From contig NZ_CP109013.1 in NCBI RefSeq assembly GCF_036226745.1, positions 4,588,001-4,652,000 of the forward strand: a stretch of 64,000 bases of DNA, in the 5' to 3' direction. The notes below the pieces were generated by a model. The model made no database searches, was not told the origin of the DNA, and was given only the letters and a program-made list of their open reading frames with translations. How positions within the stretch are numbered: the stretch's first letter is position 1; each line of letters starts with the position of its first letter. Shown here one piece after another: positions 1 to 64,000 of the stretch. This stretch comes from Streptomyces sp. NBC_00683 (GTDB taxonomy: Bacteria; Actinomycetota; Actinomycetes; Streptomycetales; Streptomycetaceae). The position numbers and the translations under genes were made by a program.

Positions 1-368
1 CCGACCAGGGAGAGCTCCCCGCGTACGACGTGGGGCAGCCGGGACAGCAGGTCGAGACGGAGCCTTCGGGTGCGCAGGGAGCGCAGCTCGAAGGGCCGGC
101 CGCCGAGGCCGGTCCGGATGTCGCGCCTCAGTACGCCTCCGGGGCGGCGGCCCGGCCTGAGCGCGAGGGTGAGGGCGCCGAGGACGAGGGCGGGGGAGGC
201 CAGGGCCAGTAGGACCGAGCCGAGCGCCAGGTCCAGGCTCCGCTTGGCGGTCATGGCTGCCAGCCGCGCCGCCGTGAACCGGGCGGCGCGGGCCGCCGCC
301 CGTGCCACCGCGGCTGTGGCGGGGTGCGCCGTCCTTCTTCGTACCGCAGTCTGCTTCGCGTTCTGCAT
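1..368 (-). CDS. Bacterial sugar transferase (undecaprenyl-phosphate sugar phosphotransferase family), 3' end outside window
   Basis: The reverse strand is open from an ATG at 368 to the window edge, so the C-terminus is missing. The protein starts with a basic, Ala/Arg-rich segment. A KRSLDLALGS motif and a hydrophobic stretch (about residues 45-65) follow, then GGRPFELRSLRTRRL and a segment ending LPHVVRGELSLVG. These match the order of landmarks in the bacterial sugar-transferase family, where KR-D plus a membrane helix precedes the F-x-RSFRTM and [20 protein letters not shown]-like motifs. Such enzymes attach the first sugar phosphate to a polyprenyl carrier for cell-surface polysaccharide. 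The spacing between motifs looks shorter than usual, so the protein may be divergent. An in-frame ATG at 254 is an alternative start, just before KRSLDL. It is divergent from dnaK. The family call is likely; the substrate is unknown. Confidence 0.6.
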   Translation of the reverse strand, partial: MQNAKQTAVRRRTAHPATAAVARAAARAARFTAARLAAMTAKRSLDLALGSVLLALASPALVLGALTLALRPGRRPGGVLRRDIRTGLGGRPFELRSLRTRRLRLDLLSRLPHVVRGELSLV

Positions 369-562
369 CGCACCTGCCCGGAATCCGTGACGTGCCGTTA
401 TGACCGTCTCGCTGCATTTTGTGACAGAACGATCCCACGATGCGATGGTGGGGCGGAGGTGCTCGGCGTGACGGGAGTGCCGGGTGTCGCGCTCGGCGGC
501 AGGTTCGCGTTCCTGTGTGCATCAGATAAAAAGCCCAGGTGGTGATGGGTCTGAGCACCTTA

Positions 563-583
563 GTTGAGTCCAGGTGACTCAGG
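563..583. promoter_or_regulatory. HspR operator (HAIR-like), distal site of dnaK promoter
   Basis: GTTGAGT, seven bases, then ACTCAGG. This is a near match to the HspR-associated inverted repeat CTTGAGT-N7-ACTCAAG, lying just upstream of the probable -35 of dnaK. HspR binds such sites with DnaK as co-repressor (established for Streptomyces). Confidence 0.75.
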
Positions 584-587
584 TCCT

Positions 588-616
588 TTGACTCGGGGGC
601 GGGTGTCATGCATCCT
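588..616 (+). promoter_or_regulatory. Probable dnaK vegetative-type promoter
   Basis: TTGACT at 588-593 and CATCCT at 611-616 are separated by 17 bases and sit between the two HAIR sites. The start point would fall inside the proximal HAIR, which fits repression by HspR. Inferred from sequence only. Confidence 0.45.
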
Positions 617-635
617 TGAGTCAGATCCACTCAAG
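615..635. promoter_or_regulatory. HspR operator (perfect HAIR), proximal site of dnaK promoter
   Basis: Exact CTTGAGT-N7-ACTCAAG, 21 bases before the dnaK start codon. This is the consensus HAIR element recognised by the MerR-family repressor HspR, whose gene is the fourth of this operon, giving autoregulation. Confidence 0.93.
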
Positions 636-638
636 TAG

Positions 639-3157
<2,519 letters not shown>

Positions 3158-3250
3158 CGTCCAGTCCGACCACTGCGGTGAACACCGACGGGGCGTGCGG
3201 CCGGCCACAGGGCCGGCCGCACGGCCGATCGTCCGGAAGGAGGGACGTCG

Positions 3251-4441
3251 ATGAGCACGAAGGACTTCGTCGAGAAGGACTACTACAAGGTCCTCGGCGT
3301 CCCCAAGGACGCCACCGATGCCGAGGTCAAGAAGGCGTACCGGAAGCTCGCCCGCGAGTTCCACCCGGACGCCAACAAGGGCGACGCCAAGGCGGAGGAG
3401 CGCTTCAAGGAGATCTCCGAGGCGAACGACGTCCTCGGTGACCCCAAGAAGCGCAAGGAGTACGACGAGGCGCGCGCCCTCTTCGGCAACGGAGGCTTCC
3501 GGGCGGGTCCCGGCGGCGCGGGCGGCAACTTCAACTTCGACCTGGGCGACCTCTTCGGGGGTGCCCCGGGTGCGGGCCAGGGCGGCGGTGCCGGCGGGTT
3601 CGGCGGTGGCGGCGGCGGCCTGGGCGACGTCTTCGGCGGACTGTTCAACCGGGGCGGTGCGGGCACCCGTGTCCAGCCGCGCCGGGGCCAGGACATCGAG
3701 TCCGAGGTGACGCTCAGCTTCACCGAGGCCGTCGACGGGGCCACGGTCCCGCTGCGGATGTCCAGCCAGGCGCCCTGCAAGGCGTGTTCGGGCACGGGCG
3801 ACAGGAACGGCACCCCCAGGGTCTGTCCGACCTGCGTCGGCACCGGTCAGGTGTCACGCGGCAGCGGCGGCGGGTTCTCGCTCACCGACCCCTGTGTGGA
3901 CTGCAAGGGCCGGGGCCTCATCGCCCAGGACCCCTGTGAGGTCTGCAAGGGCAGCGGCCGGGCGAAGTCGGCCCGCACCATGCAGGTGCGGATCCCGGCG
4001 GGCGTGCTGGACGGCCAGCGGATCCGGCTGCGCGGCAAGGGCAGCCCGGGCGAGCGCGGCGGCCCGGCCGGCGACCTCTACGTCGTCGTCCATGTCGACG
4101 CCCATCCGGTCTTCGGCCGCAAGGGCGACAACCTCACCGTCACCGTGCCCGTCACCTTCGCGGAGGCGGCACTCGGCGGCGAGGTGAAGGTCCCCACGCT
4201 CGGCGGACCTCCGGTCACCCTGAAACTCCCGGCCGGCACCCCCAACGGGCGTACGATGCGGGCCCGCGGCAAGGGAGCCGTGCGCAAGGACGGCACCCGT
4301 GGCGACCTCCTGGTCACCGTGGAGGTGTCCGTGCCCAAGGACCTCGGCGCAGAGGCTCAGGAAGCGCTGGAGGCCTACCGGAAGGCGACCGCGGGGGAGG
4401 ACCCGCGGGCGGAGCTGTTCCAGGCTGCGAAGGGAGCTTGA
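3251..4441 (+). CDS. dnaJ: Chaperone protein DnaJ (type I Hsp40)
   Basis: This 396-residue co-chaperone delivers clients to DnaK and stimulates its ATPase. It is a complete class I protein. The N-terminal J domain (about residues 10-75) has the essential HPD in REFHPDANKG. A long Gly/Phe-rich linker follows (about 80-150). A zinc-binding domain then carries four repeats, CKACSGTG, CPTCVGTG, CVDCKGRG and CEVCKGSG. The C-terminal client-binding domains complete it. The 93-base gap after grpE has GAAGGAGGGACG just ahead of the ATG. The stop is one base before hspR, so the four genes form one operon. Confidence 0.97.
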   Translation: MSTKDFVEKDYYKVLGVPKDATDAEVKKAYRKLAREFHPDANKGDAKAEERFKEISEANDVLGDPKKRKEYDEARALFGNGGFRAGPGGAGGNFNFDLGDLFGGAPGAGQGGGAGGFGGGGGGLGDVFGGLFNRGGAGTRVQPRRGQDIESEVTLSFTEAVDGATVPLRMSSQAPCKACSGTGDRNGTPRVCPTCVGTGQVSRGSGGGFSLTDPCVDCKGRGLIAQDPCEVCKGSGRAKSARTMQVRIPAGVLDGQRIRLRGKGSPGERGGPAGDLYVVVHVDAHPVFGRKGDNLTVTVPVTFAEAALGGEVKVPTLGGPPVTLKLPAGTPNGRTMRARGKGAVRKDGTRGDLLVTVEVSVPKDLGAEAQEALEAYRKATAGEDPRAELFQAAKGA

Positions 4442-4442
4442 G

Positions 4443-4889
4443 ATGGACGGCCGTCGACGCAATCCGTACCAGCTGACCGATGAATCACCGGTGTACGTGA
4501 TCTCGATCGCGGCCCAGCTCTCGGGCCTGCATCCGCAGACGCTGCGCCAGTACGACCGCCTCGGCCTGGTCTCGCCGGACCGTACGGCCGGACGCGGCAG
4601 GCGCTACTCGGCCCGCGACATCGAGCTGCTGCGCACGGTGCAGCAGCTGTCGCAGGACGAGGGCATCAACCTGGCGGGCATCAAGCGCATCATCGAGCTG
4701 GAGAACCAGGTCGCCGCGCTCCAGCAGCGCGTCGCCGAGCTCTCGGCGGCGGTGGACGGCGCGGCCGTGGCCATGCAGCAGCGCGAGGCCCAGGTGCACG
4801 CCTCCTACCGGCGCGACCTGGTGCCGTACCAGGACGTGCAGCAGACCAGCGCACTGGTCGTCTGGCGGCCCAAGAGGCCGAAGGACTGA
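4443..4889 (+). CDS. hspR: Heat-shock repressor HspR (MerR family)
   Basis: HspR, 148 residues, is a MerR-type repressor that binds HAIR sites and shuts off the dnaK operon and clpB, with DnaK as co-repressor (established in Streptomyces). The winged helix-turn-helix is at about residues 16-85, with VYVISIAAQLSGLHPQTLR, then RYSARDIELLRTVQQL. A short coiled coil (IIELENQVAALQQRVAEL) for dimerisation follows. The C-terminal tail ends TSALVVWRPKRPKD. The ATG lies one base after the dnaJ stop. Recognisable HAIR sites lie upstream of dnaK (563-583, 615-635) and clpB (8344-8364). Confidence 0.96.
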   Translation: MDGRRRNPYQLTDESPVYVISIAAQLSGLHPQTLRQYDRLGLVSPDRTAGRGRRYSARDIELLRTVQQLSQDEGINLAGIKRIIELENQVAALQQRVAELSAAVDGAAVAMQQREAQVHASYRRDLVPYQDVQQTSALVVWRPKRPKD

Positions 4890-4900
4890 GACCGGCTGCG

Positions 4901-4953
4901 GAGGCCCGCCCCAGGGGCGTCATGACCCGTTCATGACCCCGGGGGCGGGCCTC
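4901..4953. terminator. Terminator hairpin between hspR and convergent LuxR gene
   Basis: A perfect 12-base inverted repeat, GAGGCCCGCCCC at 4901-4912 and its complement at 4942-4953, with a 29-base loop. It sits between convergent genes and partly within the 3' end of the LuxR gene, so it may end transcription from both sides. Confidence 0.6.
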
Positions 4954-5933
4954 TGTGCTGTCCCGGTGCCGGCCTCGGCGATGCCGGACCGGACGATGAG
5001 CGCTCCCAGGTGGGTCCGGCTGCGGGCGTCGAGCGTCTGCATGAGCTTGGAGATGTGGGAGCGGCAGGTGCGGACGCTGATGCCCAGCTTGCGGGCGACC
5101 ACGTCGTCGACGTGACCCTCGGCCAGCAGCCGGGCGACGCTCTGCTGGACGGCGGTGACCGGGGCGCCGGGGACGGTCGCGGGCAGCTGCTGGGTGAGGG
5201 GGGTGGCCTGCGCCCAGAGGACCTCGTAGACCTGGGTGAGATAGGTGACGAGCGCGGGATGGCGGATTTCCAGTGCGGTCTCCCGTGTGGGAGTGGCAGG
5301 GATGTAGGCCACGGCGCGGTCGAAGATGATGAGCCGTTCGACGGTCTGCTCGACGGTCCGTACCTGGAGGCGGTCGGGCGGTATCTCCGCCACGTAGTCC
5401 TTGAGCCCCGGGCTGTAGCGTGCGGGGTGCTGGTAGATGTGCTTCAGACGGGCCCCCGAGGCGATCGCGGAGCGGGCGTTCTCCAGACCCTGCCGCATGT
5501 TGTGCGTGAGCCTGTTGCCCCCTGGCTGCGCCGTCAGGACCTCCTCCTTGGCATGGGTGGAGGCCTCCCGGAGCACGGAGATGATCAGCGACCGCCCTTC
5601 GAGCACGGTGATCGCGTGGTTGGGGTCCTCATCGGCGACGGCCATCAGCGGCGCCAGCGCCCCCGACAGTGCGGAGGTCAGCCGAATCCGCTCGTCTATC
5701 TCCCTGGTGATCGGCTGCAGCAGGTGGGCCAGGGCGGCGGACGGCGGGACCGGACGGAGCCACGCGTCGTCGCCCGGGTCGGGCTGGACGAGGACCATCT
5801 CCAGCAGGCACGGAGCGGAGTCCAGGTCGGAGCGGGGGAGGCGTCCCGCGCGCAGCGCTTCCTTGTACAGGCGTATCGCCGGGTCGCACAGCTCTCGATT
5901 CCCATGAGAATGGGTCGGTTTTGCCTTTTCCAC
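4920..5933 (-). CDS. LuxR-type regulator with PLD/TrmB-like sensor region, paralogue 1
   Basis: A 337-residue transcription factor. The C-terminus (about 255-325) is a LuxR/NarL helix-turn-helix with LLAEGHVDDVVARKLGISVR followed by CRSHISKLMQTLDARSRTHLG. The N-terminal two thirds contain an ITVLEGRSLI segment and a KHIYQHPARYSP-VAEIPPDRLQVRT stretch, then IIFDRAVAYIPA. From memory this resembles PLD/TrmB-like sensor regions found in Streptomyces regulators without response-regulator receivers. It aligns along its whole length with the next gene upstream on the same strand (6025-7005), sharing the unusual N-terminal THxHG start, so the pair is a tandem duplication. The start is GTG at 5933. 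The effector is unknown. Being beside a repeat-peptide gene suggests peptide- or metabolite-responsive control, which is inference. Confidence 0.82.
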   Translation of the reverse strand: MEKAKPTHSHGNRELCDPAIRLYKEALRAGRLPRSDLDSAPCLLEMVLVQPDPGDDAWLRPVPPSAALAHLLQPITREIDERIRLTSALSGALAPLMAVADEDPNHAITVLEGRSLIISVLREASTHAKEEVLTAQPGGNRLTHNMRQGLENARSAIASGARLKHIYQHPARYSPGLKDYVAEIPPDRLQVRTVEQTVERLIIFDRAVAYIPATPTRETALEIRHPALVTYLTQVYEVLWAQATPLTQQLPATVPGAPVTAVQQSVARLLAEGHVDDVVARKLGISVRTCRSHISKLMQTLDARSRTHLGALIVRSGIAEAGTGTAQRPAPGVMNGS

Positions 5934-6024
5934 GTCGATTTGGGGCCCTCATTCTTCTGCACTGCAACAAGATGACGGTGGCGGAAGCCCGGCTCCGGGG
6001 GAATGGTGGTGTGCCGGGAGCGGG

Positions 6025-7005
6025 TCACTCCTGATCCAGGATCCCTGACTGCGCTATCAGATAACCGAGTTGGGCGCGACTGTTGCTGCCGAGCGCGGCG
6101 TTCAGTTTGGCCACATGTGCGCGGCAGGTGCGGACATTCATGCCGAGACGGCGCGCAATCGAGTCGTCGACGTGTCCCTCGACGAGGAGTTGGGCTATCG
6201 CATGCTGAACTCCACTGATGCCGAGCGTCGTCGGGTTGTACTTGACCTCCTCCAGCAGAGGAGCGGCTCGGGTCCAGAGCTGTTCGAAGACCTTGGCGAG
6301 GTACTCGACCAGTCCCGTGTGCCGGAGTTCCAGGGCGACTTGACGGTCGTCCGTGGCGGGGATGAACGCGACCGTGCGGTCGAAGATGATCAGGCGCTCG
6401 ATGAGTTCTTCGAGCGTGCGGATCTCCACGTTCTCGTCCGCGATGCGTTCGGCGTACGCCAGTGTGGCGGGGCTGTGCCGCACGGTGTGCTGGTAGAGCG
6501 TGCGGATGCGTACACCGCGGTCCACGACGGACAGGCCCCGCTCCAGGGCCTCGATGAGGCGGTCCTCGCTCCGGCCGCCCCCCGGCTGGACGGTCAGGAC
6601 CTCGGTCCGGCATTCGGCCGTGGCGAGGTCCAGTGCCGCGTTGATCCGGTTGGCGCCTTCAAGGACGGTGATGGCGTGGGTGGTCGGCGGGTCCTGGGCG
6701 CTGATGTCCATGTAGGGCTCGAAGGACTCCGTGAGCAGGACGGAGCGCCGGCGGCGTTCCAGGATCTCGCGTTCGAGCGGGTGCAGGTGTTTGGCCAGCG
6801 CTGCGGACGGGGGCACGGGCCGGAGCCAGTCCGCGTCGTCGGGATCGGGATGCAGTAGGGCGAAGTCGATCAGGCACGGAGCGGCTGCCACCTCGGCGCG
6901 GGCGATGCGCCCGGAGCGCAATGCGCTGGCGTAAAGCCGCCCTCCCTCTTCGCACAGTTCGGTGATCCCGTGAGGATGTGTCGGCTTTGTGTAGCTTGTA
7001 GTCAT
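6025..7005 (-). CDS. LuxR-type regulator with PLD/TrmB-like sensor region, paralogue 2
   Basis: A 326-residue paralogue of the downstream regulator. It opens with KPTHPHGITELCEEGGRLY and has the same order of blocks: AITVLEGANRI, LTVQPGGGRSEDR, TLYQHTVRHSPATLAYAE, IIFDRTVAFIPA. It ends in a LuxR-type helix-turn-helix, LLVEGHVDDSIARRLGMNVR then CRAHVAKLNAALGSNSRAQLG. The ATG at 7005 was chosen because GGGGGGTGGAGAT precedes it and homology with paralogue 1 begins there; the frame stays open upstream to 7113 without support. It is divergent from the repeat-peptide gene. A perfect GTTCCTG-N6-CAGGAAC palindrome at 7021-7040 lies in its promoter, so autoregulation and control of the peptide gene are plausible. 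No phosphorylation domain is present. Confidence 0.83.
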   Translation of the reverse strand: MTTSYTKPTHPHGITELCEEGGRLYASALRSGRIARAEVAAAPCLIDFALLHPDPDDADWLRPVPPSAALAKHLHPLEREILERRRRSVLLTESFEPYMDISAQDPPTTHAITVLEGANRINAALDLATAECRTEVLTVQPGGGRSEDRLIEALERGLSVVDRGVRIRTLYQHTVRHSPATLAYAERIADENVEIRTLEELIERLIIFDRTVAFIPATDDRQVALELRHTGLVEYLAKVFEQLWTRAAPLLEEVKYNPTTLGISGVQHAIAQLLVEGHVDDSIARRLGMNVRTCRAHVAKLNAALGSNSRAQLGYLIAQSGILDQE

Positions 7006-7020
7006 ATCTCCACCCCCCAG

Positions 7021-7040
7021 GTTCCTGAACATGCAGGAAC
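7021..7040. promoter_or_regulatory. Palindromic operator candidate between LuxR gene and repeat-peptide gene
   Basis: A perfect inverted repeat, GTTCCTG, six bases, CAGGAAC, lies 16 bases upstream of the LuxR start and about 75 bases upstream of the peptide gene start. A weaker repeat, ACTCG-N8-CGAGT, follows at 7052-7069. No copy is visible upstream of paralogue 1. A likely binding site for the adjacent LuxR protein (inference). Confidence 0.6.
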
Positions 7041-7115
7041 ATGATGCATCGACTCGGTGGTGTTCGAGTGCCTGGGTGAGACATCGTCTTAAGAGCGGGG
7101 GAGAAGAATCCACAA

Positions 7116-7445
7116 GTGAGGACGAAGCCGACTATGTATAAGCGAATGCTTCGCTCGGCGCTTGCCGCCTCGTTCGTTGCAGCCTTGGGCATTGGACTGG
7201 CGGGCGGGGGCGACATCGCATGGGGCGGGGAGGCTGTCGCAGCATCGGGTGACATCGCCTGGGGTGTCCAGGCCGCGCCTGCACCGGGTGACATCGCCTG
7301 GGGCGTTCCGGCCGCGTCCGCATCGGGTGACATCGCCTGGGGTGTCCAGGCCGCGTCCGCATCGGGTGACATCGCCTGGGGCGCTCCGGCTGCTTCCGCA
7401 CCGGGTGACATCGCCTGGTCCGCTCCGGCCCTTATCGGCGCATGA
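7116..7445 (+). CDS. Exported repeat-peptide precursor (six 13-residue GDIAWG repeats)
   Basis: This 109-residue protein (GTG at 7116; an in-frame ATG at 7134 is an alternative) starts with a basic region, YKRMLR, and a hydrophobic stretch, SALAASFVAALGIGLAGG, typical of a Sec signal peptide. The whole remainder is six tandem 13-residue repeats starting GDIAWG or GDIAWS, ending exactly at the stop codon. The linkers are Ala/Ser/Pro-rich (for example VQAASAS, APAASAP), with AxA-like steps before each Gly-Asp. At DNA level GACATCGC recurs at 7212, 7251, 7290, 7329, 7368 and 7407, an exact 39-base period. The stop overlaps the next ATG (ATGA). I do not recognise the family. A secreted multicopy signal peptide, a modified-peptide precursor or a repetitive surface protein are all possible. 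Confidence 0.72.
   Translation: MRTKPTMYKRMLRSALAASFVAALGIGLAGGGDIAWGGEAVAASGDIAWGVQAAPAPGDIAWGVPAASASGDIAWGVQAASASGDIAWGAPAASAPGDIAWSAPALIGA
7209..7442 (+). repeat. Tandem 39-bp repeat array (6 units) encoding GDIAWG units
   Basis: Six in-frame units of exactly 39 bases run without interruption to the stop codon. The GACATCGC(C/A)TGG core is almost invariant while linker codons vary between GTCCAG, GTTCCG and GCTCCG. The regular period makes gain or loss of units by slippage or recombination possible. Confidence 0.92.
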
Positions 7446-7762
7446 CCACCCCTCCGGACGACCGCACCTTCCGGCGGGAGATGGCCACGGCCTATCGGTC
7501 CGGGTGGCACTTCATCGATCTGCTCACGGCGCTCACCGGCCGTGGCGATTCGTTGATGGTCACCCTGTTCGGAGAGCCGATCGTCGTGGTGATGGAAACG
7601 GACGACGACGTCCGCGCCTATCGCTGTCTCCGCCGGCCCCGTGGGGCGCCGCAACCGGTTCGCTGTGCCGTGAGGTACGGCATGATTTTCGTCAATCTCG
7701 ATCAGCGGGACCACGAGCTGTTCGAACAAGAAGCCATCTCCGCCACCCCCCGCAGTGCCTGA
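7442..7762 (+). CDS. Small protein resembling a degenerate Rieske-oxygenase N-terminal segment
   Basis: A 106-residue protein whose ATG overlaps the stop of the repeat-peptide gene by four bases, so the two are translationally coupled. The segment DSLMVTLFGEPIVVV-ETDDDVRAYRC resembles the entry strand of Rieske ring-hydroxylase domains (x-x-VTL-GEP-VVVRD-DG-VRAF-NVC). The following RYGMIFVNLDQRD resembles the W-G-FVFVNLDP stretch found later in those enzymes. Between them the CxH and CxxH iron-sulfur ligands are missing or shortened (only C-L-R-R-P-R-G is seen). It is therefore unlikely to bind a 2Fe-2S cluster and may be a repurposed or decayed fold. Its coupling to the peptide precursor suggests a joint role, perhaps processing, binding or immunity (inference). 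Confidence 0.65.
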   Translation: MTTPPDDRTFRREMATAYRSGWHFIDLLTALTGRGDSLMVTLFGEPIVVVMETDDDVRAYRCLRRPRGAPQPVRCAVRYGMIFVNLDQRDHELFEQEAISATPRSA

Positions 7763-7804
7763 ACGATTCCCCCGTCGTTCCATGTCGTTCAGGCGCTTCC
7801 CCCA

Positions 7805-7847
7805 CACAACGGCGCCATCGTGACCTGAACACGATGGCGCCGTTGTG
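7805..7847. terminator. Strong bidirectional terminator after the peptide cassette
   Basis: An 18-base perfect inverted repeat (CACAACGGCGCCATCGTG at 7805-7822 and its complement at 7830-7847) with a seven-base loop. It lies between the mini-protein gene and the convergent flavin-binding-like gene. Confidence 0.85.
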
Positions 7848-7857
7848 CTGCCCGGGT

Positions 7858-7901
7858 GGATTTTCTCAGCCCGGAGTTTCTCGGCCCGGATTTTCTCAGC
7901 C
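7858..7901. repeat. Three tandem 15-bp repeats
   Basis: GGATTTTCTCAGCCC, GGAGTTTCTCGGCCC and GGATTTTCTCAGCC follow each other between the terminator and the end of the PNPOx-like gene, whose last codons overlap the third copy. They have no evident role and are probably replication slippage. Confidence 0.75.
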
Positions 7902-8297
7902 TCTGCCGAGCGCCCGGTCCACGGCGATCTCGATGACGACCCTCTCGGGGTTGGGCGCCGGAGTGCGCTCGTACCGCTCCGCGTAACGGCGTACCGCGTC
8001 CTCCACCTGCACGGCCTCCGTGCGGACTGTCGCGACGCCCTCCAGGGTCGCCCAGCGGCGTCCCTGCATCTGGCAGACCGCGACCCGTGCGCCCTGGGGG
8101 CCGGCTGCCAGGACGTGGGCGACCTTCCGGCTCTTCCCGCTGGTGATGACACGTGCCAGCCGTGTCTGCGGGTCGTACGTCACGCCGACCGGGACCACGT
8201 GCGGGGTGCCGTTCGGGCGGAGTGTCGTCAGGGTGCACACATGGCGCTCCCGCCAGAAGGCGAGGTACTCGGGGCCGGGGTTGCGAACGTCAGGCAT
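7896..8297 (-). CDS. PPOX-class (pyridoxamine 5'-phosphate oxidase-like) FMN/F420-dependent protein
   Basis: A 133-residue protein of the split-barrel flavin-reductase-like fold. Typical landmarks are the opening PEYLAFWRERHVCTLTTLRPNGTPHVVPVG, then RVITSGKSRKVAHVL and VCQMQGRRWATLEG. Near the end is the short helical block DAVRRYAERYER. Such proteins bind FMN or F420 and reduce small molecules, but the substrate cannot be read from sequence. The ATG at 8297 has TAGGCT six bases upstream on its strand and no Shine-Dalgarno sequence, so a leaderless transcript is likely. It is divergent from clpB and convergent with the peptide cassette. Confidence 0.8.
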   Translation of the reverse strand: MPDVRNPGPEYLAFWRERHVCTLTTLRPNGTPHVVPVGVTYDPQTRLARVITSGKSRKVAHVLAAGPQGARVAVCQMQGRRWATLEGVATVRTEAVQVEDAVRRYAERYERTPAPNPERVVIEIAVDRALGRG

Positions 8298-8343
8298 GGG
8301 GTCAGCCTAGAGAGAACGGTCCCGACTCCCGCACCCGGTCAGG

Positions 8344-8364
8344 CTTGAGTGGAATAGACTCAAC
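8344..8364. promoter_or_regulatory. HspR operator (HAIR) at clpB promoter
   Basis: CTTGAGT, seven bases, ACTCAAC: one mismatch from the HAIR consensus. A possible -10, TAGACT (8355-8360), lies inside it. It joins clpB to the HspR regulon. Confidence 0.88.
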
Positions 8365-8434
8365 TTTGTACCCGTTGTTCGAGTCATGCTTCAGTGAAGC
8401 CGAGAAGCACCAGCACAAGGAGGAGACAGCGCCC

Positions 8435-11035
8435 GTGGACGCCGAGCTGACCAACAGGAGCCGGGACGCCCTCAACGCGGCCACCAGCAGGGCCGTCAAG
8501 GACGGGCACCCCGACCTCACCCCCGGGCATCTGCTGCTTGCACTGCTCGCGGGCGAGGACAACGCGAACATCACCGACCTGCTGGCCGCGGCCGACGCCG
8601 ACCAGGTGGTCGTGCGTGCCGAGACCGAGCGGCTTCTCGGCGCACTGCCCAGCGTCACCGGATCCACCGTCGCCCCGCCGCAGCCCAACCGTGAGCTGCT
8701 CGCCGTCATCTCCGACGCCGACCAGCGGGCGAAGGAACTCGGCGACGACTACCTCTCCACCGAGCACCTGCTGATCGGTATCGCCGCCAAGGGCGGCCGC
8801 GCCGGTGAGATCCTCACTCAGCAGGGAGCCAGTGCGAAGAAGCTGCTGGACGCATTCGAGAAGAGCAGGGGAGGGCGCCGGGTGACCACACCCGACCCGG
8901 AGGGCCAGTACAAGGCCCTGGAGAAGTTCGGCACCGACTTCACGGCCGCCGCGCGCGAGGGCAAGCTGGACCCCGTCATCGGACGCGACCAGGAGATCCG
9001 CCGCGTCGTCCAGGTGCTGTCCCGCCGCACGAAGAACAACCCCGTGCTCATCGGGGAGCCCGGCGTCGGCAAGACCGCCGTCGTCGAAGGGCTCGCCCAG
9101 CGCATCATCAAGGGCGACGTCCCCGAGTCGCTGAAGAACAAGCGGCTCGTCTCCCTCGACCTCGGCGCGATGGTCGCGGGAGCCAAGTACCGCGGTGAGT
9201 TCGAGGAACGCCTCAAGACCGTCCTCTCCGAGATCAAGGAGAGCGACGGCCAGATCATCACCTTCATCGACGAGCTGCACACCGTCGTCGGCGCGGGCGC
9301 CGGCGGCGACTCCTCGATGGACGCGGGCAACATGCTCAAGCCGATGCTCGCCCGAGGTGAGCTCCGCATGGTCGGTGCCACCACGCTGGACGAGTACCGC
9401 GAGCGCATCGAGAAGGACCCGGCCCTGGAGCGCCGCTTCCAGCAGGTCCTGGTCGCCGAGCCGTCCGTCGAGGACACGATCGCGATCCTGCGTGGTCTCA
9501 AGGGCAGGTACGAGGCGCACCACAAGGTCCAGATCGCGGACTCCTCGCTGGTCGCCGCCGCGACCCTCTCCGACCGCTACATCACCTCCCGCTTCCTCCC
9601 CGACAAGGCCATCGACCTCGTCGACGAGGCGGCCTCCCGGCTCCGTATGGAGATCGACTCCTCGCCCCTGGAGATCGACGAGCTCCAGCGGGCCGTCGAC
9701 CGCCTGCACATGGAGGAGCTCGCCCTCAAGAACGAGACCGACGCGGGCTCCAGGCAGCGCCTGGAGAAGCTCCGCCGCGACCTCGCCGACAAGGAGGAGG
9801 AGCTGCGTGGCCTGACCGCCCGCTGGGAGAAGGAGAAGCAGGGGCTCAACCGCGTCGGCGAGCTGAAGGAGCGCCTGGACGAACTGCGCGGCCAGGCCGA
9901 ACGCGCCCAGCGCGACGGCGACTTCGACACCGCGTCCAAGCTGCTCTACGGGGAGATCCCCGGCCTGGAGCGCGAACTGGCCGAAGCGGCCGAGGCCGAG
10001 CAGGAGGCCTCCCAGGACACCATGGTCAAGGAGGAGGTCGGGCCGGACGACATCGCCGACGTCGTCGGGGCGTGGACGGGCATCCCGGCCGGACGCCTCC
10101 TGGAGGGCGAGACCCAGAAGCTCCTGCGCATGGAGGACGAGCTGGGCCGCCGGCTCATCGGCCAGACCGAGGCCGTGCGCTCCGTGTCGGACGCGGTACG
10201 CCGCACCCGCGCCGGGATCGCCGACCCCGACCGGCCCACCGGCTCGTTCCTCTTCCTCGGCCCCACCGGGGTCGGCAAGACGGAGCTGGCCAAGGCACTC
10301 GCCGACTTCCTGTTCGACGACGAACGGGCCATGATCCGCATCGACATGAGCGAGTACGGGGAGAAGCACAGCGTCGCCCGGCTCGTCGGCGCCCCGCCCG
10401 GCTACGTCGGCTACGAGGAGGGCGGCCAGCTCACGGAGGCCGTCCGCCGCCGCCCGTACAGCGTCGTCCTGCTCGACGAGGTGGAGAAGGCGCACCCCGA
10501 GGTCTTCGACATCCTGCTGCAGGTGCTCGACGACGGCCGGCTCACCGACGGGCAGGGCAGGACGGTGGACTTCCGCAACACCATCCTGATCCTCACGTCG
10601 AACCTCGGCAGCCAGTTCCTGGTCGACCCCCTGACCAAGCCGGACGTGAAGAAGCAGCAGGTCATGGACGTCGTGCGGGCGTCCTTCAAGCCGGAGTTCC
10701 TCAACCGGCTCGACGACCTGGTGGTCTTCTCCGCCCTGTCCGGTGACGAGCTCGCCCACATCGCGGGTCTCCAGGTGGGCCGCCTCGCCGGCCGGCTGGC
10801 CGACCGGCGGATCACCCTCGACGTGACCCCGGACGCCCTGGCCTGGCTGGCCGAGGAGGGCAACGACCCGGCGTACGGCGCCCGGCCGCTGCGACGGCTG
10901 ATCCAGACGGCGATCGGCGACCGGCTCGCGAAGGAGATCCTCGCGGGCGAGGTCAAGGACGGCGACACCGTGCGGGTGGACCGGGCCGGGGACGGTCTGC
11001 TCGTCGGGCCCGTTCCCCCGGAGAAGGCCAGGTAG
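8435..11035 (+). CDS. clpB: ATP-dependent disaggregase ClpB (Hsp100)
   Basis: ClpB, 866 residues, is the hexameric AAA+ machine that pulls proteins out of aggregates together with DnaK. The order is standard. An N-terminal Clp repeat domain ([25 protein letters not shown]) comes first. AAA1 has Walker [10 protein letters not shown] and Walker [10 protein letters not shown] coiled-coil middle domain of about 120 residues follows ([20 protein letters not shown]). AAA2 has Walker [10 protein letters not shown] and Walker [12 protein letters not shown], and a C-terminal domain ends the protein. The start is GTG at 8435, where homology begins and AAGGAGGAGA lies nine bases ahead; the frame is open further upstream, but through the HAIR operator. 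The upstream HAIR site indicates HspR control shared with the dnaK operon. Confidence 0.97.
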
Positions 11036-11045
11036 ACCACTCGTC

Positions 11046-11086
11046 GTGCCCCCGGCCCCCGGACCCTGTGTCCGGGCCGGGGGCAC
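11046..11086. terminator. clpB terminator hairpin
   Basis: GTGCCCCCGGCCC (11046-11058) pairs with GGGCCGGGGGCAC (11074-11086), followed by GTTTG. It is placed 11 bases after the clpB stop. Confidence 0.8.
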
Positions 11087-11421
11087 GTTTGTGCGCGGTG
11101 TCGTTTGCATTGATGCGTGCATCCGACACCCTTGATTGAGGAAGCGCCCTGGTGGTGCGCCCGAGAAGTAAGTCGGGCCGTACCGGCGGTTGCCCACTAA
11201 ATCGAGCCGAAAATTTCCATTCCGTGGCCGGATGGCAGACGCGCTGTGCCGCCCCCGGGTGTTCTCCGGGCGAGGTGGGTGCATATCCGTATCCCGATCA
11301 CACTCCGGTCAACGGCCAGGCAACAGACCGGTTTCCGCTCAATATCAGGACACTCCGGACCACCTTTCATGATCTGTGGGAGGGGGTATATGCGGAATTC
11401 GGCAGCCGGTAAGGTACGCGC
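11087..11421. other. Non-coding, relatively AT-rich interval
   Basis: No convincing gene is present here. The open frame at 11152-11412 has an unstructured composition, no ribosome site and no recognisable motif. The region has lower GC than its neighbours. It holds the TAAGGT -10-like hexamer (11410-11415) just ahead of the MFS gene. Confidence 0.6.
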
Positions 11422-12687
11422 ATGACCGAGCGCATACCTGATGAGATAAGCCCGGAGTCGAAGGATTGCAAAAGTGACAATCTAATTCGCCTCAGCGAAT
11501 TTCGCACTCTTTGGGCGGCTTATGCTCAGTCGGTCCTCGGTGACCAGCTGGCGCGGGTGGCGTTGTCGCTGCTGGTCTTCCAACGAACCGAGTCGGCCGG
11601 CTGGACCGCGGCGACGTACGCCCTGACCACCCTGCCCGCCCTGCTGTCCGGGGTGCTGCTGTCCGGGCTCGCGGACCGCTTCCCCCGACGGACCGTCATG
11701 GTCGGATGCGACCTGGTGCGCGCCGCCCTGGTCGGGCTGATGGCCCTGCCGGGAACACCCCTGCCCCTGCTGGCCGGACTGCTGGTGCTGGCGCAGCTGG
11801 CGGAGGCGCCCTTCGGCGCCGCGCAGGGCGCTCTGCTGCCGACCGTGCTCGGCGAGCGGAGGTACGAGCGCGGCCAGCGCGTCATGCTGATCACCCACCA
11901 GGCCGGGCAGCTGGTCGGCTTCGCCGGTGGCGGTGTGCTCGTCGTGTGGCTGGGCAGCCACGTCTCCCTGGGGCTGAACGCGGCTTCGTTCCTGCTCTCC
12001 GCGTCCCTGATCAGGTTCGGTGTGAAGGCCCGGCCGATCGCGGGCGACGACGTGCGGCAGAAGAGGCTGCACATGCAGGTCAGGAGTGCGGCGGCGCTGA
12101 TCTGGGCGGACCCCAGGCTGCGGGCGCTGGTCGCCCTGGGATGGCTGGCCGGGTTCATCGTGCTGCCGGAGGGGCTGGCCGCCCCGTTCGCGGACGAGGC
12201 CGGCGGGGGCGGTGCCTCCGTGGGGCTCCTGCTCGCCGCGCACCCGGCGGGAATGGTGCTGGGCGCGGCTCTGCTCGGGCGCGCGAGCGTCGGGGACGAG
12301 TGGCGCCGCCGGCTGCTCGGGCCGCTGGCGGTCGGCGCGAATCTGCCGCTGCTCCTGTACTGGACGGGCCCCGGTGTCGCGGTGGCTGTCCTGCTGCTGA
12401 TGGCATCGGGGGTGTGCTCGGCCTACCAGATCACCGCCGGAGCCACCTTCGTCCTGCTCACCCCGGCCGGCCAGCGCGGCCAGGTGCTGGGACTCGCCAG
12501 GTCGGGGCTGACCGCCATGCAGGGGATCGGTGTCGCGGCGGGAGGTCTGGCGGCGGAGCTGTCCGGATCGTCCTCGGACACGATCGGAGGGGCGGGACTT
12601 GTCGGGACATCGTGCGCGATCCTGGTCGCCTTCGCCTGGTCGCGGGCCCGGGGGACCGGCGCAGGGACGATTCCCCTGAGGGCGTAG
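11422..12687 (+). CDS. MFS transporter (EntS/DHA3-like drug or siderophore exporter)
   Basis: A 421-residue membrane protein with about 12 hydrophobic segments. The first loop motif is LADRFPRRTVMVGCDLVRA, a variant of the MFS GxxxDRxGRR signature placed after the second helix. RLSEFRTLWAAYAQSVLGDQ at the start and the QAGQLVGFAGGG block in mid-protein fit the EntS-like group of proton-driven exporters. The ATG at 11422 has TAAGGT six bases ahead and no Shine-Dalgarno sequence, so the transcript is probably leaderless. The first 35 codons are unusually AT-rich for this genome, including CTA, a sign of separate origin or of selection for accessible initiation. Substrate unknown. Confidence 0.82.
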   Translation: MTERIPDEISPESKDCKSDNLIRLSEFRTLWAAYAQSVLGDQLARVALSLLVFQRTESAGWTAATYALTTLPALLSGVLLSGLADRFPRRTVMVGCDLVRAALVGLMALPGTPLPLLAGLLVLAQLAEAPFGAAQGALLPTVLGERRYERGQRVMLITHQAGQLVGFAGGGVLVVWLGSHVSLGLNAASFLLSASLIRFGVKARPIAGDDVRQKRLHMQVRSAAALIWADPRLRALVALGWLAGFIVLPEGLAAPFADEAGGGGASVGLLLAAHPAGMVLGAALLGRASVGDEWRRRLLGPLAVGANLPLLLYWTGPGVAVAVLLLMASGVCSAYQITAGATFVLLTPAGQRGQVLGLARSGLTAMQGIGVAAGGLAAELSGSSSDTIGGAGLVGTSCAILVAFAWSRARGTGAGTIPLRA

Positions 12688-12758
12688 GACTACTGGCCGC
12701 CGATCGCGGCTAGGGTCGATGGCAGGAAACCACGAGCGATCCACAGGAGTACCCAGCG

Positions 12759-13304
12759 ATGTCTATCGACCCGTCCTCGATTCCCAACTTCGGGGGCCAG
12801 CCCGAGCCGCAGGCGGCAGGACCCGAGGGACCCGTTGTCCCTGACCAGGACCTCGTCAAGCAGCTTCTCGAGCAGATGGAGCTGAAGTACGTCGTCGATG
12901 ACGAGGGCGACCTCGCAGCGCCGTGGGAAGAGTTCCGCACGTACTTCATGTTCCGCGGCGAGGAGGAGCAGCAGGTCTTCTCGGTCCGTACGTTCTACGA
13001 CCGCCCCCACCCCGTCGACCAGCGTCCCGTCCTCCTCGACGCGATCGACGACTGGAACCGCCGCACCCTGTGGCCCAAGGTCTACACGCACGCCCACGAG
13101 GGCGAGGAGGGCGCTGCCGCCTCCGTGCGGCTGATCGGTGAGGCGCAGATGCTCATCGGCACCGGCGTCAGCCTGGAGCACTTCGTCTCCTCGACGGTCA
13201 GCTGGGTGCGGGCCTCCATCGAGTTCGACAAGTGGCTCGTGGAGCGCCTGGGCCTGGAGCCCGCCGAGGACAAGACCGCGGACGAGGACTCCCCGGAGGC
13301 CTGA
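12759..13304 (+). CDS. YbjN-domain protein
   Basis: A 181-residue soluble acidic protein. The core (about residues 30-165) has the YbjN pattern: a short helix (DLVKQLLEQMELKY) and hydrophobic strands around FRTYFMFRGEEEQQVFSVRTFYD. The helix VLLDAIDDWNRRTLWPKVY and the SLEHFVSSTVSWVRASIEFDKWLVE tail follow. This fold resembles type III secretion chaperones and is widespread in actinobacteria without an agreed function. CAGGAG precedes the ATG, and TAGGGT at 12711-12716 may be its -10. The C-terminal 15 residues are acidic and probably flexible. Confidence 0.82.
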   Translation: MSIDPSSIPNFGGQPEPQAAGPEGPVVPDQDLVKQLLEQMELKYVVDDEGDLAAPWEEFRTYFMFRGEEEQQVFSVRTFYDRPHPVDQRPVLLDAIDDWNRRTLWPKVYTHAHEGEEGAAASVRLIGEAQMLIGTGVSLEHFVSSTVSWVRASIEFDKWLVERLGLEPAEDKTADEDSPEA

Positions 13305-13321
13305 TCCGGCGCCGGTGCGAC

Positions 13322-13370
13322 AGCCCGGCCGGGGGCGGCGGTCATCGCGACCGCGCCGCCGGGCCGGGCT
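13322..13370. terminator. Terminator between convergent YbjN and aminotransferase genes
   Basis: A long GC-rich inverted repeat (AGCCCGGCC plus GGGCGGCG pairing with CGCCGCC plus GGGCCGGGCT) around a short loop, followed by TCCTCCT. It could serve both genes. Confidence 0.7.
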
Positions 13371-13387
13371 TCCTCCTGCCCCGGTGA

Positions 13388-14578
13388 TCAGCCCGCGGCG
13401 AGGCTCTTCAGACGGGTCACCGCCTCGGCGAGTACATCCGTGCGCTTGCAGAAGGCGAAGCGCACGAAGGGCGCGCCCTGCTCGCGGTGGTCGTAGAACA
13501 CCGCGTTGGGGATGGCGACGACCCCGCACCGCTCCGGCAGCGCACGGCAGAACGCGAAGCCGTCCTGCCCACCGCCGAGCGGCCGGATGTCGGTGGTGAC
13601 GAAGTACGTTCCGGCGGGCTTGTAGACCTCGAACCCGGCCTCGGCGAGGCCGCTGCTCAGCAGGTCGCGCTTGGCGCGCAGGTCCGCGCGCAGTCCGTCG
13701 AAGTAGCTGTCGGGCAGGCGCAGTGCCTCGGCGACCGCGTACTGGAAGGGCCCGGCCGACACGTACGTCAGGAACTGCTTGGCGGACCGGACCGCGGTGA
13801 CCAGGGCGGGGCTCGCCGTGATCCAGCCGACCTTCCAGCCGGTGAACGAGAACGTCTTTCCCGCACTGCTGATGGTGACCGTGCGCTCGCGCATGCCGGG
13901 GAAGGAGGCGAGGGGAATGTGCTCGCCCTCGAAGACCAGGTGCTCGTAGACCTCGTCCGTGACGACGAGGAGGTCGCGCTCGCACGCGAGCCCGGCGACG
14001 GCGGCCAGCTCCTCGCGCGTCAGGACGGTGCCGGTGGGGTTGTGCGGGGTGTTGAGCAGGATCAGCCGGGTGCGGGGGGTGACGGCGGCGCGGAGTTCGT
14101 CGAGGTCGAGCCGGTAGGCGCCCTCGTGGGGGTGGAGCGTGACGGGGACGCGGGTACCGCCCGCCATGGCGATGCAGGCCGCGTAGGAGTCGTAGTACGG
14201 CTCCAGGGCGATGACCTCGTCGCCGGGCTCCAGGAGGGCCAGCAGGGTGGCGGCGATGGCCTCGGTGGCGCCCGCCGTGACGAGGACCTCGGTGTCGGGG
14301 TCGTACGCCAGTCCGTATCGCCTCTGCTGGTGCTCCGTGATCGCGGAGCGCAGCTCGGGGACGCCGGGGCCCGGTGGGTACTGGTTGCCGTGGCCGGCGC
14401 GCAGCGCCCGGACCGCGGCCTCACGGATCTCCTCCGGGCCGTCGGTGTCGGGGAAGCCCTGGCCGAGATTGATCGATCCGGTCCGTACGGCCAGCGCCGA
14501 CATCTCCGCGAAGATCGTCGTGCCGAACTCGGCGAGGCGGCGGTTGAGCAGCGGTCGTCCCTGTCGTCCCTGTGTCAT
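13388..14578 (-). CDS. Class I/II PLP-dependent aminotransferase
   Basis: A 396-residue fold-type I aminotransferase. Visible landmarks are INLGQGFPDTDGP near the N-terminus, the TAGATEAIAATLLAL cofactor-phosphate region, NTPHNPTGTVL and VTDEVYEHLVFEG. The PLP lysine, about K241, lies in SSAGKTFSFTGWKVGW. This set is shared by the kynurenine/glutamine transaminase K and actinobacterial N-succinyl-diaminopimelate aminotransferase (DapC) groups, so the exact substrate is uncertain. The ATG at 14578 is preferred over one nine bases upstream because CAGGAT lies seven bases before it, in the position of a leaderless -10. Confidence 0.87.
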   Translation of the reverse strand: MTQGRQGRPLLNRRLAEFGTTIFAEMSALAVRTGSINLGQGFPDTDGPEEIREAAVRALRAGHGNQYPPGPGVPELRSAITEHQQRRYGLAYDPDTEVLVTAGATEAIAATLLALLEPGDEVIALEPYYDSYAACIAMAGGTRVPVTLHPHEGAYRLDLDELRAAVTPRTRLILLNTPHNPTGTVLTREELAAVAGLACERDLLVVTDEVYEHLVFEGEHIPLASFPGMRERTVTISSAGKTFSFTGWKVGWITASPALVTAVRSAKQFLTYVSAGPFQYAVAEALRLPDSYFDGLRADLRAKRDLLSSGLAEAGFEVYKPAGTYFVTTDIRPLGGGQDGFAFCRALPERCGVVAIPNAVFYDHREQGAPFVRFAFCKRTDVLAEAVTRLKSLAAG

Positions 14579-14696
14579 GGGCGCCATCCTGTGCCGAAGC
14601 TCTGGAGTTGCTCAAGTCTGCTTTGGCCGCGGTGGGGCGCGGGAATCCCCGTGTCACGTGAGAAGCGGGGACCTCGCTTCGGGGGAAGAGAAGGAT

Positions 14697-14993
14697 GTGA
14701 GGTCGGTGGCATTGTTCGTCTTCATCGTGTTCATGGTGCTGGTGTGCGTGGGGGTGGCAGCCCTGATGTCGCGGTCGGGGAGCAGGAAGAAGCCGCTGGG
14801 GGCACGCAGGGGGCGTGGCGGGCGCCGGAGTTCGGGCAGCGGCTCCAGCGGTTCGGACGGCGGCAGTTGGTGGGCGGGTGACAGCGGCGCCGGTCACTCC
14901 GGTGGCCATTCGTGCGGCAGCAGCAGCTCGTCGTGCGGTGGCAGCAGCTCGTCGTGCGGCGGCGGGGGCGGATGCGGCGGCGGGGGCAGCTGA
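14697..14993 (+). CDS. Small membrane protein with Ser/Gly/Cys-rich tail
   Basis: A 98-residue protein with one N-terminal membrane helix (ALFVFIVFMVLVCVGVAALM) and a basic stretch, then a low-complexity tail of Ser, Gly, His and Cys. The tail ends in clusters such as HSCGSSSSSC, GGSSSSCGGG and GCGGGGS. The five cysteines are spaced by Ser/Gly runs, which suggests metal binding, disulfide cross-linking or just repetitive composition. GGGGGAAGA precedes the GTG at 14697; a GTG at 14706 is an alternative. Codon use and the terminator that follows support a real gene. From memory, similar tails occur in other actinobacterial small membrane proteins without known function. Confidence 0.62.
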   Translation: MRSVALFVFIVFMVLVCVGVAALMSRSGSRKKPLGARRGRGGRRSSGSGSSGSDGGSWWAGDSGAGHSGGHSCGSSSSSCGGSSSSCGGGGGCGGGGS

Positions 14994-15011
14994 ACCCGGT
15001 CGGCCGACCGG

Positions 15012-15051
15012 GAGGCGGACGCCGCGTCCGTGAGGCGGACGCCGCGTCCGT
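15012..15051. repeat. Two tandem 20-bp repeats
   Basis: GAGGCGGACGCCGCGTCCGT occurs twice in succession, each copy containing the dyad CGGACG-CCG-CGTCCG. They lie between the small membrane protein and its terminator. Confidence 0.85.
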
Positions 15052-15053
15052 GA

Positions 15054-15090
15054 GGTGCCCGGCGGGTGAACTCCCGCCGGGCACCTTTTC
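15054..15090 (+). terminator. Rho-independent-like terminator
   Basis: GGTGCCCGGCGGG at 15054-15066 pairs with 15073-15085 across a six-base loop and is followed by TTTTC. Confidence 0.85.
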
Positions 15091-15320
15091 GTTGGGCTTT
15101 TCTGGAACAGATGAACCGTGCTGCCCCCGAGGGGATGGAAACCACGTCAAGTTGGGTAAAAACGCTGTGAGTGTGGCGTACTTCATGATTCCCTCGCTGT
15201 AGGGAACATTCAGCCATCGGACCCTGATCGGGCCGGTTCAGGCGTTCCTCCTCCCCTAGGTGCGACGCACCGGGGGCACCTCCTGTCCGTGTGTCCATGT
15301 GTGTTTTGCGGAGCCGACCC

Positions 15321-15842
15321 ATGCTCACGTCCCTCCAGACCGCCTATTCCGATACCCGTGCCGCCGATCTGGCCTGGGCGCTGGGGCGCGAGCCACTGCC
15401 GGCCCTCGCCGTCCTCGATCTCCAACTGCCTTGCGCCAAGCTGCAGATGAGGCTGCTCGGTGCCTCCCATCAGGTCCTCCTGGAGGAGGAGCGCGGTACC
15501 TGTTCCGAGACCGTCGCCTGCATTCCGGGCAGCAGCACACCCCTGCCGCTCGGCGTCGCCAAGCGGATGGGCGAGTGGGAGTACGAGTTCGCGGCGCGCG
15601 TGGAGACTCTCTCGGAGGGCTCGTTCGCGGGGCGCGCACAGGAGCTGCTCGCGCTGGTGACCGACCATCCGCACGGACTTGCGGGGACCTTTCCCGGTAG
15701 CCCGTACGCCTTCACGGCCATGCTGGCGCAGTACTCGGAGGGCCAGGTGAGGTGGCGCACCTGGCACGCGTACCCGCAGGAGGGGCAGTTGGTGGTGACC
15801 CGGACCCGGGTGGGTGTGCGGATGCCCGCGCCGGCGCTGTGA
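15321..15842 (+). CDS. DUF2617 family protein
   Basis: A 173-residue soluble protein. The sequence opens LTSLQTAYSDTRAADLAWAL and includes LQLPCAKLQMRLLGASHQV. The C-terminal half holds the well-conserved GLAGTFPGSPYAFTAM and WRTWHAYPQEGQLVVTRT. I recognise this as the actinobacterial DUF2617 pattern, of unknown function and usually beside the membrane spermidine-synthase-like gene, as here. The ATG at 15321 has GGAG seven bases upstream. It is transcribed in the same direction as the next gene, with a 150-base gap. Confidence 0.75.
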   Translation: MLTSLQTAYSDTRAADLAWALGREPLPALAVLDLQLPCAKLQMRLLGASHQVLLEEERGTCSETVACIPGSSTPLPLGVAKRMGEWEYEFAARVETLSEGSFAGRAQELLALVTDHPHGLAGTFPGSPYAFTAMLAQYSEGQVRWRTWHAYPQEGQLVVTRTRVGVRMPAPAL

Positions 15843-15941
15843 GCGGGCGCGGGGCAGGTCTGCGCAGGTCCGTGGCCGGGCGCGGGGCCGGTCTGCGTAG
15901 GTGCGGGGCGCATTCGGCGTGCCTCCGGAGTGCCTCACTTA

Positions 15942-15985
15942 CACCCTTGTGGGTGACAAGCGGCGACGTCGCCGTAACGTAGCGT
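15942..15985 (+). promoter_or_regulatory. Promoter/operator region of the spermidine-synthase-like gene
   Basis: TAGCGT at 15980-15985 lies seven bases before the ATG, consistent with a leaderless transcript. Two dyads precede it: CACCC-TTGT-GGGTG (15942-15955) and the perfect palindrome CGGCGACGTCGCCG (15961-15974), which would lie between -35 and -10. They are candidate repressor sites. Confidence 0.5.
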
Positions 15986-15992
15986 TCGCGAC

Positions 15993-17591
15993 ATGATCGA
16001 CCAGCAGGTGTCGCTGCGAGGGGGCGCGGCGCGGCTTCCCGTACGGCCGAGGACCGGCCGTTTCCTCGTGCTGGCCGTGGTCTTCATCTGTGCCGCCTGC
16101 GGTCTGGTGTACGAGCTCGAACTGGTCGCGCTGGCTTCCTACTTGATCGGTGACTCGGTCACCCAGGCCTCCGTCGTGCTGTCCGTGATGGTGTTCGCGA
16201 TGGGCATCGGCTCGCTTCTCGCGAAACGTTTACGCAGCCGCGCCGCCGTCGGATTCGGGCTGATCGAAGCCGCCCTCGCGCTGGTCGGCGGATCGTCGGC
16301 CCTCGTGCTGTACGCGTCGTTCGCCTGGCTCGGGGAGTCGCGCTACGCACTGGTGGGGTTCTCGATGGCGATCGGGATCCTGATCGGCGCGGAGATCCCG
16401 CTGCTGATGACGCTGATCCAGCGGGTCGACCGGCAGGACGCGGGCGGGGCCGTCGCCGATCTCTTCGCCGCCGACTACGTGGGCGCCCTGGTCGGCGGGC
16501 TCGCGTTCCCGTTCCTGCTGCTGCCGATGATGGGGCAGCTCACCGGGGCGCTGTTCACGGGCTCCGTCAACGCGGCGGCGGGCGGTGCGCTGGTGCTCTG
16601 GGTGTTCCGGCGGGACCTCGGCACCCGCGAGCGCTGGCTGCTGATCGCCGCCAACGCCGTGGTGATCACGGTGCTGGCCACGGCCACGGTCCTGGCCGAC
16701 GACTTCGAGAGGGCGGCCCGGCGTGCGGTGTACGGGGACGAGGTGCGGGTCGCCGTGCAGACCGAGGTGCAGGAGGTCGTCCTCACCGGCGCGGGGCGGG
16801 GCTCGCTCGACCTCTATCTGGACGGCCGGCTGAGGGTCAGCTCGCGCGACGAGTACCGCTACCACGAGGCGCTGGTGCACCCGGCGATGAAGGGCCGGCA
16901 CGAGAGGGTGCTGATCCTCGGCGGGGGCGACGGGCTGGCCGCCCGCGAGGTGCTGCGCTATCCCGACGTCGAGTCCGTCGTGGTGGTCGAGCTCGACCCG
17001 GCCGTCACCCGGTTGGCCCGTACGGACCCTGCGCTTTCCGGGCTGAACGGGCACGCGTACCGGGATCCGAGGCTGACAGCGGCCGACGGGGACGCGTTCA
17101 ACTGGCTGCGGGCCACGGGGGAGCGCTACGACGTGGTGATCTCGGACCTTCCCGACCCGGGGATCACGGCCAGTACGAAGCTCTACTCGGCGGAGTTCTA
17201 CGGCCTGATCGAGGAGGCCCTGGAGCCGGGTGGCCGGCTGGTGGTGCACGCGGGGCCGCTGGGCAGCAGGCCGGAGACGTTCTGGACGGTGGAGGCGTCG
17301 ATGAGGGCGGGCGGCCTGGCGACCCGCCCGTACCGCATCGAGGGCAGGCTCACCGGGTTCGCCGCGGGCCCGGACCGGGCCACGGGCGGGTCGCAGGCGC
17401 CGCACGACTGGGGTTTCGTGCTCGCCGCTCCGCGTGCGGTGGGCCCGCTCGGCCTCGACGGGCGGGTGCCGGGGCCGCGCTCCCTGGGGGAGCGGGAGTT
17501 GCTGGCGGCCGAGCGCTCGGCGCAGCGGGTACGGCTGAGGGGTGCGATGCCGTCGACGCTGGTGCATCCGCGTTACTGGGAGGAACCGTGA
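15993..17591 (+). CDS. Membrane-anchored spermidine-synthase-like aminopropyltransferase (TTA-containing)
   Basis: A 532-residue fusion of an N-terminal membrane region (about residues 25-235, roughly seven helices) and a C-terminal spermidine-synthase-like Rossmann domain. In the latter are [10 protein letters not shown], the nucleotide-binding [35 protein letters not shown] and ISDLPDPG. The catalytic domain would bind decarboxylated S-adenosylmethionine. Whether the membrane-fused forms make polyamines is not settled. Leucine 80 is encoded by TTA (16230-16232), the only in-frame TTA I found in the window, so translation may depend on the bldA tRNA and hence on development. No Shine-Dalgarno sequence is visible; a TAGCGT hexamer seven bases upstream suggests leaderless expression. 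Confidence 0.85.
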
Positions 17592-17675
17592 GCGGGACGG
17601 GGCGGTGTGGACCTCACGGTGTACGGGGTGTGGAAGCGCTGACGGGACGGCCCCGGCTGAGTAGGCTCGGTCGGT

Positions 17676-18674
17676 ATGGAGCATGAGGTGTTCGTTCCGG
17701 TTCCGGCCGCGTCCCTTCGTCGGACGCTGGGTGACCCCGCCCGTGTGGCGCGCTGTGTCCCCGGCCTCCAGCAGGACGCCGATGCGTCGGCGGGTCCCCT
17801 GACCGGCCGGCTGAAGATCCGGATCGACGGCCACACGATCACGTACCGGGGAGCGCTGACGCTCACCGGCCGGGGCGACGACGCCTTCCTCGTGTCCGGG
17901 GAGGGCGTGGAGGCCCGGGGCGCGGGTTCGGCGAAGCTGTCCCTGACCGTCGGGCTCACGGAGACCGACGGCGGTACGACGGTCGCCTTCAGCGGGTCGG
18001 CGAGCGGCGAGGGCCGCATCGTGGAGCTGGAGGAGGCGGCGGCGCTCGCCGCGGCGCAACGGCTGCTGGACCGCTTCACGCAGCAGCTGGTGACGGAGTC
18101 CCTGGCCGCCCGGGATGCGCAGGAGACCGCTCCCGGAGCTGTGCCGGAGCCCGGCCGCGCGTCCGGGGACGACCGGGCGTCGGCCGACGCCGAGCCTTCA
18201 GGGGACGACGGGGCGTCGGGGGGCGGTGCGCGCTCCGGCTCCGGCTCGGGTGAGCCCGGACGGTCCACCGACTCCGCCTCGGACGAGCCCGGTGCCGCGG
18301 ACTCCACTCCGGACGACGCGTCGAAGCCCGAGCCGTCCGCCTCCGAGCCCTCCGAGGCTTCGGCCTCCGGCGAGGTGCGCGACAAGGGCTCGGTGTTCGA
18401 TGCCCCCGTCCCGCCGCCCTCGCTCGACCCCGCGGCGGAGCTGGAGTTCACCGTGCCGGACGGACCGCCTGCCGAGGCCGCACACGCCCGGCGCACCATG
18501 ATCGGCCGGAGTACGGAGGAGGTCGACCACGCTCCGCCGCGCGGCCGGTACGCCCCCGTGCCCTCGCAGGACGACATGACCGCCGGCGTCACGCTTCGCT
18601 GGATCGCTCCCGCGGCCGCCCTCGCGATCGCCTCGGCCGTGGTCGTGGGCCGGGCTCTGAGGCGTCGGCGGTAA
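17676..18674 (+). CDS. SRPBCC/CoxG-like protein with disordered linker and C-terminal membrane anchor
   Basis: A 332-residue protein. Residues 1-150 resemble carbon monoxide dehydrogenase subunit G (CoxG, START-like fold): EHEVFVPVPAASLRRTLGDPARVARCVPG, GRLKIRIDGHTITYRG and a helix QRLLDRFTQQLV. About 130 residues of Ser/Gly/Glu/Asp/Pro-rich disorder follow. Near the end is one membrane helix, WIAPAAALAIASAVVVG, closed by RALRRRR. The START-like domain would therefore face the cytoplasm on a tail anchor. No CO dehydrogenase genes are nearby, so a role in that enzyme is unlikely. TAGGCT lies eight bases before the ATG (leaderless candidate). Confidence 0.72.
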   Translation: MEHEVFVPVPAASLRRTLGDPARVARCVPGLQQDADASAGPLTGRLKIRIDGHTITYRGALTLTGRGDDAFLVSGEGVEARGAGSAKLSLTVGLTETDGGTTVAFSGSASGEGRIVELEEAAALAAAQRLLDRFTQQLVTESLAARDAQETAPGAVPEPGRASGDDRASADAEPSGDDGASGGGARSGSGSGEPGRSTDSASDEPGAADSTPDDASKPEPSASEPSEASASGEVRDKGSVFDAPVPPPSLDPAAELEFTVPDGPPAEAAHARRTMIGRSTEEVDHAPPRGRYAPVPSQDDMTAGVTLRWIAPAAALAIASAVVVGRALRRRR

Positions 18675-18733
18675 CCACCGTCCCTGTCCGGGGACGGCGG
18701 GACAGCCCCTGGCCGCGCCAGTAGTGTTCTGGG

Positions 18734-19528
18734 GTGAGCAGAGCTGCGAAGGACGTCCGGCTGACCGCCGGCGACGCCGAGTTGACCGTTGACCCCGTCC
18801 ATGGCTGCCGGATCCGCAGCCTGCGGATCGGTGGCACCGAACTGCTGCGCCAGGGCGAGCGGTACGGCTGCTTCCCGATGGTGCCGTGGTGCGGCCGCAC
18901 CGAGAACGGCCTGTTCCGCAACGGCAGCGAGCTGCACCGGCTGCCGGTGGACTCCCCGCCGCACGCGATCCACGGCACCGGCCGCGACACCGCCTGGCAG
19001 CCCGCCCGGCAGGACGAGGCGGAGGCTGCCTTCTTCTACGACCTGACCGACCCGTGGCCGTACGAGGGCCGGGTGACGCAGTCCTTCGAACTGACCGAGG
19101 ACGCGCTGACGCTCCGTATGGGCGTCGAGACGTACGGGAATTCCTTCCCGGCACAGGCGGGCTGGCACCCCTGGTTCCTCCGTAACACCGGCGGCCAGGA
19201 TGTGCGGATCGACTTCGACGCCGCCTGGCAGGAGGAGCGCGGCGACAACCACCTGCCGACCGGCCGCCGGATCGACCCCCTCCCCGGCCCCTGGGACGAC
19301 TGCTTCGGGATGCCCGAGGGCGTCGATGTGAAGCTCACCTGGCCCGAGCAGCTGGAGCTGACGGTGAAGAGCCGGGACGAGTGGGTGGTCATCTATGACG
19401 AGCAGCCCGAGGCCGTGTGTGTGGAGCCGCAGTCGGGCCCGCCGAACGGGCTGAACACCCTGCCCCGGCTGGTCACCCCGATCGACCCGCTCGAGATCGT
19501 GACGACCTGGAGCTGGGTGCGGCTCTGA
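18734..19528 (+). CDS. Aldose 1-epimerase-family protein
   Basis: A 264-residue beta-sandwich protein of the galactose-mutarotase-like superfamily. Diagnostic stretches are GCRIRSLRIGGTELLRQ, MVPWCGRTENGLF, PPHAIHGTGRDT and QAGWHPWFLR. Near the C-terminus come VVIYDEQPEAVCVEPQSGPPNG and the strand ending LEIVTTWSW. The conserved His residues (IHG, GWHPWF) and the Glu in CVEPQ match the catalytic positions of mutarotases, which interconvert sugar anomers. It is shorter than typical GalM (about 340), like the YeaD/aldose-epimerase-like group. GTG at 18734 with TAGTGT six bases upstream suggests a leaderless mRNA. Confidence 0.85.
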   Translation: MSRAAKDVRLTAGDAELTVDPVHGCRIRSLRIGGTELLRQGERYGCFPMVPWCGRTENGLFRNGSELHRLPVDSPPHAIHGTGRDTAWQPARQDEAEAAFFYDLTDPWPYEGRVTQSFELTEDALTLRMGVETYGNSFPAQAGWHPWFLRNTGGQDVRIDFDAAWQEERGDNHLPTGRRIDPLPGPWDDCFGMPEGVDVKLTWPEQLELTVKSRDEWVVIYDEQPEAVCVEPQSGPPNGLNTLPRLVTPIDPLEIVTTWSWVRL

Positions 19529-19572
19529 GACCTGGCCGCGGCGCGGCCGCGGCAGCGCTTACCCTCGTGAGC

Positions 19573-20112
19573 ATGACTGACGTACGCGCTGAGCTGCTCC
19601 AGCAGATCAAGGACAAGGCCGTGGTGCACGGCAAAGTGACCCTCTCCTCGGGTCTGGAAGCCGACTGGTACATCGACCTGCGCCGGATCACGCTGGACGG
19701 CAAGGCCGCGCCGCTGGTCGGCCAGGTGATGCTCGATGCCACCGCCGAGCTGGACTACGACTGCGTCGGCGGTCTGACGCTGGGCGCCGACCCGGTCGCC
19801 ACCTCGATGCTGCACGCCTCCGCGGCGCGCGGGAAGAGCCTCGACGCGTTCGTCGTCCGCAAGGCTCAGAAGGCGCACGGGATGCAGCGCCGGATCGAGG
19901 GCACGGACGTCAAGGGCCGCCGCTGCCTCGTCGTCGAGGACACCTCGACCACCGGTGGTTCCCCGCTGACCGCGGTCGAGGCGGTGCGCGAGGCCGGGGG
20001 TGAGGTCGTCGCCGTCGCCGTGATCGTGGAGCGGGGTGCCGCTCCGGCGATCGCCGAGGCCGGTCTGCCCTACGTCAACGCCTACGGGGTCGCGGACCTC
20101 GACCTGGCCTGA
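19573..20112 (+). CDS. pyrE: Orotate phosphoribosyltransferase
   Basis: PyrE, 179 residues, joins orotate to PRPP to make orotidine monophosphate in pyrimidine synthesis. The PRPP-binding motif is CLVVEDTSTTGGSP. VTLSSGLEADWYIDLRRIT and GGLTLGADPVATSML are family-typical, as are the catalytic-loop lysines around VVRKAQKAHGMQRRIEG. The ATG at 19573 is preferred; a GTG two codons earlier is possible. TACCCT lies seven bases before the ATG and there is no Shine-Dalgarno sequence, so expression may be leaderless. It sits away from the main pyr operon, as is usual in Streptomyces. A long palindrome containing a parS site follows the stop. Confidence 0.95.
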   Translation: MTDVRAELLQQIKDKAVVHGKVTLSSGLEADWYIDLRRITLDGKAAPLVGQVMLDATAELDYDCVGGLTLGADPVATSMLHASAARGKSLDAFVVRKAQKAHGMQRRIEGTDVKGRRCLVVEDTSTTGGSPLTAVEAVREAGGEVVAVAVIVERGAAPAIAEAGLPYVNAYGVADLDLA

Positions 20113-20127
20113 CCTGCACGTTTCCTG

Positions 20128-20163
20128 AAGGGCGGCCGGTTTCACGTGAAACCGGCCGCCCTT
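20128..20163. terminator. 36-bp perfect palindrome downstream of pyrE
   Basis: An uninterrupted perfect palindrome runs from AAGGGCGGCC at 20128 to its mirror at 20163 and ends in CTT. It can fold as a hairpin at the pyrE 3' end, but it is centred exactly on a parS site, so one sequence may do both jobs. Confidence 0.7.
20139..20152. other. parS centromere-like site (ParB binding)
   Basis: GTTTCACGTGAAAC, an exact match to the Streptomyces parS 14-mer. ParB loads here and spreads to organise the origin region for segregation, especially during sporulation (established). The presence of parS fits a position within a few hundred kilobases of oriC. Confidence 0.92.
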
Positions 20164-20301
20164 CGCGTACGCCCGTAAAGATGCTCCGGCCACGGGCCGG
20201 GTGGAGCCGGGGCGAGAGTCTGGAAAGATGGGGGCGACGATGACGTCGCCCCCAGGTCAGGGACCAGCACTGCACACCCGCACATCCCAAGGAGCGGACA
20301 G

Positions 20302-21333
20302 ATGCCCATCGCAACCCCCGAGGTCTACGCCGAGATGCTCGACCGGGCGAAGGCAGGCAAGTTCGCCTACCCGGCCATCAATGTGACGTCGACCCAGACC
20401 CTGCACGCTGCGCTGCGCGGCTTCGCGGAGGCGGAGAGCGACGGCATCGTCCAGATCTCCACCGGTGGGGCTGAATTCCTGGGCGGCCAGCACAACAAGG
20501 ACATGGTGACGGGCGCCGTAGCCCTGGCCGAGTTCGCGCACATCGTCGCCGCCAAGTACGACGTCACGGTCGCCCTGCACACCGACCACTGCCCCAAGGA
20601 CAAGCTGGACACGTACGTCCGTCCGCTGATCGAGGTCTCCGCGGAGCGCGTCGCCAAGGGCCTGAACCCGCTGTTCCAGTCCCACATGTGGGACGGTTCG
20701 GCCGAGACCCTCGCCGACAACCTGGCCATCGGCCAGGAGCTGCTCGCCAAGGCCGCCGCCGCCAAGATCATCCTTGAGGTCGAGATCACCCCGACCGGTG
20801 GCGAGGAGGACGGCGTCACGCACGAGATCAACGACGAGCTGTACACGACCGTCGACGACGCGCTGCGTACCGCCGAGGCGCTCGGTCTGGGCGAGAAGGG
20901 CCGCTACCTGCTGGCAGCGTCCTTCGGCAACGTCCACGGCGTCTACAAGCCGGGCAACGTCGTCCTGCGTCCCGAGCTCCTCAAGGACCTTCAGGAGGGC
21001 GTCGGCGCCAAGTACGGCAAGGCCGCGGGCAGCCAGCCGTTCGACTTCGTCTTCCACGGCGGCTCCGGCTCCACGGCCGAGGAGATCGCCACCGCGCTGG
21101 AGAACGGCGTCGTGAAGATGAACCTCGACACCGACACCCAGTACGCCTTCACCCGCCCGATCGTGGACCACATGTTCCGCAACTACGACGGTGTGCTGAA
21201 GGTCGACGGCGAGGTCGGCAACAAGAAGGTCTACGACCCGCGCAGCTGGGGCAAGTCCGCCGAGGCGGGCATGGCCGCGCGTGTCACGCAGGCCTGTGCC
21301 GACCTGCGCTCCACGGGCACCAAGCTGAAGTAA
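20302..21333 (+). CDS. fbaA: Class II fructose-bisphosphate aldolase
   Basis: A 343-residue zinc-dependent aldolase of glycolysis and gluconeogenesis that splits fructose-1,6-bisphosphate into two trioses. The zinc and catalytic region VALHTDHCPKDKLDTYVRP is present. Other type IIA landmarks are LEVEITPTGGEEDGV, SFGNVHGVYKPGNV, FHGGSGST and NLDTDTQYAFT. Length and composition match the actinobacterial enzyme. CAAGGAGCGGACAG precedes the ATG. A terminator follows at 21351-21387. Confidence 0.96.
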   Translation: MPIATPEVYAEMLDRAKAGKFAYPAINVTSTQTLHAALRGFAEAESDGIVQISTGGAEFLGGQHNKDMVTGAVALAEFAHIVAAKYDVTVALHTDHCPKDKLDTYVRPLIEVSAERVAKGLNPLFQSHMWDGSAETLADNLAIGQELLAKAAAAKIILEVEITPTGGEEDGVTHEINDELYTTVDDALRTAEALGLGEKGRYLLAASFGNVHGVYKPGNVVLRPELLKDLQEGVGAKYGKAAGSQPFDFVFHGGSGSTAEEIATALENGVVKMNLDTDTQYAFTRPIVDHMFRNYDGVLKVDGEVGNKKVYDPRSWGKSAEAGMAARVTQACADLRSTGTKLK

Positions 21334-21350
21334 GTACGTCACGGACGCAC

Positions 21351-21387
21351 CGGGCCCGGTCCCCCTTTCCTGGGGTGCCGGGCCCGT
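21351..21387 (+). terminator. fbaA terminator hairpin
   Basis: CGGGCCCGG near 21351 pairs with its near complement CCGGGCCCG ending at about 21386, and the loop contains a second pairing, CCCC/GGGG. It lies between fbaA and the MalY-like gene. Confidence 0.65.
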
Positions 21388-21419
21388 TCCGTGTCCGACC
21401 GAACCATGAGGAAACCGCT

Positions 21420-22580
21420 GTGAGTACGCCTGCGCGCTACGACTTCGACACCGTCATCGACCGCCGTGGCACCTGGTGCGTCCAATGGGACGGGGTCGCC
21501 GACCGGTTCGGGGTGGACGGGCTGCTGCCGTTCACGATCTCCGACATGGACTTCGAGACCGCGCCCGAGGTGCTGGGCGCGCTGCGCGCCCGGCTCGACC
21601 ACGGGGTCCTCGGCTACACGACCTGGCAGCAGGACGACTTCCGGTCGGCGATCGCGCACTGGTACGCGACCAGGTACGGCACGGAGCTCGACACCGGCCG
21701 GCTCGTCTACGGGCCCTCCGTGCTCAGCCAGCTCTCGCAGCTGCTGCAGATGTGGACGGGCGAGGGGGACGGCGTGGTCGTCCACACCCCCACGTACGAC
21801 GGCTTCCGGAAGGCGATCACCGGGCTCGGGCGGGAGCTGCGGGGGGTGCCGGTGGGGGACACCGAGGCGCTCGAGCGGGAGCTGGAGCGGGCCGACGCGA
21901 AGGTGCTCGTGCTGTGCTCCCCGCACAACCCGACGGGGCGGGTGTGGACGGAGGCCGAGCTGCGGGAGACGGCGGCGCTCGCCCGGCGCCACGGGGTCGC
22001 TGTGATCAGCGATGAGATCCACGCGGACTTCGTGCACGACGGATACGTGCACGTGCCGTGGACACGGGTGGCCGGTGACGGGCGCTGGGCGGTGATCAGC
22101 TCCGCTTCGAAGTCGTTCAACTTTCCGGCGCTGACCGGTTCGTACGGGATCATCGGCGATCCGGCGGACCGGGCGGAGTACCTGCGGCGCATGGAGACGG
22201 CGGAGGGGCTCGCCTCACCGGCCGTGCTGTCGCTGACGGCGCACATCGCCGCGTACCGGGAGGGCGGGGCGTGGCTGGACGAGGTACGGGAGTACGTCGC
22301 CGGGAATCTCGCGCTGATCGCGGAGCGGCTGAACGGGGCGTTCCCCGAGCTCGGGTGGGAGCCGCCCCAGGCGGGCTATCTGGCCTGGATCGATCTGCGC
22401 CCCCTGGGTGTGGACGACGAGGCGCTGCAGCGGGTGCTGATCGATCGGGAGAAGGTCGCGATCATGCCGGGTGCGGTGTACGGGGCGCCGGGGTTCCTCC
22501 GGCTGAACGCGGGGTGCCCGCGGAGCAAGGTGGAGGCCGGGGTGGCGGCGCTGGTGCGGGGCGTGGGGGCGGTTCGGTAG
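21420..22580 (+). CDS. MalY/PatB-type PLP-dependent C-S lyase or aminotransferase
   Basis: A 386-residue fold-type I PLP enzyme. Landmarks are PFTISDMDFETAPEVLGAL, LGYTTWQQDDFRSAIAHWY, SPHNPTGRVW and VISDEIHADF. The PLP lysine, about K231, lies in SSASKSFNFPALTGSYGI. The SDMDF and ISDEIHADF motifs are characteristic of the MalY/PatB group, which act as cystathionine beta-lyases. They release homocysteine or thiols and ammonia from C-S substrates, and some also have regulatory roles. The GTG at 21420 is preceded by GAGGAAA at good spacing. The physiological substrate is not certain. Confidence 0.87.
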   Translation: MSTPARYDFDTVIDRRGTWCVQWDGVADRFGVDGLLPFTISDMDFETAPEVLGALRARLDHGVLGYTTWQQDDFRSAIAHWYATRYGTELDTGRLVYGPSVLSQLSQLLQMWTGEGDGVVVHTPTYDGFRKAITGLGRELRGVPVGDTEALERELERADAKVLVLCSPHNPTGRVWTEAELRETAALARRHGVAVISDEIHADFVHDGYVHVPWTRVAGDGRWAVISSASKSFNFPALTGSYGIIGDPADRAEYLRRMETAEGLASPAVLSLTAHIAAYREGGAWLDEVREYVAGNLALIAERLNGAFPELGWEPPQAGYLAWIDLRPLGVDDEALQRVLIDREKVAIMPGAVYGAPGFLRLNAGCPRSKVEAGVAALVRGVGAVR

Positions 22581-22635
22581 AGGATGCGGGTTGCGGGGCC
22601 GCGGTGCGGGGTGCGCCTGCGGCGGGCTGTTCCCC

Positions 22636-22735
22636 TGCCCGCCCCTTCCCGAACCGGGGCTCCGCCCCGGACCCCGCTCCTCAATCGCCGGAGGGGCTTG
22701 GATGTGGGCCGGCAATCGCCGGCAGGACTTCATGT
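22636..22735. repeat. Streptomyces-type intergenic repeat (CGGGGCTCCGCCCCG...CGCCGGAGGGGCT)
   Basis: The stretch contains CCGGGGCTCCGCCCCGG and, shortly after, CTCAATCGCCGGAGGGGCTT. These are parts of a dispersed intergenic sequence I know from many Streptomyces genomes. A second CAATCGCCGGC follows at about 22715. It can form hairpins and probably ends transcription of the upstream gene. Confidence 0.65.
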
Positions 22736-22783
22736 GGGCTCGCCCCGATGGCCCGGGGCGGAGGGAGCCGCGATGCTGCTCGT

Positions 22784-24295
22784 ATGACAGACGCGGCCGA
22801 CGGCGCAATCCGGGTTGCCTCGCCCGCCGGGCGGTGGATCGTCCTGACGACCGTCCTCGGGTCGAGCATGGCCCTCCTCGACTCCACGGTCATCAACGTC
22901 GCCCTCCCCCGGATCGGCGAGGACCTCGACACCGACCTCGCCGCGCTCCAGTGGACCGTCAACGCCTACATGCTCACGCTGGCCGGGCTGATCCTGCTCG
23001 GCGGTGCGCTCGGGGACAGGTTCGGCAGGCGGCGGGTCTTCGTGATCGGCGTCGTCTGGTTCGCCGTGGCCTCGCTGCTCTGCGGGCTGGCGCCCAACGC
23101 TGCCGTCCTGATCGCGGCGCGCGCCCTCCAGGGCGTCGGTGGCGCCCTGCTCACCCCCGGTTCGCTGGCGCTCATCCAGGCGAGTTTCCATCCCGACGAC
23201 CGGGCCCGCGCCGTGGGGCTGTGGTCGGGGCTCGGCGGGGTCGGTGCCGCCGTCGGGCCGTTCGTCGGGGGCTGGCTCGTGGACGGGCCCGGCTGGCGCT
23301 GGGTGTTCCTGCTCAACCTCCCGCTCGCCGCGGTCTGCCTGCCCGTCGCCCTGCGCCACGTACCGGAGTCCCGGGATCCGGAGGCCCATGGCCGGTTCGA
23401 CGTGCTCGGAGCCGCGCTCGCGGCCCTGGCGCTCGCTCTGGTCACCTACGCGCTGATCGAGGTACCGGTGCAGGGCGCGTCCGCAACGGTCGTCGGGGCT
23501 GCGATCGGCGGCGTGCTGCTCGGGGTGGCGTTCGTCCAGGTGGAACGCCACCGGGCCGACCCCATGGTGCCGCCGTCGATCTTCGCGTCCCGGCAGTTCA
23601 CCGCCGTCAACATCGTGACGTTCTGCGTGTACGCGGCTCTCGGCGGATTCTTCTTCCTCTCCGCGATCCAGCTCCAGGTCGTCGCCGGCTACTCGGCGCT
23701 CGGCGCGGGCACGGCGCTCCTGCCGACCACCGTGCTCATGCTGCTCTTCTCCGCGTCCGCCGGTGACCTCGGCCGGCGCATCGGGCCACGGATCCCGCTC
23801 ACGGTCGGCCCCCTGCTGGCGGCGGCCGGGATGCTGCTGTTCCTGCGGGTCGGCCCGGGCGCCTCGCTCTCCTCGTACTTCCAGGACGTCCTGCCGGCCG
23901 TCCTGGTGCTGGGCATCGGCATGGTCATCCTGGTGGCGCCGCTCACCGCGACCGTCCTGGCCGCCGTGGACACGGGGCGGGCCGGGCTCGCCAGCGGGAT
24001 CAACAACGCGGCGGCGCGGGCGGCGGGACTGCTCGCCGTGGCCGCGCTGCCGCTCCTCGCCGGGATGGGCCCGGAGGCGTACCGCGATGCCGGGGAGTTC
24101 GCCGCGACCTTCCGCCGGGCGATGCCGATGTGCGCCGGGCTGCTGGTGGCGGGGTCGGTGATCGCCTGGTCGACGGTACGGACGACCCCGGAGGCGGCAC
24201 GCGGGTGCAGGCCCGAATGCACGACGCACTGCGGGGTAACGGCCCCGCCCCTCGAGCCGGAACGGCAGACGGCGGGACGGGCGGGCGGAACGTAG
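22784..24295 (+). CDS. MFS drug exporter, DHA2 (14-TM) family
   Basis: A 503-residue membrane protein with about 14 hydrophobic segments. MALLDSTVINVALPRIGEDL in helix 1 is the DHA2 signature. GALGDRFGRRRVFVIG is the loop 2-3 motif, and ALQGVGGALLTPGSLALI is the antiporter-type helix 5 motif. GPFVGGWLVDGPGWRWVFLLN completes the set. Such pumps expel drugs or metabolites in exchange for protons. The ATG at 22784 lacks a nearby ribosome site; GATGCT six bases upstream may be a leaderless -10, and an in-frame ATG at 22748 is an alternative. The last 40 residues after the final helix are polar and Thr/Pro/Glu-rich. Substrate unknown. Confidence 0.85.
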   Translation: MTDAADGAIRVASPAGRWIVLTTVLGSSMALLDSTVINVALPRIGEDLDTDLAALQWTVNAYMLTLAGLILLGGALGDRFGRRRVFVIGVVWFAVASLLCGLAPNAAVLIAARALQGVGGALLTPGSLALIQASFHPDDRARAVGLWSGLGGVGAAVGPFVGGWLVDGPGWRWVFLLNLPLAAVCLPVALRHVPESRDPEAHGRFDVLGAALAALALALVTYALIEVPVQGASATVVGAAIGGVLLGVAFVQVERHRADPMVPPSIFASRQFTAVNIVTFCVYAALGGFFFLSAIQLQVVAGYSALGAGTALLPTTVLMLLFSASAGDLGRRIGPRIPLTVGPLLAAAGMLLFLRVGPGASLSSYFQDVLPAVLVLGIGMVILVAPLTATVLAAVDTGRAGLASGINNAAARAAGLLAVAALPLLAGMGPEAYRDAGEFAATFRRAMPMCAGLLVAGSVIAWSTVRTTPEAARGCRPECTTHCGVTAPPLEPERQTAGRAGGT

Positions 24296-24341
24296 TCGCC
24301 CGGGTGTCCACGATGCGGGCGGAGCCAGGCACACTTGAACC

Positions 24342-24755
24342 ATGTCCATCCACGAGAACCTGCTCGGGGGCCCCGCCCCGACCCACCTGCCCGACGACCC
24401 GGAGCCGCGCGAGCTCCTCGCCGGCGGCGCCGCGCCCGCCGATGTCGCGGCGAAGTACCCCACGTCCTCGCTGGCCTGGGCCCAGCTCGCCGACGAGGCG
24501 TACGAGGGAGGCCGGGTCATCGAGTCGTACGCGTACGCCCGTACCGGCTACCACCGTGGTCTCGACGCGCTGCGCCGGGCGGGCTGGAAGGGCCACGGCC
24601 CCGTCCCGTTCGAGCACGAGCCGAACCGTGGCTTCCTGCGCGCCCTGCACGCCCTCGCGCGCGCCGCGCAGTCGATCGGTGAGCAGGAGGAGTACGAGCG
24701 CTGCTCGTCGTTCCTCCGCGACTCCTCGCAGACCGCAGCCGACACCCTGGGCTGA
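24342..24755 (+). CDS. DUF3151 family protein
   Basis: A 137-residue soluble protein recognisable as DUF3151 by LLGGPAPTHLPDDPEPRELL, AAKYPTSSLAWAQLADEAY and ESYAYARTGYHRGLDALRRAGWKG. Near the end is LRALHALARAAQSIGEQEEYERC. The tetratricopeptide-like helical character is consistent with a small helical scaffold. The function is not established. From memory, it commonly lies near fba in actinobacteria, as here. The ATG has CACACT eight bases upstream and no strong ribosome site. Confidence 0.83.
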   Translation: MSIHENLLGGPAPTHLPDDPEPRELLAGGAAPADVAAKYPTSSLAWAQLADEAYEGGRVIESYAYARTGYHRGLDALRRAGWKGHGPVPFEHEPNRGFLRALHALARAAQSIGEQEEYERCSSFLRDSSQTAADTLG

Positions 24756-24769
24756 GCCCCCTCCGCACC

Positions 24770-24812
24770 CGTCGGGCCCCGCAGGCAGCACCCTCGCCTG
24801 CGGGGCCCGACG
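24770..24812 (+). terminator. Terminator after DUF3151 gene
   Basis: A perfect 17-base inverted repeat, CGTCGGGCCCCGCAGGC at 24770-24786 and its complement at 24796-24812, with a nine-base loop. Confidence 0.85.
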
Positions 24813-24917
24813 CGTCCCGCGCGGCTCCGGTTTAGGATGCGAGCAGGGGACCGGAGCTCCACCACCTCAGAGGAAGGGGCGGACCGCTACCCGGAAGCTC
24901 GTGTCGAGGAGACAGAA

Positions 24918-25766
24918 ATGTCGACGATCAACCCCGACCCCGAAGCCACCGGTGCGGACACCCCGCACCTGGACTTCGCGGGAACGACTCCGTACGAGGA
25001 CTATGTCCAGGCGGATGTCCTGACCCATCTCCAGCACCTTCGCTCGGACGATCCCGGCGAGATGGTCTTCCTGGTCACCACCCAGGTCATGGAGCTGTGG
25101 TTCACGGTCATCGTCCATGAGTGGGAGACCGCGACCCGTGCCCTGCGCGAGGACCGCATACCCGTCGCACGCGACGCCCTGAAGCGTTCGCTCCGGGAGC
25201 TCGAGGCACTGAACGCCTCCTGGAAGCCGCTGGCCGGCCTCACTCCCGCCCAGTTCAACTCCTACCGGGGCTCCCTCGGCGAGGGCTCCGGTTTCCAGTC
25301 GGCGATGTACCGGCGGATGGAGTTCCTGCTGGGTGACAAGTCCGCGTCCATGCTCGTGCCGCACCGGGGTGCTCCCCGTGTCCACGCCGAGCTGGAGAAG
25401 GCGCTCCACGAGCCGGGCCTGTACGACGAGACGCTCGCCCTGCTCGCCCGGCGCGGTCACGCGGTGCCGCAGTCGGTGCTCGACCGGGACCTGTCGCAGA
25501 AGTACGAGCCGTCCCCCGTGGTCGAGGCGATCTGGGCGGAGATCTACGCCAGTCCCGACCAGAACGACGAGCTCGTGCGGCTCGGCGAGGTGCTGACCGA
25601 CGTCGGCGAGCTGGTGTGGCGCTGGCGCAACGACCACCTGGTCGCCACCCGGCGTGCGATGGGTTCGAAGACCGGTACCGGAGGTTCGGCCGGGGTCGCC
25701 TGGCTGGAGAAGCGGGCCACCAAGAACGTGTTCCCCGAGCTGTGGACGGCGCGCAGCCATGTCTGA
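24918..25766 (+). CDS. kynA: Tryptophan 2,3-dioxygenase
   Basis: This 282-residue heme enzyme opens the indole ring of tryptophan to give N-formylkynurenine. Family blocks are DFAGTTPYEDYVQADVLTHLQ, EMVFLVTTQVMELWFTVIVHEW and FNSYRGSLGEGSGFQSAMYRR. Near the C-terminus are VGELVWRWRNDHLVATRRAMGSKTGTGGSAG and a terminal VFPELW. The His in WRNDHL matches the proximal heme ligand region. The ATG at 24918 is preceded by GAGGAGA. It overlaps kynU by eight bases, so the two are co-translated. Together with the hydrolase at 27095 this completes a tryptophan-to-anthranilate route. Confidence 0.95.
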   Translation: MSTINPDPEATGADTPHLDFAGTTPYEDYVQADVLTHLQHLRSDDPGEMVFLVTTQVMELWFTVIVHEWETATRALREDRIPVARDALKRSLRELEALNASWKPLAGLTPAQFNSYRGSLGEGSGFQSAMYRRMEFLLGDKSASMLVPHRGAPRVHAELEKALHEPGLYDETLALLARRGHAVPQSVLDRDLSQKYEPSPVVEAIWAEIYASPDQNDELVRLGEVLTDVGELVWRWRNDHLVATRRAMGSKTGTGGSAGVAWLEKRATKNVFPELWTARSHV

Positions 25767-26955
25767 TCTCTACGAGCGTGCACAGGCGCTCGACGCCGCC
25801 GACGAGCTGGCCGGCCGACGCGAGCTGTTCAGCCTCGACGACACCGTCTACCTCGACGGGAACTCGCTGGGCGCGCTGCCCAGCCACGTCCCCGCACGCA
25901 TGCAGGACGTCATCACCCGGGAGTGGGGCGCCCTGCGCATCCGCTCCTGGGACGAGAGCGGCTGGTGGACCGCACCCGAGCGGATCGGCGACCGGATCGC
26001 CCCGCTGGTCGGGGCCGCCGCCGGGCAGATCGTGGTCGGCGACTCCACCAGCGTGAACGTCTTCAAGGCGGTGGTCGCCGCGAGCCGTCTGGCCGCCGAC
26101 GGCCGCGACGAGATCCTGGTCGACGCCACGACGTTCCCCACGGACGGGTACATCGCCGAGTCCGCGGCCCGGATGACGGGCCACCGCATCGTCCCGGTCG
26201 TCCCGGCCGACGTGCCGGCCGCACTCGGCCCCCGTACGGCGGTCGTCCTGCTCAATCACGTCGACTACCGCACGGGCAGGCTGCACGACCTGCCGGGTCT
26301 CACCGACGCCGTCCACGCGGCGGGTGCCCTCGCGGTCTGGGACCTGTGCCACAGTGCGGGCGCCCTGCCGGTCGGCCTCGACGCCCACGGGGTGGACCTG
26401 GCCGTCGGCTGCACGTACAAGTACCTGAACGGCGGCCCCGGTTCGCCCGCCTACCTGTACGTCGCCGAACGCCACCAGGCGGCCTTCGACTCGCCCCTGC
26501 CCGGCTGGACCTCGCACGCCGACCCGTTCGGGATGACCCCCGAGTACACCCCGGCGGACGGTTCCGTACGGGGCCGGGTCGGCACCCCGGACATCCTCTC
26601 CATGCTGGCGCTCGAAGCGGCGCTGGACGTGTGGGAGGGCGTCACGGTCGAGGCCGTACGGGCCAAGTCCCTCGCCCTGACGGACTTCTTCCTGGAGTGC
26701 GTCGCCGCGTACGTCCCCGAGGGCCGGGTCGTCCCGGTCACCCCGGCCGGCCACGCGGAGCGCGGGAGCCAGGTCTCGCTGCGGTGCGAGAACGCGGACG
26801 ACACCGAGCCGGTGATGCGCGCGCTCATCGAGCGTGGCGTGATCGGCGACCTGCGCCGCCCGGACGTGCTGCGGTTCGGCTTCACCCCGCTGTACGTCGG
26901 CTTCGCGGACGCGGAACGCGCCGCGCGGATCCTGGCGGAGGTACTGGCCGCCTAG
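25759..26955 (+). CDS. kynU: Kynureninase
   Basis: This 398-residue PLP hydrolase cleaves kynurenine to anthranilate and alanine. It carries VYLDGNSLGALPSHV, RSWDESGWWTAPERIGDRIAPLVGA, VGDSTSVNVFKAVVAA and WDLCHSAGALPVGLDAHGVDLAVGCTYKYLNGG-type blocks, with the PLP lysine at about K221 (CTYKYLNGGPG). The GTPDILSMLALEAAL region near residue 275 is also conserved. The start ATG at 25759 lies inside the last codons of kynA. A terminator hairpin follows directly. Confidence 0.95.
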   Translation: MSDLYERAQALDAADELAGRRELFSLDDTVYLDGNSLGALPSHVPARMQDVITREWGALRIRSWDESGWWTAPERIGDRIAPLVGAAAGQIVVGDSTSVNVFKAVVAASRLAADGRDEILVDATTFPTDGYIAESAARMTGHRIVPVVPADVPAALGPRTAVVLLNHVDYRTGRLHDLPGLTDAVHAAGALAVWDLCHSAGALPVGLDAHGVDLAVGCTYKYLNGGPGSPAYLYVAERHQAAFDSPLPGWTSHADPFGMTPEYTPADGSVRGRVGTPDILSMLALEAALDVWEGVTVEAVRAKSLALTDFFLECVAAYVPEGRVVPVTPAGHAERGSQVSLRCENADDTEPVMRALIERGVIGDLRRPDVLRFGFTPLYVGFADAERAARILAEVLAA

Positions 26956-26966
26956 GCCTCCTGTCC

Positions 26967-27002
26967 CGGACGGGCCCGGTCCTCGATGACCGGGTCCGTC
27001 CG
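26967..27002 (+). terminator. Terminator after kynU
   Basis: CGGACGGGCCCGGTC at 26967-26981 pairs with 26988-27002 (one G-T pair) across a six-base loop. Confidence 0.8.
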
Positions 27003-27094
27003 GTCCTGCCGCCGGTCCGACGACGGCCCGCCGTACTGATACCGTCCCCGCAGGTCAGTCCAGTTGGGCATATGCGTAGGACGGTTGGAGCAGC

Positions 27095-27970
27095 ATGTCG
27101 GATTCTGCCGCGCGTGATCGTGACGCCGCCGAGACCGAGTCGGCGTTCGCGCATCCGGTGGTCGCCCCCGATCGGTCCGCGGCCTATGGCAGCCACCCCG
27201 ACCAGGTGATCGACTTCTTCGCTCCGCGCGACGGCCGGACCGGGGCGCCGCTCGTGGTCGTCCTGCACGGCGGGGCCTGGCGTGCCCCGTACGACCGGCA
27301 TCATGTGTCGCCGTTCGCGGACTTCCTGGCCCGGCGCGGGTTCGCCGTCGCCAGCGTCGAGTACCGGCGCGGCAGCGAGATCCCGCAGCAGGGCGGGGCC
27401 GGTCCGGTCGCGGGGCGCTGGCCCGAGACGTTCGACGACGTGGCCGCGGCGATGGACGCCCTGCCGGTGCTCGCCGCCCGGGAGCTGCCGCAGGCCGACA
27501 TACGGCGGACCGTGGTCACCGGGCACTCGGCGGGCGGACAGCTGGCCCTGTGGGCCGCCGCCCGGCACGTGCTTCCGCTCGGTTCGCCGTGGCGGCTGCC
27601 CGCGCCGCCGCCGCTGCGCGGAGTCGTCGCGCTGGCGCCGATCGGTGACTTCACGAGCGCCGTCGAGCTGGACGTCTGCTCCGGTGCCGTGCGGCAACTC
27701 CTAGGCAAGGAAGCGGACTTCGAGGAACGCAGGTTGCACGCCGATCCGGCCGAGCTGCTCCCGACCGGGATCGCGACGGCCGTCGTCCAGGGCGTCGACG
27801 ACCTCACCGTGCCGCAGGCGGTCGCGGAGGCGTTCGTGGACGCCGCGGCGAAGGCGGGGGAGATGGTCGGGCTGACGCTGCTGGACGCGGTGGGGCACTT
27901 TCCGCTGATCGACCCGTCGGCCGACGCGTGCGCGGTGGTGGCGGAGGAGATCGCCCAGCTGGCCTGGTAG
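27095..27970 (+). CDS. Alpha/beta hydrolase, probable kynurenine formamidase
   Basis: A 291-residue alpha/beta hydrolase of the hormone-sensitive-lipase-like group. It has the oxyanion-hole motif LHGGAWRAPY, the nucleophile elbow TGHSAGGQLALW (Ser about 145), an Asp in QGVDDLTVP and the His in DAVGHFPLIDP, giving a full catalytic triad. Bacteria with tryptophan dioxygenase and kynureninase need an enzyme to remove the formyl group from N-formylkynurenine. Arylformamidases of this fold exist, and this gene follows kynA-kynU in the same direction, so that role is likely though not proven. A general esterase is the alternative. It lies after the kynU terminator, so it probably has its own promoter. 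Confidence 0.75.
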   Translation: MSDSAARDRDAAETESAFAHPVVAPDRSAAYGSHPDQVIDFFAPRDGRTGAPLVVVLHGGAWRAPYDRHHVSPFADFLARRGFAVASVEYRRGSEIPQQGGAGPVAGRWPETFDDVAAAMDALPVLAARELPQADIRRTVVTGHSAGGQLALWAAARHVLPLGSPWRLPAPPPLRGVVALAPIGDFTSAVELDVCSGAVRQLLGKEADFEERRLHADPAELLPTGIATAVVQGVDDLTVPQAVAEAFVDAAAKAGEMVGLTLLDAVGHFPLIDPSADACAVVAEEIAQLAW

Positions 27971-28044
27971 TACTTGCGACGGACGGCCCAGGATCCGCAT
28001 CACTGCTGACGACCCCGGCCGCGGTGGCGCCTACCTTGGGGAGC

Positions 28045-29361
28045 GTGACCGAGACGAAGACCAGAAGCCCCGAGCTCCGGCTGGCCGCAGGGGCGATAGA
28101 CGGCCTGCGGCAGGACCTCTTCCACAACGTTTTCGACTACCGTCCGCTGGACCCCCTGGGCACCGGCGGTCCGGTGGTCAAGAGGCTGCCCAGGGCGATC
28201 CGGAAGCGGGCGGTCTGGACGCCGCACGCGGTGGTCGGCGTGGTCGCGCTGATCTCGCTGCTGGCCGGAGTGTTCGAGGCGAACACCTACTCGGTGTTCG
28301 GGATAGCGACGCTCATCGCCGGTGTGGTGCCGTCCGCCGCCCTGCTGATGACGCTGGTCCGCCCCGTTCTCGCGTTCTGGGTGTCGCTCGCGACCACGCC
28401 GCTGGTGGCCGTCGCGGGCCACGGGGACTGGCCGTGGGGGCCGAACGCCTTCGCCTGCCACCTGGGTGTGCTGATCGTCGTCGCGGCGAGGACCCGGCCG
28501 CGTACGGCCGCGTGGATGTGGCTGATCACCCTGGTCGCCGGGTCCTTCCTGGAGAACTTCGGAAGCGGTTACTCCCCCACCACCGGGCCCATGGCCGTCG
28601 CCTCCGCCTTCGCCCTGCTCCTGGTCACCGTCGTGCAGGTACGCCGTGACGCCGAGCGCGAGGTGACCGTGCAGCGCACCGTCACCGCCGTCGAGCGCGA
28701 CCGGCGCACGCTTCTGGAGGAGCGCACCACCATCGCCCGTGAGCTGCACGACGTCGTCGCCCACCACATGTCCGTCGTCGCGATCCAGGCCGAGGCCGCC
28801 CCCTACCGTGTGGAGAACCCGCCGCCCGAGCTGGAGCAGGCCTTCGTCACGATCCGGGAGAACGCGGTCGCCGCGCTCACCGAGTTGCGCCGCGTCCTCG
28901 GTGTCGTACGGGCCGACGACTACGAGGCACCCGACGCCCCGCAGCCCACCCTGGCCGAGACCGACCGGCTGCTGGCCAATGTGCGGGAAGCGGGCCTGGA
29001 GACGGAGAAGACGGTCACCGGCGCGGTGCGCGAGCTTCCGCCGGGCGTCGAACTGTCGGCGTACCGGATCATCCAGGAGGCCCTGAGCAACACCCTCCGC
29101 CACGCTCCCGGCGCCACGGCCAAGGTGGAGATCGGGTACGTGCTCGGCGGGCTGGGGCTGCGGGTCGTCAACGGGCCCGCGACGGGGCTGGTCAAGCCGT
29201 CGCCCGGCGCCGGGCACGGGATCACGGGGATGCGGGAGCGGGTCGCGATGCTGAACGGTGAGATGACGGCCGGGGCCACGGGGGACGGCGGTTACGAGGT
29301 TGCCGTGTTCCTGCCCGTGGCGGCCGAGCGGACAGGTGCGGGGGAGGGTGGGGACGCGTGA
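28045..29361 (+). CDS. Sensor histidine kinase, NarL-type (HisKA_3)
   Basis: A 438-residue membrane kinase. A cytoplasmic N-terminus of about 60 residues is followed by four to six hydrophobic segments (about 60-198) without a large external domain, so it may sense a membrane or intracellular cue. A coiled stretch leads to the HisKA_3 dimerisation domain with the phospho-acceptor His235 in TTIARELHDVVAHHMSVV. The ATPase domain has SAYRIIQEALSNTLRHA (N box) and GAGHGITGMRERV (G box). GTG at 28045 is supported by TACCTT seven bases upstream and GGGGAG. The stop overlaps the response-regulator start (GTGA), forming a classic two-component pair. Confidence 0.92.
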   Translation: MTETKTRSPELRLAAGAIDGLRQDLFHNVFDYRPLDPLGTGGPVVKRLPRAIRKRAVWTPHAVVGVVALISLLAGVFEANTYSVFGIATLIAGVVPSAALLMTLVRPVLAFWVSLATTPLVAVAGHGDWPWGPNAFACHLGVLIVVAARTRPRTAAWMWLITLVAGSFLENFGSGYSPTTGPMAVASAFALLLVTVVQVRRDAEREVTVQRTVTAVERDRRTLLEERTTIARELHDVVAHHMSVVAIQAEAAPYRVENPPPELEQAFVTIRENAVAALTELRRVLGVVRADDYEAPDAPQPTLAETDRLLANVREAGLETEKTVTGAVRELPPGVELSAYRIIQEALSNTLRHAPGATAKVEIGYVLGGLGLRVVNGPATGLVKPSPGAGHGITGMRERVAMLNGEMTAGATGDGGYEVAVFLPVAAERTGAGEGGDA

Positions 29362-30026
29362 ACGACTCCACCATCCGGGTGCTGATCGTCGACGACCAGA
29401 TGATGGTCCGCGAGGGTTTCTCCGTGCTGCTCAACGCGATGCCCGGCATCGAGGTCGTCGGCGAGGCCGTCGACGGCCGGCAGGCCGTCTCGCAGGTCGC
29501 GGCCCTGCGCCCCGACGTGGTGCTGATGGACATCCGGATGCCGGAGCTGAACGGCATCGAGGCCACCCGCGAGATCGTCGCCGCCGACGCGGACGCCAAG
29601 GTGCTCGTCCTGACCACGTTCGACCTGGACGAGTACGTGTACCAGGCGCTGCGCGCAGGAGCCTCGGGCTTCCTGCTCAAGGACGCCTCCGCCCGCCAGC
29701 TCGCCGACGGGGTACGGGTGGTGGCGTCGGGCGAGGCGCTGCTCGCGCCGACCGTGACCAGGCGGCTGATCAAGGAGTTCTCGAAGCTCGCCGAAGCACC
29801 CCGGCCGCCCGCCATGGCCAGGATCGGTGACCTCACCGAGCGCGAGACGGAGGTGCTCGTGCTGATCGCCCAGGGGCTGTCGAATCTGGAGATCGCCTCG
29901 CACCTGGTGGTCGCCGAGTCCACGATCAAGACGCATGTCAGCCGCATCCTGGTGAAGCTGGGGCTCAGGGACAGGACCCAGGCGGCCGTGTTCGCGTACG
30001 AGGCGCGGCTGGTCACACCCGGATAG
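29358..30026 (+). CDS. Response regulator, NarL/LuxR family
   Basis: A 222-residue response regulator paired with the preceding kinase. The receiver domain has the acidic pair D12-D13, phospho-acceptor Asp58 in VVLMDIRMPELNGIEA, Thr in VLTTFDLDEYVYQAL and Lys108 in SGFLLKDA. The C-terminal LuxR helix-turn-helix is LTERETEVLVLIAQGLSNLE followed by VAESTIKTHVSRILVKLGLRDR. GTG start inside the kinase stop codon. Target genes are not evident. The P450 gene starts 11 bases downstream, but a promoter-like TAGCGT covers this gene's stop codon, so the P450 may be read separately. Confidence 0.93.
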   Translation: MNDSTIRVLIVDDQMMVREGFSVLLNAMPGIEVVGEAVDGRQAVSQVAALRPDVVLMDIRMPELNGIEATREIVAADADAKVLVLTTFDLDEYVYQALRAGASGFLLKDASARQLADGVRVVASGEALLAPTVTRRLIKEFSKLAEAPRPPAMARIGDLTERETEVLVLIAQGLSNLEIASHLVVAESTIKTHVSRILVKLGLRDRTQAAVFAYEARLVTPG

Positions 30027-30036
30027 CGTCGGGCTC

Positions 30037-31242
30037 ATGCATGTGTCCTTCGACCCCTGGTCGCCGGCGTTCGTCGCCGATCCGTACCCCGCCTACGCCG
30101 CGCTGCGCGCCACCGGCCGGGCGCACTACTTCGAGCCGACCCGGCAGTGGCTGATCCCGCACTACTCCGATGTGTCGGGGCTGCTGCGCGACCGGCGCCT
30201 CGGCCGGACGTATCTGCACCGCTTCACCCACGACGAGTTCGGCCTCGAAGCCCCGCCCGCCGCCCACGAGCCCTTCCACACGCTCAACGGGCAGGGGATC
30301 CTCGATCTGGAGGCCCCCGACCACACCCGGATCAGACGGCTGGTCGCCAAGGCCTTCACGCCCCGCACGGTCGAGATGCTCGCCCCGGCCGTGGAGCGGC
30401 TGGCCGCCGGGCTCGTCGAGGACTTTGCCGCAGCGGGCGGCGGCGATCTGCTCACCGCGGTCGCCGAGCCGCTGCCCGTGGCGGTCATCGCCGAGATGCT
30501 CGGCATCCCGGAGTCCGACCGGGGGCTGCTGCGTCCCTGGTCTTCGGCGATCTGCGGGATGTTCGAGCTGAACCCGCCGGAGGAGAGGGCACGGGCCGCC
30601 GTGCAGGCGTCGGTCGAGTTCTCCGCGTATCTGCGGGGGCTGATCGAGGAGCGGCGCGGGGACCCCGGCACGGATCTGATCACCGCGCTCATCACCGCCC
30701 ACGACGAGGAGGAGCGGCTGACCGAGCAGGAGATCATCTCCACCTGTGTGCTGCTGCTCAACGCGGGCCACGAGGCGACGGTCAACGCCACCGCGAACGG
30801 CTGGTGGACGCTTTTCCAGCACCCCGAGAAGCTGGCCTCCCTGCGCGGCGACCACAGTCTGCTGCCGACCGCGGTGGAGGAACTGCTGCGGTACGACACC
30901 CCGGTGCCCATGTTCGCCCGCTGGGTCCTGGACGACATCGAGATCGACGGCACCGTCATCCCGCGCGGCTCGCAGGTCGCGCTGCTCTTCGGCTCGGCGA
31001 ACAGGGACCCGGAGCGCTTCGCCGAGGCCGGGACGCTGGATCTGTCCCGTGAGGACAACCCGCACATCGCGTTCGGGGCGGGCATCCACTACTGCCTGGG
31101 CGCACCGCTGGCCCGCCTCGAACTGGCGGCTTCGTTCGGTGAGTTGCTGCGCAGGGCACCCGCAATGCGGCTGTCGGCGGAACCGGAGTGGAAGCCGGGG
31201 TACGTGATCCGGGGGCTCCGGGAGCTACGGGTGGAGATCTGA
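30037..31242 (+). CDS. Cytochrome P450 (CYP107-like)
   Basis: A 401-residue bacterial class I P450 monooxygenase. The I-helix reads LLLNAGHEATVNATANGWW, with Ala and Thr where many have ET/DT. The K-helix ExxR is in VEELLRYDTP. The heme-thiolate loop is FGAGIHYCLGAPLARLE. DHTRIRRLVAKAFTPR matches the C-helix region. Streptomyces CYP107 members act in secondary metabolism or drug oxidation; the substrate here cannot be read. No ferredoxin gene is adjacent. The ATG has TAGCGT (30024-30029) seven bases upstream, overlapping the stop codon of the response regulator, so a leaderless promoter inside the preceding gene is likely. Confidence 0.92.
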   Translation: MHVSFDPWSPAFVADPYPAYAALRATGRAHYFEPTRQWLIPHYSDVSGLLRDRRLGRTYLHRFTHDEFGLEAPPAAHEPFHTLNGQGILDLEAPDHTRIRRLVAKAFTPRTVEMLAPAVERLAAGLVEDFAAAGGGDLLTAVAEPLPVAVIAEMLGIPESDRGLLRPWSSAICGMFELNPPEERARAAVQASVEFSAYLRGLIEERRGDPGTDLITALITAHDEEERLTEQEIISTCVLLLNAGHEATVNATANGWWTLFQHPEKLASLRGDHSLLPTAVEELLRYDTPVPMFARWVLDDIEIDGTVIPRGSQVALLFGSANRDPERFAEAGTLDLSREDNPHIAFGAGIHYCLGAPLARLELAASFGELLRRAPAMRLSAEPEWKPGYVIRGLRELRVEI

Positions 31243-31245
31243 GGA

Positions 31246-31269
31246 GGGGGCCCGGAGTGCCGGGCCCCC
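31246..31269. terminator. Bidirectional terminator between P450 and ABC permease genes
   Basis: GGGGGCCCGG, loop AGTG, CCGGGCCCCC: a perfect 10-base stem between convergent genes. Confidence 0.85.
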
Positions 31270-31275
31270 GTTCCG

Positions 31276-32937
31276 CTACTTCGTCTCCAGGTCCCGTCGG
31301 CGGAAGCCCTCCAGGCCCAGCCACAGGAGGGCGGCCGCGATCAGGGTGAGCACCGCCATCGGCGTCCAGCTCATCTCCGCGGCAGGCAGCTGGGGTACGT
31401 GCCCGAAGGGCGACACGTTGTTCATCCAGTGCGGGAACCGCAGCAGTTTGCCCAGGTAGCCGACGACGAACGCGTACACCGGTACGGCCCACGCCGCGGA
31501 GGCCGCCCGGGGCAGCCAGCCGAAGAGGACGGCCGCGACTCCGACGGTGACCCAGAGCGCCGGTGCGTACGCCAGCGAGGCTCCCACCAGCTTCGGGAAC
31601 AGCCCGGTGTCCCCGGCCGACGCCGCCCCCGCGGCACCGATGCCGAGCCCGGCGAGGAGCAGCAGGAGCGTGCCGCCGGCCAGTGCGACGGCGAGGTGGC
31701 TGCCCGCCCAGCGGGTGCGGGACAGGCCGGTCGCGAGGAGGGGCTCCACCCGGCCCGCGTTCTCCTCGGACCTCGGCCGCAGGGCGGCCATCACCACGTA
31801 CACGGCGGTGACGACGGCGAGGACCACCATGACCATCGACGCGAACGACTCGGCCATGGTCGTGCCGCCGACGTCCTCCAGCGCCTCGTGGAGCTGGTCG
31901 ATGTTCTTCAGCATGTCGTCCGCGCTGCCGAGGATCGACCCGTACATGGCGCCCATCAGGAACACGCCGGCGCCGAAGCCGGCCAGCACGGAACGGTGCA
32001 GCCGCAGGGCGAAGCCCAGCGGCCGGGTCAGGAACGGGGACGCGACCGGGCTGCCGAGCCGTGCGGCACGCAGTCCGGCTCCCACGTCCCGCCGCGTGGA
32101 CAGGACGAATCCCGCGCCCGCCGACAGCACGGCCAGTGCGAGGCAGAGCAGCAGCGGCCACCAGCGGTCGTCCACGTAGACGTAGGTGCGCTGCACCCAG
32201 CCGATCGGGGACAGCCAGGACAGTGCGTCGCTGCCGCCCGAGTCGCCGGCGGCCCGCAGGACGTAGGCGAGGCCGATGGCGGCCATGGCCATGCCGGAGG
32301 CGCCCCGGGTGTGCGCGGTGATCTGTGCGGTGACCGCCGCGACGGAGGCGAAGACGATGCCCACGGCCGCGTGGGCGAACCCGTAGAGCAGCGAGCCGCC
32401 GCCGTCGATGGAGCTGATGCCCATCGTGCCGAGGCCGAGGGCCAGCAGAGTGGCGAGTGCGAGATTGGCGAGCACCGCGACGGACAGGGCGGCGGCCAGG
32501 TGAGCATGCCGGCCGACGACGGTGGAGCGGACCAGCTCGGCCCGGTTCGTCTCCTCCTCGTCGCGGGTGTGCCGGGTGACGATCAGGATGCTCATGAGGC
32601 CGACCAGGACGGCCGTGAAGCCGAGCATCTGGTGGCCCAGCATCGAGCCGAAGGTGTAGTCGTCGAGGTAGTGCCCGGGCCCTGTCATGGCGAGCCCGGC
32701 GGGGCTCTCCATGGTGGTGACGACGGAGGCGCGGTCGGCCGGATCGGCGTACAGCGTCTTGTACTTGTCCGCAGTCGAGGCAGTTCCGATGAACAGGGCG
32801 AGGATCCACACGGGGAGCCGGACGCGGTCCCTGCGCAGGTTGAACCGGATCAGGGTGCGGGTTCCGGCGAGGGTGCCGCCACCGCCCGCGAGGGACCGGT
32901 CGGCCGCGGGTGCCCGGGTCGTGGTCGTGGCGGTCAT
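31276..32937 (-). CDS. ABC-2 type exporter permease
   Basis: A 553-residue membrane protein with about 12 hydrophobic segments in two similar halves, an arrangement seen in the actinobacterial exporters linked to antibiotic or tetronasin-type resistance. The first half opens [21 protein letters not shown]; the second contains [21 protein letters not shown]. Large external loops hold Asp/Ala-rich segments. The ATG overlaps the stop of the ATPase gene by four bases. The pair would export an unknown hydrophobic compound and is probably repressed by the divergent MarR/GbsR-type gene. Confidence 0.85.
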
Positions 32938-33872
32938 CGGCCGTCTCCGTGCGGGTGGCCGCCCACGGAGAGCTCGTCGCCGTAGTGGCGCAGCATGAGC
33001 TCCTCCAGGGTCGGCGGGTGACTGGTCAGGCTGCGGACGCCGAACTCGGCGAGCTGGCGGACCGTGTCGTCGAGGTGGCCGCCGTCCACGTCGAACCGCA
33101 CCCGGCCGGCGCCCTCGGTGCCTTCGGTGACGACCTGCACCCCGTGCACGCCGGGCAGTCCGTCGAGCCCGGTGGCCGGGCGGGCCGTCTCCGCCTCGAT
33201 CGTCGTACGCGTCAGATGACGCATCTCGCTCAGCGACCCGGACTGCACGATCCGGCCGAGCCGGATGATGCTGACGCGGTCGGCCAGCTTCTCGACCTGG
33301 GCCAGGATGTGGCTGGAGAGCAGCACCGTCTTCCCCGCGGTCCTCGCCTGAAGGATCACGTCCTGGAAGACGACCTCCATCAGGGGGTCGAGTCCGGCGG
33401 TCGGTTCGTCGAGCAGCAGCAGCTCCGCGTCGGATGCGAGCGCGGCGACGATCGCGACCTTCTGCCGGTTGCCCTTGGAGTAGGCCCGGCCCTTCTTCGT
33501 CGGGTCGAGGTCGAAGCGCTCGATGAGCTCGGCACGGCGCTTCGGGTTGCTCGCCCCGCGCAGCCGCGAGAGCAGGTCGATGGCCTCGCCGCCGGTGAGG
33601 TTGGGCCACAGCTCGACGTCGCCGGGCACATAGGCCAGGCGCCGGTGCAGCTCGACGGCGTCGTTCCACGGGTCCTTGCCCAGCAGCTGTGCCGCGCCCG
33701 AGTCGGCGCGCAGGAGCCCCAGCAGGACCCGGATGGTGGTGGACTTTCCGGCGCCGTTGGGCCCGAGGAAGCCATGGACCTCGCCCGTTTCGACGTCCAG
33801 GTCGAGGCCGTCCAGTGCGTGTGTCCGGCCGAACGACTTGTGCAGTCCGGCGACGGTGATTGCCTTCGTCAT
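32934..33872 (-). CDS. ABC transporter ATP-binding protein (drug exporter type)
   Basis: A 312-residue ATPase with Walker [12 protein letters not shown]-loop near [14 protein letters not shown], signature [16 protein letters not shown] (SKGNRQK instead of LSGGQ, as in other actinobacterial multidrug exporters), Walker [15 protein letters not shown] and the switch His in [12 protein letters not shown]. The last 90 residues are the usual extra domain of this exporter group. It powers the permease encoded next. The 5' side shares a 92-base divergent promoter region with the MarR/GbsR gene, containing the TTCACAA-AG-TTGTGAA dyad just 20 bases upstream of this start. Confidence 0.92.
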
Positions 33873-33892
33873 GATTTTGAACGTACGCTAGA

Positions 33893-33908
33893 TTCACAAA
33901 GTTGTGAA
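33893..33908. promoter_or_regulatory. Operator of the ABC exporter / MarR-type divergent pair
   Basis: A perfect 7-base inverted repeat, TTCACAA-AG-TTGTGAA, lies between the divergent start codons in an AT-rich patch. It is the likely binding site of the adjacent regulator, controlling both directions. Confidence 0.72.
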
Positions 33909-33964
33909 GTTAAGGAAGCGTATAAAGTTGGTCCCATGATCGGGGCAGGGGAGGCGACAGAGCG

Positions 33965-34465
33965 ATGACCAGCCGGGCAGGGGAAGGCGCCGAGCGCGAC
34001 GAGGAGGCGGTGTCGCGGTTCGTCGAGCGCTTCGCGGCCGAGATGACGGAGGCGGGTATGCAGCGGATGGCCTCACGGGTCTTCGCGGCGCTCCTCGCGG
34101 ACGACGACGCCTCCATGACCTCGGCCGAGCTCGGCGAGCAGCTGCAGATCAGTCCGGCCGCGGTCTCGGGGGCGATCAACTACCTCACCCAGGTCAGCAT
34201 GGTCGGCCGGGAGCGCGACCCGGGATCGCGCCGCGACCGCTACCGGCTGCACAACGAGATCTGGTACGCCACCTTCGCGAGCCGTGACCAGGTGCTGACG
34301 CGCTGGGAGCGCACCCTCAGGGACGGTGCGCGCTCCCTGGGCGAGGACACACCGGCCGGTGCGCGGATCGCCGAGACCGCGGAGTTCTTCGAGTTCCTGC
34401 AGACGGAGCTGGTCGGCGTGATGGACCGGTGGCGCGAGAGCCGAGGGGCGGCGGGCGGGAACTGA
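33965..34465 (+). CDS. MarR/GbsR-type winged helix-turn-helix regulator
   Basis: A 166-residue regulator. GMQRMASRVFAALLADDDASMTSAELGEQLQ leads into the recognition helix ISPAAVSGAINYLTQVSMV and a wing, ERDPGSRRDRYRLHNE. The start helix FVERFAAEMTEAG and C-terminal helices are the dimer interface of the GbsR/MarR-like group. In Streptomyces this type commonly represses a neighbouring ABC exporter. Here the exporter is divergent and a dyad lies between, so autoregulated efflux control is expected. ATG at 33965 with an upstream GGGGAGGCGACAG ribosome site. Confidence 0.88.
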   Translation: MTSRAGEGAERDEEAVSRFVERFAAEMTEAGMQRMASRVFAALLADDDASMTSAELGEQLQISPAAVSGAINYLTQVSMVGRERDPGSRRDRYRLHNEIWYATFASRDQVLTRWERTLRDGARSLGEDTPAGARIAETAEFFEFLQTELVGVMDRWRESRGAAGGN

Positions 34466-34595
34466 TCCCGGGAACGGTCCCGGGCGGTCGGCGGGCGCCC
34501 GCACGGGTGACACCCACGCGGGTTCGCGGGCTCAGCGAGCCACCGGACCGGTGGGGCCGCCGGATCGCTGTCCGGCAGCCCCTGTGCCGGTCACG

Positions 34596-35453
34596 TCACC
34601 TGCCCGGGGCCGTCGCCGGCGGAAGTATCAGCCCCCACGCCCCCGCCCGCACCGTCCACGTCCGGGTCCGGACGGGGCCCGCGACCTGTATGTCCGCGCG
34701 GTAGCGGAAGTCCGGGCCGGAGACCGTGACCGCCTTGGCCTCCACCGTGACCGTTTCGCCGGACGTCGTGTGGATCACCACGTCCGCGAGGCCCCCGTCG
34801 CCCTGCGTGGTCACCGACACTCCCTCGACCGGCCGGTCGAGGTCGTTCAGCAGCACCCCGTCCGCCTCCACCCGCAGCCGGTGCGCGCGCGGTGGGGACG
34901 AGGGCGGGGCCGGGCGGACCAGGGCCGCCACCAGGCTCCGGCAGGTGTCCCAGACCGCCGTGACGCCCGTATGGGGCGCCTCGGGGCCCGGCGCCGGGCT
35001 CAGCGCGGGGATGCGGAGATCGCCCAGCACGACGCCGTCGCTGTCGTCGACCAGGAGGTCCAGCCGACGTGCGGCGCCCTCGAGCGCCGCACGGGCAGCG
35101 GCCACGGCGCCCCGGGGCACGCCGAGGGCATGGGCCAGTTCCAGCGCGTGCGGCGCGCCGACCGGGATCAGGGAGAGCGCACTGTCGGCCAGCTCCCGTT
35201 CCCGGTGGAGCTGGGCCACGGCGCGCAGCAGCGCGTGGTCGTCGCCGACGACCACGGGCCGTCGTCCGCCCCGCCGGGACAAGGCCCGGGCGAACTCGTC
35301 CGGACTGTCCGGAAGGCAGATCTTGGCGTGCGAACCCGCGCTCAGCACGTCCTTCGCGATACGCACGGACTCGCCGTCGAAGCGGCGGGCAAGGGGGTCG
35401 ATGAGTACCAGTAGCTGGTGGTCGCCGTCGCCGGGGGGCTCTGCAGCCGACAC
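34596..35453 (-). CDS. Diacylglycerol/lipid-kinase-like protein (divergent)
   Basis: A 285-residue protein. The first half, HQLLVLIDPLARRFDGESVRIAK followed by VVVGDDHALLRAVAQL and LSLIPVGAPHALELAHALGVP, follows the layout of the NAD/diacylglycerol kinase fold (xNPxSG, GGDGT, PxGTxND). The catalytic motifs are degraded: VGDDHA replaces GGDGT and VGAPHALELAHAL replaces GTGNDFAR. Enzymatic activity is doubtful. The C-terminal half is beta-rich, as in lipid kinases. GTG at 35453 was chosen because AGGAAGGACCGAG lies immediately upstream, although the frame is open to an ATG at 35486. It is divergent from purA. Confidence 0.7.
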   Translation of the reverse strand: MSAAEPPGDGDHQLLVLIDPLARRFDGESVRIAKDVLSAGSHAKICLPDSPDEFARALSRRGGRRPVVVGDDHALLRAVAQLHRERELADSALSLIPVGAPHALELAHALGVPRGAVAAARAALEGAARRLDLLVDDSDGVVLGDLRIPALSPAPGPEAPHTGVTAVWDTCRSLVAALVRPAPPSSPPRAHRLRVEADGVLLNDLDRPVEGVSVTTQGDGGLADVVIHTTSGETVTVEAKAVTVSGPDFRYRADIQVAGPVRTRTWTVRAGAWGLILPPATAPGR

Positions 35454-35469
35454 CTCGGTCCTTCCTCGG

Positions 35470-35520
35470 GTAGCATCTTGGTGCAAGAGCCCCTTGCGCT
35501 ATTGCGCCAGGGGCTTCGTC
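35470..35520 (+). promoter_or_regulatory. Promoter and leader hairpin upstream of purA
   Basis: TAGCAT at 35471-35476 resembles a Streptomyces -10. The transcript would begin just before AGCCCCTTGCGC (35488-35499), which pairs with GCGCCAGGGGCT (35504-35515) across a four-base loop and is followed by TCGTCTATT. The hairpin looks like a terminator or attenuator about 120 bases before the purA start. Confidence 0.45.
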
Positions 35521-35603
35521 TATTCCGGGGCACCCGGTTCGACGGCTCAGGCTTTGCCGCACATCGTCGTGCGGCAGGTACGACCTTTACGTACGCCCCC
35601 TGA

Positions 35604-36923
<1,320 letters not shown>

Positions 36924-36941
36924 GAGTCGTCCAGTAGTCGC

Positions 36942-36986
36942 CGTGACGGCGGCCGCCCCTGCCTCGGCAGGGCGGCCGCCGTCACG
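36942..36986. terminator. purA terminator (bidirectional)
   Basis: A perfect 17-base inverted repeat, CGTGACGGCGGCCGCCC at 36942-36958 and its complement at 36970-36986, with an 11-base loop between convergent genes. Confidence 0.88.
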
Positions 36987-37011
36987 CGTTCCCGAACGGG
37001 GCGCGGAGGGT

Positions 37012-38538
37012 TCAGCCTTCGGCACACACCCGCGTCCCCTTGGGCATGGCGCACGGCAGATGGCCGTGGTTGAGCATGATCCCCTGTCCGCCGCCGCGGC
37101 TCAGATAGTCGAGGAATCCCGCGGCGGGCGAGCCGGCGGGCGGGCGGCCGTAGGTGTAGGCGTACTCGATCTCGCGGAACGGGTACGTGGAGGCGTCGAT
37201 GTCGTCGATGGACGGGGTGGTGCCGTCGATGGCCAGCTGGTGCAGCCCCCTCAGGTCCTCGCCCTTGCGCAGTTCGCTGTAGCCGATCGCGCCCTCGACC
37301 GAGGCGACCTGGTCCAGGACCTCCTGGGTGCCGTTGAGCTCGCAGCGGATGTAGGGGACCGACGGGTCGTCCTTGGTGGTGCAGTCGCGGGAGGAGAACG
37401 TGGGTTCGCCGCCCCCCAGCACCCGGCGCCCGAACACCTCGCGCGTGCCGGAGTCGGCGTCCCTGCTGATCAGCTTGATCGTCAGATCGGGGCCGCCCGC
37501 CTCGTTCCAGTTGGTGATCTCGCCGCGGTAGATCCTCCGGATGGTGTCGAGGCTCAGGTTCCGCACCCGGACGTGGTCGTTGACGACGAGGTGGAAGAGC
37601 GAGACGCCGATGGGGGTCTCGCTCAGCTTCGTGTACGCCGAGGGCTTCACGCCGTCGGAGAAGGCGACGACCGCGTTGCCGGGCCGGGACTTCGCCTCGC
37701 CGGCGAGCCGGCGCAGGCCCTCCGCGCTGCCGCGCGCCTTCACCTCGATGCGGACGCCGTCGCACTTCTCCTCGAGCTGCTCCTCCACCGCGTCCAGGAC
37801 AGGACCGAACGCCGTGGAGCCGGTGACCGTCAGGCTGCCCGGGGCGCACTCGATCGGCGGCGGCGGGGCGTTCCGTACGAGGATGATCGAGGCGAGCGTG
37901 ACGACGCAGGCCGTCAGGGCCACCGTGATGATCCGTGCGGAGCGGCTGAACACGGGGGGCTTCTCGTCCGGCCGGAGTGCCTGGTTCGGGGTCACCTCGC
38001 CGTCCCGGATGCCGCCGGTGACCCTGATCGGGCTGCCCACGTGGGAGCCGGTGAGCAGGACCAGGAGCTTGAAGTGCTCGTTCCGGTTGAGCGGGACGCG
38101 CGGCAGCCGGATGAGGGACCCGGTGTGCCGCAGCCCGGCCGCCGGTGTGAAGTGGTCCATCAGGTGGTCGGCGCCCGGGGAGTGGGTCACGGCGACCCCG
38201 CGGACGGTACGGCCGGTGAACTCGGCGGTCAGGCCGTGGAGCTGCTCGCCGCGCCCGGTGTAGTCGTCGTTGGCGATCGACTGCGAGCCGTCGTTCTCGA
38301 CGCGGAGCAGTACGAGGGTGGCGTCGGCCATGTCCGGGGTCTCGCTGAAGAGTCCGAGCCGTACGTTGGCCCGGCCCTGGCTGACCCCGCTGCCTATCGG
38401 GGTGTCCATCTGGACGCGGTAGCCGATGCGTTTGCGGCGCGGTACACGGCGTTCGTACCAGAGCACGCCCGCGGAGGTCGCCACGCCCACTGCGGCGGTG
38501 AGGACGGCGATGACGTTCTCGGGGTCGAACCACGCCAT
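37012..38538 (-). CDS. Membrane-tethered PstS-like substrate-binding protein
   Basis: A 508-residue protein with unusual layout. A short N-terminal membrane helix (VIAVLTAAVGVATSAGVLW) is followed by about 170 residues of beta-rich sequence (RIGYRVQMDTPIGSG, VTHSPGADHLMDHFTPAAGL, LNRNEHFKLLVLLTG). A second helix, ITVALTACVVTLASIILV, lies near 205-225. The C-terminal 280 residues are a phosphate-binding-protein-like domain. That domain has GSLTVTGSTAFGPVLDAVEEQ, then LDTIRRIYRGEITNWNEAGG and SRDADSGTREVF, the PstS landmarks. It is not a lipoprotein, and no pst permease genes are adjacent. It may sense rather than transport an oxyanion, or be a relic. Terminal Cys residues could form a disulfide. 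Confidence 0.75.
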   Translation of the reverse strand: MAWFDPENVIAVLTAAVGVATSAGVLWYERRVPRRKRIGYRVQMDTPIGSGVSQGRANVRLGLFSETPDMADATLVLLRVENDGSQSIANDDYTGRGEQLHGLTAEFTGRTVRGVAVTHSPGADHLMDHFTPAAGLRHTGSLIRLPRVPLNRNEHFKLLVLLTGSHVGSPIRVTGGIRDGEVTPNQALRPDEKPPVFSRSARIITVALTACVVTLASIILVRNAPPPPIECAPGSLTVTGSTAFGPVLDAVEEQLEEKCDGVRIEVKARGSAEGLRRLAGEAKSRPGNAVVAFSDGVKPSAYTKLSETPIGVSLFHLVVNDHVRVRNLSLDTIRRIYRGEITNWNEAGGPDLTIKLISRDADSGTREVFGRRVLGGGEPTFSSRDCTTKDDPSVPYIRCELNGTQEVLDQVASVEGAIGYSELRKGEDLRGLHQLAIDGTTPSIDDIDASTYPFREIEYAYTYGRPPAGSPAAGFLDYLSRGGGQGIMLNHGHLPCAMPKGTRVCAEG

Positions 38539-38705
38539 GGTTGCCTGCGCTCCCTCGTGGGTGCGGTGTGCCGGTTCGCGTCACCGTACGGTCCGGGGCA
38601 GGCCGGGGGGCGGGTGGCCGGATTCCTTCGGATGAAGTTCGTCCTGCGTTCAACCTGACGGTCTTCGGGGGCAGTTGGCGCGGGGGTTTCGGGCAGGGGG
38701 AATCC

Positions 38706-38746
38706 TGGTCTAGACCTTGACAGGTCCAGACCATCGACGGTTGAGT
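38706..38746 (+). promoter_or_regulatory. Chitinase promoter with paired DasR-like (dre) sites
   Basis: TGGTCTAGACCT (38706-38717) and AGGTCCAGACCA (38722-38733) are two copies of the 12-base chitinase direct repeat, which matches the DasR consensus TGGTCTAGACCA. They flank and overlap a TTGACA -35 (38717-38722); TTGAGT at 38741-38746 may be the -10. Control by N-acetylglucosamine through DasR is expected. Confidence 0.85.
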
Positions 38747-38806
38747 GTCGGTCACCCCCATGGCGGCGCATGGTCATCGCCGGCGCCGCGCCGAAGGAGT
38801 GATCAC

Positions 38807-39694
38807 GTGGTCAAACGTGTCATGAGCCTGTTGACCGCCTTGTGTGCGGTCGTCGCGGCCCTCGTCTTTCTCCCCGCCGCCACTGCCTCGGCTGCGGCCT
38901 GCGCCCCGGCCTGGAACTCCTCGTCCGTGTACTGGGGCGGCGGAACCGCCTCGTACAACGGGCACAACTGGCTGGCGAAGTGGTGGACCCAGAACGAGCG
39001 TCCCGGCACCGTCGACGTCTGGGCCGACCAGGGCAGCTGCGGTGGCGGTACGGACCCGGGTGAGCCGAACCCCTCCGGATTCGTCGTCAGCGAGGCCCAG
39101 TTCAACCAGATGTTCCCGGGCCGGAACTCGTTCTACACCTACAGCGGCCTGACGGCGGCACTGAGCGCCTACCCGGGCTTCGCCAACACGGGCAGCGACA
39201 CCGTCAAGAAGCAGGAAGCGGCGGCGTTCCTCGCCAACGTCAGCCACGAGACCGGCGGACTGGTCCACATCGTGGAGCAGAACACGGCCAACTACCCCCA
39301 CTACTGCGACACCAGCCAGTCCTACGGCTGCCCCGCAGGCCAGGCCGCCTACTACGGCCGCGGCCCGATCCAGCTCAGCTGGAACTTCAACTACAAGGCC
39401 GCCGGTGACGCGCTCGGCATCGACCTGCTCGGCAACCCGTGGCAGGTGGAGCAGAACGCCTCCATCGCCTGGAAGACCGGTCTCTGGTACTGGAACACCC
39501 AGAGCGGCCCCGGCACGATGACGCCCCACAACGCCATCGTCAACGGCGCCGGATTCGGCGAGACGATCCGCTCGATCAACGGCAGCATCGAGTGCAACGG
39601 CGGCAACCCCGCCCAGGTGCAGAGCCGCATCGACAAGTACCAGGCGTTCGTCCAGATCCTCGGCACGACCCCCGGCGGCAACCTGAGCTGCTGA
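38807..39694 (+). CDS. Secreted family 19 chitinase with N-terminal chitin-binding domain
   Basis: A 295-residue exoenzyme. A signal peptide (VKRVMSLLTALCAVVAALVF, then LPAATASA with cleavage near residue 29) is followed by a CBM5/12-type chitin-binding module (APAWNSSSVYWGGGTASY, NWLAKWWTQNERPG, WADQGSC). A Gly/Pro linker follows, then a GH19 catalytic domain opening FVVSEAQFNQMFPGRNSFYTY. The catalytic pair is Glu148 in NVSHETGGLV and Glu157 in HIVEQN, nine residues apart as in Streptomyces ChiG. YYGRGPIQLSWNFNY is also diagnostic. GTG at 38807 has AAGGAG upstream. DasR-like sites in the promoter tie expression to amino-sugar supply. Confidence 0.94.
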   Translation: MVKRVMSLLTALCAVVAALVFLPAATASAAACAPAWNSSSVYWGGGTASYNGHNWLAKWWTQNERPGTVDVWADQGSCGGGTDPGEPNPSGFVVSEAQFNQMFPGRNSFYTYSGLTAALSAYPGFANTGSDTVKKQEAAAFLANVSHETGGLVHIVEQNTANYPHYCDTSQSYGCPAGQAAYYGRGPIQLSWNFNYKAAGDALGIDLLGNPWQVEQNASIAWKTGLWYWNTQSGPGTMTPHNAIVNGAGFGETIRSINGSIECNGGNPAQVQSRIDKYQAFVQILGTTPGGNLSC

Positions 39695-39701
39695 CGTTTC
39701 G

Positions 39702-39757
39702 GTGCCCCCACCCGGACGGGGGGCGTGCCCGGCCACTGCGGCCGGGTGCGCCCCCCG
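39702..39757 (+). terminator. Terminator region after the chitinase gene
   Basis: Nested GC-rich complementarity: CCCCCACCCGG / CCGGGTGCGCCCCCC outside and GTGCCCGGCC / GGCCGGGTGC inside. It starts eight bases after the stop codon. Confidence 0.6.
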
Positions 39758-39797
39758 ATTCGGTTTCCGGGGCAGCCGGTTGGCAGGATCACGCAGC

Positions 39798-40310
39798 ATG
39801 ACACCGGACAGCACGACACCGCCCGCCAGCACCGGGGCCCGGCTCGCCCTGATCGACAGCGTCCTCGCCCTGCCCTTCCCCGCGGGGGAGGAGAGCGAGG
39901 ACGGCGGCGTACGCAGCAGCGGCCCTGGGCACCACCTTGTGATCCTGCGGGCGAGTCAGGACTTCTGGGACGACCGCTCCCCCGAGCTCGTCGAACCGGC
40001 CGAGCAGGAGATCGAAGCCGAATTCAGCGCTGTCGCCACCGCGTTGACGGAGCGGTGGGGCGAGCCGGACACCGTTGACCTGTGGCCCTATCTGGACCTG
40101 GGCGGCCCGGCCCCGGAACCGATGGGGCAGCTCTGCAATCTGGCGGGCAGCATGCAGGTCTGGCGCCTTCCGCCGGGGGAGCGGGAGGGCGGAGGGGACG
40201 GTGAGCCGCAGGGCGGGCGCTGGCTCGGCCTGGCCGTGGGTCAGGCCGATCCCGAATTCCCCATCTGGCTGCTCGCCGCCGTCGGCGAGACCGCGACGCT
40301 GCCCGCGTAG
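39798..40310 (+). CDS. Conserved hypothetical acidic protein
   Basis: A 170-residue soluble acidic protein with no family I recognise. Hydrophobic core strands are visible in HHLVILRASQDFWDDRSPEL and RWLGLAVGQADPEFPIWLLAAVG. A helix sits around VEPAEQEIEAEFSAVATALTERWGEPDTVDLWPYL, and a Gly/Glu-rich flexible loop lies near residue 130. Codon use is typical of the genome, supporting a real gene. The ATG at 39798 has CAGGAT eight bases upstream (possible leaderless promoter). It ends 14 bases before the convergent DnaN-like gene. Confidence 0.6.
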   Translation: MTPDSTTPPASTGARLALIDSVLALPFPAGEESEDGGVRSSGPGHHLVILRASQDFWDDRSPELVEPAEQEIEAEFSAVATALTERWGEPDTVDLWPYLDLGGPAPEPMGQLCNLAGSMQVWRLPPGEREGGGDGEPQGGRWLGLAVGQADPEFPIWLLAAVGETATLPA

Positions 40311-40323
40311 AGGTCGGGCGGAG

Positions 40324-41433
40324 TCAGAGCAGCGCCGGTTTCACGGACATCAGCAGGTGCTGGTGCTGCCGCGTGTCCTCGGCGCCCGTGATCATCGCGC
40401 GTTGGCCGGGCCCCATCAGGCTCATCCGGACCGTCGGCTCCTCCAAGGAGGACAGGGCGTCCAGGAGGTACGCGGGGTTGAAGGCGACCGTCATCTCCTC
40501 GGCGCCCTCCAGCGTGGCCGGCAGCCGCTGCGAGGCCACATCGTCCTCGTAACCCGCCTGCAGCAGCACCGAACCGTCCGGTGCCGAGAAGGTCATCTGC
40601 AGCGGGCTGCCGCCGTCCGCCACGACGGAGACGCGCTTCACCGCCTCCACCAGCCGGACGCGGTCCGTCACCGCGAACGCGGGGTCCGCCAGCGCGAACA
40701 GCTTGTCGTGGCGCGGCAGTCGGCCGTCCAGCAGGCGCACCGTCGTACGCATCCCGGCGTGCTCGAAGCCGACCGAACCCGCGTCCACGGCGACGCTGAC
40801 CAGACCCGACCGGCCCATCGACCGGGCGATCTCGGTCAGCCTGCGGGCCGACACCACGACATCGGCGGAGACATCGGGCGCCGTCGCCTTCCAGGGCAGG
40901 GTGCGCACCGCGAAGCGGTACCGGTCGGTGGCCGCCAGCGTCATCGTGGAGCCGTCGAGCCCGAGCCGGATCCCGGTGAGCGTCGGCAGGGTGTCGTCCC
41001 GCCCCGCGGCCACCGTCACCTGGGCGACGGCCGCGGCGAACGCGGCGGCGTCCACAGCGCCGCGGACCTCGGGCAGCGGCGGCAGCGCGGGATAGTCGTC
41101 GAGCGGCAGCAACGAGAGCCCGAACCGGACGCCGTCCCCCGTCACCGTGAACCGCGAGCCCTCCACCGCGCACTCCACGGGTCCGTCGGGGAGCACCTTG
41201 CAGATGTCGAGCAGCCGCCGGCCCATGACCAGCGCCTTCCCGGTCCGTACGGTCCGGGCCTCCACCTCGATGCGCGCGGAGGCCTCGAAGTCCAGCCCGC
41301 AGACACTCAGCCGGCCGCCGGACACCTCGAGAAGCAGGCCGCCCAGAACGGGCACGGGTGACCGCGTCGGCAGCACGCGCGCCGCCCAGGCCACCGCATC
41401 GGCCAGTGCGCCGCGCTCGATGCTGAACTCCAT
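40324..41433 (-). CDS. DNA polymerase III beta-clamp paralogue (DnaN-like)
   Basis: A 369-residue protein with the three-domain repeat of the sliding clamp. It starts MEFSIERGALADAVAWAARVLPTR, and each third has the pattern of a clamp domain: PVLGGLLLEVSGGRLSVCGLDFEAS, LPTLTGIRLGLDGSTMTLAATDRYRFAV, and the C-terminal MTVAFNPAYLLDALSSLEEP with a final H-LLMSVKP. The clamp encircles DNA and tethers polymerases. The main dnaN is expected beside dnaA at oriC, so this is probably a second clamp-like gene, perhaps with a repair, stationary-phase or antibiotic-tolerance role (inference). GAGAGG precedes the ATG at 41433. It is divergent from the PucR-like gene. Confidence 0.86.
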   Translation of the reverse strand: MEFSIERGALADAVAWAARVLPTRSPVPVLGGLLLEVSGGRLSVCGLDFEASARIEVEARTVRTGKALVMGRRLLDICKVLPDGPVECAVEGSRFTVTGDGVRFGLSLLPLDDYPALPPLPEVRGAVDAAAFAAAVAQVTVAAGRDDTLPTLTGIRLGLDGSTMTLAATDRYRFAVRTLPWKATAPDVSADVVVSARRLTEIARSMGRSGLVSVAVDAGSVGFEHAGMRTTVRLLDGRLPRHDKLFALADPAFAVTDRVRLVEAVKRVSVVADGGSPLQMTFSAPDGSVLLQAGYEDDVASQRLPATLEGAEEMTVAFNPAYLLDALSSLEEPTVRMSLMGPGQRAMITGAEDTRQHQHLLMSVKPALL

Positions 41434-41663
41434 GGCAGGGGCCTCTCGTCCGGTGTGCGACACGGTCGAGAAACACGGTAGGCGCCGCCACTGACAATCA
41501 CCGGTGGAGACGACAGCGACCACCCCCGTGGGCCGCTGCCGCCACGCCTGCCGGCGTCCCCCGGATCCGGGACGCCTTGACGTCCCCCGACGTCCCCCGG
41601 ACGTCCCGGAACACCCCTCGGACTCTAGGCGGACGGGGCGGTGGACCGGGAGATTCAATTCGC

Positions 41664-43298
41664 ATGGTGAGGGTCTCGCGGGGGTATCAGACCGCACAGC
41701 CGAACCGGTACTCTGCACTCCGGTTTTCGGGTACGAGCGGGGGATGTGTGCGCGGGTGGGAACGGGCCGACGACGTCCTGCGGATGTACCGGCTCGCCCG
41801 GACAGGCGGATCGCCGGAACTCCTGCGCTGGCTGGCGCACCGCGCCGAGGGCTGGGCCGGACTGCTCGACGGTGACGGCACGGTGCTCCAGGCCGCGGCC
41901 GGGCCCTCCGGGCAACCCGGCCAGGAGGCCGCCGCCCTCGCCGCCGAGGCCGCCCGGGAACTGAAGTCCCGCGATGCGCGCGCCTATTCGCTCGACGCGG
42001 ACCGCTGCACCGTGCTGGTGCTCCCCCTCGACGGACAGCCGCAGGACCGCGCCCCGGTTCTCGCCGTCGCCGCCCCCCGGCCGCTGCCCGGCGGGCTGTC
42101 CGTGCTGCTCGCCGACGCGATGATGCCCCTGACCCTGGCCTGGGCGGGGGAGACCCTCGAACGCAGGCGGCGCCGGGTCGACCTCGCGGAGTCCCGGGGC
42201 CGCGAGGCGGTTCTGCACCTGCTCATGACCGGTCAGCTGTCCATCGCCCACCAGGTGGCAGGGGCACTGCGGCCGAAGCTCCCCGACCCCGTGCGGGTCT
42301 GTGTCGTCGAGTGTTCGGGCGGACAGCGCGACGAGGTGGCGCGCGTCTGCGCCGACGCCTCGGGCGGCAGGACGTGGATCGTCCGGTGCCCGGTGTACGC
42401 ACGTCATCTGATCCTCGTCATGCCGGCGGTCCCGGAGACGGACGCGGCACCGGACGGCGGGACGCCGAACGACGGTGCCGCACTGGACCGGACCGTCGCC
42501 GAGCTGGTGGACGACTGCGTCGTGGGCGTCAGCGAGGAAGTGCGGCTGTCCGACACGGCGACGGGCTACCGGCAGGCCTTCCACGCCCTGGCCGTGGCCC
42601 GCGGACTCCCCGGCAGGCACGCCCGGTTCGGCTCCTCGCCGGAACCCGCCCTGGTCGTGGGCAGTGCGGGAGCGCAGTGGGCCGACGCGCTGCTCGCGCC
42701 GCTGCTCGCCTATCTGCCGCGCCGCTCGCAGGACCCCGGGAGCCAGGAACTGGCGGCGACCCTCGCCTCCTGGCTGGCGTTCTCCTCGCACGCCACCCAG
42801 CACCTGAAGATCCACCGCAACACCCTCGCCGCCCGGCTCAAGCTGATCGGCGAGCTGCTCGGCCTGGACCTGAACCGGGTCGCGGACCAGGCGGCCCTCG
42901 ACCTGGCGCTCAGCATCAGGGCGACCCCCGCGCTCGTCCGGCCCGGGCGCCCGGGTGAGCGACCTGGCGGGGCGGCCGGGAGCCTCGACGAGATCCTGCG
43001 CGGCCCCGGCGTCCAGGACTGGGCGTCCCAGCAGCTGCGCCTCCTCGACCCGGCAGGCCCCACGGCCGAGGAGACCCTGCGTACCTGGCTGCGGTGCGAG
43101 GCCCAACTGGGCCCGACCGCAGCGGAGCTGGGCATCTCCGTACCCGGTGCGCGCAAACGCCTGACCCGGCTCGAAGCCGTGCTCCGCCGCTCGCTGCTCC
43201 AGACCCCGAGCGCGCGCCACGACCTGTGGATGGCGTTCAGGGCGACGGACCTGACGGTGGGTGAGCCGGACCGGGCGGGTGCCGGGTCCGGCCCGTGA
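41664..43298 (+). CDS. PucR-like helix-turn-helix transcriptional regulator
   Basis: A protein of about 544 residues. An N-terminal GAF/PucR-like region (GSPELLRWLAHRAEGWAGLLDGDGTVLQ, LVLPLDGQPQ) is followed by a GGDEF-like CdaR domain and then the PucR C-terminal helix-turn-helix LAFSSHATQHLKIHRNTLAARLKLIGELLG. A second helix-turn-helix-like segment near the end, CEAQLGPTAAELGISVPGARKRLTRLEAVL, is notable because most PucR proteins stop after the first. The ATG at 41664 is uncertain; a GTG at 41748 (after GCGGGGGAT) may be the true start, beginning just before MYRLARTGG. Ligand and targets unknown. Its stop codon directly abuts that of the convergent kinase gene. Confidence 0.78.
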   Translation: MVRVSRGYQTAQPNRYSALRFSGTSGGCVRGWERADDVLRMYRLARTGGSPELLRWLAHRAEGWAGLLDGDGTVLQAAAGPSGQPGQEAAALAAEAARELKSRDARAYSLDADRCTVLVLPLDGQPQDRAPVLAVAAPRPLPGGLSVLLADAMMPLTLAWAGETLERRRRRVDLAESRGREAVLHLLMTGQLSIAHQVAGALRPKLPDPVRVCVVECSGGQRDEVARVCADASGGRTWIVRCPVYARHLILVMPAVPETDAAPDGGTPNDGAALDRTVAELVDDCVVGVSEEVRLSDTATGYRQAFHALAVARGLPGRHARFGSSPEPALVVGSAGAQWADALLAPLLAYLPRRSQDPGSQELAATLASWLAFSSHATQHLKIHRNTLAARLKLIGELLGLDLNRVADQAALDLALSIRATPALVRPGRPGERPGGAAGSLDEILRGPGVQDWASQQLRLLDPAGPTAEETLRTWLRCEAQLGPTAAELGISVPGARKRLTRLEAVLRRSLLQTPSARHDLWMAFRATDLTVGEPDRAGAGSGP

Positions 43299-45275
43299 TC
43301 AGCCCGTCCTCGTGTACGTGAGGCTCTCGCCGGTGTCCGTGATCTCGCGGCGCAGGGTGCCGTCGGGCAGCAGCGTCAGGACAGTGGCCTTGCCCGGGGT
43401 GCACGACGTCATCGGTTCGCCGACGGTGACCGTGGACGGACCGATGCTGACCGGGGAGCCGGAGGAGGGTTCGCCCTGGAGGGGGGCCTGGAAGACGCAG
43501 TGGTACGAGCCTCCGGTGTCGAGCGGCCCCTCGGCGGTGAGGGACAGCACGGTGTCGCCCACTTCGCCCTGCTGGATGACGAGTTGACGGGTGGACTGTC
43601 CCGAAGCGCTGTCGATGGTGCCCGACCAGGTGCCCAGGTAGCCGCTGGGGACGGCGCCCTCGGCGTTCTTCCCGTCCGTCGAGGGTCCGGGGTCCGGGGC
43701 CGAGGGCGACGGGGAGACGGACCGGGACGAGGTGGGCGTGGGAGTGGGGTCCGGGGAGCTTGTGGTGTGCCCGTCGCCGTCCTTCATGAACGCGTACACC
43801 GACCAGCCCACTCCGACCGCGACGAGCAGGGCCACCGCCACCAGCAGCACGGTCGAACCCGCGGAGCGCCGGCGCTCCGGTTCGGGAGCAGGAGGGGGCG
43901 CGAGGTGGTGGGGCGGGCCGTACGGGGGAGTCGCGCCGTACGCGGGCGTGGGCCCGAACCCCTGGGCGGGCGGCTGCGGATGGCCGTAGGCCGGGGGTAC
44001 GGGTGCCTGCGGATGGCCGTACCCCTGGGCGGGCGGCTGCGGGTAGCCGTATCCCTGGGCGGGCGGCTGCGGGTTGCCGTAGCGCGGGGGTACGGGTGCC
44101 TGCGGCGGCAGTGCGGGCGGGCCGACCATCGTGGGCAGCGTGTGCACGGGCCGGTTGGGCGGCACGTGGGGCGCCTGTGCGGGACCGGGCGTCGGCTGAG
44201 GTGTCTGACCGGGCGTCGGCCGGGGCGCCTGTACCTGGCCGGGCGGCAGCTGGGGCGCCTGGCCGGGCGGCGGTTGGGGTGCGGGCGTGGTGGCCGGGGG
44301 TGCCGGTGCCACGGGGCCGGCCGGGGACGGTGCAGGGCCCTCTTCCGGGTCCTCGGAATCGAGCAGCTCCACCGCGTGCCGGCCGAGTTGGGCGATCAGC
44401 GCACCGGGCAGCCACGGTTCCCCGGTCTCGGGACCGCCCAGCCGCTCCAGGATGCTGTCGGTGGAGGGCCGCGCCGCCGGGTCCTTGGCCAGGCAGTCCT
44501 GGATGAGTTCGACCAGGTCCGCGGGGACTCCGGTGAGGTCCGGGGCATCCTGCGCGATCCGGAACATCAGGGCGTGGACCCCGCTGTCCGCCCCGCCGAA
44601 CGGAAGCCTGCCGGTGGACGCGTACGCGAGCACGGAGCCGAGGCAGAACACGTCGCACGCCGCAGTCACGGGCTCGCCCCGCACCTGCTCGGGCGCCATG
44701 AATCCGGGTGAGCCGATCAGCGCGCCCGTGCGGGTCAGGCCGCCGTCGGTGGCCGTGTCCAGCGCCCGGGCTATGCCGAAGTCGATGACCCGTGGACCGT
44801 CGATCGTGATCAGGACGTTGGAGGGCTTCAGATCGCGGTGGATCAGCCCGGCGCGGTGGATGTCCTGGAGGGCGCTCGCGAGCCCGGCGCCCAGGATGCG
44901 GACGGTACGCGCGGGGAGCGGACCGTACGCCCCCGACGCGGTCACCGGGGTGCCCGGCACTCCGGAGACGGTGCGCTGGAGCGAGGGGCCGGCGACGTAA
45001 CCGGTGGCGACCCAGGGCACCGGCGCGTCGATGTCGGCGTCCAGCACCGGCGCGGTCCAGGCGCCGCCGACCCGGCGGCCGGCCTGCACCTCCTGCCGGA
45101 AGCGGTCGCGGAACTGCTGCACCTCGGCGAGATCGGGCCGGACCAGCTTGATGGCGACGGTACGGCCCCGCTCGGAGCGTGCCAGGTACACCTGTCCCAT
45201 GCCGCCGGCGCCGAGGCGTCCCAGCAGCCGGTAGGCGCCGATGCGTTGCGGATCGCCGGAGCCCAGCTTCTCCAT
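43299..45275 (-). CDS. Transmembrane Ser/Thr protein kinase with external sensor-like domain
   Basis: A 658-residue Hanks-type kinase. The catalytic domain (about 14-285) has the Gly-rich loop LGRLGAGGMGQVY, Lys43 in VAIKLV, HRDLKPSN with catalytic Asp148, and DFG at 165-167. APE follows in SPGFMAPEQV. A long Pro/Gln/Ala/Gly/Tyr-rich linker (about 310-465) includes imperfect repeats such as GYPQPPAQGYG and GHPQPPAQGF. One membrane helix (about 472-495) and a Ser/Pro/Thr linker lead to an external beta-rich domain of about 120 residues (GYLGTWSGTIDSASGQ, YHCVFQAP). The outer domain probably senses a wall or stress signal. No PASTA repeats are seen. Confidence 0.9.
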   Translation of the reverse strand: MEKLGSGDPQRIGAYRLLGRLGAGGMGQVYLARSERGRTVAIKLVRPDLAEVQQFRDRFRQEVQAGRRVGGAWTAPVLDADIDAPVPWVATGYVAGPSLQRTVSGVPGTPVTASGAYGPLPARTVRILGAGLASALQDIHRAGLIHRDLKPSNVLITIDGPRVIDFGIARALDTATDGGLTRTGALIGSPGFMAPEQVRGEPVTAACDVFCLGSVLAYASTGRLPFGGADSGVHALMFRIAQDAPDLTGVPADLVELIQDCLAKDPAARPSTDSILERLGGPETGEPWLPGALIAQLGRHAVELLDSEDPEEGPAPSPAGPVAPAPPATTPAPQPPPGQAPQLPPGQVQAPRPTPGQTPQPTPGPAQAPHVPPNRPVHTLPTMVGPPALPPQAPVPPRYGNPQPPAQGYGYPQPPAQGYGHPQAPVPPAYGHPQPPAQGFGPTPAYGATPPYGPPHHLAPPPAPEPERRRSAGSTVLLVAVALLVAVGVGWSVYAFMKDGDGHTTSSPDPTPTPTSSRSVSPSPSAPDPGPSTDGKNAEGAVPSGYLGTWSGTIDSASGQSTRQLVIQQGEVGDTVLSLTAEGPLDTGGSYHCVFQAPLQGEPSSGSPVSIGPSTVTVGEPMTSCTPGKATVLTLLPDGTLRREITDTGESLTYTRTG

Positions 45276-45363
45276 GGTGCGCTTCCTCCCCCGTGCGGTC
45301 GTGGCAGACCGTGCTTGAGGATAGCTGCGCCCCCCACCCCCTTGCCCAGCACCCGTTCCGGCC

Positions 45364-45834
45364 TCAGCCCTCCGGCGGGGGTGCGGCCGGCCCGGAGTCC
45401 ACCGCCGCCAGCGCCTCCGACAGCCGCTCCAGCACCCGTACGGTCTGCGCGAACTCCTCCTCGCCCAGTTCCTCGGCCAGCCGCGCGGCGAACTCCGCGT
45501 GAGCGGGGCCGATCCGGCTCACCGCCGCGCGCCCCTCCTCGGTGGGCCGGACGAGCTTGGCCCGCCGGTGGGCCGGGTTCGGCACGTACTCCGCGAGGCC
45601 CCTGGCCACCAGCAGATCCGCGATCCGCTGCACGCTCTGCCGGGTGATCCCCATCGACCGGGCGATCCCCGACACCGGGAGCGGCTCGCCGAGGACGGCA
45701 CCGAGGACCTGCCACCACGCCGCGGTGAGTCCGGACGGCTTGGCCAGCTCCTCCGCCACGGACAGGAACTGCCCGTTGAGCCTGAACACCCCGATCGCCG
45801 TCCGGCTGAACCGGTCCTGGTTCTCGCTGCTCAT
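45364..45834 (-). CDS. MarR-family transcriptional regulator
   Basis: A 156-residue regulator with winged helix-turn-helix: LTAAWWQVLGAVLGEPLPVSGIARSMGITRQSVQRIADLLVARGL, then a wing around NPAHRRAKLVRPTEEGRAAV. Its ATG overlaps the stop of the DJ-1-like gene by four bases, so the two form an operon with the DJ-1 gene first. Dyads upstream of the operon (46485-46519) are likely binding sites for autoregulation. MarR proteins of this group respond to small aromatic or oxidising compounds. Confidence 0.9.
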   Translation of the reverse strand: MSSENQDRFSRTAIGVFRLNGQFLSVAEELAKPSGLTAAWWQVLGAVLGEPLPVSGIARSMGITRQSVQRIADLLVARGLAEYVPNPAHRRAKLVRPTEEGRAAVSRIGPAHAEFAARLAEELGEEEFAQTVRVLERLSEALAAVDSGPAAPPPEG

Positions 45835-46442
45835 CCCTGGAGCACCTCGTACGCGCTCGCGTCGGAGTCGTGGAACAGCCGGTACCAGGCGTCCAGTTTC
45901 TTCGGCTCGTACACCCCGAGCAGTCCGAAGATCTCGCGGGCGAAGGCCACGGGCTCGGTCGGCCCGGCCGTGACGAGCGCGCCGCGCGAGGCACCGCCGG
46001 AATCCGTCACCGCGTCGGCGTCGATGTAGTGCGGGCCGCCCGCGTACCCGGTCGCCGCCAGATAGAAGGAGACGGCACTCGTGTGGGTCCGGTCGTCGAG
46101 CAGCCCCTCGCGGGCCAGCCCCGCCGTCGCCCCGCAGATCGCCGCGACGGGCACCCCCGCGTCCAGGAAGGCGCGGGCCGTGCGCGCGAAGGGGGCGAGG
46201 CTGTCGCCGGTGTCCCAGAGGCCGGCGCCGCCGAGGATGAGCAGGGTGCTGTCCTCGGGGCGCAGGTCGTCGAGTGCGAGGTCGGGCCGGACGCGCATGC
46301 CGCCCATGGTGGTGACCGGGTCGGTGGTGGCTCCGACGGTGCGCACGGTGTGGCCGTTCTGGGTGAGGTGGGCCGTGGCGAAGCCCGGCTCCCAGTCGGC
46401 GAGGGTGTCGTAGACGGCCAGATGGACGCTCGTGCTGGTCAT
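45831..46442 (-). CDS. DJ-1/PfpI family protein
   Basis: A 203-residue protein of the glutamine-amidotransferase-like fold. HLAVYDTLADWEPGFATAHL leads to the nucleophile elbow VPVAAICGATAGLAREGLLD, with Cys103 as the probable reactive cysteine. LLILGGAGLWDTG and a histidine-rich segment near RTHTSAVSFYL are also present. The family includes stress-response chaperones, glyoxalase III and isonitrile hydratases. The substrate is unknown. The ATG at 46442 is preceded by CCGGAGGTCACC. It is co-transcribed with the MarR gene, suggesting an inducible defence against reactive compounds. Confidence 0.86.
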   Translation of the reverse strand: MTSTSVHLAVYDTLADWEPGFATAHLTQNGHTVRTVGATTDPVTTMGGMRVRPDLALDDLRPEDSTLLILGGAGLWDTGDSLAPFARTARAFLDAGVPVAAICGATAGLAREGLLDDRTHTSAVSFYLAATGYAGGPHYIDADAVTDSGGASRGALVTAGPTEPVAFAREIFGLLGVYEPKKLDAWYRLFHDSDASAYEVLQG

Positions 46443-46484
46443 GGTGACCTCCGGAAGGGGATGTGGGACCCTCGTGGAACTCTT

Positions 46485-46519
46485 ATGACAGAAGACTGTC
46501 ATGACGACAGCATGTTGTC
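46485..46519. promoter_or_regulatory. Operator dyads of the DJ-1/MarR operon
   Basis: A perfect ATGACAG-AAGA-CTGTCAT dyad (46485-46502) is followed by GACA-GCATGT-TGTC (46506-46519) in an AT-richer patch upstream of the operon. Both are plausible MarR-binding sites. Confidence 0.65.
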
Positions 46520-46648
46520 AATTGTTGGGCGCGGGTCGAGTCCGGTTCCGGAGTCCGGCCGCGGACCCGACATCCTGCCGAGCCGGGCGCTCCACGCCAT
46601 ACACAGTGGCCATGGAGCACCGCCCCTGAGCCGACCTACTCTCGCCGT

Positions 46649-48022
46649 ATGACCCCTCATGCCTCTCGCGCCCCGTACGTCGACTCCGCCGCCGGTGCGG
46701 CCGTGAAGGCCGCCGACCGCGCGCACGTGTTCCACTCCTGGTCCGCCCAGGGCCTGATCGACCCGCTCGCCGTCGCCGGCGCCGAGGGGGCGTACTTCTG
46801 GGACTACGACGGAAACCGCTACCTGGACTTCACCAGCGGCCTCGTCTTCACCAACATCGGCTACCAGCACCCCGCCGTCGTCGCCGCGATCCAGGAGCAG
46901 GCGGGCAAGCTCACCACCTTCGCCCCCGCGTTCGCCGTCGAGTCGCGCTCCGAGGCCGCACGCCTCATCGCCGAGCGCACCCCCGGCGACCTGGACAAGA
47001 TCTTCTTCACCAACGGCGGCGCCGAGGCCGTCGAGAACGCCGTCCGCATGGCCCGGCTGCACACCGGCCGTACGAAGGTGCTCTCCGCCTACCGCTCGTA
47101 CCACGGCGCCACCTCCACCGCGATCAACCTCACCGGCGACCCGCGCCGCTGGGCGTCCGACAACGGCTCGGCGGGTGTCGTCCGCTTCTGGGCGCCGTTC
47201 CTCTACCGCTCGCCCTTCTACGCGCAGACCGAGGCCGAGGAGTGCGCCCGCGCCCTGCAGCACCTGGAGGACACCCTCGCCTTCGAGGGCCCGTCGACCG
47301 TCGCCGCGGTGATCCTGGAGACCATCCCCGGCACGGCGGGCATCATGACGCCGCCGCCCGGCTACCTCGCGGGCGTCCGTGAGATCTGCGACCGGTACGG
47401 GATCGTCTTCGTCCTCGACGAGGTGATGGCCGGCTTCGGGCGCACCGGCACGTGGTTCGCGGCCGACCACTACGACGTCGTGCCGGACCTGATGACGTTC
47501 GCGAAGGGCGTCAACTCCGGTTACGTACCGCTCGGCGGCGTCGCGATCAGCGCCGAGATCGCCGCCACCTTCGAGACGCGGCCCTACCCCGGCGGACTCA
47601 CCTACTCCGGTCACCCCCTTGCCTGTGCGGCGGCCGTCGCGACGATCAAGGTCATGGAGGACGAGAAGGTCATCGAGAACGCCGCACACCTCGGTGAGCA
47701 CGTCCTCGGCCCCGGTCTGCGCGAGCTCGCCGAACGCCACCCGTCGGTCGGCGAGGTCCGCGGTCTCGGCGCCTTCTGGGCGCTCGAACTGGTCCGCAAC
47801 AAGGAGACACGCGAGCCGCTGGTCCCGTACAACGCGACCGGCGAGGCCAACGCCCCCATGGCCGCCTTCGGCGCGGCCTGCAAGAAGAACGGCCTGTGGC
47901 CCTTCATCAACATGAACCGCACCCACGCGGTCCCCGCCTGCAACGTCACCGAGGCCGAGGCGAAGGAAGGCCTCGCCGCCCTGGACGTGGCCCTCGCGGT
48001 CGCCGACGAGCACACCGTCTGA
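46649..48022 (+). CDS. Class III PLP-dependent aminotransferase
   Basis: A 457-residue fold-type I aminotransferase of the omega-aminotransferase group. Landmarks are AYFWDYDGNRYLDFTSGLVF, FFTNGGAEAVENAVRMAR, SYHGATSTAINLTGDPRRW and VFVLDEVMAGFGRTGTWFA. The PLP lysine, about K286, lies in MTFAKGVNSGYVPLGGVAIS, followed by GGLTYSGHPLACAAAVA. The set is close to taurine/beta-alanine:pyruvate transaminases. The exact amino donor is uncertain. The ATG at 46649 has TACTCT six bases upstream (leaderless candidate). The divergent GntR-type gene is not its neighbour, but a GntR regulator follows in the same direction and may act on it. Confidence 0.88.
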   Translation: MTPHASRAPYVDSAAGAAVKAADRAHVFHSWSAQGLIDPLAVAGAEGAYFWDYDGNRYLDFTSGLVFTNIGYQHPAVVAAIQEQAGKLTTFAPAFAVESRSEAARLIAERTPGDLDKIFFTNGGAEAVENAVRMARLHTGRTKVLSAYRSYHGATSTAINLTGDPRRWASDNGSAGVVRFWAPFLYRSPFYAQTEAEECARALQHLEDTLAFEGPSTVAAVILETIPGTAGIMTPPPGYLAGVREICDRYGIVFVLDEVMAGFGRTGTWFAADHYDVVPDLMTFAKGVNSGYVPLGGVAISAEIAATFETRPYPGGLTYSGHPLACAAAVATIKVMEDEKVIENAAHLGEHVLGPGLRELAERHPSVGEVRGLGAFWALELVRNKETREPLVPYNATGEANAPMAAFGAACKKNGLWPFINMNRTHAVPACNVTEAEAKEGLAALDVALAVADEHTV

Positions 48023-48078
48023 CCGGGCGCACACGTCCGCCGCGCACACATGTAGGCGACACCGAAGGGAACGCCGCC

Positions 48079-48102
48079 CCCGTGCCCGGATCCGGGCACG
48101 GG
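48079..48102. terminator. 24-bp perfect palindrome between aminotransferase and GntR genes
   Basis: CCCGTGCCCGGA at 48079-48090 followed at once by its complement to 48102. It could be a terminator of the aminotransferase gene or, given its perfect symmetry and place before the GntR gene, an operator. Confidence 0.55.
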
Positions 48103-48146
48103 CCCTGGCTTAAGGTGACCGGAGCCGAGAACCGGGAGGGGGCGTC

Positions 48147-48860
48147 ATGTGTGCGAGCGGAGGTGTGACCCGCAGTACGCTGCGGCAGCAGATCACCGAC
48201 GCGCTGCGTGACGAGGTGCTTGCGGGGCGTCTGCAGCCGGGGCTGGAGTTCACCGTCAAGCAGATCGCCGAGCAGTACGGGGTGTCCGCGACGCCCGTCC
48301 GCGAGGCGCTCTTCGACCTCTCCGCGCAGGGGCTCCTCGAATCCGACCAGCACCGGGGCTTCCGGGTGCGCCAGTTCACCGTCGCCGACTACCGCTCGAT
48401 GGTGGAGGCGCGCGCCCTCGTCATAGACGGGGTGTTCCGGAAGATCTTCGACGGTACGGGCTCGGCGCCGGAGGTCCTGGGCGCCCACCGTGACGCCCTG
48501 GTCTCCGTACGCCGCCGGGCCGAGGAGGCCGCACGGGCGGCGCGCGGCGGTGACCTCGACATCCTCATCGGATACGACCTGCGGTTCTGGCGGGAGCTGG
48601 GCGCGGTCGTCGGGAACACGTACATCACCGACTTCCTGCACCGGCTGCGCGTGCAGGCGTGGGTCTTCGCCGTCCCGTACCTGCGGGGCGACACCGATGT
48701 GCGGGACTGGCTGTGGAACGGCCACCAGGTGCTGGTGGAGGCGATCATCGCCGCGGACGGCGACGAGGTACGCGCGATCCTCGACGGCTACTACGCGCAC
48801 GGGCTGAAGTGGGCGGACCGGCTGGCCGCGGACGACCCCCCGCACCCCGGCCGGGGCTGA
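48147..48860 (+). CDS. GntR-family regulator (FadR/FCD type)
   Basis: A 237-residue regulator. The winged helix-turn-helix reads TLRQQITDALRDEVLAGRLQPG, then FTVKQIAEQYGVSATPVREALFDLSAQGLLES and RGFRVRQFTV. The all-helical FCD effector domain follows (DYRSMVEARALVIDGVF, GGDLDILIGYDLRFWRELGAVVGN, HQVLVEAIIAADGDEVRAILDGYYAHGL). FCD regulators usually bind small carboxylic acids or amino-acid-derived ligands, with conserved acidic and His residues coordinating a metal. GGGAGGGGGCGTC precedes the ATG. The upstream aminotransferase is a reasonable target. Confidence 0.9.
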   Translation: MCASGGVTRSTLRQQITDALRDEVLAGRLQPGLEFTVKQIAEQYGVSATPVREALFDLSAQGLLESDQHRGFRVRQFTVADYRSMVEARALVIDGVFRKIFDGTGSAPEVLGAHRDALVSVRRRAEEAARAARGGDLDILIGYDLRFWRELGAVVGNTYITDFLHRLRVQAWVFAVPYLRGDTDVRDWLWNGHQVLVEAIIAADGDEVRAILDGYYAHGLKWADRLAADDPPHPGRG

Positions 48861-48938
48861 CCCGGGCACTGTGCGCGGGGTTCCGGCCGCATTACGCTGT
48901 TCCGACCATCGCAAGAACCCGTTGGAGAGCGAGACTTC

Positions 48939-49589
48939 GTGGCCTGTGACCTGTGGCTGGTCCCCCTCGTCGATGTGCTGTGCCACAGCCCCGACAATCC
49001 GTTCGCCGAAGAGATCGCCATCTACGACAAGGCGCTGAGCGAGGCGGGGCTTCCCCCCGTTCCCGTCTACGCCTACATGCCCGGACTCACGGGGGACGTC
49101 GCCCCGGTCGCGGGCTTCGACTACGACGCACTGCACTTCCTGCGGCGCGCGTACCTCCTCCAGCTGAGCGGACTCGCCGTCACTCCCGTCGATGAACTGG
49201 GCGGGGACTACGAGCAGTTGCTGGAGATGTTCGAGCAGAGCGCACAGCAGTCGCACCTGGTCTGGCACTACGACCACGCCGGGGCGTACGTCCCGGTCGA
49301 CTTCCCCGCCCCGCTCTCCGACGACCAGCTGCTGGAGGGCGGTGGCCCACTGGGCTCCTCGCACGGGCTGCTGCGGGAACTGGAGTCGGTCGGCCCCTCG
49401 ATCGGCATCGACCCGGCGAATCCGCCGGCCGCACCGCTTCCGCCCGCCGGCCCGACCTCGCTGGAGGAGCCGGCCGGCCCGATTCCGTACGACGACAGTC
49501 CGTTCGCGCGCGAGCGGCACGTCTGGCTGGGCCTGCACGCGGCGGCGACCCGCAGCCTCGCGCAGGGCTCGATGATCATCTTCAGCTGA
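48939..49589 (+). CDS. Conserved hypothetical protein
   Basis: A 216-residue protein of no family I recognise. It begins ACDLWLVPLVDVLCHSPDNPF, suggesting a mixed alpha/beta core. It continues with FDYDALHFLRRAYLLQLSGLAVTPVDELGG and SHLVWHYDHAGAYVPVDFP, where His-Tyr-Asp-His could bind a metal. A Pro-rich linker (PANPPAAPLPPAGPTS) leads to a C-terminal SPFARERHVWLGLHAAATRSL. Sequence and codon use argue for a real soluble protein. GTG at 48939 has TTGGAGAGCGAG upstream. A hairpin at 49602-49632 follows. Confidence 0.6.
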   Translation: MACDLWLVPLVDVLCHSPDNPFAEEIAIYDKALSEAGLPPVPVYAYMPGLTGDVAPVAGFDYDALHFLRRAYLLQLSGLAVTPVDELGGDYEQLLEMFEQSAQQSHLVWHYDHAGAYVPVDFPAPLSDDQLLEGGGPLGSSHGLLRELESVGPSIGIDPANPPAAPLPPAGPTSLEEPAGPIPYDDSPFARERHVWLGLHAAATRSLAQGSMIIFS

Positions 49590-49601
49590 CCGGCCGACCG
49601 T

Positions 49602-49632
49602 GAGCCGCTCCGGAGGTCCGGCGGAGCGGCTC
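49602..49632. terminator. Terminator between convergent hypothetical and SLATT-like genes
   Basis: GAGCCGCTCCG at 49602-49612 pairs perfectly with CGGAGCGGCTC at 49622-49632 across nine bases. Confidence 0.75.
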
Positions 49633-49679
49633 CGGGGGCCCGGCGGGCGAGGTTCGTTCGGCCGCCGGGCGTGCAGGGT

Positions 49680-50465
49680 TCAGCGGGGCGGCTCCGGCGG
49701 TCGCTGGCGCGGCATGTTCGGCCGGGTCACCGAGGGCATGGTGAGGCGCCCCGGCGGTGCCCCCTGCTCCGGTCGCGGGCCGGCCCCGCCCGAGACCAGC
49801 GACTGCATCCCCATGGGCGCGGGCCCCGCCCGGAACTCCACCATCCAGTCCGCGGTCTCCATGCGCACCAGTTCGGTGACGTCCTCCGAGAACCGGCGCA
49901 GGACGCCCAGGCAGCGCTCCGCGGCCTCGCTGGCCGTTCCCTCGGTCGGCCCGAGCATCTCCCGTACGCACTCCGAGGCCCAGTCGAACTGGAGCACCTG
50001 CAGACGCCGCTGCACGGCCTGTGCCGTCGCGAGGTTCCTTATCCATCCCGAGGTCAGTCCGAAGTACCGGTCGCACGCCATGCACGCGGCCCCCAGCAGC
50101 AGGGACAGATAGCCCCAGCCGGCCGACCCGGTCAGCTCCCCGGTCAGGTCGAGCAGCGGGAGGGCGGCGCCCGCGACCACCCCGGCCGCCGTGCCGAAGC
50201 GCAGGAGCCTGGCCGCGCGCCGCTTGCGGATCCGGTCGCGCAGATACCAGTCGGCGGTGTCCAGGGCGCCCGCCTCGACCCAGCGGTAGAGCTCGTCGAG
50301 CCGTTCCGCGGGTTCGCCCCAGTCGCCGAGGGGGAAGGCGCGGCCGGTCAGGTCCCCGGAACCCGCACCGTAGCGCGAACCGGACGACTCGATTCCGGTA
50401 TCTGCACCGGATCCGCCGGACTCCTTGCGGTGCGGCCCCTCGGGCTGCATCTCCGGCTGACTCAC
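49680..50465 (-). CDS. SLATT-domain-like two-helix membrane protein
   Basis: A 261-residue protein. The first 75 residues are polar and disordered. A region then follows that looks like the SLATT domain (SMODS/SLOG-associating 2TM). It has the helix WVEAGALDTADWYLRDRIRKRRAARLL, two membrane helices (FGTAAGVVAGAALPLLDL and GWGYLSLLLGAACMACDRYFG) and a long amphipathic helix, IRNLATAQAVQRRLQVLQFDW. The tail is Pro/Gly/Arg-rich. SLATT proteins are thought to act as membrane effectors in nucleotide-signalled defence, usually beside a sensor or nucleotidyltransferase gene. None is seen here, so this may be a solo housekeeping variant. GTG at 50465 has AGGAG at good spacing. Confidence 0.7.
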   Translation of the reverse strand: MSQPEMQPEGPHRKESGGSGADTGIESSGSRYGAGSGDLTGRAFPLGDWGEPAERLDELYRWVEAGALDTADWYLRDRIRKRRAARLLRFGTAAGVVAGAALPLLDLTGELTGSAGWGYLSLLLGAACMACDRYFGLTSGWIRNLATAQAVQRRLQVLQFDWASECVREMLGPTEGTASEAAERCLGVLRRFSEDVTELVRMETADWMVEFRAGPAPMGMQSLVSGGAGPRPEQGAPPGRLTMPSVTRPNMPRQRPPEPPR

Positions 50466-50834
50466 CGGGGCACTCCTCTGCACTCTGCGTTCGGCGCGTA
50501 TCGGCGCGTGACTACGCGGATCGGCACGGTTCTGGACACGGTCGGGGCGGACTCCGGCATATGACGGGGGCCCCACCCATGTAACTCTGCGTTACCCGTG
50601 ATGTGCGTGTGCGTACGGATACGCATGCCCTTCCTACCGCCGAATGGTGGGGCATGGGGTCGAAATCGCGGGATTCCCGCGTGCACACGGCCTCTGGTCA
50701 GGTATAGGAGTGCAGCAGGCCATTTCCAGAACTCACTCGAAAGAGTTGGTCCCCGGCGGGTGGGGCGCTGCGTCCGGGGAGCACGTAGGCTCGGCGTACC
50801 GAAACAATTCGTCGTCGAAATGCCAGGAGTGACA
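50466..50834. other. Intergenic region, 369 bp, no supported gene
   Basis: No convincing gene is seen. The divergent promoters of the SLATT-like gene and ybaB must lie here. GCGTACGGATACGC (about 50613-50626) is a small dyad of unknown use. No tRNA- or 4.5S-like fold was recognised. Confidence 0.55.
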
Positions 50835-51170
50835 GTGATTCCCGGTGGTGGCCAGCCCAATATGCAGCAGCTGCTCCAGCAGGCCCAGAAGATGCAGCAG
50901 GATCTTGCCGAGGCCCAGGAGGAGCTGGCGAGGACCGAGGTCGAGGGTCAGGCGGGCGGCGGTCTGGTGAAGGCCACCGTGACCGGGTCCGGCGAGCTCC
51001 GCGCCCTGGTGATCGACCCCAAGGCGGTGGACCCGGAGGACACGGAGACGCTCGCCGACCTGGTGGTGGCCGCGGTGCAGGCGGCGAACGAGAACGCCCA
51101 GCAGCTCCAGCAGCAGAAGCTGGGCCCGCTGGCGCAGGGCCTGGGCGGCATGCCCGGTCTCCCCTTCTGA
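50835..51170 (+). CDS. YbaB/EbfC family nucleoid-associated protein
   Basis: A 111-residue small DNA-binding protein. After the start IPGGGQP comes the characteristic helix [35 protein letters not shown], the strand block [25 protein letters not shown] and a C-terminal helix, [20 protein letters not shown]. The family forms tweezer-like dimers and is usually encoded before recR, as here (75-base gap), suggesting a role in recombination or nucleoid structure. GTG at 50835 has CCAGGAG six bases upstream; an ATG at 50820 is possible. Confidence 0.92.
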
Positions 51171-51244
51171 CCTTCACGCAGGGACCTGTGGCTACCCGGG
51201 CGTACGGGCTACGGTACGAGCACGAATAGGGAAAGGCGTTTCCG

Positions 51245-51844
51245 TTGTACGAAGGCGTGGTTCAGGAGCTCATCGACGAACTGGGCAGGCTGCCCGGCGT
51301 CGGCCCCAAGAGCGCGCAGCGGATCGCCTTCCACATCCTGCAGGCGGAGCCCACCGACGTACGCCGTCTCGCCCATGCCCTCCTCGAGGTCAAGGACAAG
51401 GTCCGCTTCTGCGAGATCTGCGGCAACGTCGCCCAGCAGGAGCAGTGCGGGATCTGCCGGGACGCGCGCCGCGACCGCACGGTCATCTGCGTGGTCGAGG
51501 AACCGAAGGACGTCGTCGCGATCGAGCGGACCCGTGAGTTCCGGGGCCGCTATCACGTCCTCGGCGGCGCGATCAGCCCGATCGAGGGTGTCGGCCCCGA
51601 CGATCTGCGCATCCGTGAGCTGCTGGCCCGGCTCGCGGACGGTTCCATCACGGAGCTGATCCTCGCGACGGACCCCAACCTGGAGGGCGAGGCCACCGCG
51701 ACGTACCTGGCGCGGATGGTCAAGCCGATGGGCCTGCGGGTGACGCGGCTGGCCAGCGGCCTGCCGGTGGGCGGCGACCTGGAGTACGCGGACGAGGTCA
51801 CCCTCGGCCGCGCGTTCGAGGGGAGGCGGCTGCTCGATGTCTGA
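51245..51844 (+). CDS. recR: Recombination mediator RecR
   Basis: RecR, 199 residues, loads RecA on gapped DNA with RecO/RecF. The N-terminal helix-hairpin-helix is [24 protein letters not shown]. The zinc motif has Cys56, Cys59, Cys68 and Cys71 ([16 protein letters not shown]). The Toprim domain follows, with [55 protein letters not shown] and [28 protein letters not shown]. Complete. The start is the rare TTG at 51245; GGGAAAGG lies upstream. It is in the same direction as ybaB. Confidence 0.97.
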
Positions 51845-51915
51845 CGGCGGTTTTACGTACGGCGACGCTATGTTCTACCCACCGTCCGCGACCGTGCCCA
51901 CGGGAGGTCTCCTCG

Positions 51916-52575
51916 ATGTCTGACGCCACGCTGAACTCCGTCACGCAGGACCCGGACGACTTCGCCGTCCAGATCGCGGACCAGATCAAGACGTTCATCG
52001 TCGCGGTCACCGAGGTGTCCAAGGCCGAGGAGCCGGAGGAGGCCGTCCCCGTCCTGCTCCTCCAGGTCTCCCAGCTCCTGCTGGCGGGGGGCAGGCTCGG
52101 CGCGTACGAGGACATCCTCCCGGACGAGCGCTACGAGCCGGATCTGGGCCCCGAACCGGACGCCGACGGCCTGCGTGAGCGCTTCGCGGCCCTCCTGGAG
52201 CCGATCGACGTCTACTCCGAGGTCTTCGACCCGTACGAGCCCCGCAAGTCGCCCGTTCCGCACCGCATCTCCGACGACCTGGCCGACCTGGTCACGGACC
52301 TCGGCCACGGCCTGGCCCACTACGAGGCGGACCGTACCGCCGAGGCCATGTGGTGGTGGCAGTTCTCGTACTTCTCCAACTGGGGCTCCACCGCGTCGGC
52401 GACCCTGCGCGCCCTCCAGTCCCTGATCGCCCACATCCGGCTGAACCAGCCCCTCCAGGAGCTCGACGGCCTGGACACGGACCAGGACCCGGGCGAGGAC
52501 GACCTGGCCGAGGAGGCGGGCCGTGTGATGGCGGAGGAGATCGCGGGACCACTGGGGCTGCGGCCGGTCAAGTGA
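51916..52575 (+). CDS. DUF5063 family protein
   Basis: A 219-residue soluble acidic helical protein commonly found directly after recR in Streptomyces. Recognisable stretches are DDFAVQIADQIKTFIVAVTEVSKAEEPEEAVPVLLLQVSQLLLAGGRLG, ERFAALLEPIDVYSEVFDPYEP and AMWWWQFSYFSNWGSTASATLRALQSLIAHIR. The strings of Trp/Tyr/Phe suggest a ligand pocket or a packing core. Function unknown. The start ATG is preceded by GGGAGGTCTCCTCG. The gap after recR is 71 bases. Confidence 0.8.
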   Translation: MSDATLNSVTQDPDDFAVQIADQIKTFIVAVTEVSKAEEPEEAVPVLLLQVSQLLLAGGRLGAYEDILPDERYEPDLGPEPDADGLRERFAALLEPIDVYSEVFDPYEPRKSPVPHRISDDLADLVTDLGHGLAHYEADRTAEAMWWWQFSYFSNWGSTASATLRALQSLIAHIRLNQPLQELDGLDTDQDPGEDDLAEEAGRVMAEEIAGPLGLRPVK

Positions 52576-52670
52576 CACCCGGCCACTCCTGTGGCCTGGG
52601 ACACAAACAGGCGTGCGGGGCAGGGCAGTGGGCAGCAGACGGTCACGAGCAGTTCGGGTCGACACGCCGG

Positions 52671-52704
52671 ACCATCTGGTGGGCGGGACATCTCACCATC
52701 TGGT
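52671..52704. promoter_or_regulatory. Paired ACCATCTGGT elements upstream of ask
   Basis: ACCATCTGGT occurs twice, at 52671-52680 and 52695-52704, 24 bases apart. Each is itself a dyad (ACCA-TC-TGGT). They lie upstream of a TAAACT -10-like hexamer (52733-52738) and of the aspartokinase start. Possible regulator site; identity unknown. Confidence 0.55.
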
Positions 52705-52773
52705 AAGGGCGGGTCGATTCCGGACTGCTCGTTAAACTGAGCCGACCGGAACATTATTGAGCGAGGAGCGCAC

Positions 52774-54045
52774 GTGGGCCTTGTCGTGCAGAAGTACGGA
52801 GGCTCCTCCGTAGCCGATGCCGAGGGCATCAAGCGCGTCGCCAAGCGAGTCGTCGATGCCAAGAAGAACGGCAACCAGGTGGTTGTCGTGGTGTCCGCGA
52901 TGGGCGACACGACGGACGAGTTGATCGATCTCGCCGAGCAGGTGTCACCGATGCCTGCCGGGCGTGAGTTCGACATGCTGCTGACCGCCGGAGAGCGGAT
53001 CTCCATGGCCCTGCTGGCGATGGCGATCAAAAACCTGGGCCACGAGGCCCAGTCGTTCACGGGCAGCCAGGCCGGTGTCATCACCGACTCGGTCCACAAC
53101 AAAGCGCGCATCATCGATGTCACGCCGGGCCGCATCAGGACCTCGATCGACGAGGGCAACATCGCCATCGTCGCCGGGTTCCAGGGTGTGAGCCAGGAGG
53201 GCAAGAACATCACCACCCTCGGCCGCGGCGGGTCCGACACCACCGCTGTCGCGCTGGCCGCAGCGCTGGACGCCGAGGTCTGTGAGATCTACACCGACGT
53301 GGACGGTGTCTTCACCGCCGACCCCCGGGTCGTCAAGAAGGCCCAGAAGATCGACTGGATCTCCTTCGAGGACATGCTGGAGCTGGCCGCGTCCGGCTCC
53401 AAGGTGCTGCTGCACCGCTGCGTCGAGTACGCACGCCGTTACAACATCCCGATCCACGTGCGCTCGTCCTTCTCCGGACTGCGCGGCACCTGGGTCAGCA
53501 ACGAGCCGCAAGGGGACCAGCAGGTGGAGCACGCCATCATCTCCGGAGTCGCCCACGACGTCTCCGAGGCCAAGGTCACGGTCGTCGGCGTGCCCGACAA
53601 GCCCGGCGAGGCCGCGGCGATCTTCCGTGCGATCGCGGACGCCGAGATCAACATGGACATGGTCGTCCAGAACGTCTCCGCCGCGTCGACCGGTCTGACC
53701 GACATCACCTTCACGCTGCCCAAGGCGGAGGGCCGCAAGGCCATCGACGCCCTGGAGCGCGCCCGGGCGGGCATCGGCTTCGAGTCGCTGCGCTACGACG
53801 ACCAGATCGCCAAGATCTCCCTGGTCGGCGCCGGTATGAAGACCAACCCGGGCGTCACCGCGCTCTTCTTCGAGGCGCTGTCCGACGTCGGCGTGAACAT
53901 CGAGCTGATCTCGACGTCCGAGATCCGCATCTCGGTGGTCACCCGGGTCGACGACGTCAACGAGGCCGTGCGCGCCGTGCACACCGCCTTCGGTCTCGAC
54001 AGCGACTCCGACGAGGCTGTCGTGTACGGGGGCAGCGGCCGATGA
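52774..54045 (+). CDS. ask: Aspartate kinase (alpha subunit, full length)
   Basis: A 423-residue enzyme that phosphorylates aspartate to open the lysine/methionine/threonine/diaminopimelate pathway. The kinase domain starts [19 protein letters not shown] and contains [21 protein letters not shown] and [16 protein letters not shown]. The C-terminal 170 residues hold two ACT domains ([26 protein letters not shown] and [22 protein letters not shown]), which bind lysine/threonine for feedback control. GTG at 52774 after GAGCGAGGAG. An internal start at 53524 should make a separate beta subunit from the same gene, as known in Corynebacterium and Bacillus. It overlaps asd by four bases. Confidence 0.97.
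53524..54045 (+). CDS. Predicted aspartate kinase beta subunit (internal in-frame start)
   Basis: A GTG at 53524 in the ask frame is preceded by AAGGGGA at seven bases. The 173-residue product starts [18 protein letters not shown], the point where the beta subunit of Corynebacterium LysC begins. It would contain only the two ACT regulatory domains and form an alpha2-beta2 enzyme with the full-length product. Inferred by analogy. Confidence 0.72.
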
Positions 54046-55106
54046 CGCAGCGCCGCCCTTCGCTCGCGGTCGTAGGTGCGACCGGGGCGATCGGTGGCGT
54101 CATGCTCCAGATCCTCTCCGAGCACGCGGATGTCTGGGGCGAGGTGAAACTGATCGCCTCTCCGCGTTCGGCCGGCCGCAAGCTGGTCGTGCGCGGTGAG
54201 GAGACCGAGGTCCTCGCGCTCGGCGAGGACGTGTTCGACGGCGTGGACGTGGCCCTGTTCCTGGTGCCGGACGAGGTGTCCGCGCTGTGGGGGCCGGTCG
54301 CCGCGTCCAAGGGTGCCGTGGTCATCGACGACTCGGCGGCGTTCCGCCTGGACGACGACGTGCCCATGGTCGTCCCCGAGATCAACCCGCATGCCGCGCG
54401 GCTGAGGCCGCGCGGCATCGTCGCGTCCCCGAACTGCACGACGCTGTCGCTGATCGTCGCGGTCGGCGCTCTGCATGCCGAGTTCGGGCTGCGGGAGCTG
54501 ATCGTCTCGTCCTACCAGGCGGTGAGTGGCGCGGGTCGCGACGGCGTCGCCGCGCTCCGCGAGCAGCTGTCGCTGGTGGCCGGTACGGAGCTGGGCACCC
54601 GTCCCGGGGACGTACGCCGGGCGCTGGGAGACGGGGAGAAGAGCCCCTTCGCGGCTCCTGTCGCGCTGAACGTGGTGCCGTGGGCGGGCGCCGACGCGGG
54701 GGGCGGCTGGTCGTCCGAGGAGCTCGCGATCCGCCGGGAGTGCCGCAAGGTCCTGGGCCTGCCGGAACTGAAGGTCACGGCGACCTGCGTCTACGTCCCC
54801 GTCATCGCGACGCACTCCATGTCCGTCCACGCACGCTTCGAGAACGAGGTGGCGGTGGACCGGGCGCACGAGATCCTGGCGACCGCGCCCGGAGTGGTGC
54901 TGTTCGACAGTCCGGCGGCCGGCGACTTCCCCACGCCGTCCGATGTAGTGGGCACCGACCCGACCTGGGTGGGGCGGGTACGGCAGTCGATGGACGATCC
55001 GCGGGCGGTCGAGATGTTCATCTGCGGAGACAACCTCCGAAAAGGTGCGGCTCTCAACGTGGCCCAGATCGCCGAAGCCGTGGCCAAGGAATTCCCTCGA
55101 GGTTGA
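54042..55106 (+). CDS. asd: Aspartate-semialdehyde dehydrogenase
   Basis: Asd, 354 residues, reduces aspartyl phosphate to aspartate semialdehyde. NADP-binding [43 protein letters not shown], the catalytic Cys132 in [14 protein letters not shown], and [13 protein letters not shown] with the C-terminal [19 protein letters not shown] are all present. The ATG lies inside the stop of ask (ATGA overlap), so both enzymes of the pathway entry are co-translated, the usual Streptomyces arrangement. Confidence 0.96.
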
Positions 55107-55378
55107 TCGAACCCGTTTTGTAGGATCTGTGTACGCCCTGTGAGCAACTTGCTGGTCTGAACCTCTTGAGCTGGGGCGTTGCCATATCCGACGATGATCT
55201 CCTGGCCTCCTGCAACCGCTAGCCGGATGCGGCGCGTCTATGCCGTCACTTCTTGCGAGGCTGGATGCGTTTTCGGGGCATTTGGGGAAGAGCAGGTACG
55301 AATGAGGGCATGTCGCACAGCATCGAACGCGGTGCCGTTCGCGTACAACCCTGACGGGGGGAAGCGTGTCCAACTGGC
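55107..55378. other. Intergenic region before the sigma-factor gene
   Basis: The 272 bases have no supported gene. The only clear feature is a GGGGGGAAGC purine tract at 55354-55365, which may be part of the sigma-factor gene's ribosome binding region if the start is further upstream than annotated. Confidence 0.5.
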
Positions 55379-56041
55379 GTGGCAGAGGTTCTCGACATCA
55401 CAGTGGTGGGCCCGTTGCGCGGCGCTTCGGTGCGCTCGCTCCGGCGGCCCCGCGCAGCCGGCGGTATGCCGGTGATTGCGCCCATGCCCGCTGCGCGGCC
55501 CACCGCGCTGCCGTCGCAGCGAGAGGGCGCTGACGAGACGGTGGCGGCAGGAACCACGGTCGACCATCTCACCGAGACGTATCGCGCCCACTACCGTTCG
55601 CTGCTGGGCCTCGCGGCCCTCCTTCTCGACGACACCGCGTCCTGCGAGGACGTGGTGCAGGAGGCGTTCATCCGCGTGCACTCGGCGCGCAACCGGGTGC
55701 GCGATCCGGAGAAGACGCTCGCGTACCTCCGGCAGACGGTGGTCAACCTCTCCCGGTCCGCGCTGCGCCGCCGCATCCTCGGGCTGAAGCTGCTGTCCAA
55801 GCCGATGCCGGACATGGCGAGCGCCGAGGAGGGGGCTTACGACCAGCTGGAGCGCGATGCGCTGATCAAGGCGATGAAGGGGCTGCAGCGCCGCCAGCGC
55901 GAGGTGCTGGTGCTGCGCTACTTCTCGGACATGACGGAGGCCCAGGTCGCGGAGACGCTGGGTATATCGCTCGGTTCGGTGAAGGCGTACGGCTCCCGGG
56001 GAATTGCGGCACTGCGCGTCGTGATGGAGGCGCAGGCATGA
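55379..56041 (+). CDS. RNA polymerase sigma factor (SigE-family/ECF-type)
   Basis: A 220-residue alternative sigma factor. Region 2 is LTETYRAHYRSLLGLAALLLDDTASCEDVVQEAFIRVHSA, continuing into TLAYLRQTVVNLSRSALRRR. Region 4 is LQRRQREVLVLRYFSDMTEAQVAETLGISLGSVKAYGSRGIAALR, a normal helix-turn-helix. There is no region 3. The first 55 residues, with Arg/Pro/Ala-rich composition, are an extra extension, and internal starts such as ATG at 55466 are possible. The stop overlaps the following membrane-protein gene (ATGA), which may encode its regulator. Target promoters unknown. Confidence 0.88.
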   Translation: MAEVLDITVVGPLRGASVRSLRRPRAAGGMPVIAPMPAARPTALPSQREGADETVAAGTTVDHLTETYRAHYRSLLGLAALLLDDTASCEDVVQEAFIRVHSARNRVRDPEKTLAYLRQTVVNLSRSALRRRILGLKLLSKPMPDMASAEEGAYDQLERDALIKAMKGLQRRQREVLVLRYFSDMTEAQVAETLGISLGSVKAYGSRGIAALRVVMEAQA

Positions 56042-57309
56042 GCGGACCCGAGCACAGGCACGACGATGACCGGACTGGAAACGGAATTGTGAACCACGGG
56101 CCGGAGAAGACCCCGAACACCGAGCCGGAGCACGGCGGCCAGGGCGAGCAGGGCAAGAACGTGGCCGCGGGCGAGGGCGTCGCCGCCTCCGGCGGGACCG
56201 GCGCGACGGACGGGGCCGACGCCCCGGACGGAGCCGATACCACCGGCGGGGCCCATGCTGCTGCGTCCGGCGGAGGCGGCACGCTGACCGAGCTCTTCGG
56301 GAGCGGCCGCGGCGGTACGGACATGGACGAGGCCGCGCTGCGCCGCATGCTCCATGGCGCGGTCCGGACCCTCGAACCCCCGGACGGCACGCTCGACCGT
56401 CTGCACCGTGCGGTGCCCGCGCGGCGCGCCAAGCGGCGTCAGGCCGTGGTGGGCGCGGCGGCTGCGGCGCTGCTGATCGGCACGGCGGTGCCCGCGTTCG
56501 TCCACGTGGCGAATTCGGACGGCTCGAACAGCGCCAATCCGGCTATCGCCGGTCACGGCGAGCAGGCCCAGGGCGGCAACGGCGATGATTCCGGTGCCGT
56601 GGCCGACAGCGGTCAGAACGCCGACCCCGCCGATCAGCAGATCGAGGGCAGCGACGGCGAGGCCGGCAACTCCACGGCGCCGTCGCAGGACGAGGGCTCG
56701 GACTCCGAGGGCAGCGGGACGGGCGTCGACGACCTGCCGCAGTCCGAGGTGGCGGCCCTGCCGGCCTGCGACCCCAGCCAGCTCCGCGTCGCCTCCGCCG
56801 AGTCGGGCGAGGCGGATGCGGAAGGCAAGGTGTACGGCACCTTCAGGATCGCCAACGCGTCCGACAAGGGCTGTTCGGTGACCAGCAACGGCACGGTCGG
56901 CTTCCAGGTGGCGGGTGCCGCCGACGCGCAGAAGATCGCGGTCGTGCAGCATGCCGCGGGTGACCCGGCGGCCGGGCTGCCGGATCCGTCGCTGGAGCCG
57001 GGCACGGTGCTGCTGAAGCCGACGATGGCGTACGAGGTGCAGTTCGCCTGGGTGCCGACGGAGAACTGCCCGACCACCGGCGGTTCACCCAGCCCGACGC
57101 CCACCGAGGGCGACGGAGGCGGTGGTGCCGCCGGAGCGGGGACGACGGCGGACATGGCACCGCAGTTCGGCAGCGCGGACGATGGCCCGGCGGACGGCAG
57201 CGTCGCGGTGACGCACACCCCGGAGGTGGGAGCGCCGACGGCGGAGACCACGATCTCCCACGCCTGCGCGGGCACGATCTACCGCACGGGCGTACTGAAC
57301 GCCTCGTAG
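56038..57309 (+). CDS. Membrane protein coupled to the sigma-factor gene (putative anti-sigma or accessory)
   Basis: A 423-residue protein translated in a four-base overlap with the sigma factor. The N-terminal 100 residues are Gly/Ala/Asp/Glu-rich and disordered. MDEAALRRMLHGAVRTLEPPDGTLDRLHRAVPARRAKRR precedes a single membrane helix, AVVGAAAAALLIGTAVPAFVHV. A Ser/Gly/Asp-rich spacer follows, then a beta-rich external domain beginning CDPSQLRVASAESGEADAEGKVYGTFRIAN, with Cys pairs near NASDKGCSV and ENCPTTGG (DUF4232-like). No ZAS zinc motif (HxxxCxxC) is present, so it is not a classical anti-sigma. Topology and coupling still suggest a sigma regulator. Confidence 0.72.
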   Translation: MSGPEHRHDDDRTGNGIVNHGPEKTPNTEPEHGGQGEQGKNVAAGEGVAASGGTGATDGADAPDGADTTGGAHAAASGGGGTLTELFGSGRGGTDMDEAALRRMLHGAVRTLEPPDGTLDRLHRAVPARRAKRRQAVVGAAAAALLIGTAVPAFVHVANSDGSNSANPAIAGHGEQAQGGNGDDSGAVADSGQNADPADQQIEGSDGEAGNSTAPSQDEGSDSEGSGTGVDDLPQSEVAALPACDPSQLRVASAESGEADAEGKVYGTFRIANASDKGCSVTSNGTVGFQVAGAADAQKIAVVQHAAGDPAAGLPDPSLEPGTVLLKPTMAYEVQFAWVPTENCPTTGGSPSPTPTEGDGGGGAAGAGTTADMAPQFGSADDGPADGSVAVTHTPEVGAPTAETTISHACAGTIYRTGVLNAS

Positions 57310-57311
57310 CC

Positions 57312-57367
57312 GGAACGACGGAACGACGGAACGACGGAACGACGGAACGACGGAACGACGGTACGAC
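57312..57367. repeat. 8-bp tandem repeat GGAACGAC (seven units)
   Basis: Six perfect GGAACGAC units are followed by GGTACGAC and a partial GGTACG, starting two bases after the stop of the upstream gene. A simple sequence repeat liable to slippage, just upstream of the terminator. Confidence 0.92.
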
Positions 57368-57379
57368 GGTACGTACGTC

Positions 57380-57414
57380 GAGAGGCCCGCCGGACAGGAT
57401 CCGGCGGGCCTCTC
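57380..57414. terminator. Bidirectional terminator between membrane protein and SURF1 genes
   Basis: GAGAGGCCCGCCGG (57380-57393) and its complement (57401-57414) around a seven-base loop. Confidence 0.85.
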
Positions 57415-57469
57415 GCGTGCTTGGGCCTGTGTGCTTCTGCCTCTCGCGTACCTCCTGCGCCCGTACGCC

Positions 57470-58249
57470 TCAGTCGGCGTCGGCCGCGAGTCCCAGCTCC
57501 ACGTCGCGTGCGGCCTCCGCCTCGCGGCGCAGCAGCCTGAACCACATGAACAGAACGAAGCCGCCGAAGACGAACCACTCGCCGGTGTAGCCGAGGTTCT
57601 GGAAGGCCTTCAGGTCGAGCCCGCTGCCCTGTGCCGCCGCGGCGGGCACGGGCTTCATCGAACCGCCCGAGCCACCCGCCTCGGGCTCCGTCAGGGTCAC
57701 CCAGGCGTCGTACACGTCGTACGGGACGAGGTTCACCAGGGACGCGGCGCTGATCATGCCGAGCTGCCCCTCGGGGAGCCCGCCCCTGGTGCTGACACCG
57801 TCGCTGCCGGTGTTCTCGGAAGCCTGCAGATCGCCGGTCACGGTGACCTCACCGGCCGGAGCCGCGGGCACGTCCGCGCGACCCGCGGTGCCGGGCAGCC
57901 AGCCCCGTACGACCGGGAGGGCCTTGCCGCTGTCGGTACGCAGCAGATTCAGCACGTAGAAGCCGTCACGGTCGTCCAGCTTGCGCCCGGGGACCAGGAA
58001 CTGGTCGGCGTACGTCCCGGTCGTGACAGCGGGCCGGCCGGAGGTCTCCTGGTCCACGGGCAGCAGCTCGGCGAGCGGCTTCGCGGTCCGGGTGCCCGGA
58101 TCGGGCTGCTTCTCGGCCTCCTCGTGCGACTGCACGCGGTCCTCGAAGCGGCCGAGCTGCCAGGTGCCCATGAACACGCAGAACGGGATGGCCAGCACGA
58201 CGAAGAGGTTGATCCCCCACCATCGCGGGGTCAGCAGGAACCGGTACAC
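57470..58249 (-). CDS. SURF1 family cytochrome-oxidase biogenesis protein
   Basis: A 259-residue membrane protein. It has two helices, one N-terminal (WWGINLFVVLAIPFCVFMGTWQLGRFEDR) and one C-terminal (WFVFGGFVLFMWFRLLRREAEAARD). Between them is the soluble SURF1 domain with RPAVTTGTYADQFLVPGRKLDDRDGFYVLNLLRT and VVRGWLPG. SURF1 proteins help insert heme or assemble the aa3 oxidase. The GTG at 58249 is preferred because a terminator hairpin (58267-58292) lies just upstream; an open frame extends to an ATG at 58300 but would run through that hairpin. Confidence 0.86.
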   Translation of the reverse strand: MYRFLLTPRWWGINLFVVLAIPFCVFMGTWQLGRFEDRVQSHEEAEKQPDPGTRTAKPLAELLPVDQETSGRPAVTTGTYADQFLVPGRKLDDRDGFYVLNLLRTDSGKALPVVRGWLPGTAGRADVPAAPAGEVTVTGDLQASENTGSDGVSTRGGLPEGQLGMISAASLVNLVPYDVYDAWVTLTEPEAGGSGGSMKPVPAAAAQGSGLDLKAFQNLGYTGEWFVFGGFVLFMWFRLLRREAEAARDVELGLAADAD

Positions 58250-58266
58250 CCCTCCACGGTACGGTT

Positions 58267-58292
58267 CCCCGCTCCGGGAGCCCGGAGCGGGG
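58267..58292 (-). terminator. Terminator after the S9 peptidase gene
   Basis: CCCCGCTCCGGG-AG-CCCGGAGCGGGG, a perfect 12-base stem with a two-base loop, between the peptidase stop and the SURF1 start. Confidence 0.8.
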
Positions 58293-58406
58293 TGCCCCAT
58301 TTATTCGCGCCCTACCCCTGCCGGACGGGCCCGTTGCCCGTCCCGGCTGCCCACCAGGACGCCCCGCCGAGTGGACTGTCCGCGTTGCCCGTCGCCCCCG
58401 TCCGCT

Positions 58407-60221
58407 TCAGCTGTCCGTCCCGGCTGCCTGCCCCAGATGCCTCAGCGCGAAATCGAGCTCCAGCCGGACCTGCTTGATCCGCTCCTCCACGACGAGCGAG
58501 CCGTGCCCCGCGTCGTACCGGTACACCTCGTGGACGGCGCCGCGCGCGGCGAGGCGGTCCACGTAGTTCTCCACCTGGCGGATGGGGCAGCGCGGGTCGT
58601 TGACTCCCGCCGAGATGTAGACCGGCGCGCGCACGGCATCCACGTACGTCAGCGGGGACGACGCCTCGAACCGATCCGGTACTTCCTCCGGTGTCCCGCC
58701 CAGCAGTGTGCGGTCCATCGCCTTCAGGGCCTCCATCTCGTCGTGGTACGCGGTGACGTAGTCCGCGACCGGGACCGCCGCCAGTCCCAGCGCCCAGGAG
58801 TCCGGCTGCGTGCCGAGCCCGAGCAGGGTCAGATAGCCGCCCCACGAGCCGCCGGCGAGGACCAGCCGCGCCGGGTCCGCCAGCCCCGACTTCACCGCCC
58901 AGTCCCGGACCGCCGCGATGTCCTCCAGCTCGATCAGCCCGACCCGGTGCTTCAGCGCGTCCGTCCAGGCGCGCCCGTAACCGGTCGACCCGCGGTAGTT
59001 GACCCGCACGACGGCGAAACCGTGGTCCACCCAGGCGGCCGGACCGGACGCGAACGCGTCGCTGTCGTGCCAGGTGGGCCCGCCGTGTATCTCGAAGATG
59101 GTGGGGAACGGTCCGTCACCGGTGGCGGGCGTCTGCACCAGGGCATGGATGCGGCCTCCGGGCCCGTCCACCCAGGCGTCCTGCACGGGCACGGAAGCCG
59201 GAGCCTTCGCGCCGGGCGGATCGAGGACGACCGCGCCCGTCGTGGCCCGTACGGCGGGCGGCTGCGCGGCCGACGACCACAGGTACTCCACCGTGCCGTC
59301 GGGGCGGGCCGTGGCGCCCGACACCGTACCGGCGGGGGTCTCGACGCGCACCGGGCCCTTCGCGCCCGGCTCGTACCTCCACAGCTCGCTGCGCGCCTCG
59401 AAGCCGTGCTCGATCAGCAGCGCGGACCCGTCCGGATACCACTCGGCGCCCACATCGCCGGGCAGATCGACGGGGAGATCCGTCTCCGTCCCGGTTACCG
59501 GATCCCAGATCATCGGCTCCCAGCGGCCGCGGCGCTGATGCCCGACGAGCAGCCGGGTGTCACCTGCCACGGGGGCGAAGCCCAGCACCGACAGGCCGAG
59601 CTCCTTCGTACCGCCCTCGGTGTCGTCCAGCTCGGCGACCGTCGAACCGTCCGGCCGCACGACCCGCAGCGCGGAGTGCATCGCATCCCCGTGCTCGGTG
59701 TGTTCGAGGGCGATCAGACTGCCGTCGTGCGACAGGTCTCCGACCCCGGCGGACTCCCGGTGCCGGTAGATCACGACCGGCTCGGACCCGGGGCGCACGA
59801 GGTGGACGGTCGTGCCGTCCTCGTCCGTGGACCGGCCGACCACCGCTGTCCCGTCCCGTCCGATCGCGAGACCGGCCGGGTAGGACGGCTCCAGACCGGG
59901 TGCGGCCGGCTCGTCCGCGCCGCCGCCGAAGGGCTGCCGCATCCACACGCCGAACTCGTCGCCGTCGGTGTCGGCGAACCACCAGACGGCCTCGCCGTCC
60001 GGCGTCAGCACCCCATCGGTCGTCCCGTTGGGCCGGTCCGTCACCTGGCGCTGCTCCCCGGTCGCCCGGTCCCATGCGTACAGCTCGTACGTGCCGGTCG
60101 CGTTGGAGACGAAGAGCGAGCGGTCGGGAGCGTCCTCCGCCCAGTCGGGCAGGGACACGCGGGCAGCGCGGAAGCGCTGCTCCCACTCAGGTACGGACGG
60201 GTCGTTCTGTGTGTCGCTCAT
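58407..60221 (-). CDS. S9 family (prolyl-oligopeptidase-like) serine peptidase
   Basis: A 604-residue peptidase. The N-terminal 350 residues form a beta-propeller-like region with repeated strands such as LYAWDRATGEQRQVTDRPNG, VIYRHRESAGVGDLSHDGSLIA and MIWDPVTGTETDL. The C-terminal 250 residues are the alpha/beta hydrolase with IFEIHGGPTWH, the nucleophile LAGGSWGGYLTLLGL, the Asp in ISAGVNDPRCP and the His in YDAGHGS. Substrates are short peptides or acyl-peptides. No signal peptide is seen, so it is probably cytoplasmic. The ATG at 60221 is where homology starts. It is divergent from the methyltransferase gene. Confidence 0.92.
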   Translation of the reverse strand: MSDTQNDPSVPEWEQRFRAARVSLPDWAEDAPDRSLFVSNATGTYELYAWDRATGEQRQVTDRPNGTTDGVLTPDGEAVWWFADTDGDEFGVWMRQPFGGGADEPAAPGLEPSYPAGLAIGRDGTAVVGRSTDEDGTTVHLVRPGSEPVVIYRHRESAGVGDLSHDGSLIALEHTEHGDAMHSALRVVRPDGSTVAELDDTEGGTKELGLSVLGFAPVAGDTRLLVGHQRRGRWEPMIWDPVTGTETDLPVDLPGDVGAEWYPDGSALLIEHGFEARSELWRYEPGAKGPVRVETPAGTVSGATARPDGTVEYLWSSAAQPPAVRATTGAVVLDPPGAKAPASVPVQDAWVDGPGGRIHALVQTPATGDGPFPTIFEIHGGPTWHDSDAFASGPAAWVDHGFAVVRVNYRGSTGYGRAWTDALKHRVGLIELEDIAAVRDWAVKSGLADPARLVLAGGSWGGYLTLLGLGTQPDSWALGLAAVPVADYVTAYHDEMEALKAMDRTLLGGTPEEVPDRFEASSPLTYVDAVRAPVYISAGVNDPRCPIRQVENYVDRLAARGAVHEVYRYDAGHGSLVVEERIKQVRLELDFALRHLGQAAGTDS

Positions 60222-60311
60222 GACCCCATCCAACCCGATTCGGCTGCGGAGCCGGGAGGCCTGTGGATAACTGTTCGCACGCACCCCCAGCCTGTGGGTA
60301 ACTTTCCCGGC

Positions 60312-61148
60312 ATGTATGCACCGACGCCTGACGACTGGCATGAAGCGAACCGTGCGCGCTGGGACGAACGCGTGGCCATTCACGCCGCCGGCGACTTCTA
60401 CGACCTCGACGCCTTCCGCGCAGGCAAGGACGCCCTGCGCGACTTCGAGCTCGCCGAGGTCGGAGATGTCACCGGCCGGACGCTGCTGCACCTGCAGTGC
60501 CACATCGGACTCGACACCCTCTCCTGGGCCCGTCACGGCGCCGCGCACGTCGTCGGCCTCGACTTCTCCGAACCCGCAGTCGAGACGGCCCGCGGGCTGG
60601 CCCGTTCGCTGGGACTGCCGCCGGAGCGAGCGGCGTTCGTGGCCGCCGATGTGTACGACGCGGCGCAGGCCGTGCCCGACTCCTCGTACGACATCGTCTA
60701 CACCGGGCTCGGTGCGCTGAACTGGCTGCCGGACGTGGACCGGTGGGCGGAGATCGCCGCCTCGCTGGTCGCGGCGGGCGGATTTCTCTACCTCGCCGAG
60801 TTCCATCCGCTGACCGACTGCCTCGACGACGAGACCGGCTCGACGATCACGTACGACTACTTCAGCCGTGATCCCTGGGTGGACAAGACGCCGGGCACGT
60901 ACGCCGATTTCGACGCCGAGACCGTCCACAACCGCAGCGTCGAATGGCAGCACCCGGTCGGCGAGGTGGTTTCGGCGCTGGCCGCGGCCGGGCTGCGGAT
61001 CGACTTCCTGCACGAGCACGACGCCTCGCTCTTCGCGCGCTACCCGGCGCTGAAGCGGCACGCGGACGGCTACTACCGATTCGCGGCGGACCGTCCGCGG
61101 ATCCCGATGATGTACTCGGTCAAGGCGTCGCGCCCGGTCAGCGGCTGA
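60312..61148 (+). CDS. SAM-dependent methyltransferase
   Basis: A 278-residue class I methyltransferase. It opens DDWHEANRARWDERVAIHAAGDFYDLDAF. Motif I is an unusual LLHLQCHIGLDTLSWARHGA, with Cys-His replacing the usual Gly-rich loop. The acidic residue of motif II is in VVGLDFSEPAVETARGLA. Further motifs are FVAADVYDAA, YDIVYTGLGALNWLPDVDRW and GGFLYLAEFHP. The His/Cys-rich motif I is shared by a group of actinobacterial methyltransferases of unknown substrate. TAACTT lies seven bases before the ATG and there is no Shine-Dalgarno sequence (leaderless candidate). Confidence 0.87.
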   Translation: MYAPTPDDWHEANRARWDERVAIHAAGDFYDLDAFRAGKDALRDFELAEVGDVTGRTLLHLQCHIGLDTLSWARHGAAHVVGLDFSEPAVETARGLARSLGLPPERAAFVAADVYDAAQAVPDSSYDIVYTGLGALNWLPDVDRWAEIAASLVAAGGFLYLAEFHPLTDCLDDETGSTITYDYFSRDPWVDKTPGTYADFDAETVHNRSVEWQHPVGEVVSALAAAGLRIDFLHEHDASLFARYPALKRHADGYYRFAADRPRIPMMYSVKASRPVSG

Positions 61149-61198
61149 CCGGCAGGATCTGCGGCCGATTGTCAGTGGCAGGGGTCACACTCGTTCCC

Positions 61199-61657
61199 AT
61201 GACTGAGACGGCTGACACGGCTGGCAGGACGGACAGAGCGGACGGGGCCGGAAGCAGCTCCGGCAGGGCTGTCGGAACGGCCGAGGTGCGGGGCGCGGTG
61301 GAGGCGTACTGGGCCGCGGCCGACGCCCGCGACTGGGCCGCCTTCGCCGCGACGCTCGCCGACGACGTGGTCTACGACCTGCCGCAGAGCCGTGAGCGGA
61401 TCCTCGGCAAGGAGCGGTACGTCGCGTTCAACCGGGACTTTCCGGGGGACTGGCACGTCCGGATCGAGCGGATCGTGGCCGACGGGGAGGGGTTGCAGGC
61501 TGCCGCCCGGACGCTGGTCACGGATGGCCCCGACCGGATGCACGCCATCCACTTCTTCACGTTCGACACCCAGGGGCTGATCACCGCGGTCACGGACTTC
61601 TGGCCCGAGCCCTACGAGCCCCCGGCGGGGCGGGAGCACCTGGTCGAGCGGTACTGA
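61199..61657 (+). CDS. NTF2-like (SnoaL-type) protein
   Basis: A 152-residue protein. After a 35-residue flexible N-terminus, the NTF2-like cone is seen in EVRGAVEAYWAAADARDWAAFAATLADDVVYDLPQSRERILGKERYVAFNRDFPGDWHVRI and ITAVTDFWPEPYEPPAGRE. This fold includes polyketide cyclases and steroid isomerases; the terminal WPEPYEPPxxR is common in SnoaL-like proteins of unknown function. The conserved Asp/Arg/Trp residues could form a ligand pocket. Substrate unknown. CACACT is eight bases before the ATG. Confidence 0.82.
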   Translation: MTETADTAGRTDRADGAGSSSGRAVGTAEVRGAVEAYWAAADARDWAAFAATLADDVVYDLPQSRERILGKERYVAFNRDFPGDWHVRIERIVADGEGLQAAARTLVTDGPDRMHAIHFFTFDTQGLITAVTDFWPEPYEPPAGREHLVERY

Positions 61658-61694
61658 ACCACCCCGTCCCTCCTGCCGGCCGAACCGCGGCTGC

Positions 61695-62258
61695 TTACGA
61701 CGCCGCGACCGGGCCTGCCCGGTCCCAGCCGGGGGCGCGGACGTCCACGGTGAGGGTGTTCATGGCGACCTCCTCGCCACAGGTACGACAGACCCATGCG
61801 GCATCGAGGTCGTGCGCGGACTCCTCGGCTTTCGCCGTGCGGGGATCGTGGACCATGACCACCGGCGGCTCCTCGTTGACCCAGCGGTCGCCCCAGTCCA
61901 GCAGGGCCCGGATCACCGGAGCGAGATCCCGGCCGGATGGCGTGAGGTGGTACTCGTAGCGCGGCGGGCGCTCGTTGTAGGGCCGCCGCTCGATCACCCC
62001 CGCCTCCTCCAGCGTGCGCAGCCGGGCGGCGAGCCGGTCGCGGGGCGCACCGGTGTTGCGGGCGATCGCCTCGAACCGGTGGTTGCCGAAGAAGATCTCG
62101 CGCACCGCGAGCAGCGCCCATTTCTCGCCCACCACCTGGAGCGTGGCGGCGGCGGAACAGGGCCGCCCGGGCAGCGCAGCGGCAGGGCGGGGCGCGGCCG
62201 GGCGGGCTGCGGCAGGGTCGGCCGGGTGGTTGGCGGCAGGACTTTCCGAGGCACTCAT
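61695..62258 (-). CDS. HxlR-family regulator with C-terminal CxxC
   Basis: A 187-residue regulator. After an Ala/Pro-rich N-terminus, the HxlR winged helix-turn-helix is CSAAATLQVVGEKWALLAVREIFFGNHRFEAIARNTG followed by RDRLAARLRTLEEAGVIERRPYNERPPRYEYHLTPSGRDL. The extra C-terminus carries VCRTCGEEVAMNTLTV, a single CxxC that may bind metal or respond to redox. HxlR proteins repress adjacent efflux or reductase genes. The MFS gene is divergent 46 bases away, with CTAGGTTGCC/CTAGCTTGCC repeats between the two starts. Confidence 0.86.
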   Translation of the reverse strand: MSASESPAANHPADPAAARPAAPRPAAALPGRPCSAAATLQVVGEKWALLAVREIFFGNHRFEAIARNTGAPRDRLAARLRTLEEAGVIERRPYNERPPRYEYHLTPSGRDLAPVIRALLDWGDRWVNEEPPVVMVHDPRTAKAEESAHDLDAAWVCRTCGEEVAMNTLTVDVRAPGWDRAGPVAAS

Positions 62259-62263
62259 CCCTA

Positions 62264-62301
62264 CTAGGTTGCCATCTCAAACTCACTGGCGCTAGCTTGC
62301 C
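62264..62301. promoter_or_regulatory. Direct-repeat element in the HxlR/MFS divergent promoter
   Basis: CTAGGTTGCC (62264-62273) and CTAGCTTGCC (62292-62301) are repeated 28 bases apart. The second overlaps the MFS -10-like TAGCTT (62293-62298). Candidate HxlR binding sites. Confidence 0.5.
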
Positions 62302-62304
62302 GTC

Positions 62305-63759
62305 ATGACAGTTGGAGAATCAAACCCACCTGCTTCCCCGCGCCCCCGAGCGCACCAGGACCCCGCATCCGCCGCACCCACTGCCTCCCGTGCTTCTCGC
62401 GGCTCCGTCTGGATCGTCTCGGCCGGAGTCTTCGTCGTGAACCTCGATCTGTTCATCGTCAACGTCGCGGTCCCCGCGCTGGGCGACTCCTTCGAAGGCA
62501 GTTCGCTCTCCTCGCTCTCGTGGGTGCTCAACGCGTACGCGATCGTCTTCGCCGCGCTGCTCGTCGTCGCGGGCCGGCTGGCCGACCGGTACGGCCACCG
62601 CCGTGGCTTTCTGCTGGGCCTGGCGGTCTTCACGGTCGCCTCCGCCCTCTGTGCCCTCGCGCCCGACGTCGGCTGGCTGGTGGCTGCCCGCGTCCTCCAG
62701 GCGGCCGGTGCCGCGGCCCTGATTCCGACGTCGCTCGCCCTGCTTCTCGTCGGTACCCCGCCGGAGCGCCGCCCGCAGGCCATTCGCGGCTGGGCGGCGA
62801 TCGGCGGGATAGCCGCCGGCCTCGGCCCGGTCGTCGGCGGGCTGCTCGTCGAGGCCGACTGGCGCTGGGTGTTCCTGGTCAACGTGCCGGTCGGTGTGGT
62901 CGGTCTGGTCGCCGGGGCCAGGCTGCTGCCCGACACCCGCCCGGACCGTGAGGGCCGCCTCCCGGACCTCGTGGGAGCTGCGCTCCTCACCCTGGCGATC
63001 GGCGCCCTGGCGCTCGGACTGGTCAAGGCGGATGCCTGGGGCTGGAGTTCGCCCGGAGTCGTCGTCGCACTCCTCGCGGTTGTCGTCCTCACCGCGGCAT
63101 TTCTGCTGCGCTCCGCCCGGCACGCGGCTCCGGTGATCGAACTTCCCCTGCTGCGCACCCCCGCCTTCGCCGCCGCCACGCTGGCGGCCCTGCTCTTCAC
63201 GGTCGCCTTCGCGGCGATGCTGCTCACCTCGGTGCTCTGGTGTCAGCAGGTGTGGGGGTACTCGGCGATCCGTACGGGCCTGGCGATCGCCCCAGGGCCC
63301 CTGGTCGTTCCGCTGCTCGCCGTCACGTCAGGCCCCGTCGTGCGCCGCCTGGGCGCCGGCCGGACGGCAGCTCTCGGCTGCCTGTTGTTCGGGGCGGGAC
63401 TGGCCTGGTGGGCCACGGCGCTCGGCACCGACCCCCGGTACGCAACCGGGTTCCTCCCCGGCATGCTGATCACCGGCATCGGGGTCGGCTTCGCGCTCCC
63501 CACCCTGGTCGGCGCGGCGGCCGCAGCCCTGCCGCCCACCCGCTTCGCCACCGGATCGGCCGTCACCACCATGGCCCGCCAGACCGGTGCCGTCCTGGGT
63601 GTAGCCCTGATGGTCACCCTGCTCGGCACCCCCGCCGCCTCCGAAGCGGCCCTCGACGGGTTCCGCCAGGGCTGGTGGGTGGCGGTCGCCACCGCCGTAC
63701 TCGCAGCCGCCGCGGCACTGACGCTGCCCCGCCCCGCGCCGGAAGTCCGCCGTGCCTGA
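62305..63759 (+). CDS. MFS transporter, DHA2 family
   Basis: A 484-residue exporter with about 14 hydrophobic segments. LDLFIVNVAVPALGDSF near the start is the DHA2 pattern. The motif between helices 2 and 3 is GRLADRYGHRRGFLLG. ARVLQAAGAAALIPTSLALL and PVVGGLLVEADWRWVFLVN match the 14-TM drug-pump signatures. The first 35 residues are polar and Ala/Pro-rich. TAGCTT six bases before the ATG suggests a leaderless mRNA. Probably controlled by the divergent HxlR protein; substrate unknown. Confidence 0.87.
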   Translation: MTVGESNPPASPRPRAHQDPASAAPTASRASRGSVWIVSAGVFVVNLDLFIVNVAVPALGDSFEGSSLSSLSWVLNAYAIVFAALLVVAGRLADRYGHRRGFLLGLAVFTVASALCALAPDVGWLVAARVLQAAGAAALIPTSLALLLVGTPPERRPQAIRGWAAIGGIAAGLGPVVGGLLVEADWRWVFLVNVPVGVVGLVAGARLLPDTRPDREGRLPDLVGAALLTLAIGALALGLVKADAWGWSSPGVVVALLAVVVLTAAFLLRSARHAAPVIELPLLRTPAFAAATLAALLFTVAFAAMLLTSVLWCQQVWGYSAIRTGLAIAPGPLVVPLLAVTSGPVVRRLGAGRTAALGCLLFGAGLAWWATALGTDPRYATGFLPGMLITGIGVGFALPTLVGAAAAALPPTRFATGSAVTTMARQTGAVLGVALMVTLLGTPAASEAALDGFRQGWWVAVATAVLAAAAALTLPRPAPEVRRA

Positions 63760-63781
63760 GCTCTTCCCCACCGACAGCAGT

Positions 63782-63824
63782 GCGGCGGCGCCACCGGAAC
63801 GGACGAACCCGGTGGTGCCGCCGC
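63782..63824. terminator. Bidirectional terminator between MFS and SGNH genes
   Basis: GCGGCGGCGCCACCGG at 63782-63797 pairs with CCGGTGGTGCCGCCGC at 63809-63824 (one G-T pair) between convergent genes. Confidence 0.8.
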
Positions 63825-63848
63825 CTGACTGAGGGGTTTCTACGCGCG

Positions 63849-64000
63849 TTACGCCACAGAGCGGAAGGCGGGCAGATACCCGTTCGACTGCCCGATCGCC
63901 TTGGGGTGGTAGGAGTTGGAGATCGGAATCGACACGCTGTGGATCCAGGCGTCACCCGAGCACAGTTCGTGACCCGTGAACTCGTCCACCACGCTGGAGA
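63849..64000 (-). CDS. SGNH/GDSL hydrolase, C-terminal fragment (5' end outside window)
   Basis: The reverse strand is open from the window edge to a TAA at 63849-63851. The visible 50 residues, FTGHELCSGDAWIHSVSIPIS then NSYHPKAIGQSNGYLPAF, match the end of Streptomyces SGNH lipases and esterases. In these a Cys-containing F-GH-C segment is followed by the catalytic His in S-x-HP. The family hydrolyses lipid or acyl esters and is usually secreted. The signal peptide and Ser block lie outside the window. Convergent with the MFS gene. Confidence 0.75.
   Translation of the reverse strand, partial: SSVVDEFTGHELCSGDAWIHSVSIPISNSYHPKAIGQSNGYLPAFRSVA

Follow-up and report, generated by a model that had tools for sequence, protein, structure and literature searches.

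A putative peptide signal with a repeated DxxWx core and a co-varying LuxR-family regulator in Streptomyces

What could be the role of a small bacterial protein that, beyond an N-terminal leader, consists entirely of six 13-residue units? Such a protein is encoded at 7134..7445 (plus strand) of the window, the 64,000-nucleotide stretch of DNA analyzed here, which sits at positions 4588001-4652000 in the 8.52-Mb genome of Streptomyces sp. NBC_00683; the relatives of the locus come from Streptomyces. We estimate at roughly three in four the probability that this locus encodes a peptide signal together with its matched receptor, such that an exported precursor would be cleaved and the resulting peptide would re-enter the cell and bind the cytosolic regulator r1, encoded next to it. 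Because the core word of the peptide differs between species and the regulator changes in step, the signal and the receptor are likely to be species-specific.

The precursor gene and its neighborhood

The sequence GACATCGC occurs at positions 7212, 7251, 7290, 7329, 7368 and 7407, at a constant spacing of 39 bases, that is, six times in the real sequence compared to no more than twice in any of 200 shuffles; Tandem Repeats Finder assigned the array scores of 271 (period 39) and 305 (period 78). Each of the six units consists of GDIAW(G/S) and a linker, and the array ends at the stop codon (7443-7445), so re-reading and shuffling confirm the exact periodicity noted in the preliminary description of this locus. 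The core copies, all on the plus strand, are DIAWG at 7212..7226, 7251..7265, 7290..7304, 7329..7343 and 7368..7382, and DIAWS at 7407..7421. The array is preceded by a hydrophobic, positively charged, Sec-like leader MYKRMLRSALAASFVAALGIGLAGG (7134..7208, plus strand; the cleavage point is approximate), which is recognizable from its own sequence and from similar leaders among the relatives, in agreement with the signal peptide proposed previously. The GTG at 7116, originally taken as the start codon, does not appear to be one because loci of the DITW type, L009 for one, lack a base between this GTG and the ATG at 7134 and thus conserve the ATG frame but not that of the GTG; moreover, many database homologs start at MYKR. 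Translation thus probably starts at ATG 7134, yielding a protein of 103 amino acids.

Database searches yielded 42 homologs of the precursor at E <= 1e-3, whereas comparison with Pfam produced only matches below the cut-off, and comparison with NCBIfam, none. Some of the homologs carry the database name “5'-nucleotidase”, which we rejected as having no support in the sequence. The fold of the leader RNA was not unusual (z -1.43), and no promoter was found in a sigma-70 scan.

The stop codon of the precursor overlaps, in an ATGA, the start of gene2 (7442..7762, plus strand), which encodes a 106-aa truncated Rieske-type domain. Both the fold and the profile of gene2 match Rieske, but the iron-sulfur ligands C-x-H and C-x2-H are missing from the consensus of 52 gene2 proteins, as read by eye. 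The gene is conserved and translationally coupled to the precursor. Downstream of gene2 are a PPOX-class gene and then clpB, and r1 and its neighbor r2 are preceded by dnaK, grpE, dnaJ and an hspR-like gene (chaperone names read from translations). Among 79 relatives with long flanks, the PPOX gene was present in 76, clpB in 72 and hspR in 68, within the stretch covered. The only candidates for modification enzymes beside the precursor are gene2, devoid of the ligand pattern, and this PPOX-class gene (76/79 loci).

The proposed receptor, r1 (6025..7005, minus strand, with the ATG at 7005 and residues numbered from MTTSYTKP...), is a regulator that combines a TrmB/PLD-like sensor (PLD, phospholipase D) with a LuxR HTH. 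The AF2 model (pTM 0.54) and the profile of r1 match PLD/TrmB folds and LuxR HTHs, with VqmA among the structural matches, and all elements of the TrmB architecture, namely, the N-terminal winged helix, the coiled coil and the PLD-like sensor, are present. In Pfam searches, the GerE/LuxR-type HTH scored above the cut-off in r2 and below it in r1; no autoinducer-binding domain was found in either protein (E <= 1), and no TPR family in r1. The protein has no evident export signal. The second regulator, r2 (4920..5933, minus strand), is a paralog 48% identical to r1 that is absent from some loci and could be a second receptor.

Between r1 and the precursor, there is an inverted repeat, GTTCCTG-N6-CAGGAAC (7021..7040), a candidate operator that is conserved in an alignment of 35 loci, the CAGGAACATGATG arm most of all. 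The 24-base operator pattern has 26 sites in the genome when up to 3 mismatches are allowed, compared to 7 for a backward control, but a single exact site, the one in this locus, and therefore we do not claim an operator regulon.

Distribution of the system and diversity of the core

The locus is widespread in Streptomyces, with gene2 present in 248 of the 295 genomes of this genus; in an order-wide draw, gene2 was found in 223 of 293 genomes but in only one of 9 genera. Among the 33 Streptomyces genomes shown in a class-wide search with the r1 profile, all 27 with gene2 match r1 at E <= 4.3e-99 (one in pieces), whereas the 6 without gene2 have no r1 match better than 5.0e-62. The 196 loci with an upstream ORF yielded 178 distinct precursors, of which 174 were retained as the loci for the covariation analysis, following the exclusion of L127 and L128, which lack a core, L123, for which the wrong ORF had been selected, and L029, whose fragmented r1 did not pass the position filter. 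In the loci examined, r1 is divergent to the precursor, and an r1 match is missing only in L127 (G048) and L128 (G258, 0.21 Mb), both coreless, where relatives of gene2 are found without an adjoining r1 match or a core precursor. The L029 locus of Streptomyces globisporus 1912-4Crt still has gene2 and a precursor with one DLAW copy, but its r1 match is fragmented, possibly, a case of receptor loss.

The preliminary description, which envisaged a precursor that is exported, carries several copies of a peptide and is encoded beside LuxR regulators, is supported by the findings on the entire family, with export, cleavage and secretion being putative: proteins with such cores and leaders are encoded next to LuxR regulators widely in Streptomyces, beyond close strains, and differ in copy number from 1 to 11. 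The repeated core is real, but the recognized unit is [D/E/N]-x-x-W-x rather than GDIAWG, and the multicopy layout, with up to 11 copies, is not universal because a single C-terminal copy also occurs.

Within a protein, the core is nearly constant. Among the 178 distinct precursors, 145 contain two or more cores, of which 135 are fully uniform, and 555 of the 565 copies in these 145 proteins match the majority core of their own protein, as detected with the pattern [D/E/N/G]xxW, which is blind to copies without Trp. Between proteins, by contrast, there are 39 four-mers and 74 five-mers across the 174 loci, including DIAW, DIGW, DITW, EISW, EPTW, DPGW, DSIW, DTSW and NTQW; two random loci share a four-mer core with a probability of 0.053, so the uniformity within proteins exceeds chance. 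The first position is Asp in 138 loci, Glu in 32 and Asn in 4. For copies with exactly matching cores, the third core codon encodes the same residue by a different codon in 42% of the within-gene pairs, and the residues flanking the core agree in only 25-59% of the pairs. Judging from these sequences, the maintenance of one core word per species looks like the result of selection.

No obvious conserved protease site was detected in the core flanks or the linkers. The precursor is single-copy in 32 of the 174 loci and contains one or two copies in 79; in 28, it ends one residue past the Trp. An Ala immediately precedes the first core in 30 of the 174, where the residue at -3 is small, aliphatic or Arg. 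When two loci have gene2 sequences with 97% identity or more, the r1 sensors are on average 0.958 identical if the core is the same (105 pairs) but 0.710 if it differs (372 pairs). Thus, the sensor diverges with the core while gene2 stays alike, as in pherotype switching.

Covariation of the core peptide with the regulator

We calculated APC-corrected mutual information over the columns of r1, gene2 and the core for the 174 loci, which correspond to only about 32 effective sequences. The strongest coupling between genes links core position 2 to residue 136 of r1 (z 12.1), followed by core position 2 with residue 157 (z 11.2, level with an adjacent column pair just 5' of the r1 start) and core position 5 with residue 149 (z 8.5). 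Along the peptide, the best coupling to r1 is 3.4-4.4 for the four positions preceding the core, 6.2 for position 1, 12.1 for position 2 and 4.0 for position 3; it is undefined for the invariant Trp, and then 8.5, 3.4 and 5.6 for positions 5, 6 and 7, and at most 4.0 further on. Equally near the precursor, gene2 couples to any peptide position at 2.4 at most and, having no coupling to the core, was set aside as the binding partner of the peptide.

The residues involved pair in a chemically plausible manner. Ser at core position 2 is accompanied by Met136 and Asp157 in 36 of 36 loci, and Thr by Asp157 in 16 of 16, with Val136 in 15; Pro goes with Leu136, residue 157 being Val, Met, Ile or Leu (35/35), Ile with Val136, residue 157 being Gly, Ala or Ser (60/60), and Leu with Val136 (16/17). 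These correspondences suggest what is nearly a code, in which a hydroxyl side chain would face an acid, and an aliphatic side chain, a small residue.

Shared ancestry was addressed with two trees, one built from gene2 and r1 without the sensor domain, and the other from the sensor domain without the candidate residues, the latter added because the sensor and the core appear to travel as a cassette. On the first tree, Ser2 and Met136 change together in all 7 of the supported independent pairs (p 0.0156 by the sign test), and in 5 of 5 inside the Ser/Thr loci (p 0.0625); Ser-or-Thr and Asp157 do so in 4 of 4 pairs, and for Pro and Leu136, there is just one independent pair. When core position 2 was simulated on this tree, no column reached the coupling observed at 157 or at 136 (0/400 runs each); r1 columns 14 and 190 were also beyond the null, by a narrower margin. 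The corresponding counts were 1/400 for core position 5 with 149, 6/400 for core position 1 with 245, and 8/400 for core position 3 with 151. On the sensor tree, the null reached the observed coupling in 0/300 runs for core position 2 with 157 and in 1/300 with 136, whereas columns 14 and 190 became weak (12/300 and 13/300); core position 5 with 149 was moderate (9/300, any column), and positions 1 and 3 were not significant. The supported pairs on this tree numbered 6 of 6 for Ser2/Met136 (p 0.031) and 1 of 1 for Ser-or-Thr/Asp157. Given these two tree-based nulls, we regard the coupling of core position 2 to r1, as seen in the sequences, as firm, and that of core position 5 as likely.

Same-locus paralogs and more distant systems

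Several regulators of the r1/r2 type follow one another beside the precursor in loci such as L042, L067 and L165. For the paralogs located in the same loci (108 rows, each with at least 800 aligned bases), the outcome depends on the strand. The plus-strand paralogs have Val136/Ala157 in 25 of 27 cases, irrespective of the core. In the minus-strand paralogs, an acid is present at 157 in all 38 rows from Ser/Thr loci, in none of the 34 from Ile/Leu/Pro loci and in one of 9 from Val loci; Ser and Thr loci are not distinguished by residue 136, and the 4 Pro rows have Ile136/Ser157. The minus-strand paralogs thus follow the 157 part of the r1 code but not the 136 part. Because the acid rule is followed in 38 of 38 rows, these r2-like paralogs may be second receptors, so that the peptide may have more than one.

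A similar arrangement recurs among paralogs and in other genera. Near 3.81 Mb of the same genome (L091:903-1157), a regulator 32% identical to r1 is divergent to a leader ORF of 84 aa that contains four copies of DNGWS and stops at the last of them; we consider this ORF a putative second signal; in the other nine paralog loci (L092-L100), no leader ORF with a repeated core passed the filters. A search of 150 Streptomyces genomes with the DNGWS-linked paralog gave matches at E <= 1e-60 in 20. Across the class, the r1 profile matched in 65 of 345 genomes and 15 of 126 genera; 40 of the many class-wide matches were examined, and the distant set comprised 66 r1-like loci. The regulator set A1 consisted of 91 of the 96 listed references and the r1 and r2 of the window.

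A leader ORF with a repeated or C-terminal [DEN]xxW was found on the strand opposite the regulator in 19 of the 66 distant loci, compared to one of 66 for the same strand, and was not detected in 47. Of the 19 opposite-strand ORFs, 11 are divergent upstream and 8 convergent downstream, and three (L228, L233 and L282) are weak, single-copy cases. Some cores are located at or beside classical AxA sites, such as SPAHA/DTSWG or SPAQA/DTAWE...DTAWE-stop; a homolog search with the DTAWE precursor returned two records, both 100% identical to the query. In the 17 assigned DxxW systems, several of which are close relatives of one another, an acidic residue 157 (Asp or Glu) accompanies Ser or Thr at core position 2 in 11 of 11 cases but Pro, Asn or Asp at this core position in none of 6, while an acid at 157 is also present in 38 of the 48 rows without an assigned core. 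An exception to the Ser/Thr-acid rule is L309:860-1048, a leader ORF with two copies of a different core type, SWDWPK, whose regulator has Asp157.

Proposed mechanism and alternative explanations

We propose that the leader directs export of the precursor, and that extracellular proteolysis would then free a peptide of four to five residues (here, DIAWG/S) in multiple copies, which would re-enter through an oligopeptide transporter and bind the PLD/TrmB-like domain of r1. The bound regulator would act differently at the shared divergent promoter, with its inverted repeat GTTCCTG-N6-CAGGAAC, and at other sites. Residues 136 and 157 would read core position 2, and residue 149, probably, position 5, keeping the signal private, in a pherotype-like manner. 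The sequences compared here show the layout of the locus, the constancy of the core in a protein and its change between species, the r1-core covariation and the recurrence of the arrangement; we infer export, cleavage, import and binding, as well as the direction of regulation and the regulated functions.

An alternative is that r1 reads the unprocessed precursor, or its repeats as a series of short binding motifs, before export, gauging precursor synthesis or secretion capacity instead of a signal from outside. Such intracellular sensing would agree with r1 having no evident export signal, with linkers devoid of a conserved cleavage site, with the high copy number in some species and with the chaperone genes that adjoin the locus in many relatives. 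We nevertheless regard it as unlikely because a single copy is present in 32 of the 174 precursors, 28 end one residue past the Trp, and 30 place the first core directly after an Ala with a suitable residue at -3; in addition, relatives have the core straight after classical AxA sites, and variation between species fits a private extracellular signal. A distinctly less probable explanation is that the repeats are the modification substrate of a RiPP pathway, with gene2 or the PPOX-class gene as tailoring enzymes and the regulator sensing the modified product. The invariant Trp and acidic residue of the core, the Rieske origin of gene2 and the presence of the PPOX gene in 76 of 79 loci are compatible with this possibility, but gene2 lacks both the Rieske ligand pattern and coupling to the core, and the distant systems, in which the regulator and the peptide gene were the parts examined, were found from these two alone.

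Finally, the precursor and the r1 sensor might be swapped as a cassette without any contact between them, with the repeats being part of a structural or surface protein, the main alternative in the preliminary description. The contrast in sensor identity between loci with the same and with different cores (0.958 vs 0.710 for gene2 pairs at or above 97%) is what such linkage would produce. However, the sensor-tree nulls are exceeded all the same (core position 2 with 157, 0/300; with 136, 1/300), the residues pair in a chemically reasonable way, in distant systems as well, and proteins with one or two copies (79/174) would make poor structural repeats. With a surface protein, there would be no explanation for a core that is uniform within proteins but changes between species, or for the covariation with a regulator devoid of an evident export signal, and we consider linkage without contact the least probable of these explanations, by a hair behind the RiPP pathway.

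Relationship to known signaling systems

The closest parallel is with the RRNPP systems of Bacillota (Rap/Phr, PlcR/PapR, NprR, Rgg, PrgX), which include a small propeptide with a leader, an adjacent gene for a cytosolic receptor, a short linear peptide as the signal, and co-variation of the peptide and the receptor, as would the locus described here. A leader-like sequence and a short core are recognizable here from sequence. The DxxWx system is not an RRNPP member because its proposed receptor is not a TPR protein but combines a PLD/TrmB-like fold with a LuxR HTH; it also differs in belonging to Actinomycetota and in often containing many tandem core copies. By analogy, it is best viewed as a candidate peptide signal with a cytosolic receptor, RRNPP-like in the way it would work but with an unrelated receptor, and would deserve a class of its own if binding proves true.

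The archaeal TrmB and TrmBL2 proteins, of which TrmB binds a sugar (as also in the entry title of 2f5t), resemble r1 in fold, but r1 has a LuxR HTH added at the C-terminus, and a peptide takes the place of the sugar as its presumed ligand. With LuxR quorum-sensing regulators and LuxR solos, r1 and r2 share the GerE/LuxR-type HTH but not a Pfam autoinducer-binding domain. In the ComX and Agr systems, too, the peptide is specific to a strain or species, and the receptor varies along with it; their receptors are membrane histidine kinases and their peptides are modified or cyclic, features not seen in the DxxWx system. Precursors of yeast alpha-factor and of the dikaritin type similarly carry head-to-tail copies of a short core behind a leader, whereas the system described here is bacterial, the linkers examined lack KR/KEX2-type sites, and modification genes are not evident.

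In open-access full text, we found no description of the peptide or of its pairing with r1. According to passages of an RRNPP survey, actinobacterial quorum signals are typically small molecules made by enzymes (PMC10075063), and a 2026 review gives gamma-butyrolactones as those of Streptomyces (PMC13220807). On balance, and less firmly than the reading of this locus itself, we favor the view that the locus represents a new class of Actinomycetota peptide quorum sensing, in which exported DxxWx peptides, often in tandem, are read by TrmB/PLD-fold LuxR regulators through a simple residue code, which would provide Streptomyces species with private signals, and in which the receptor of S. coelicolor, SCO3664 as judged by gene order, would restrain the production of actinorhodin.

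In excerpts of the literature on S. coelicolor, clpB is SCO3661 and hspR is SCO3668 (PMC2631018), the LuxR family is given for SCO3665 and SCO3666 (PMC3282765), and actinorhodin is reported to have risen more than 50-fold when a transposon inserted into SCO3664, described as a regulator (PMC6585502). From gene order and number alone, we infer that SCO3664 is the r1 of this species. Given this reported rise in actinorhodin, and because SCO3664, by its number, lies in the locus, a connection with the control of antibiotic production is already open to testing. If our interpretation is correct, most of the sampled Streptomyces would possess a ribosomally made, species-specific peptide signal with an identifiable receptor, an added channel of communication in the main antibiotic-producing genus; inexpensive synthetic molecules to induce or block gene clusters, and a readable peptide-receptor code, would then come within reach.

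Elsewhere in the window, at 57311-57373, there is a nearly perfect 8-base tandem repeat, CGGAACGA, with 7.9 copies.
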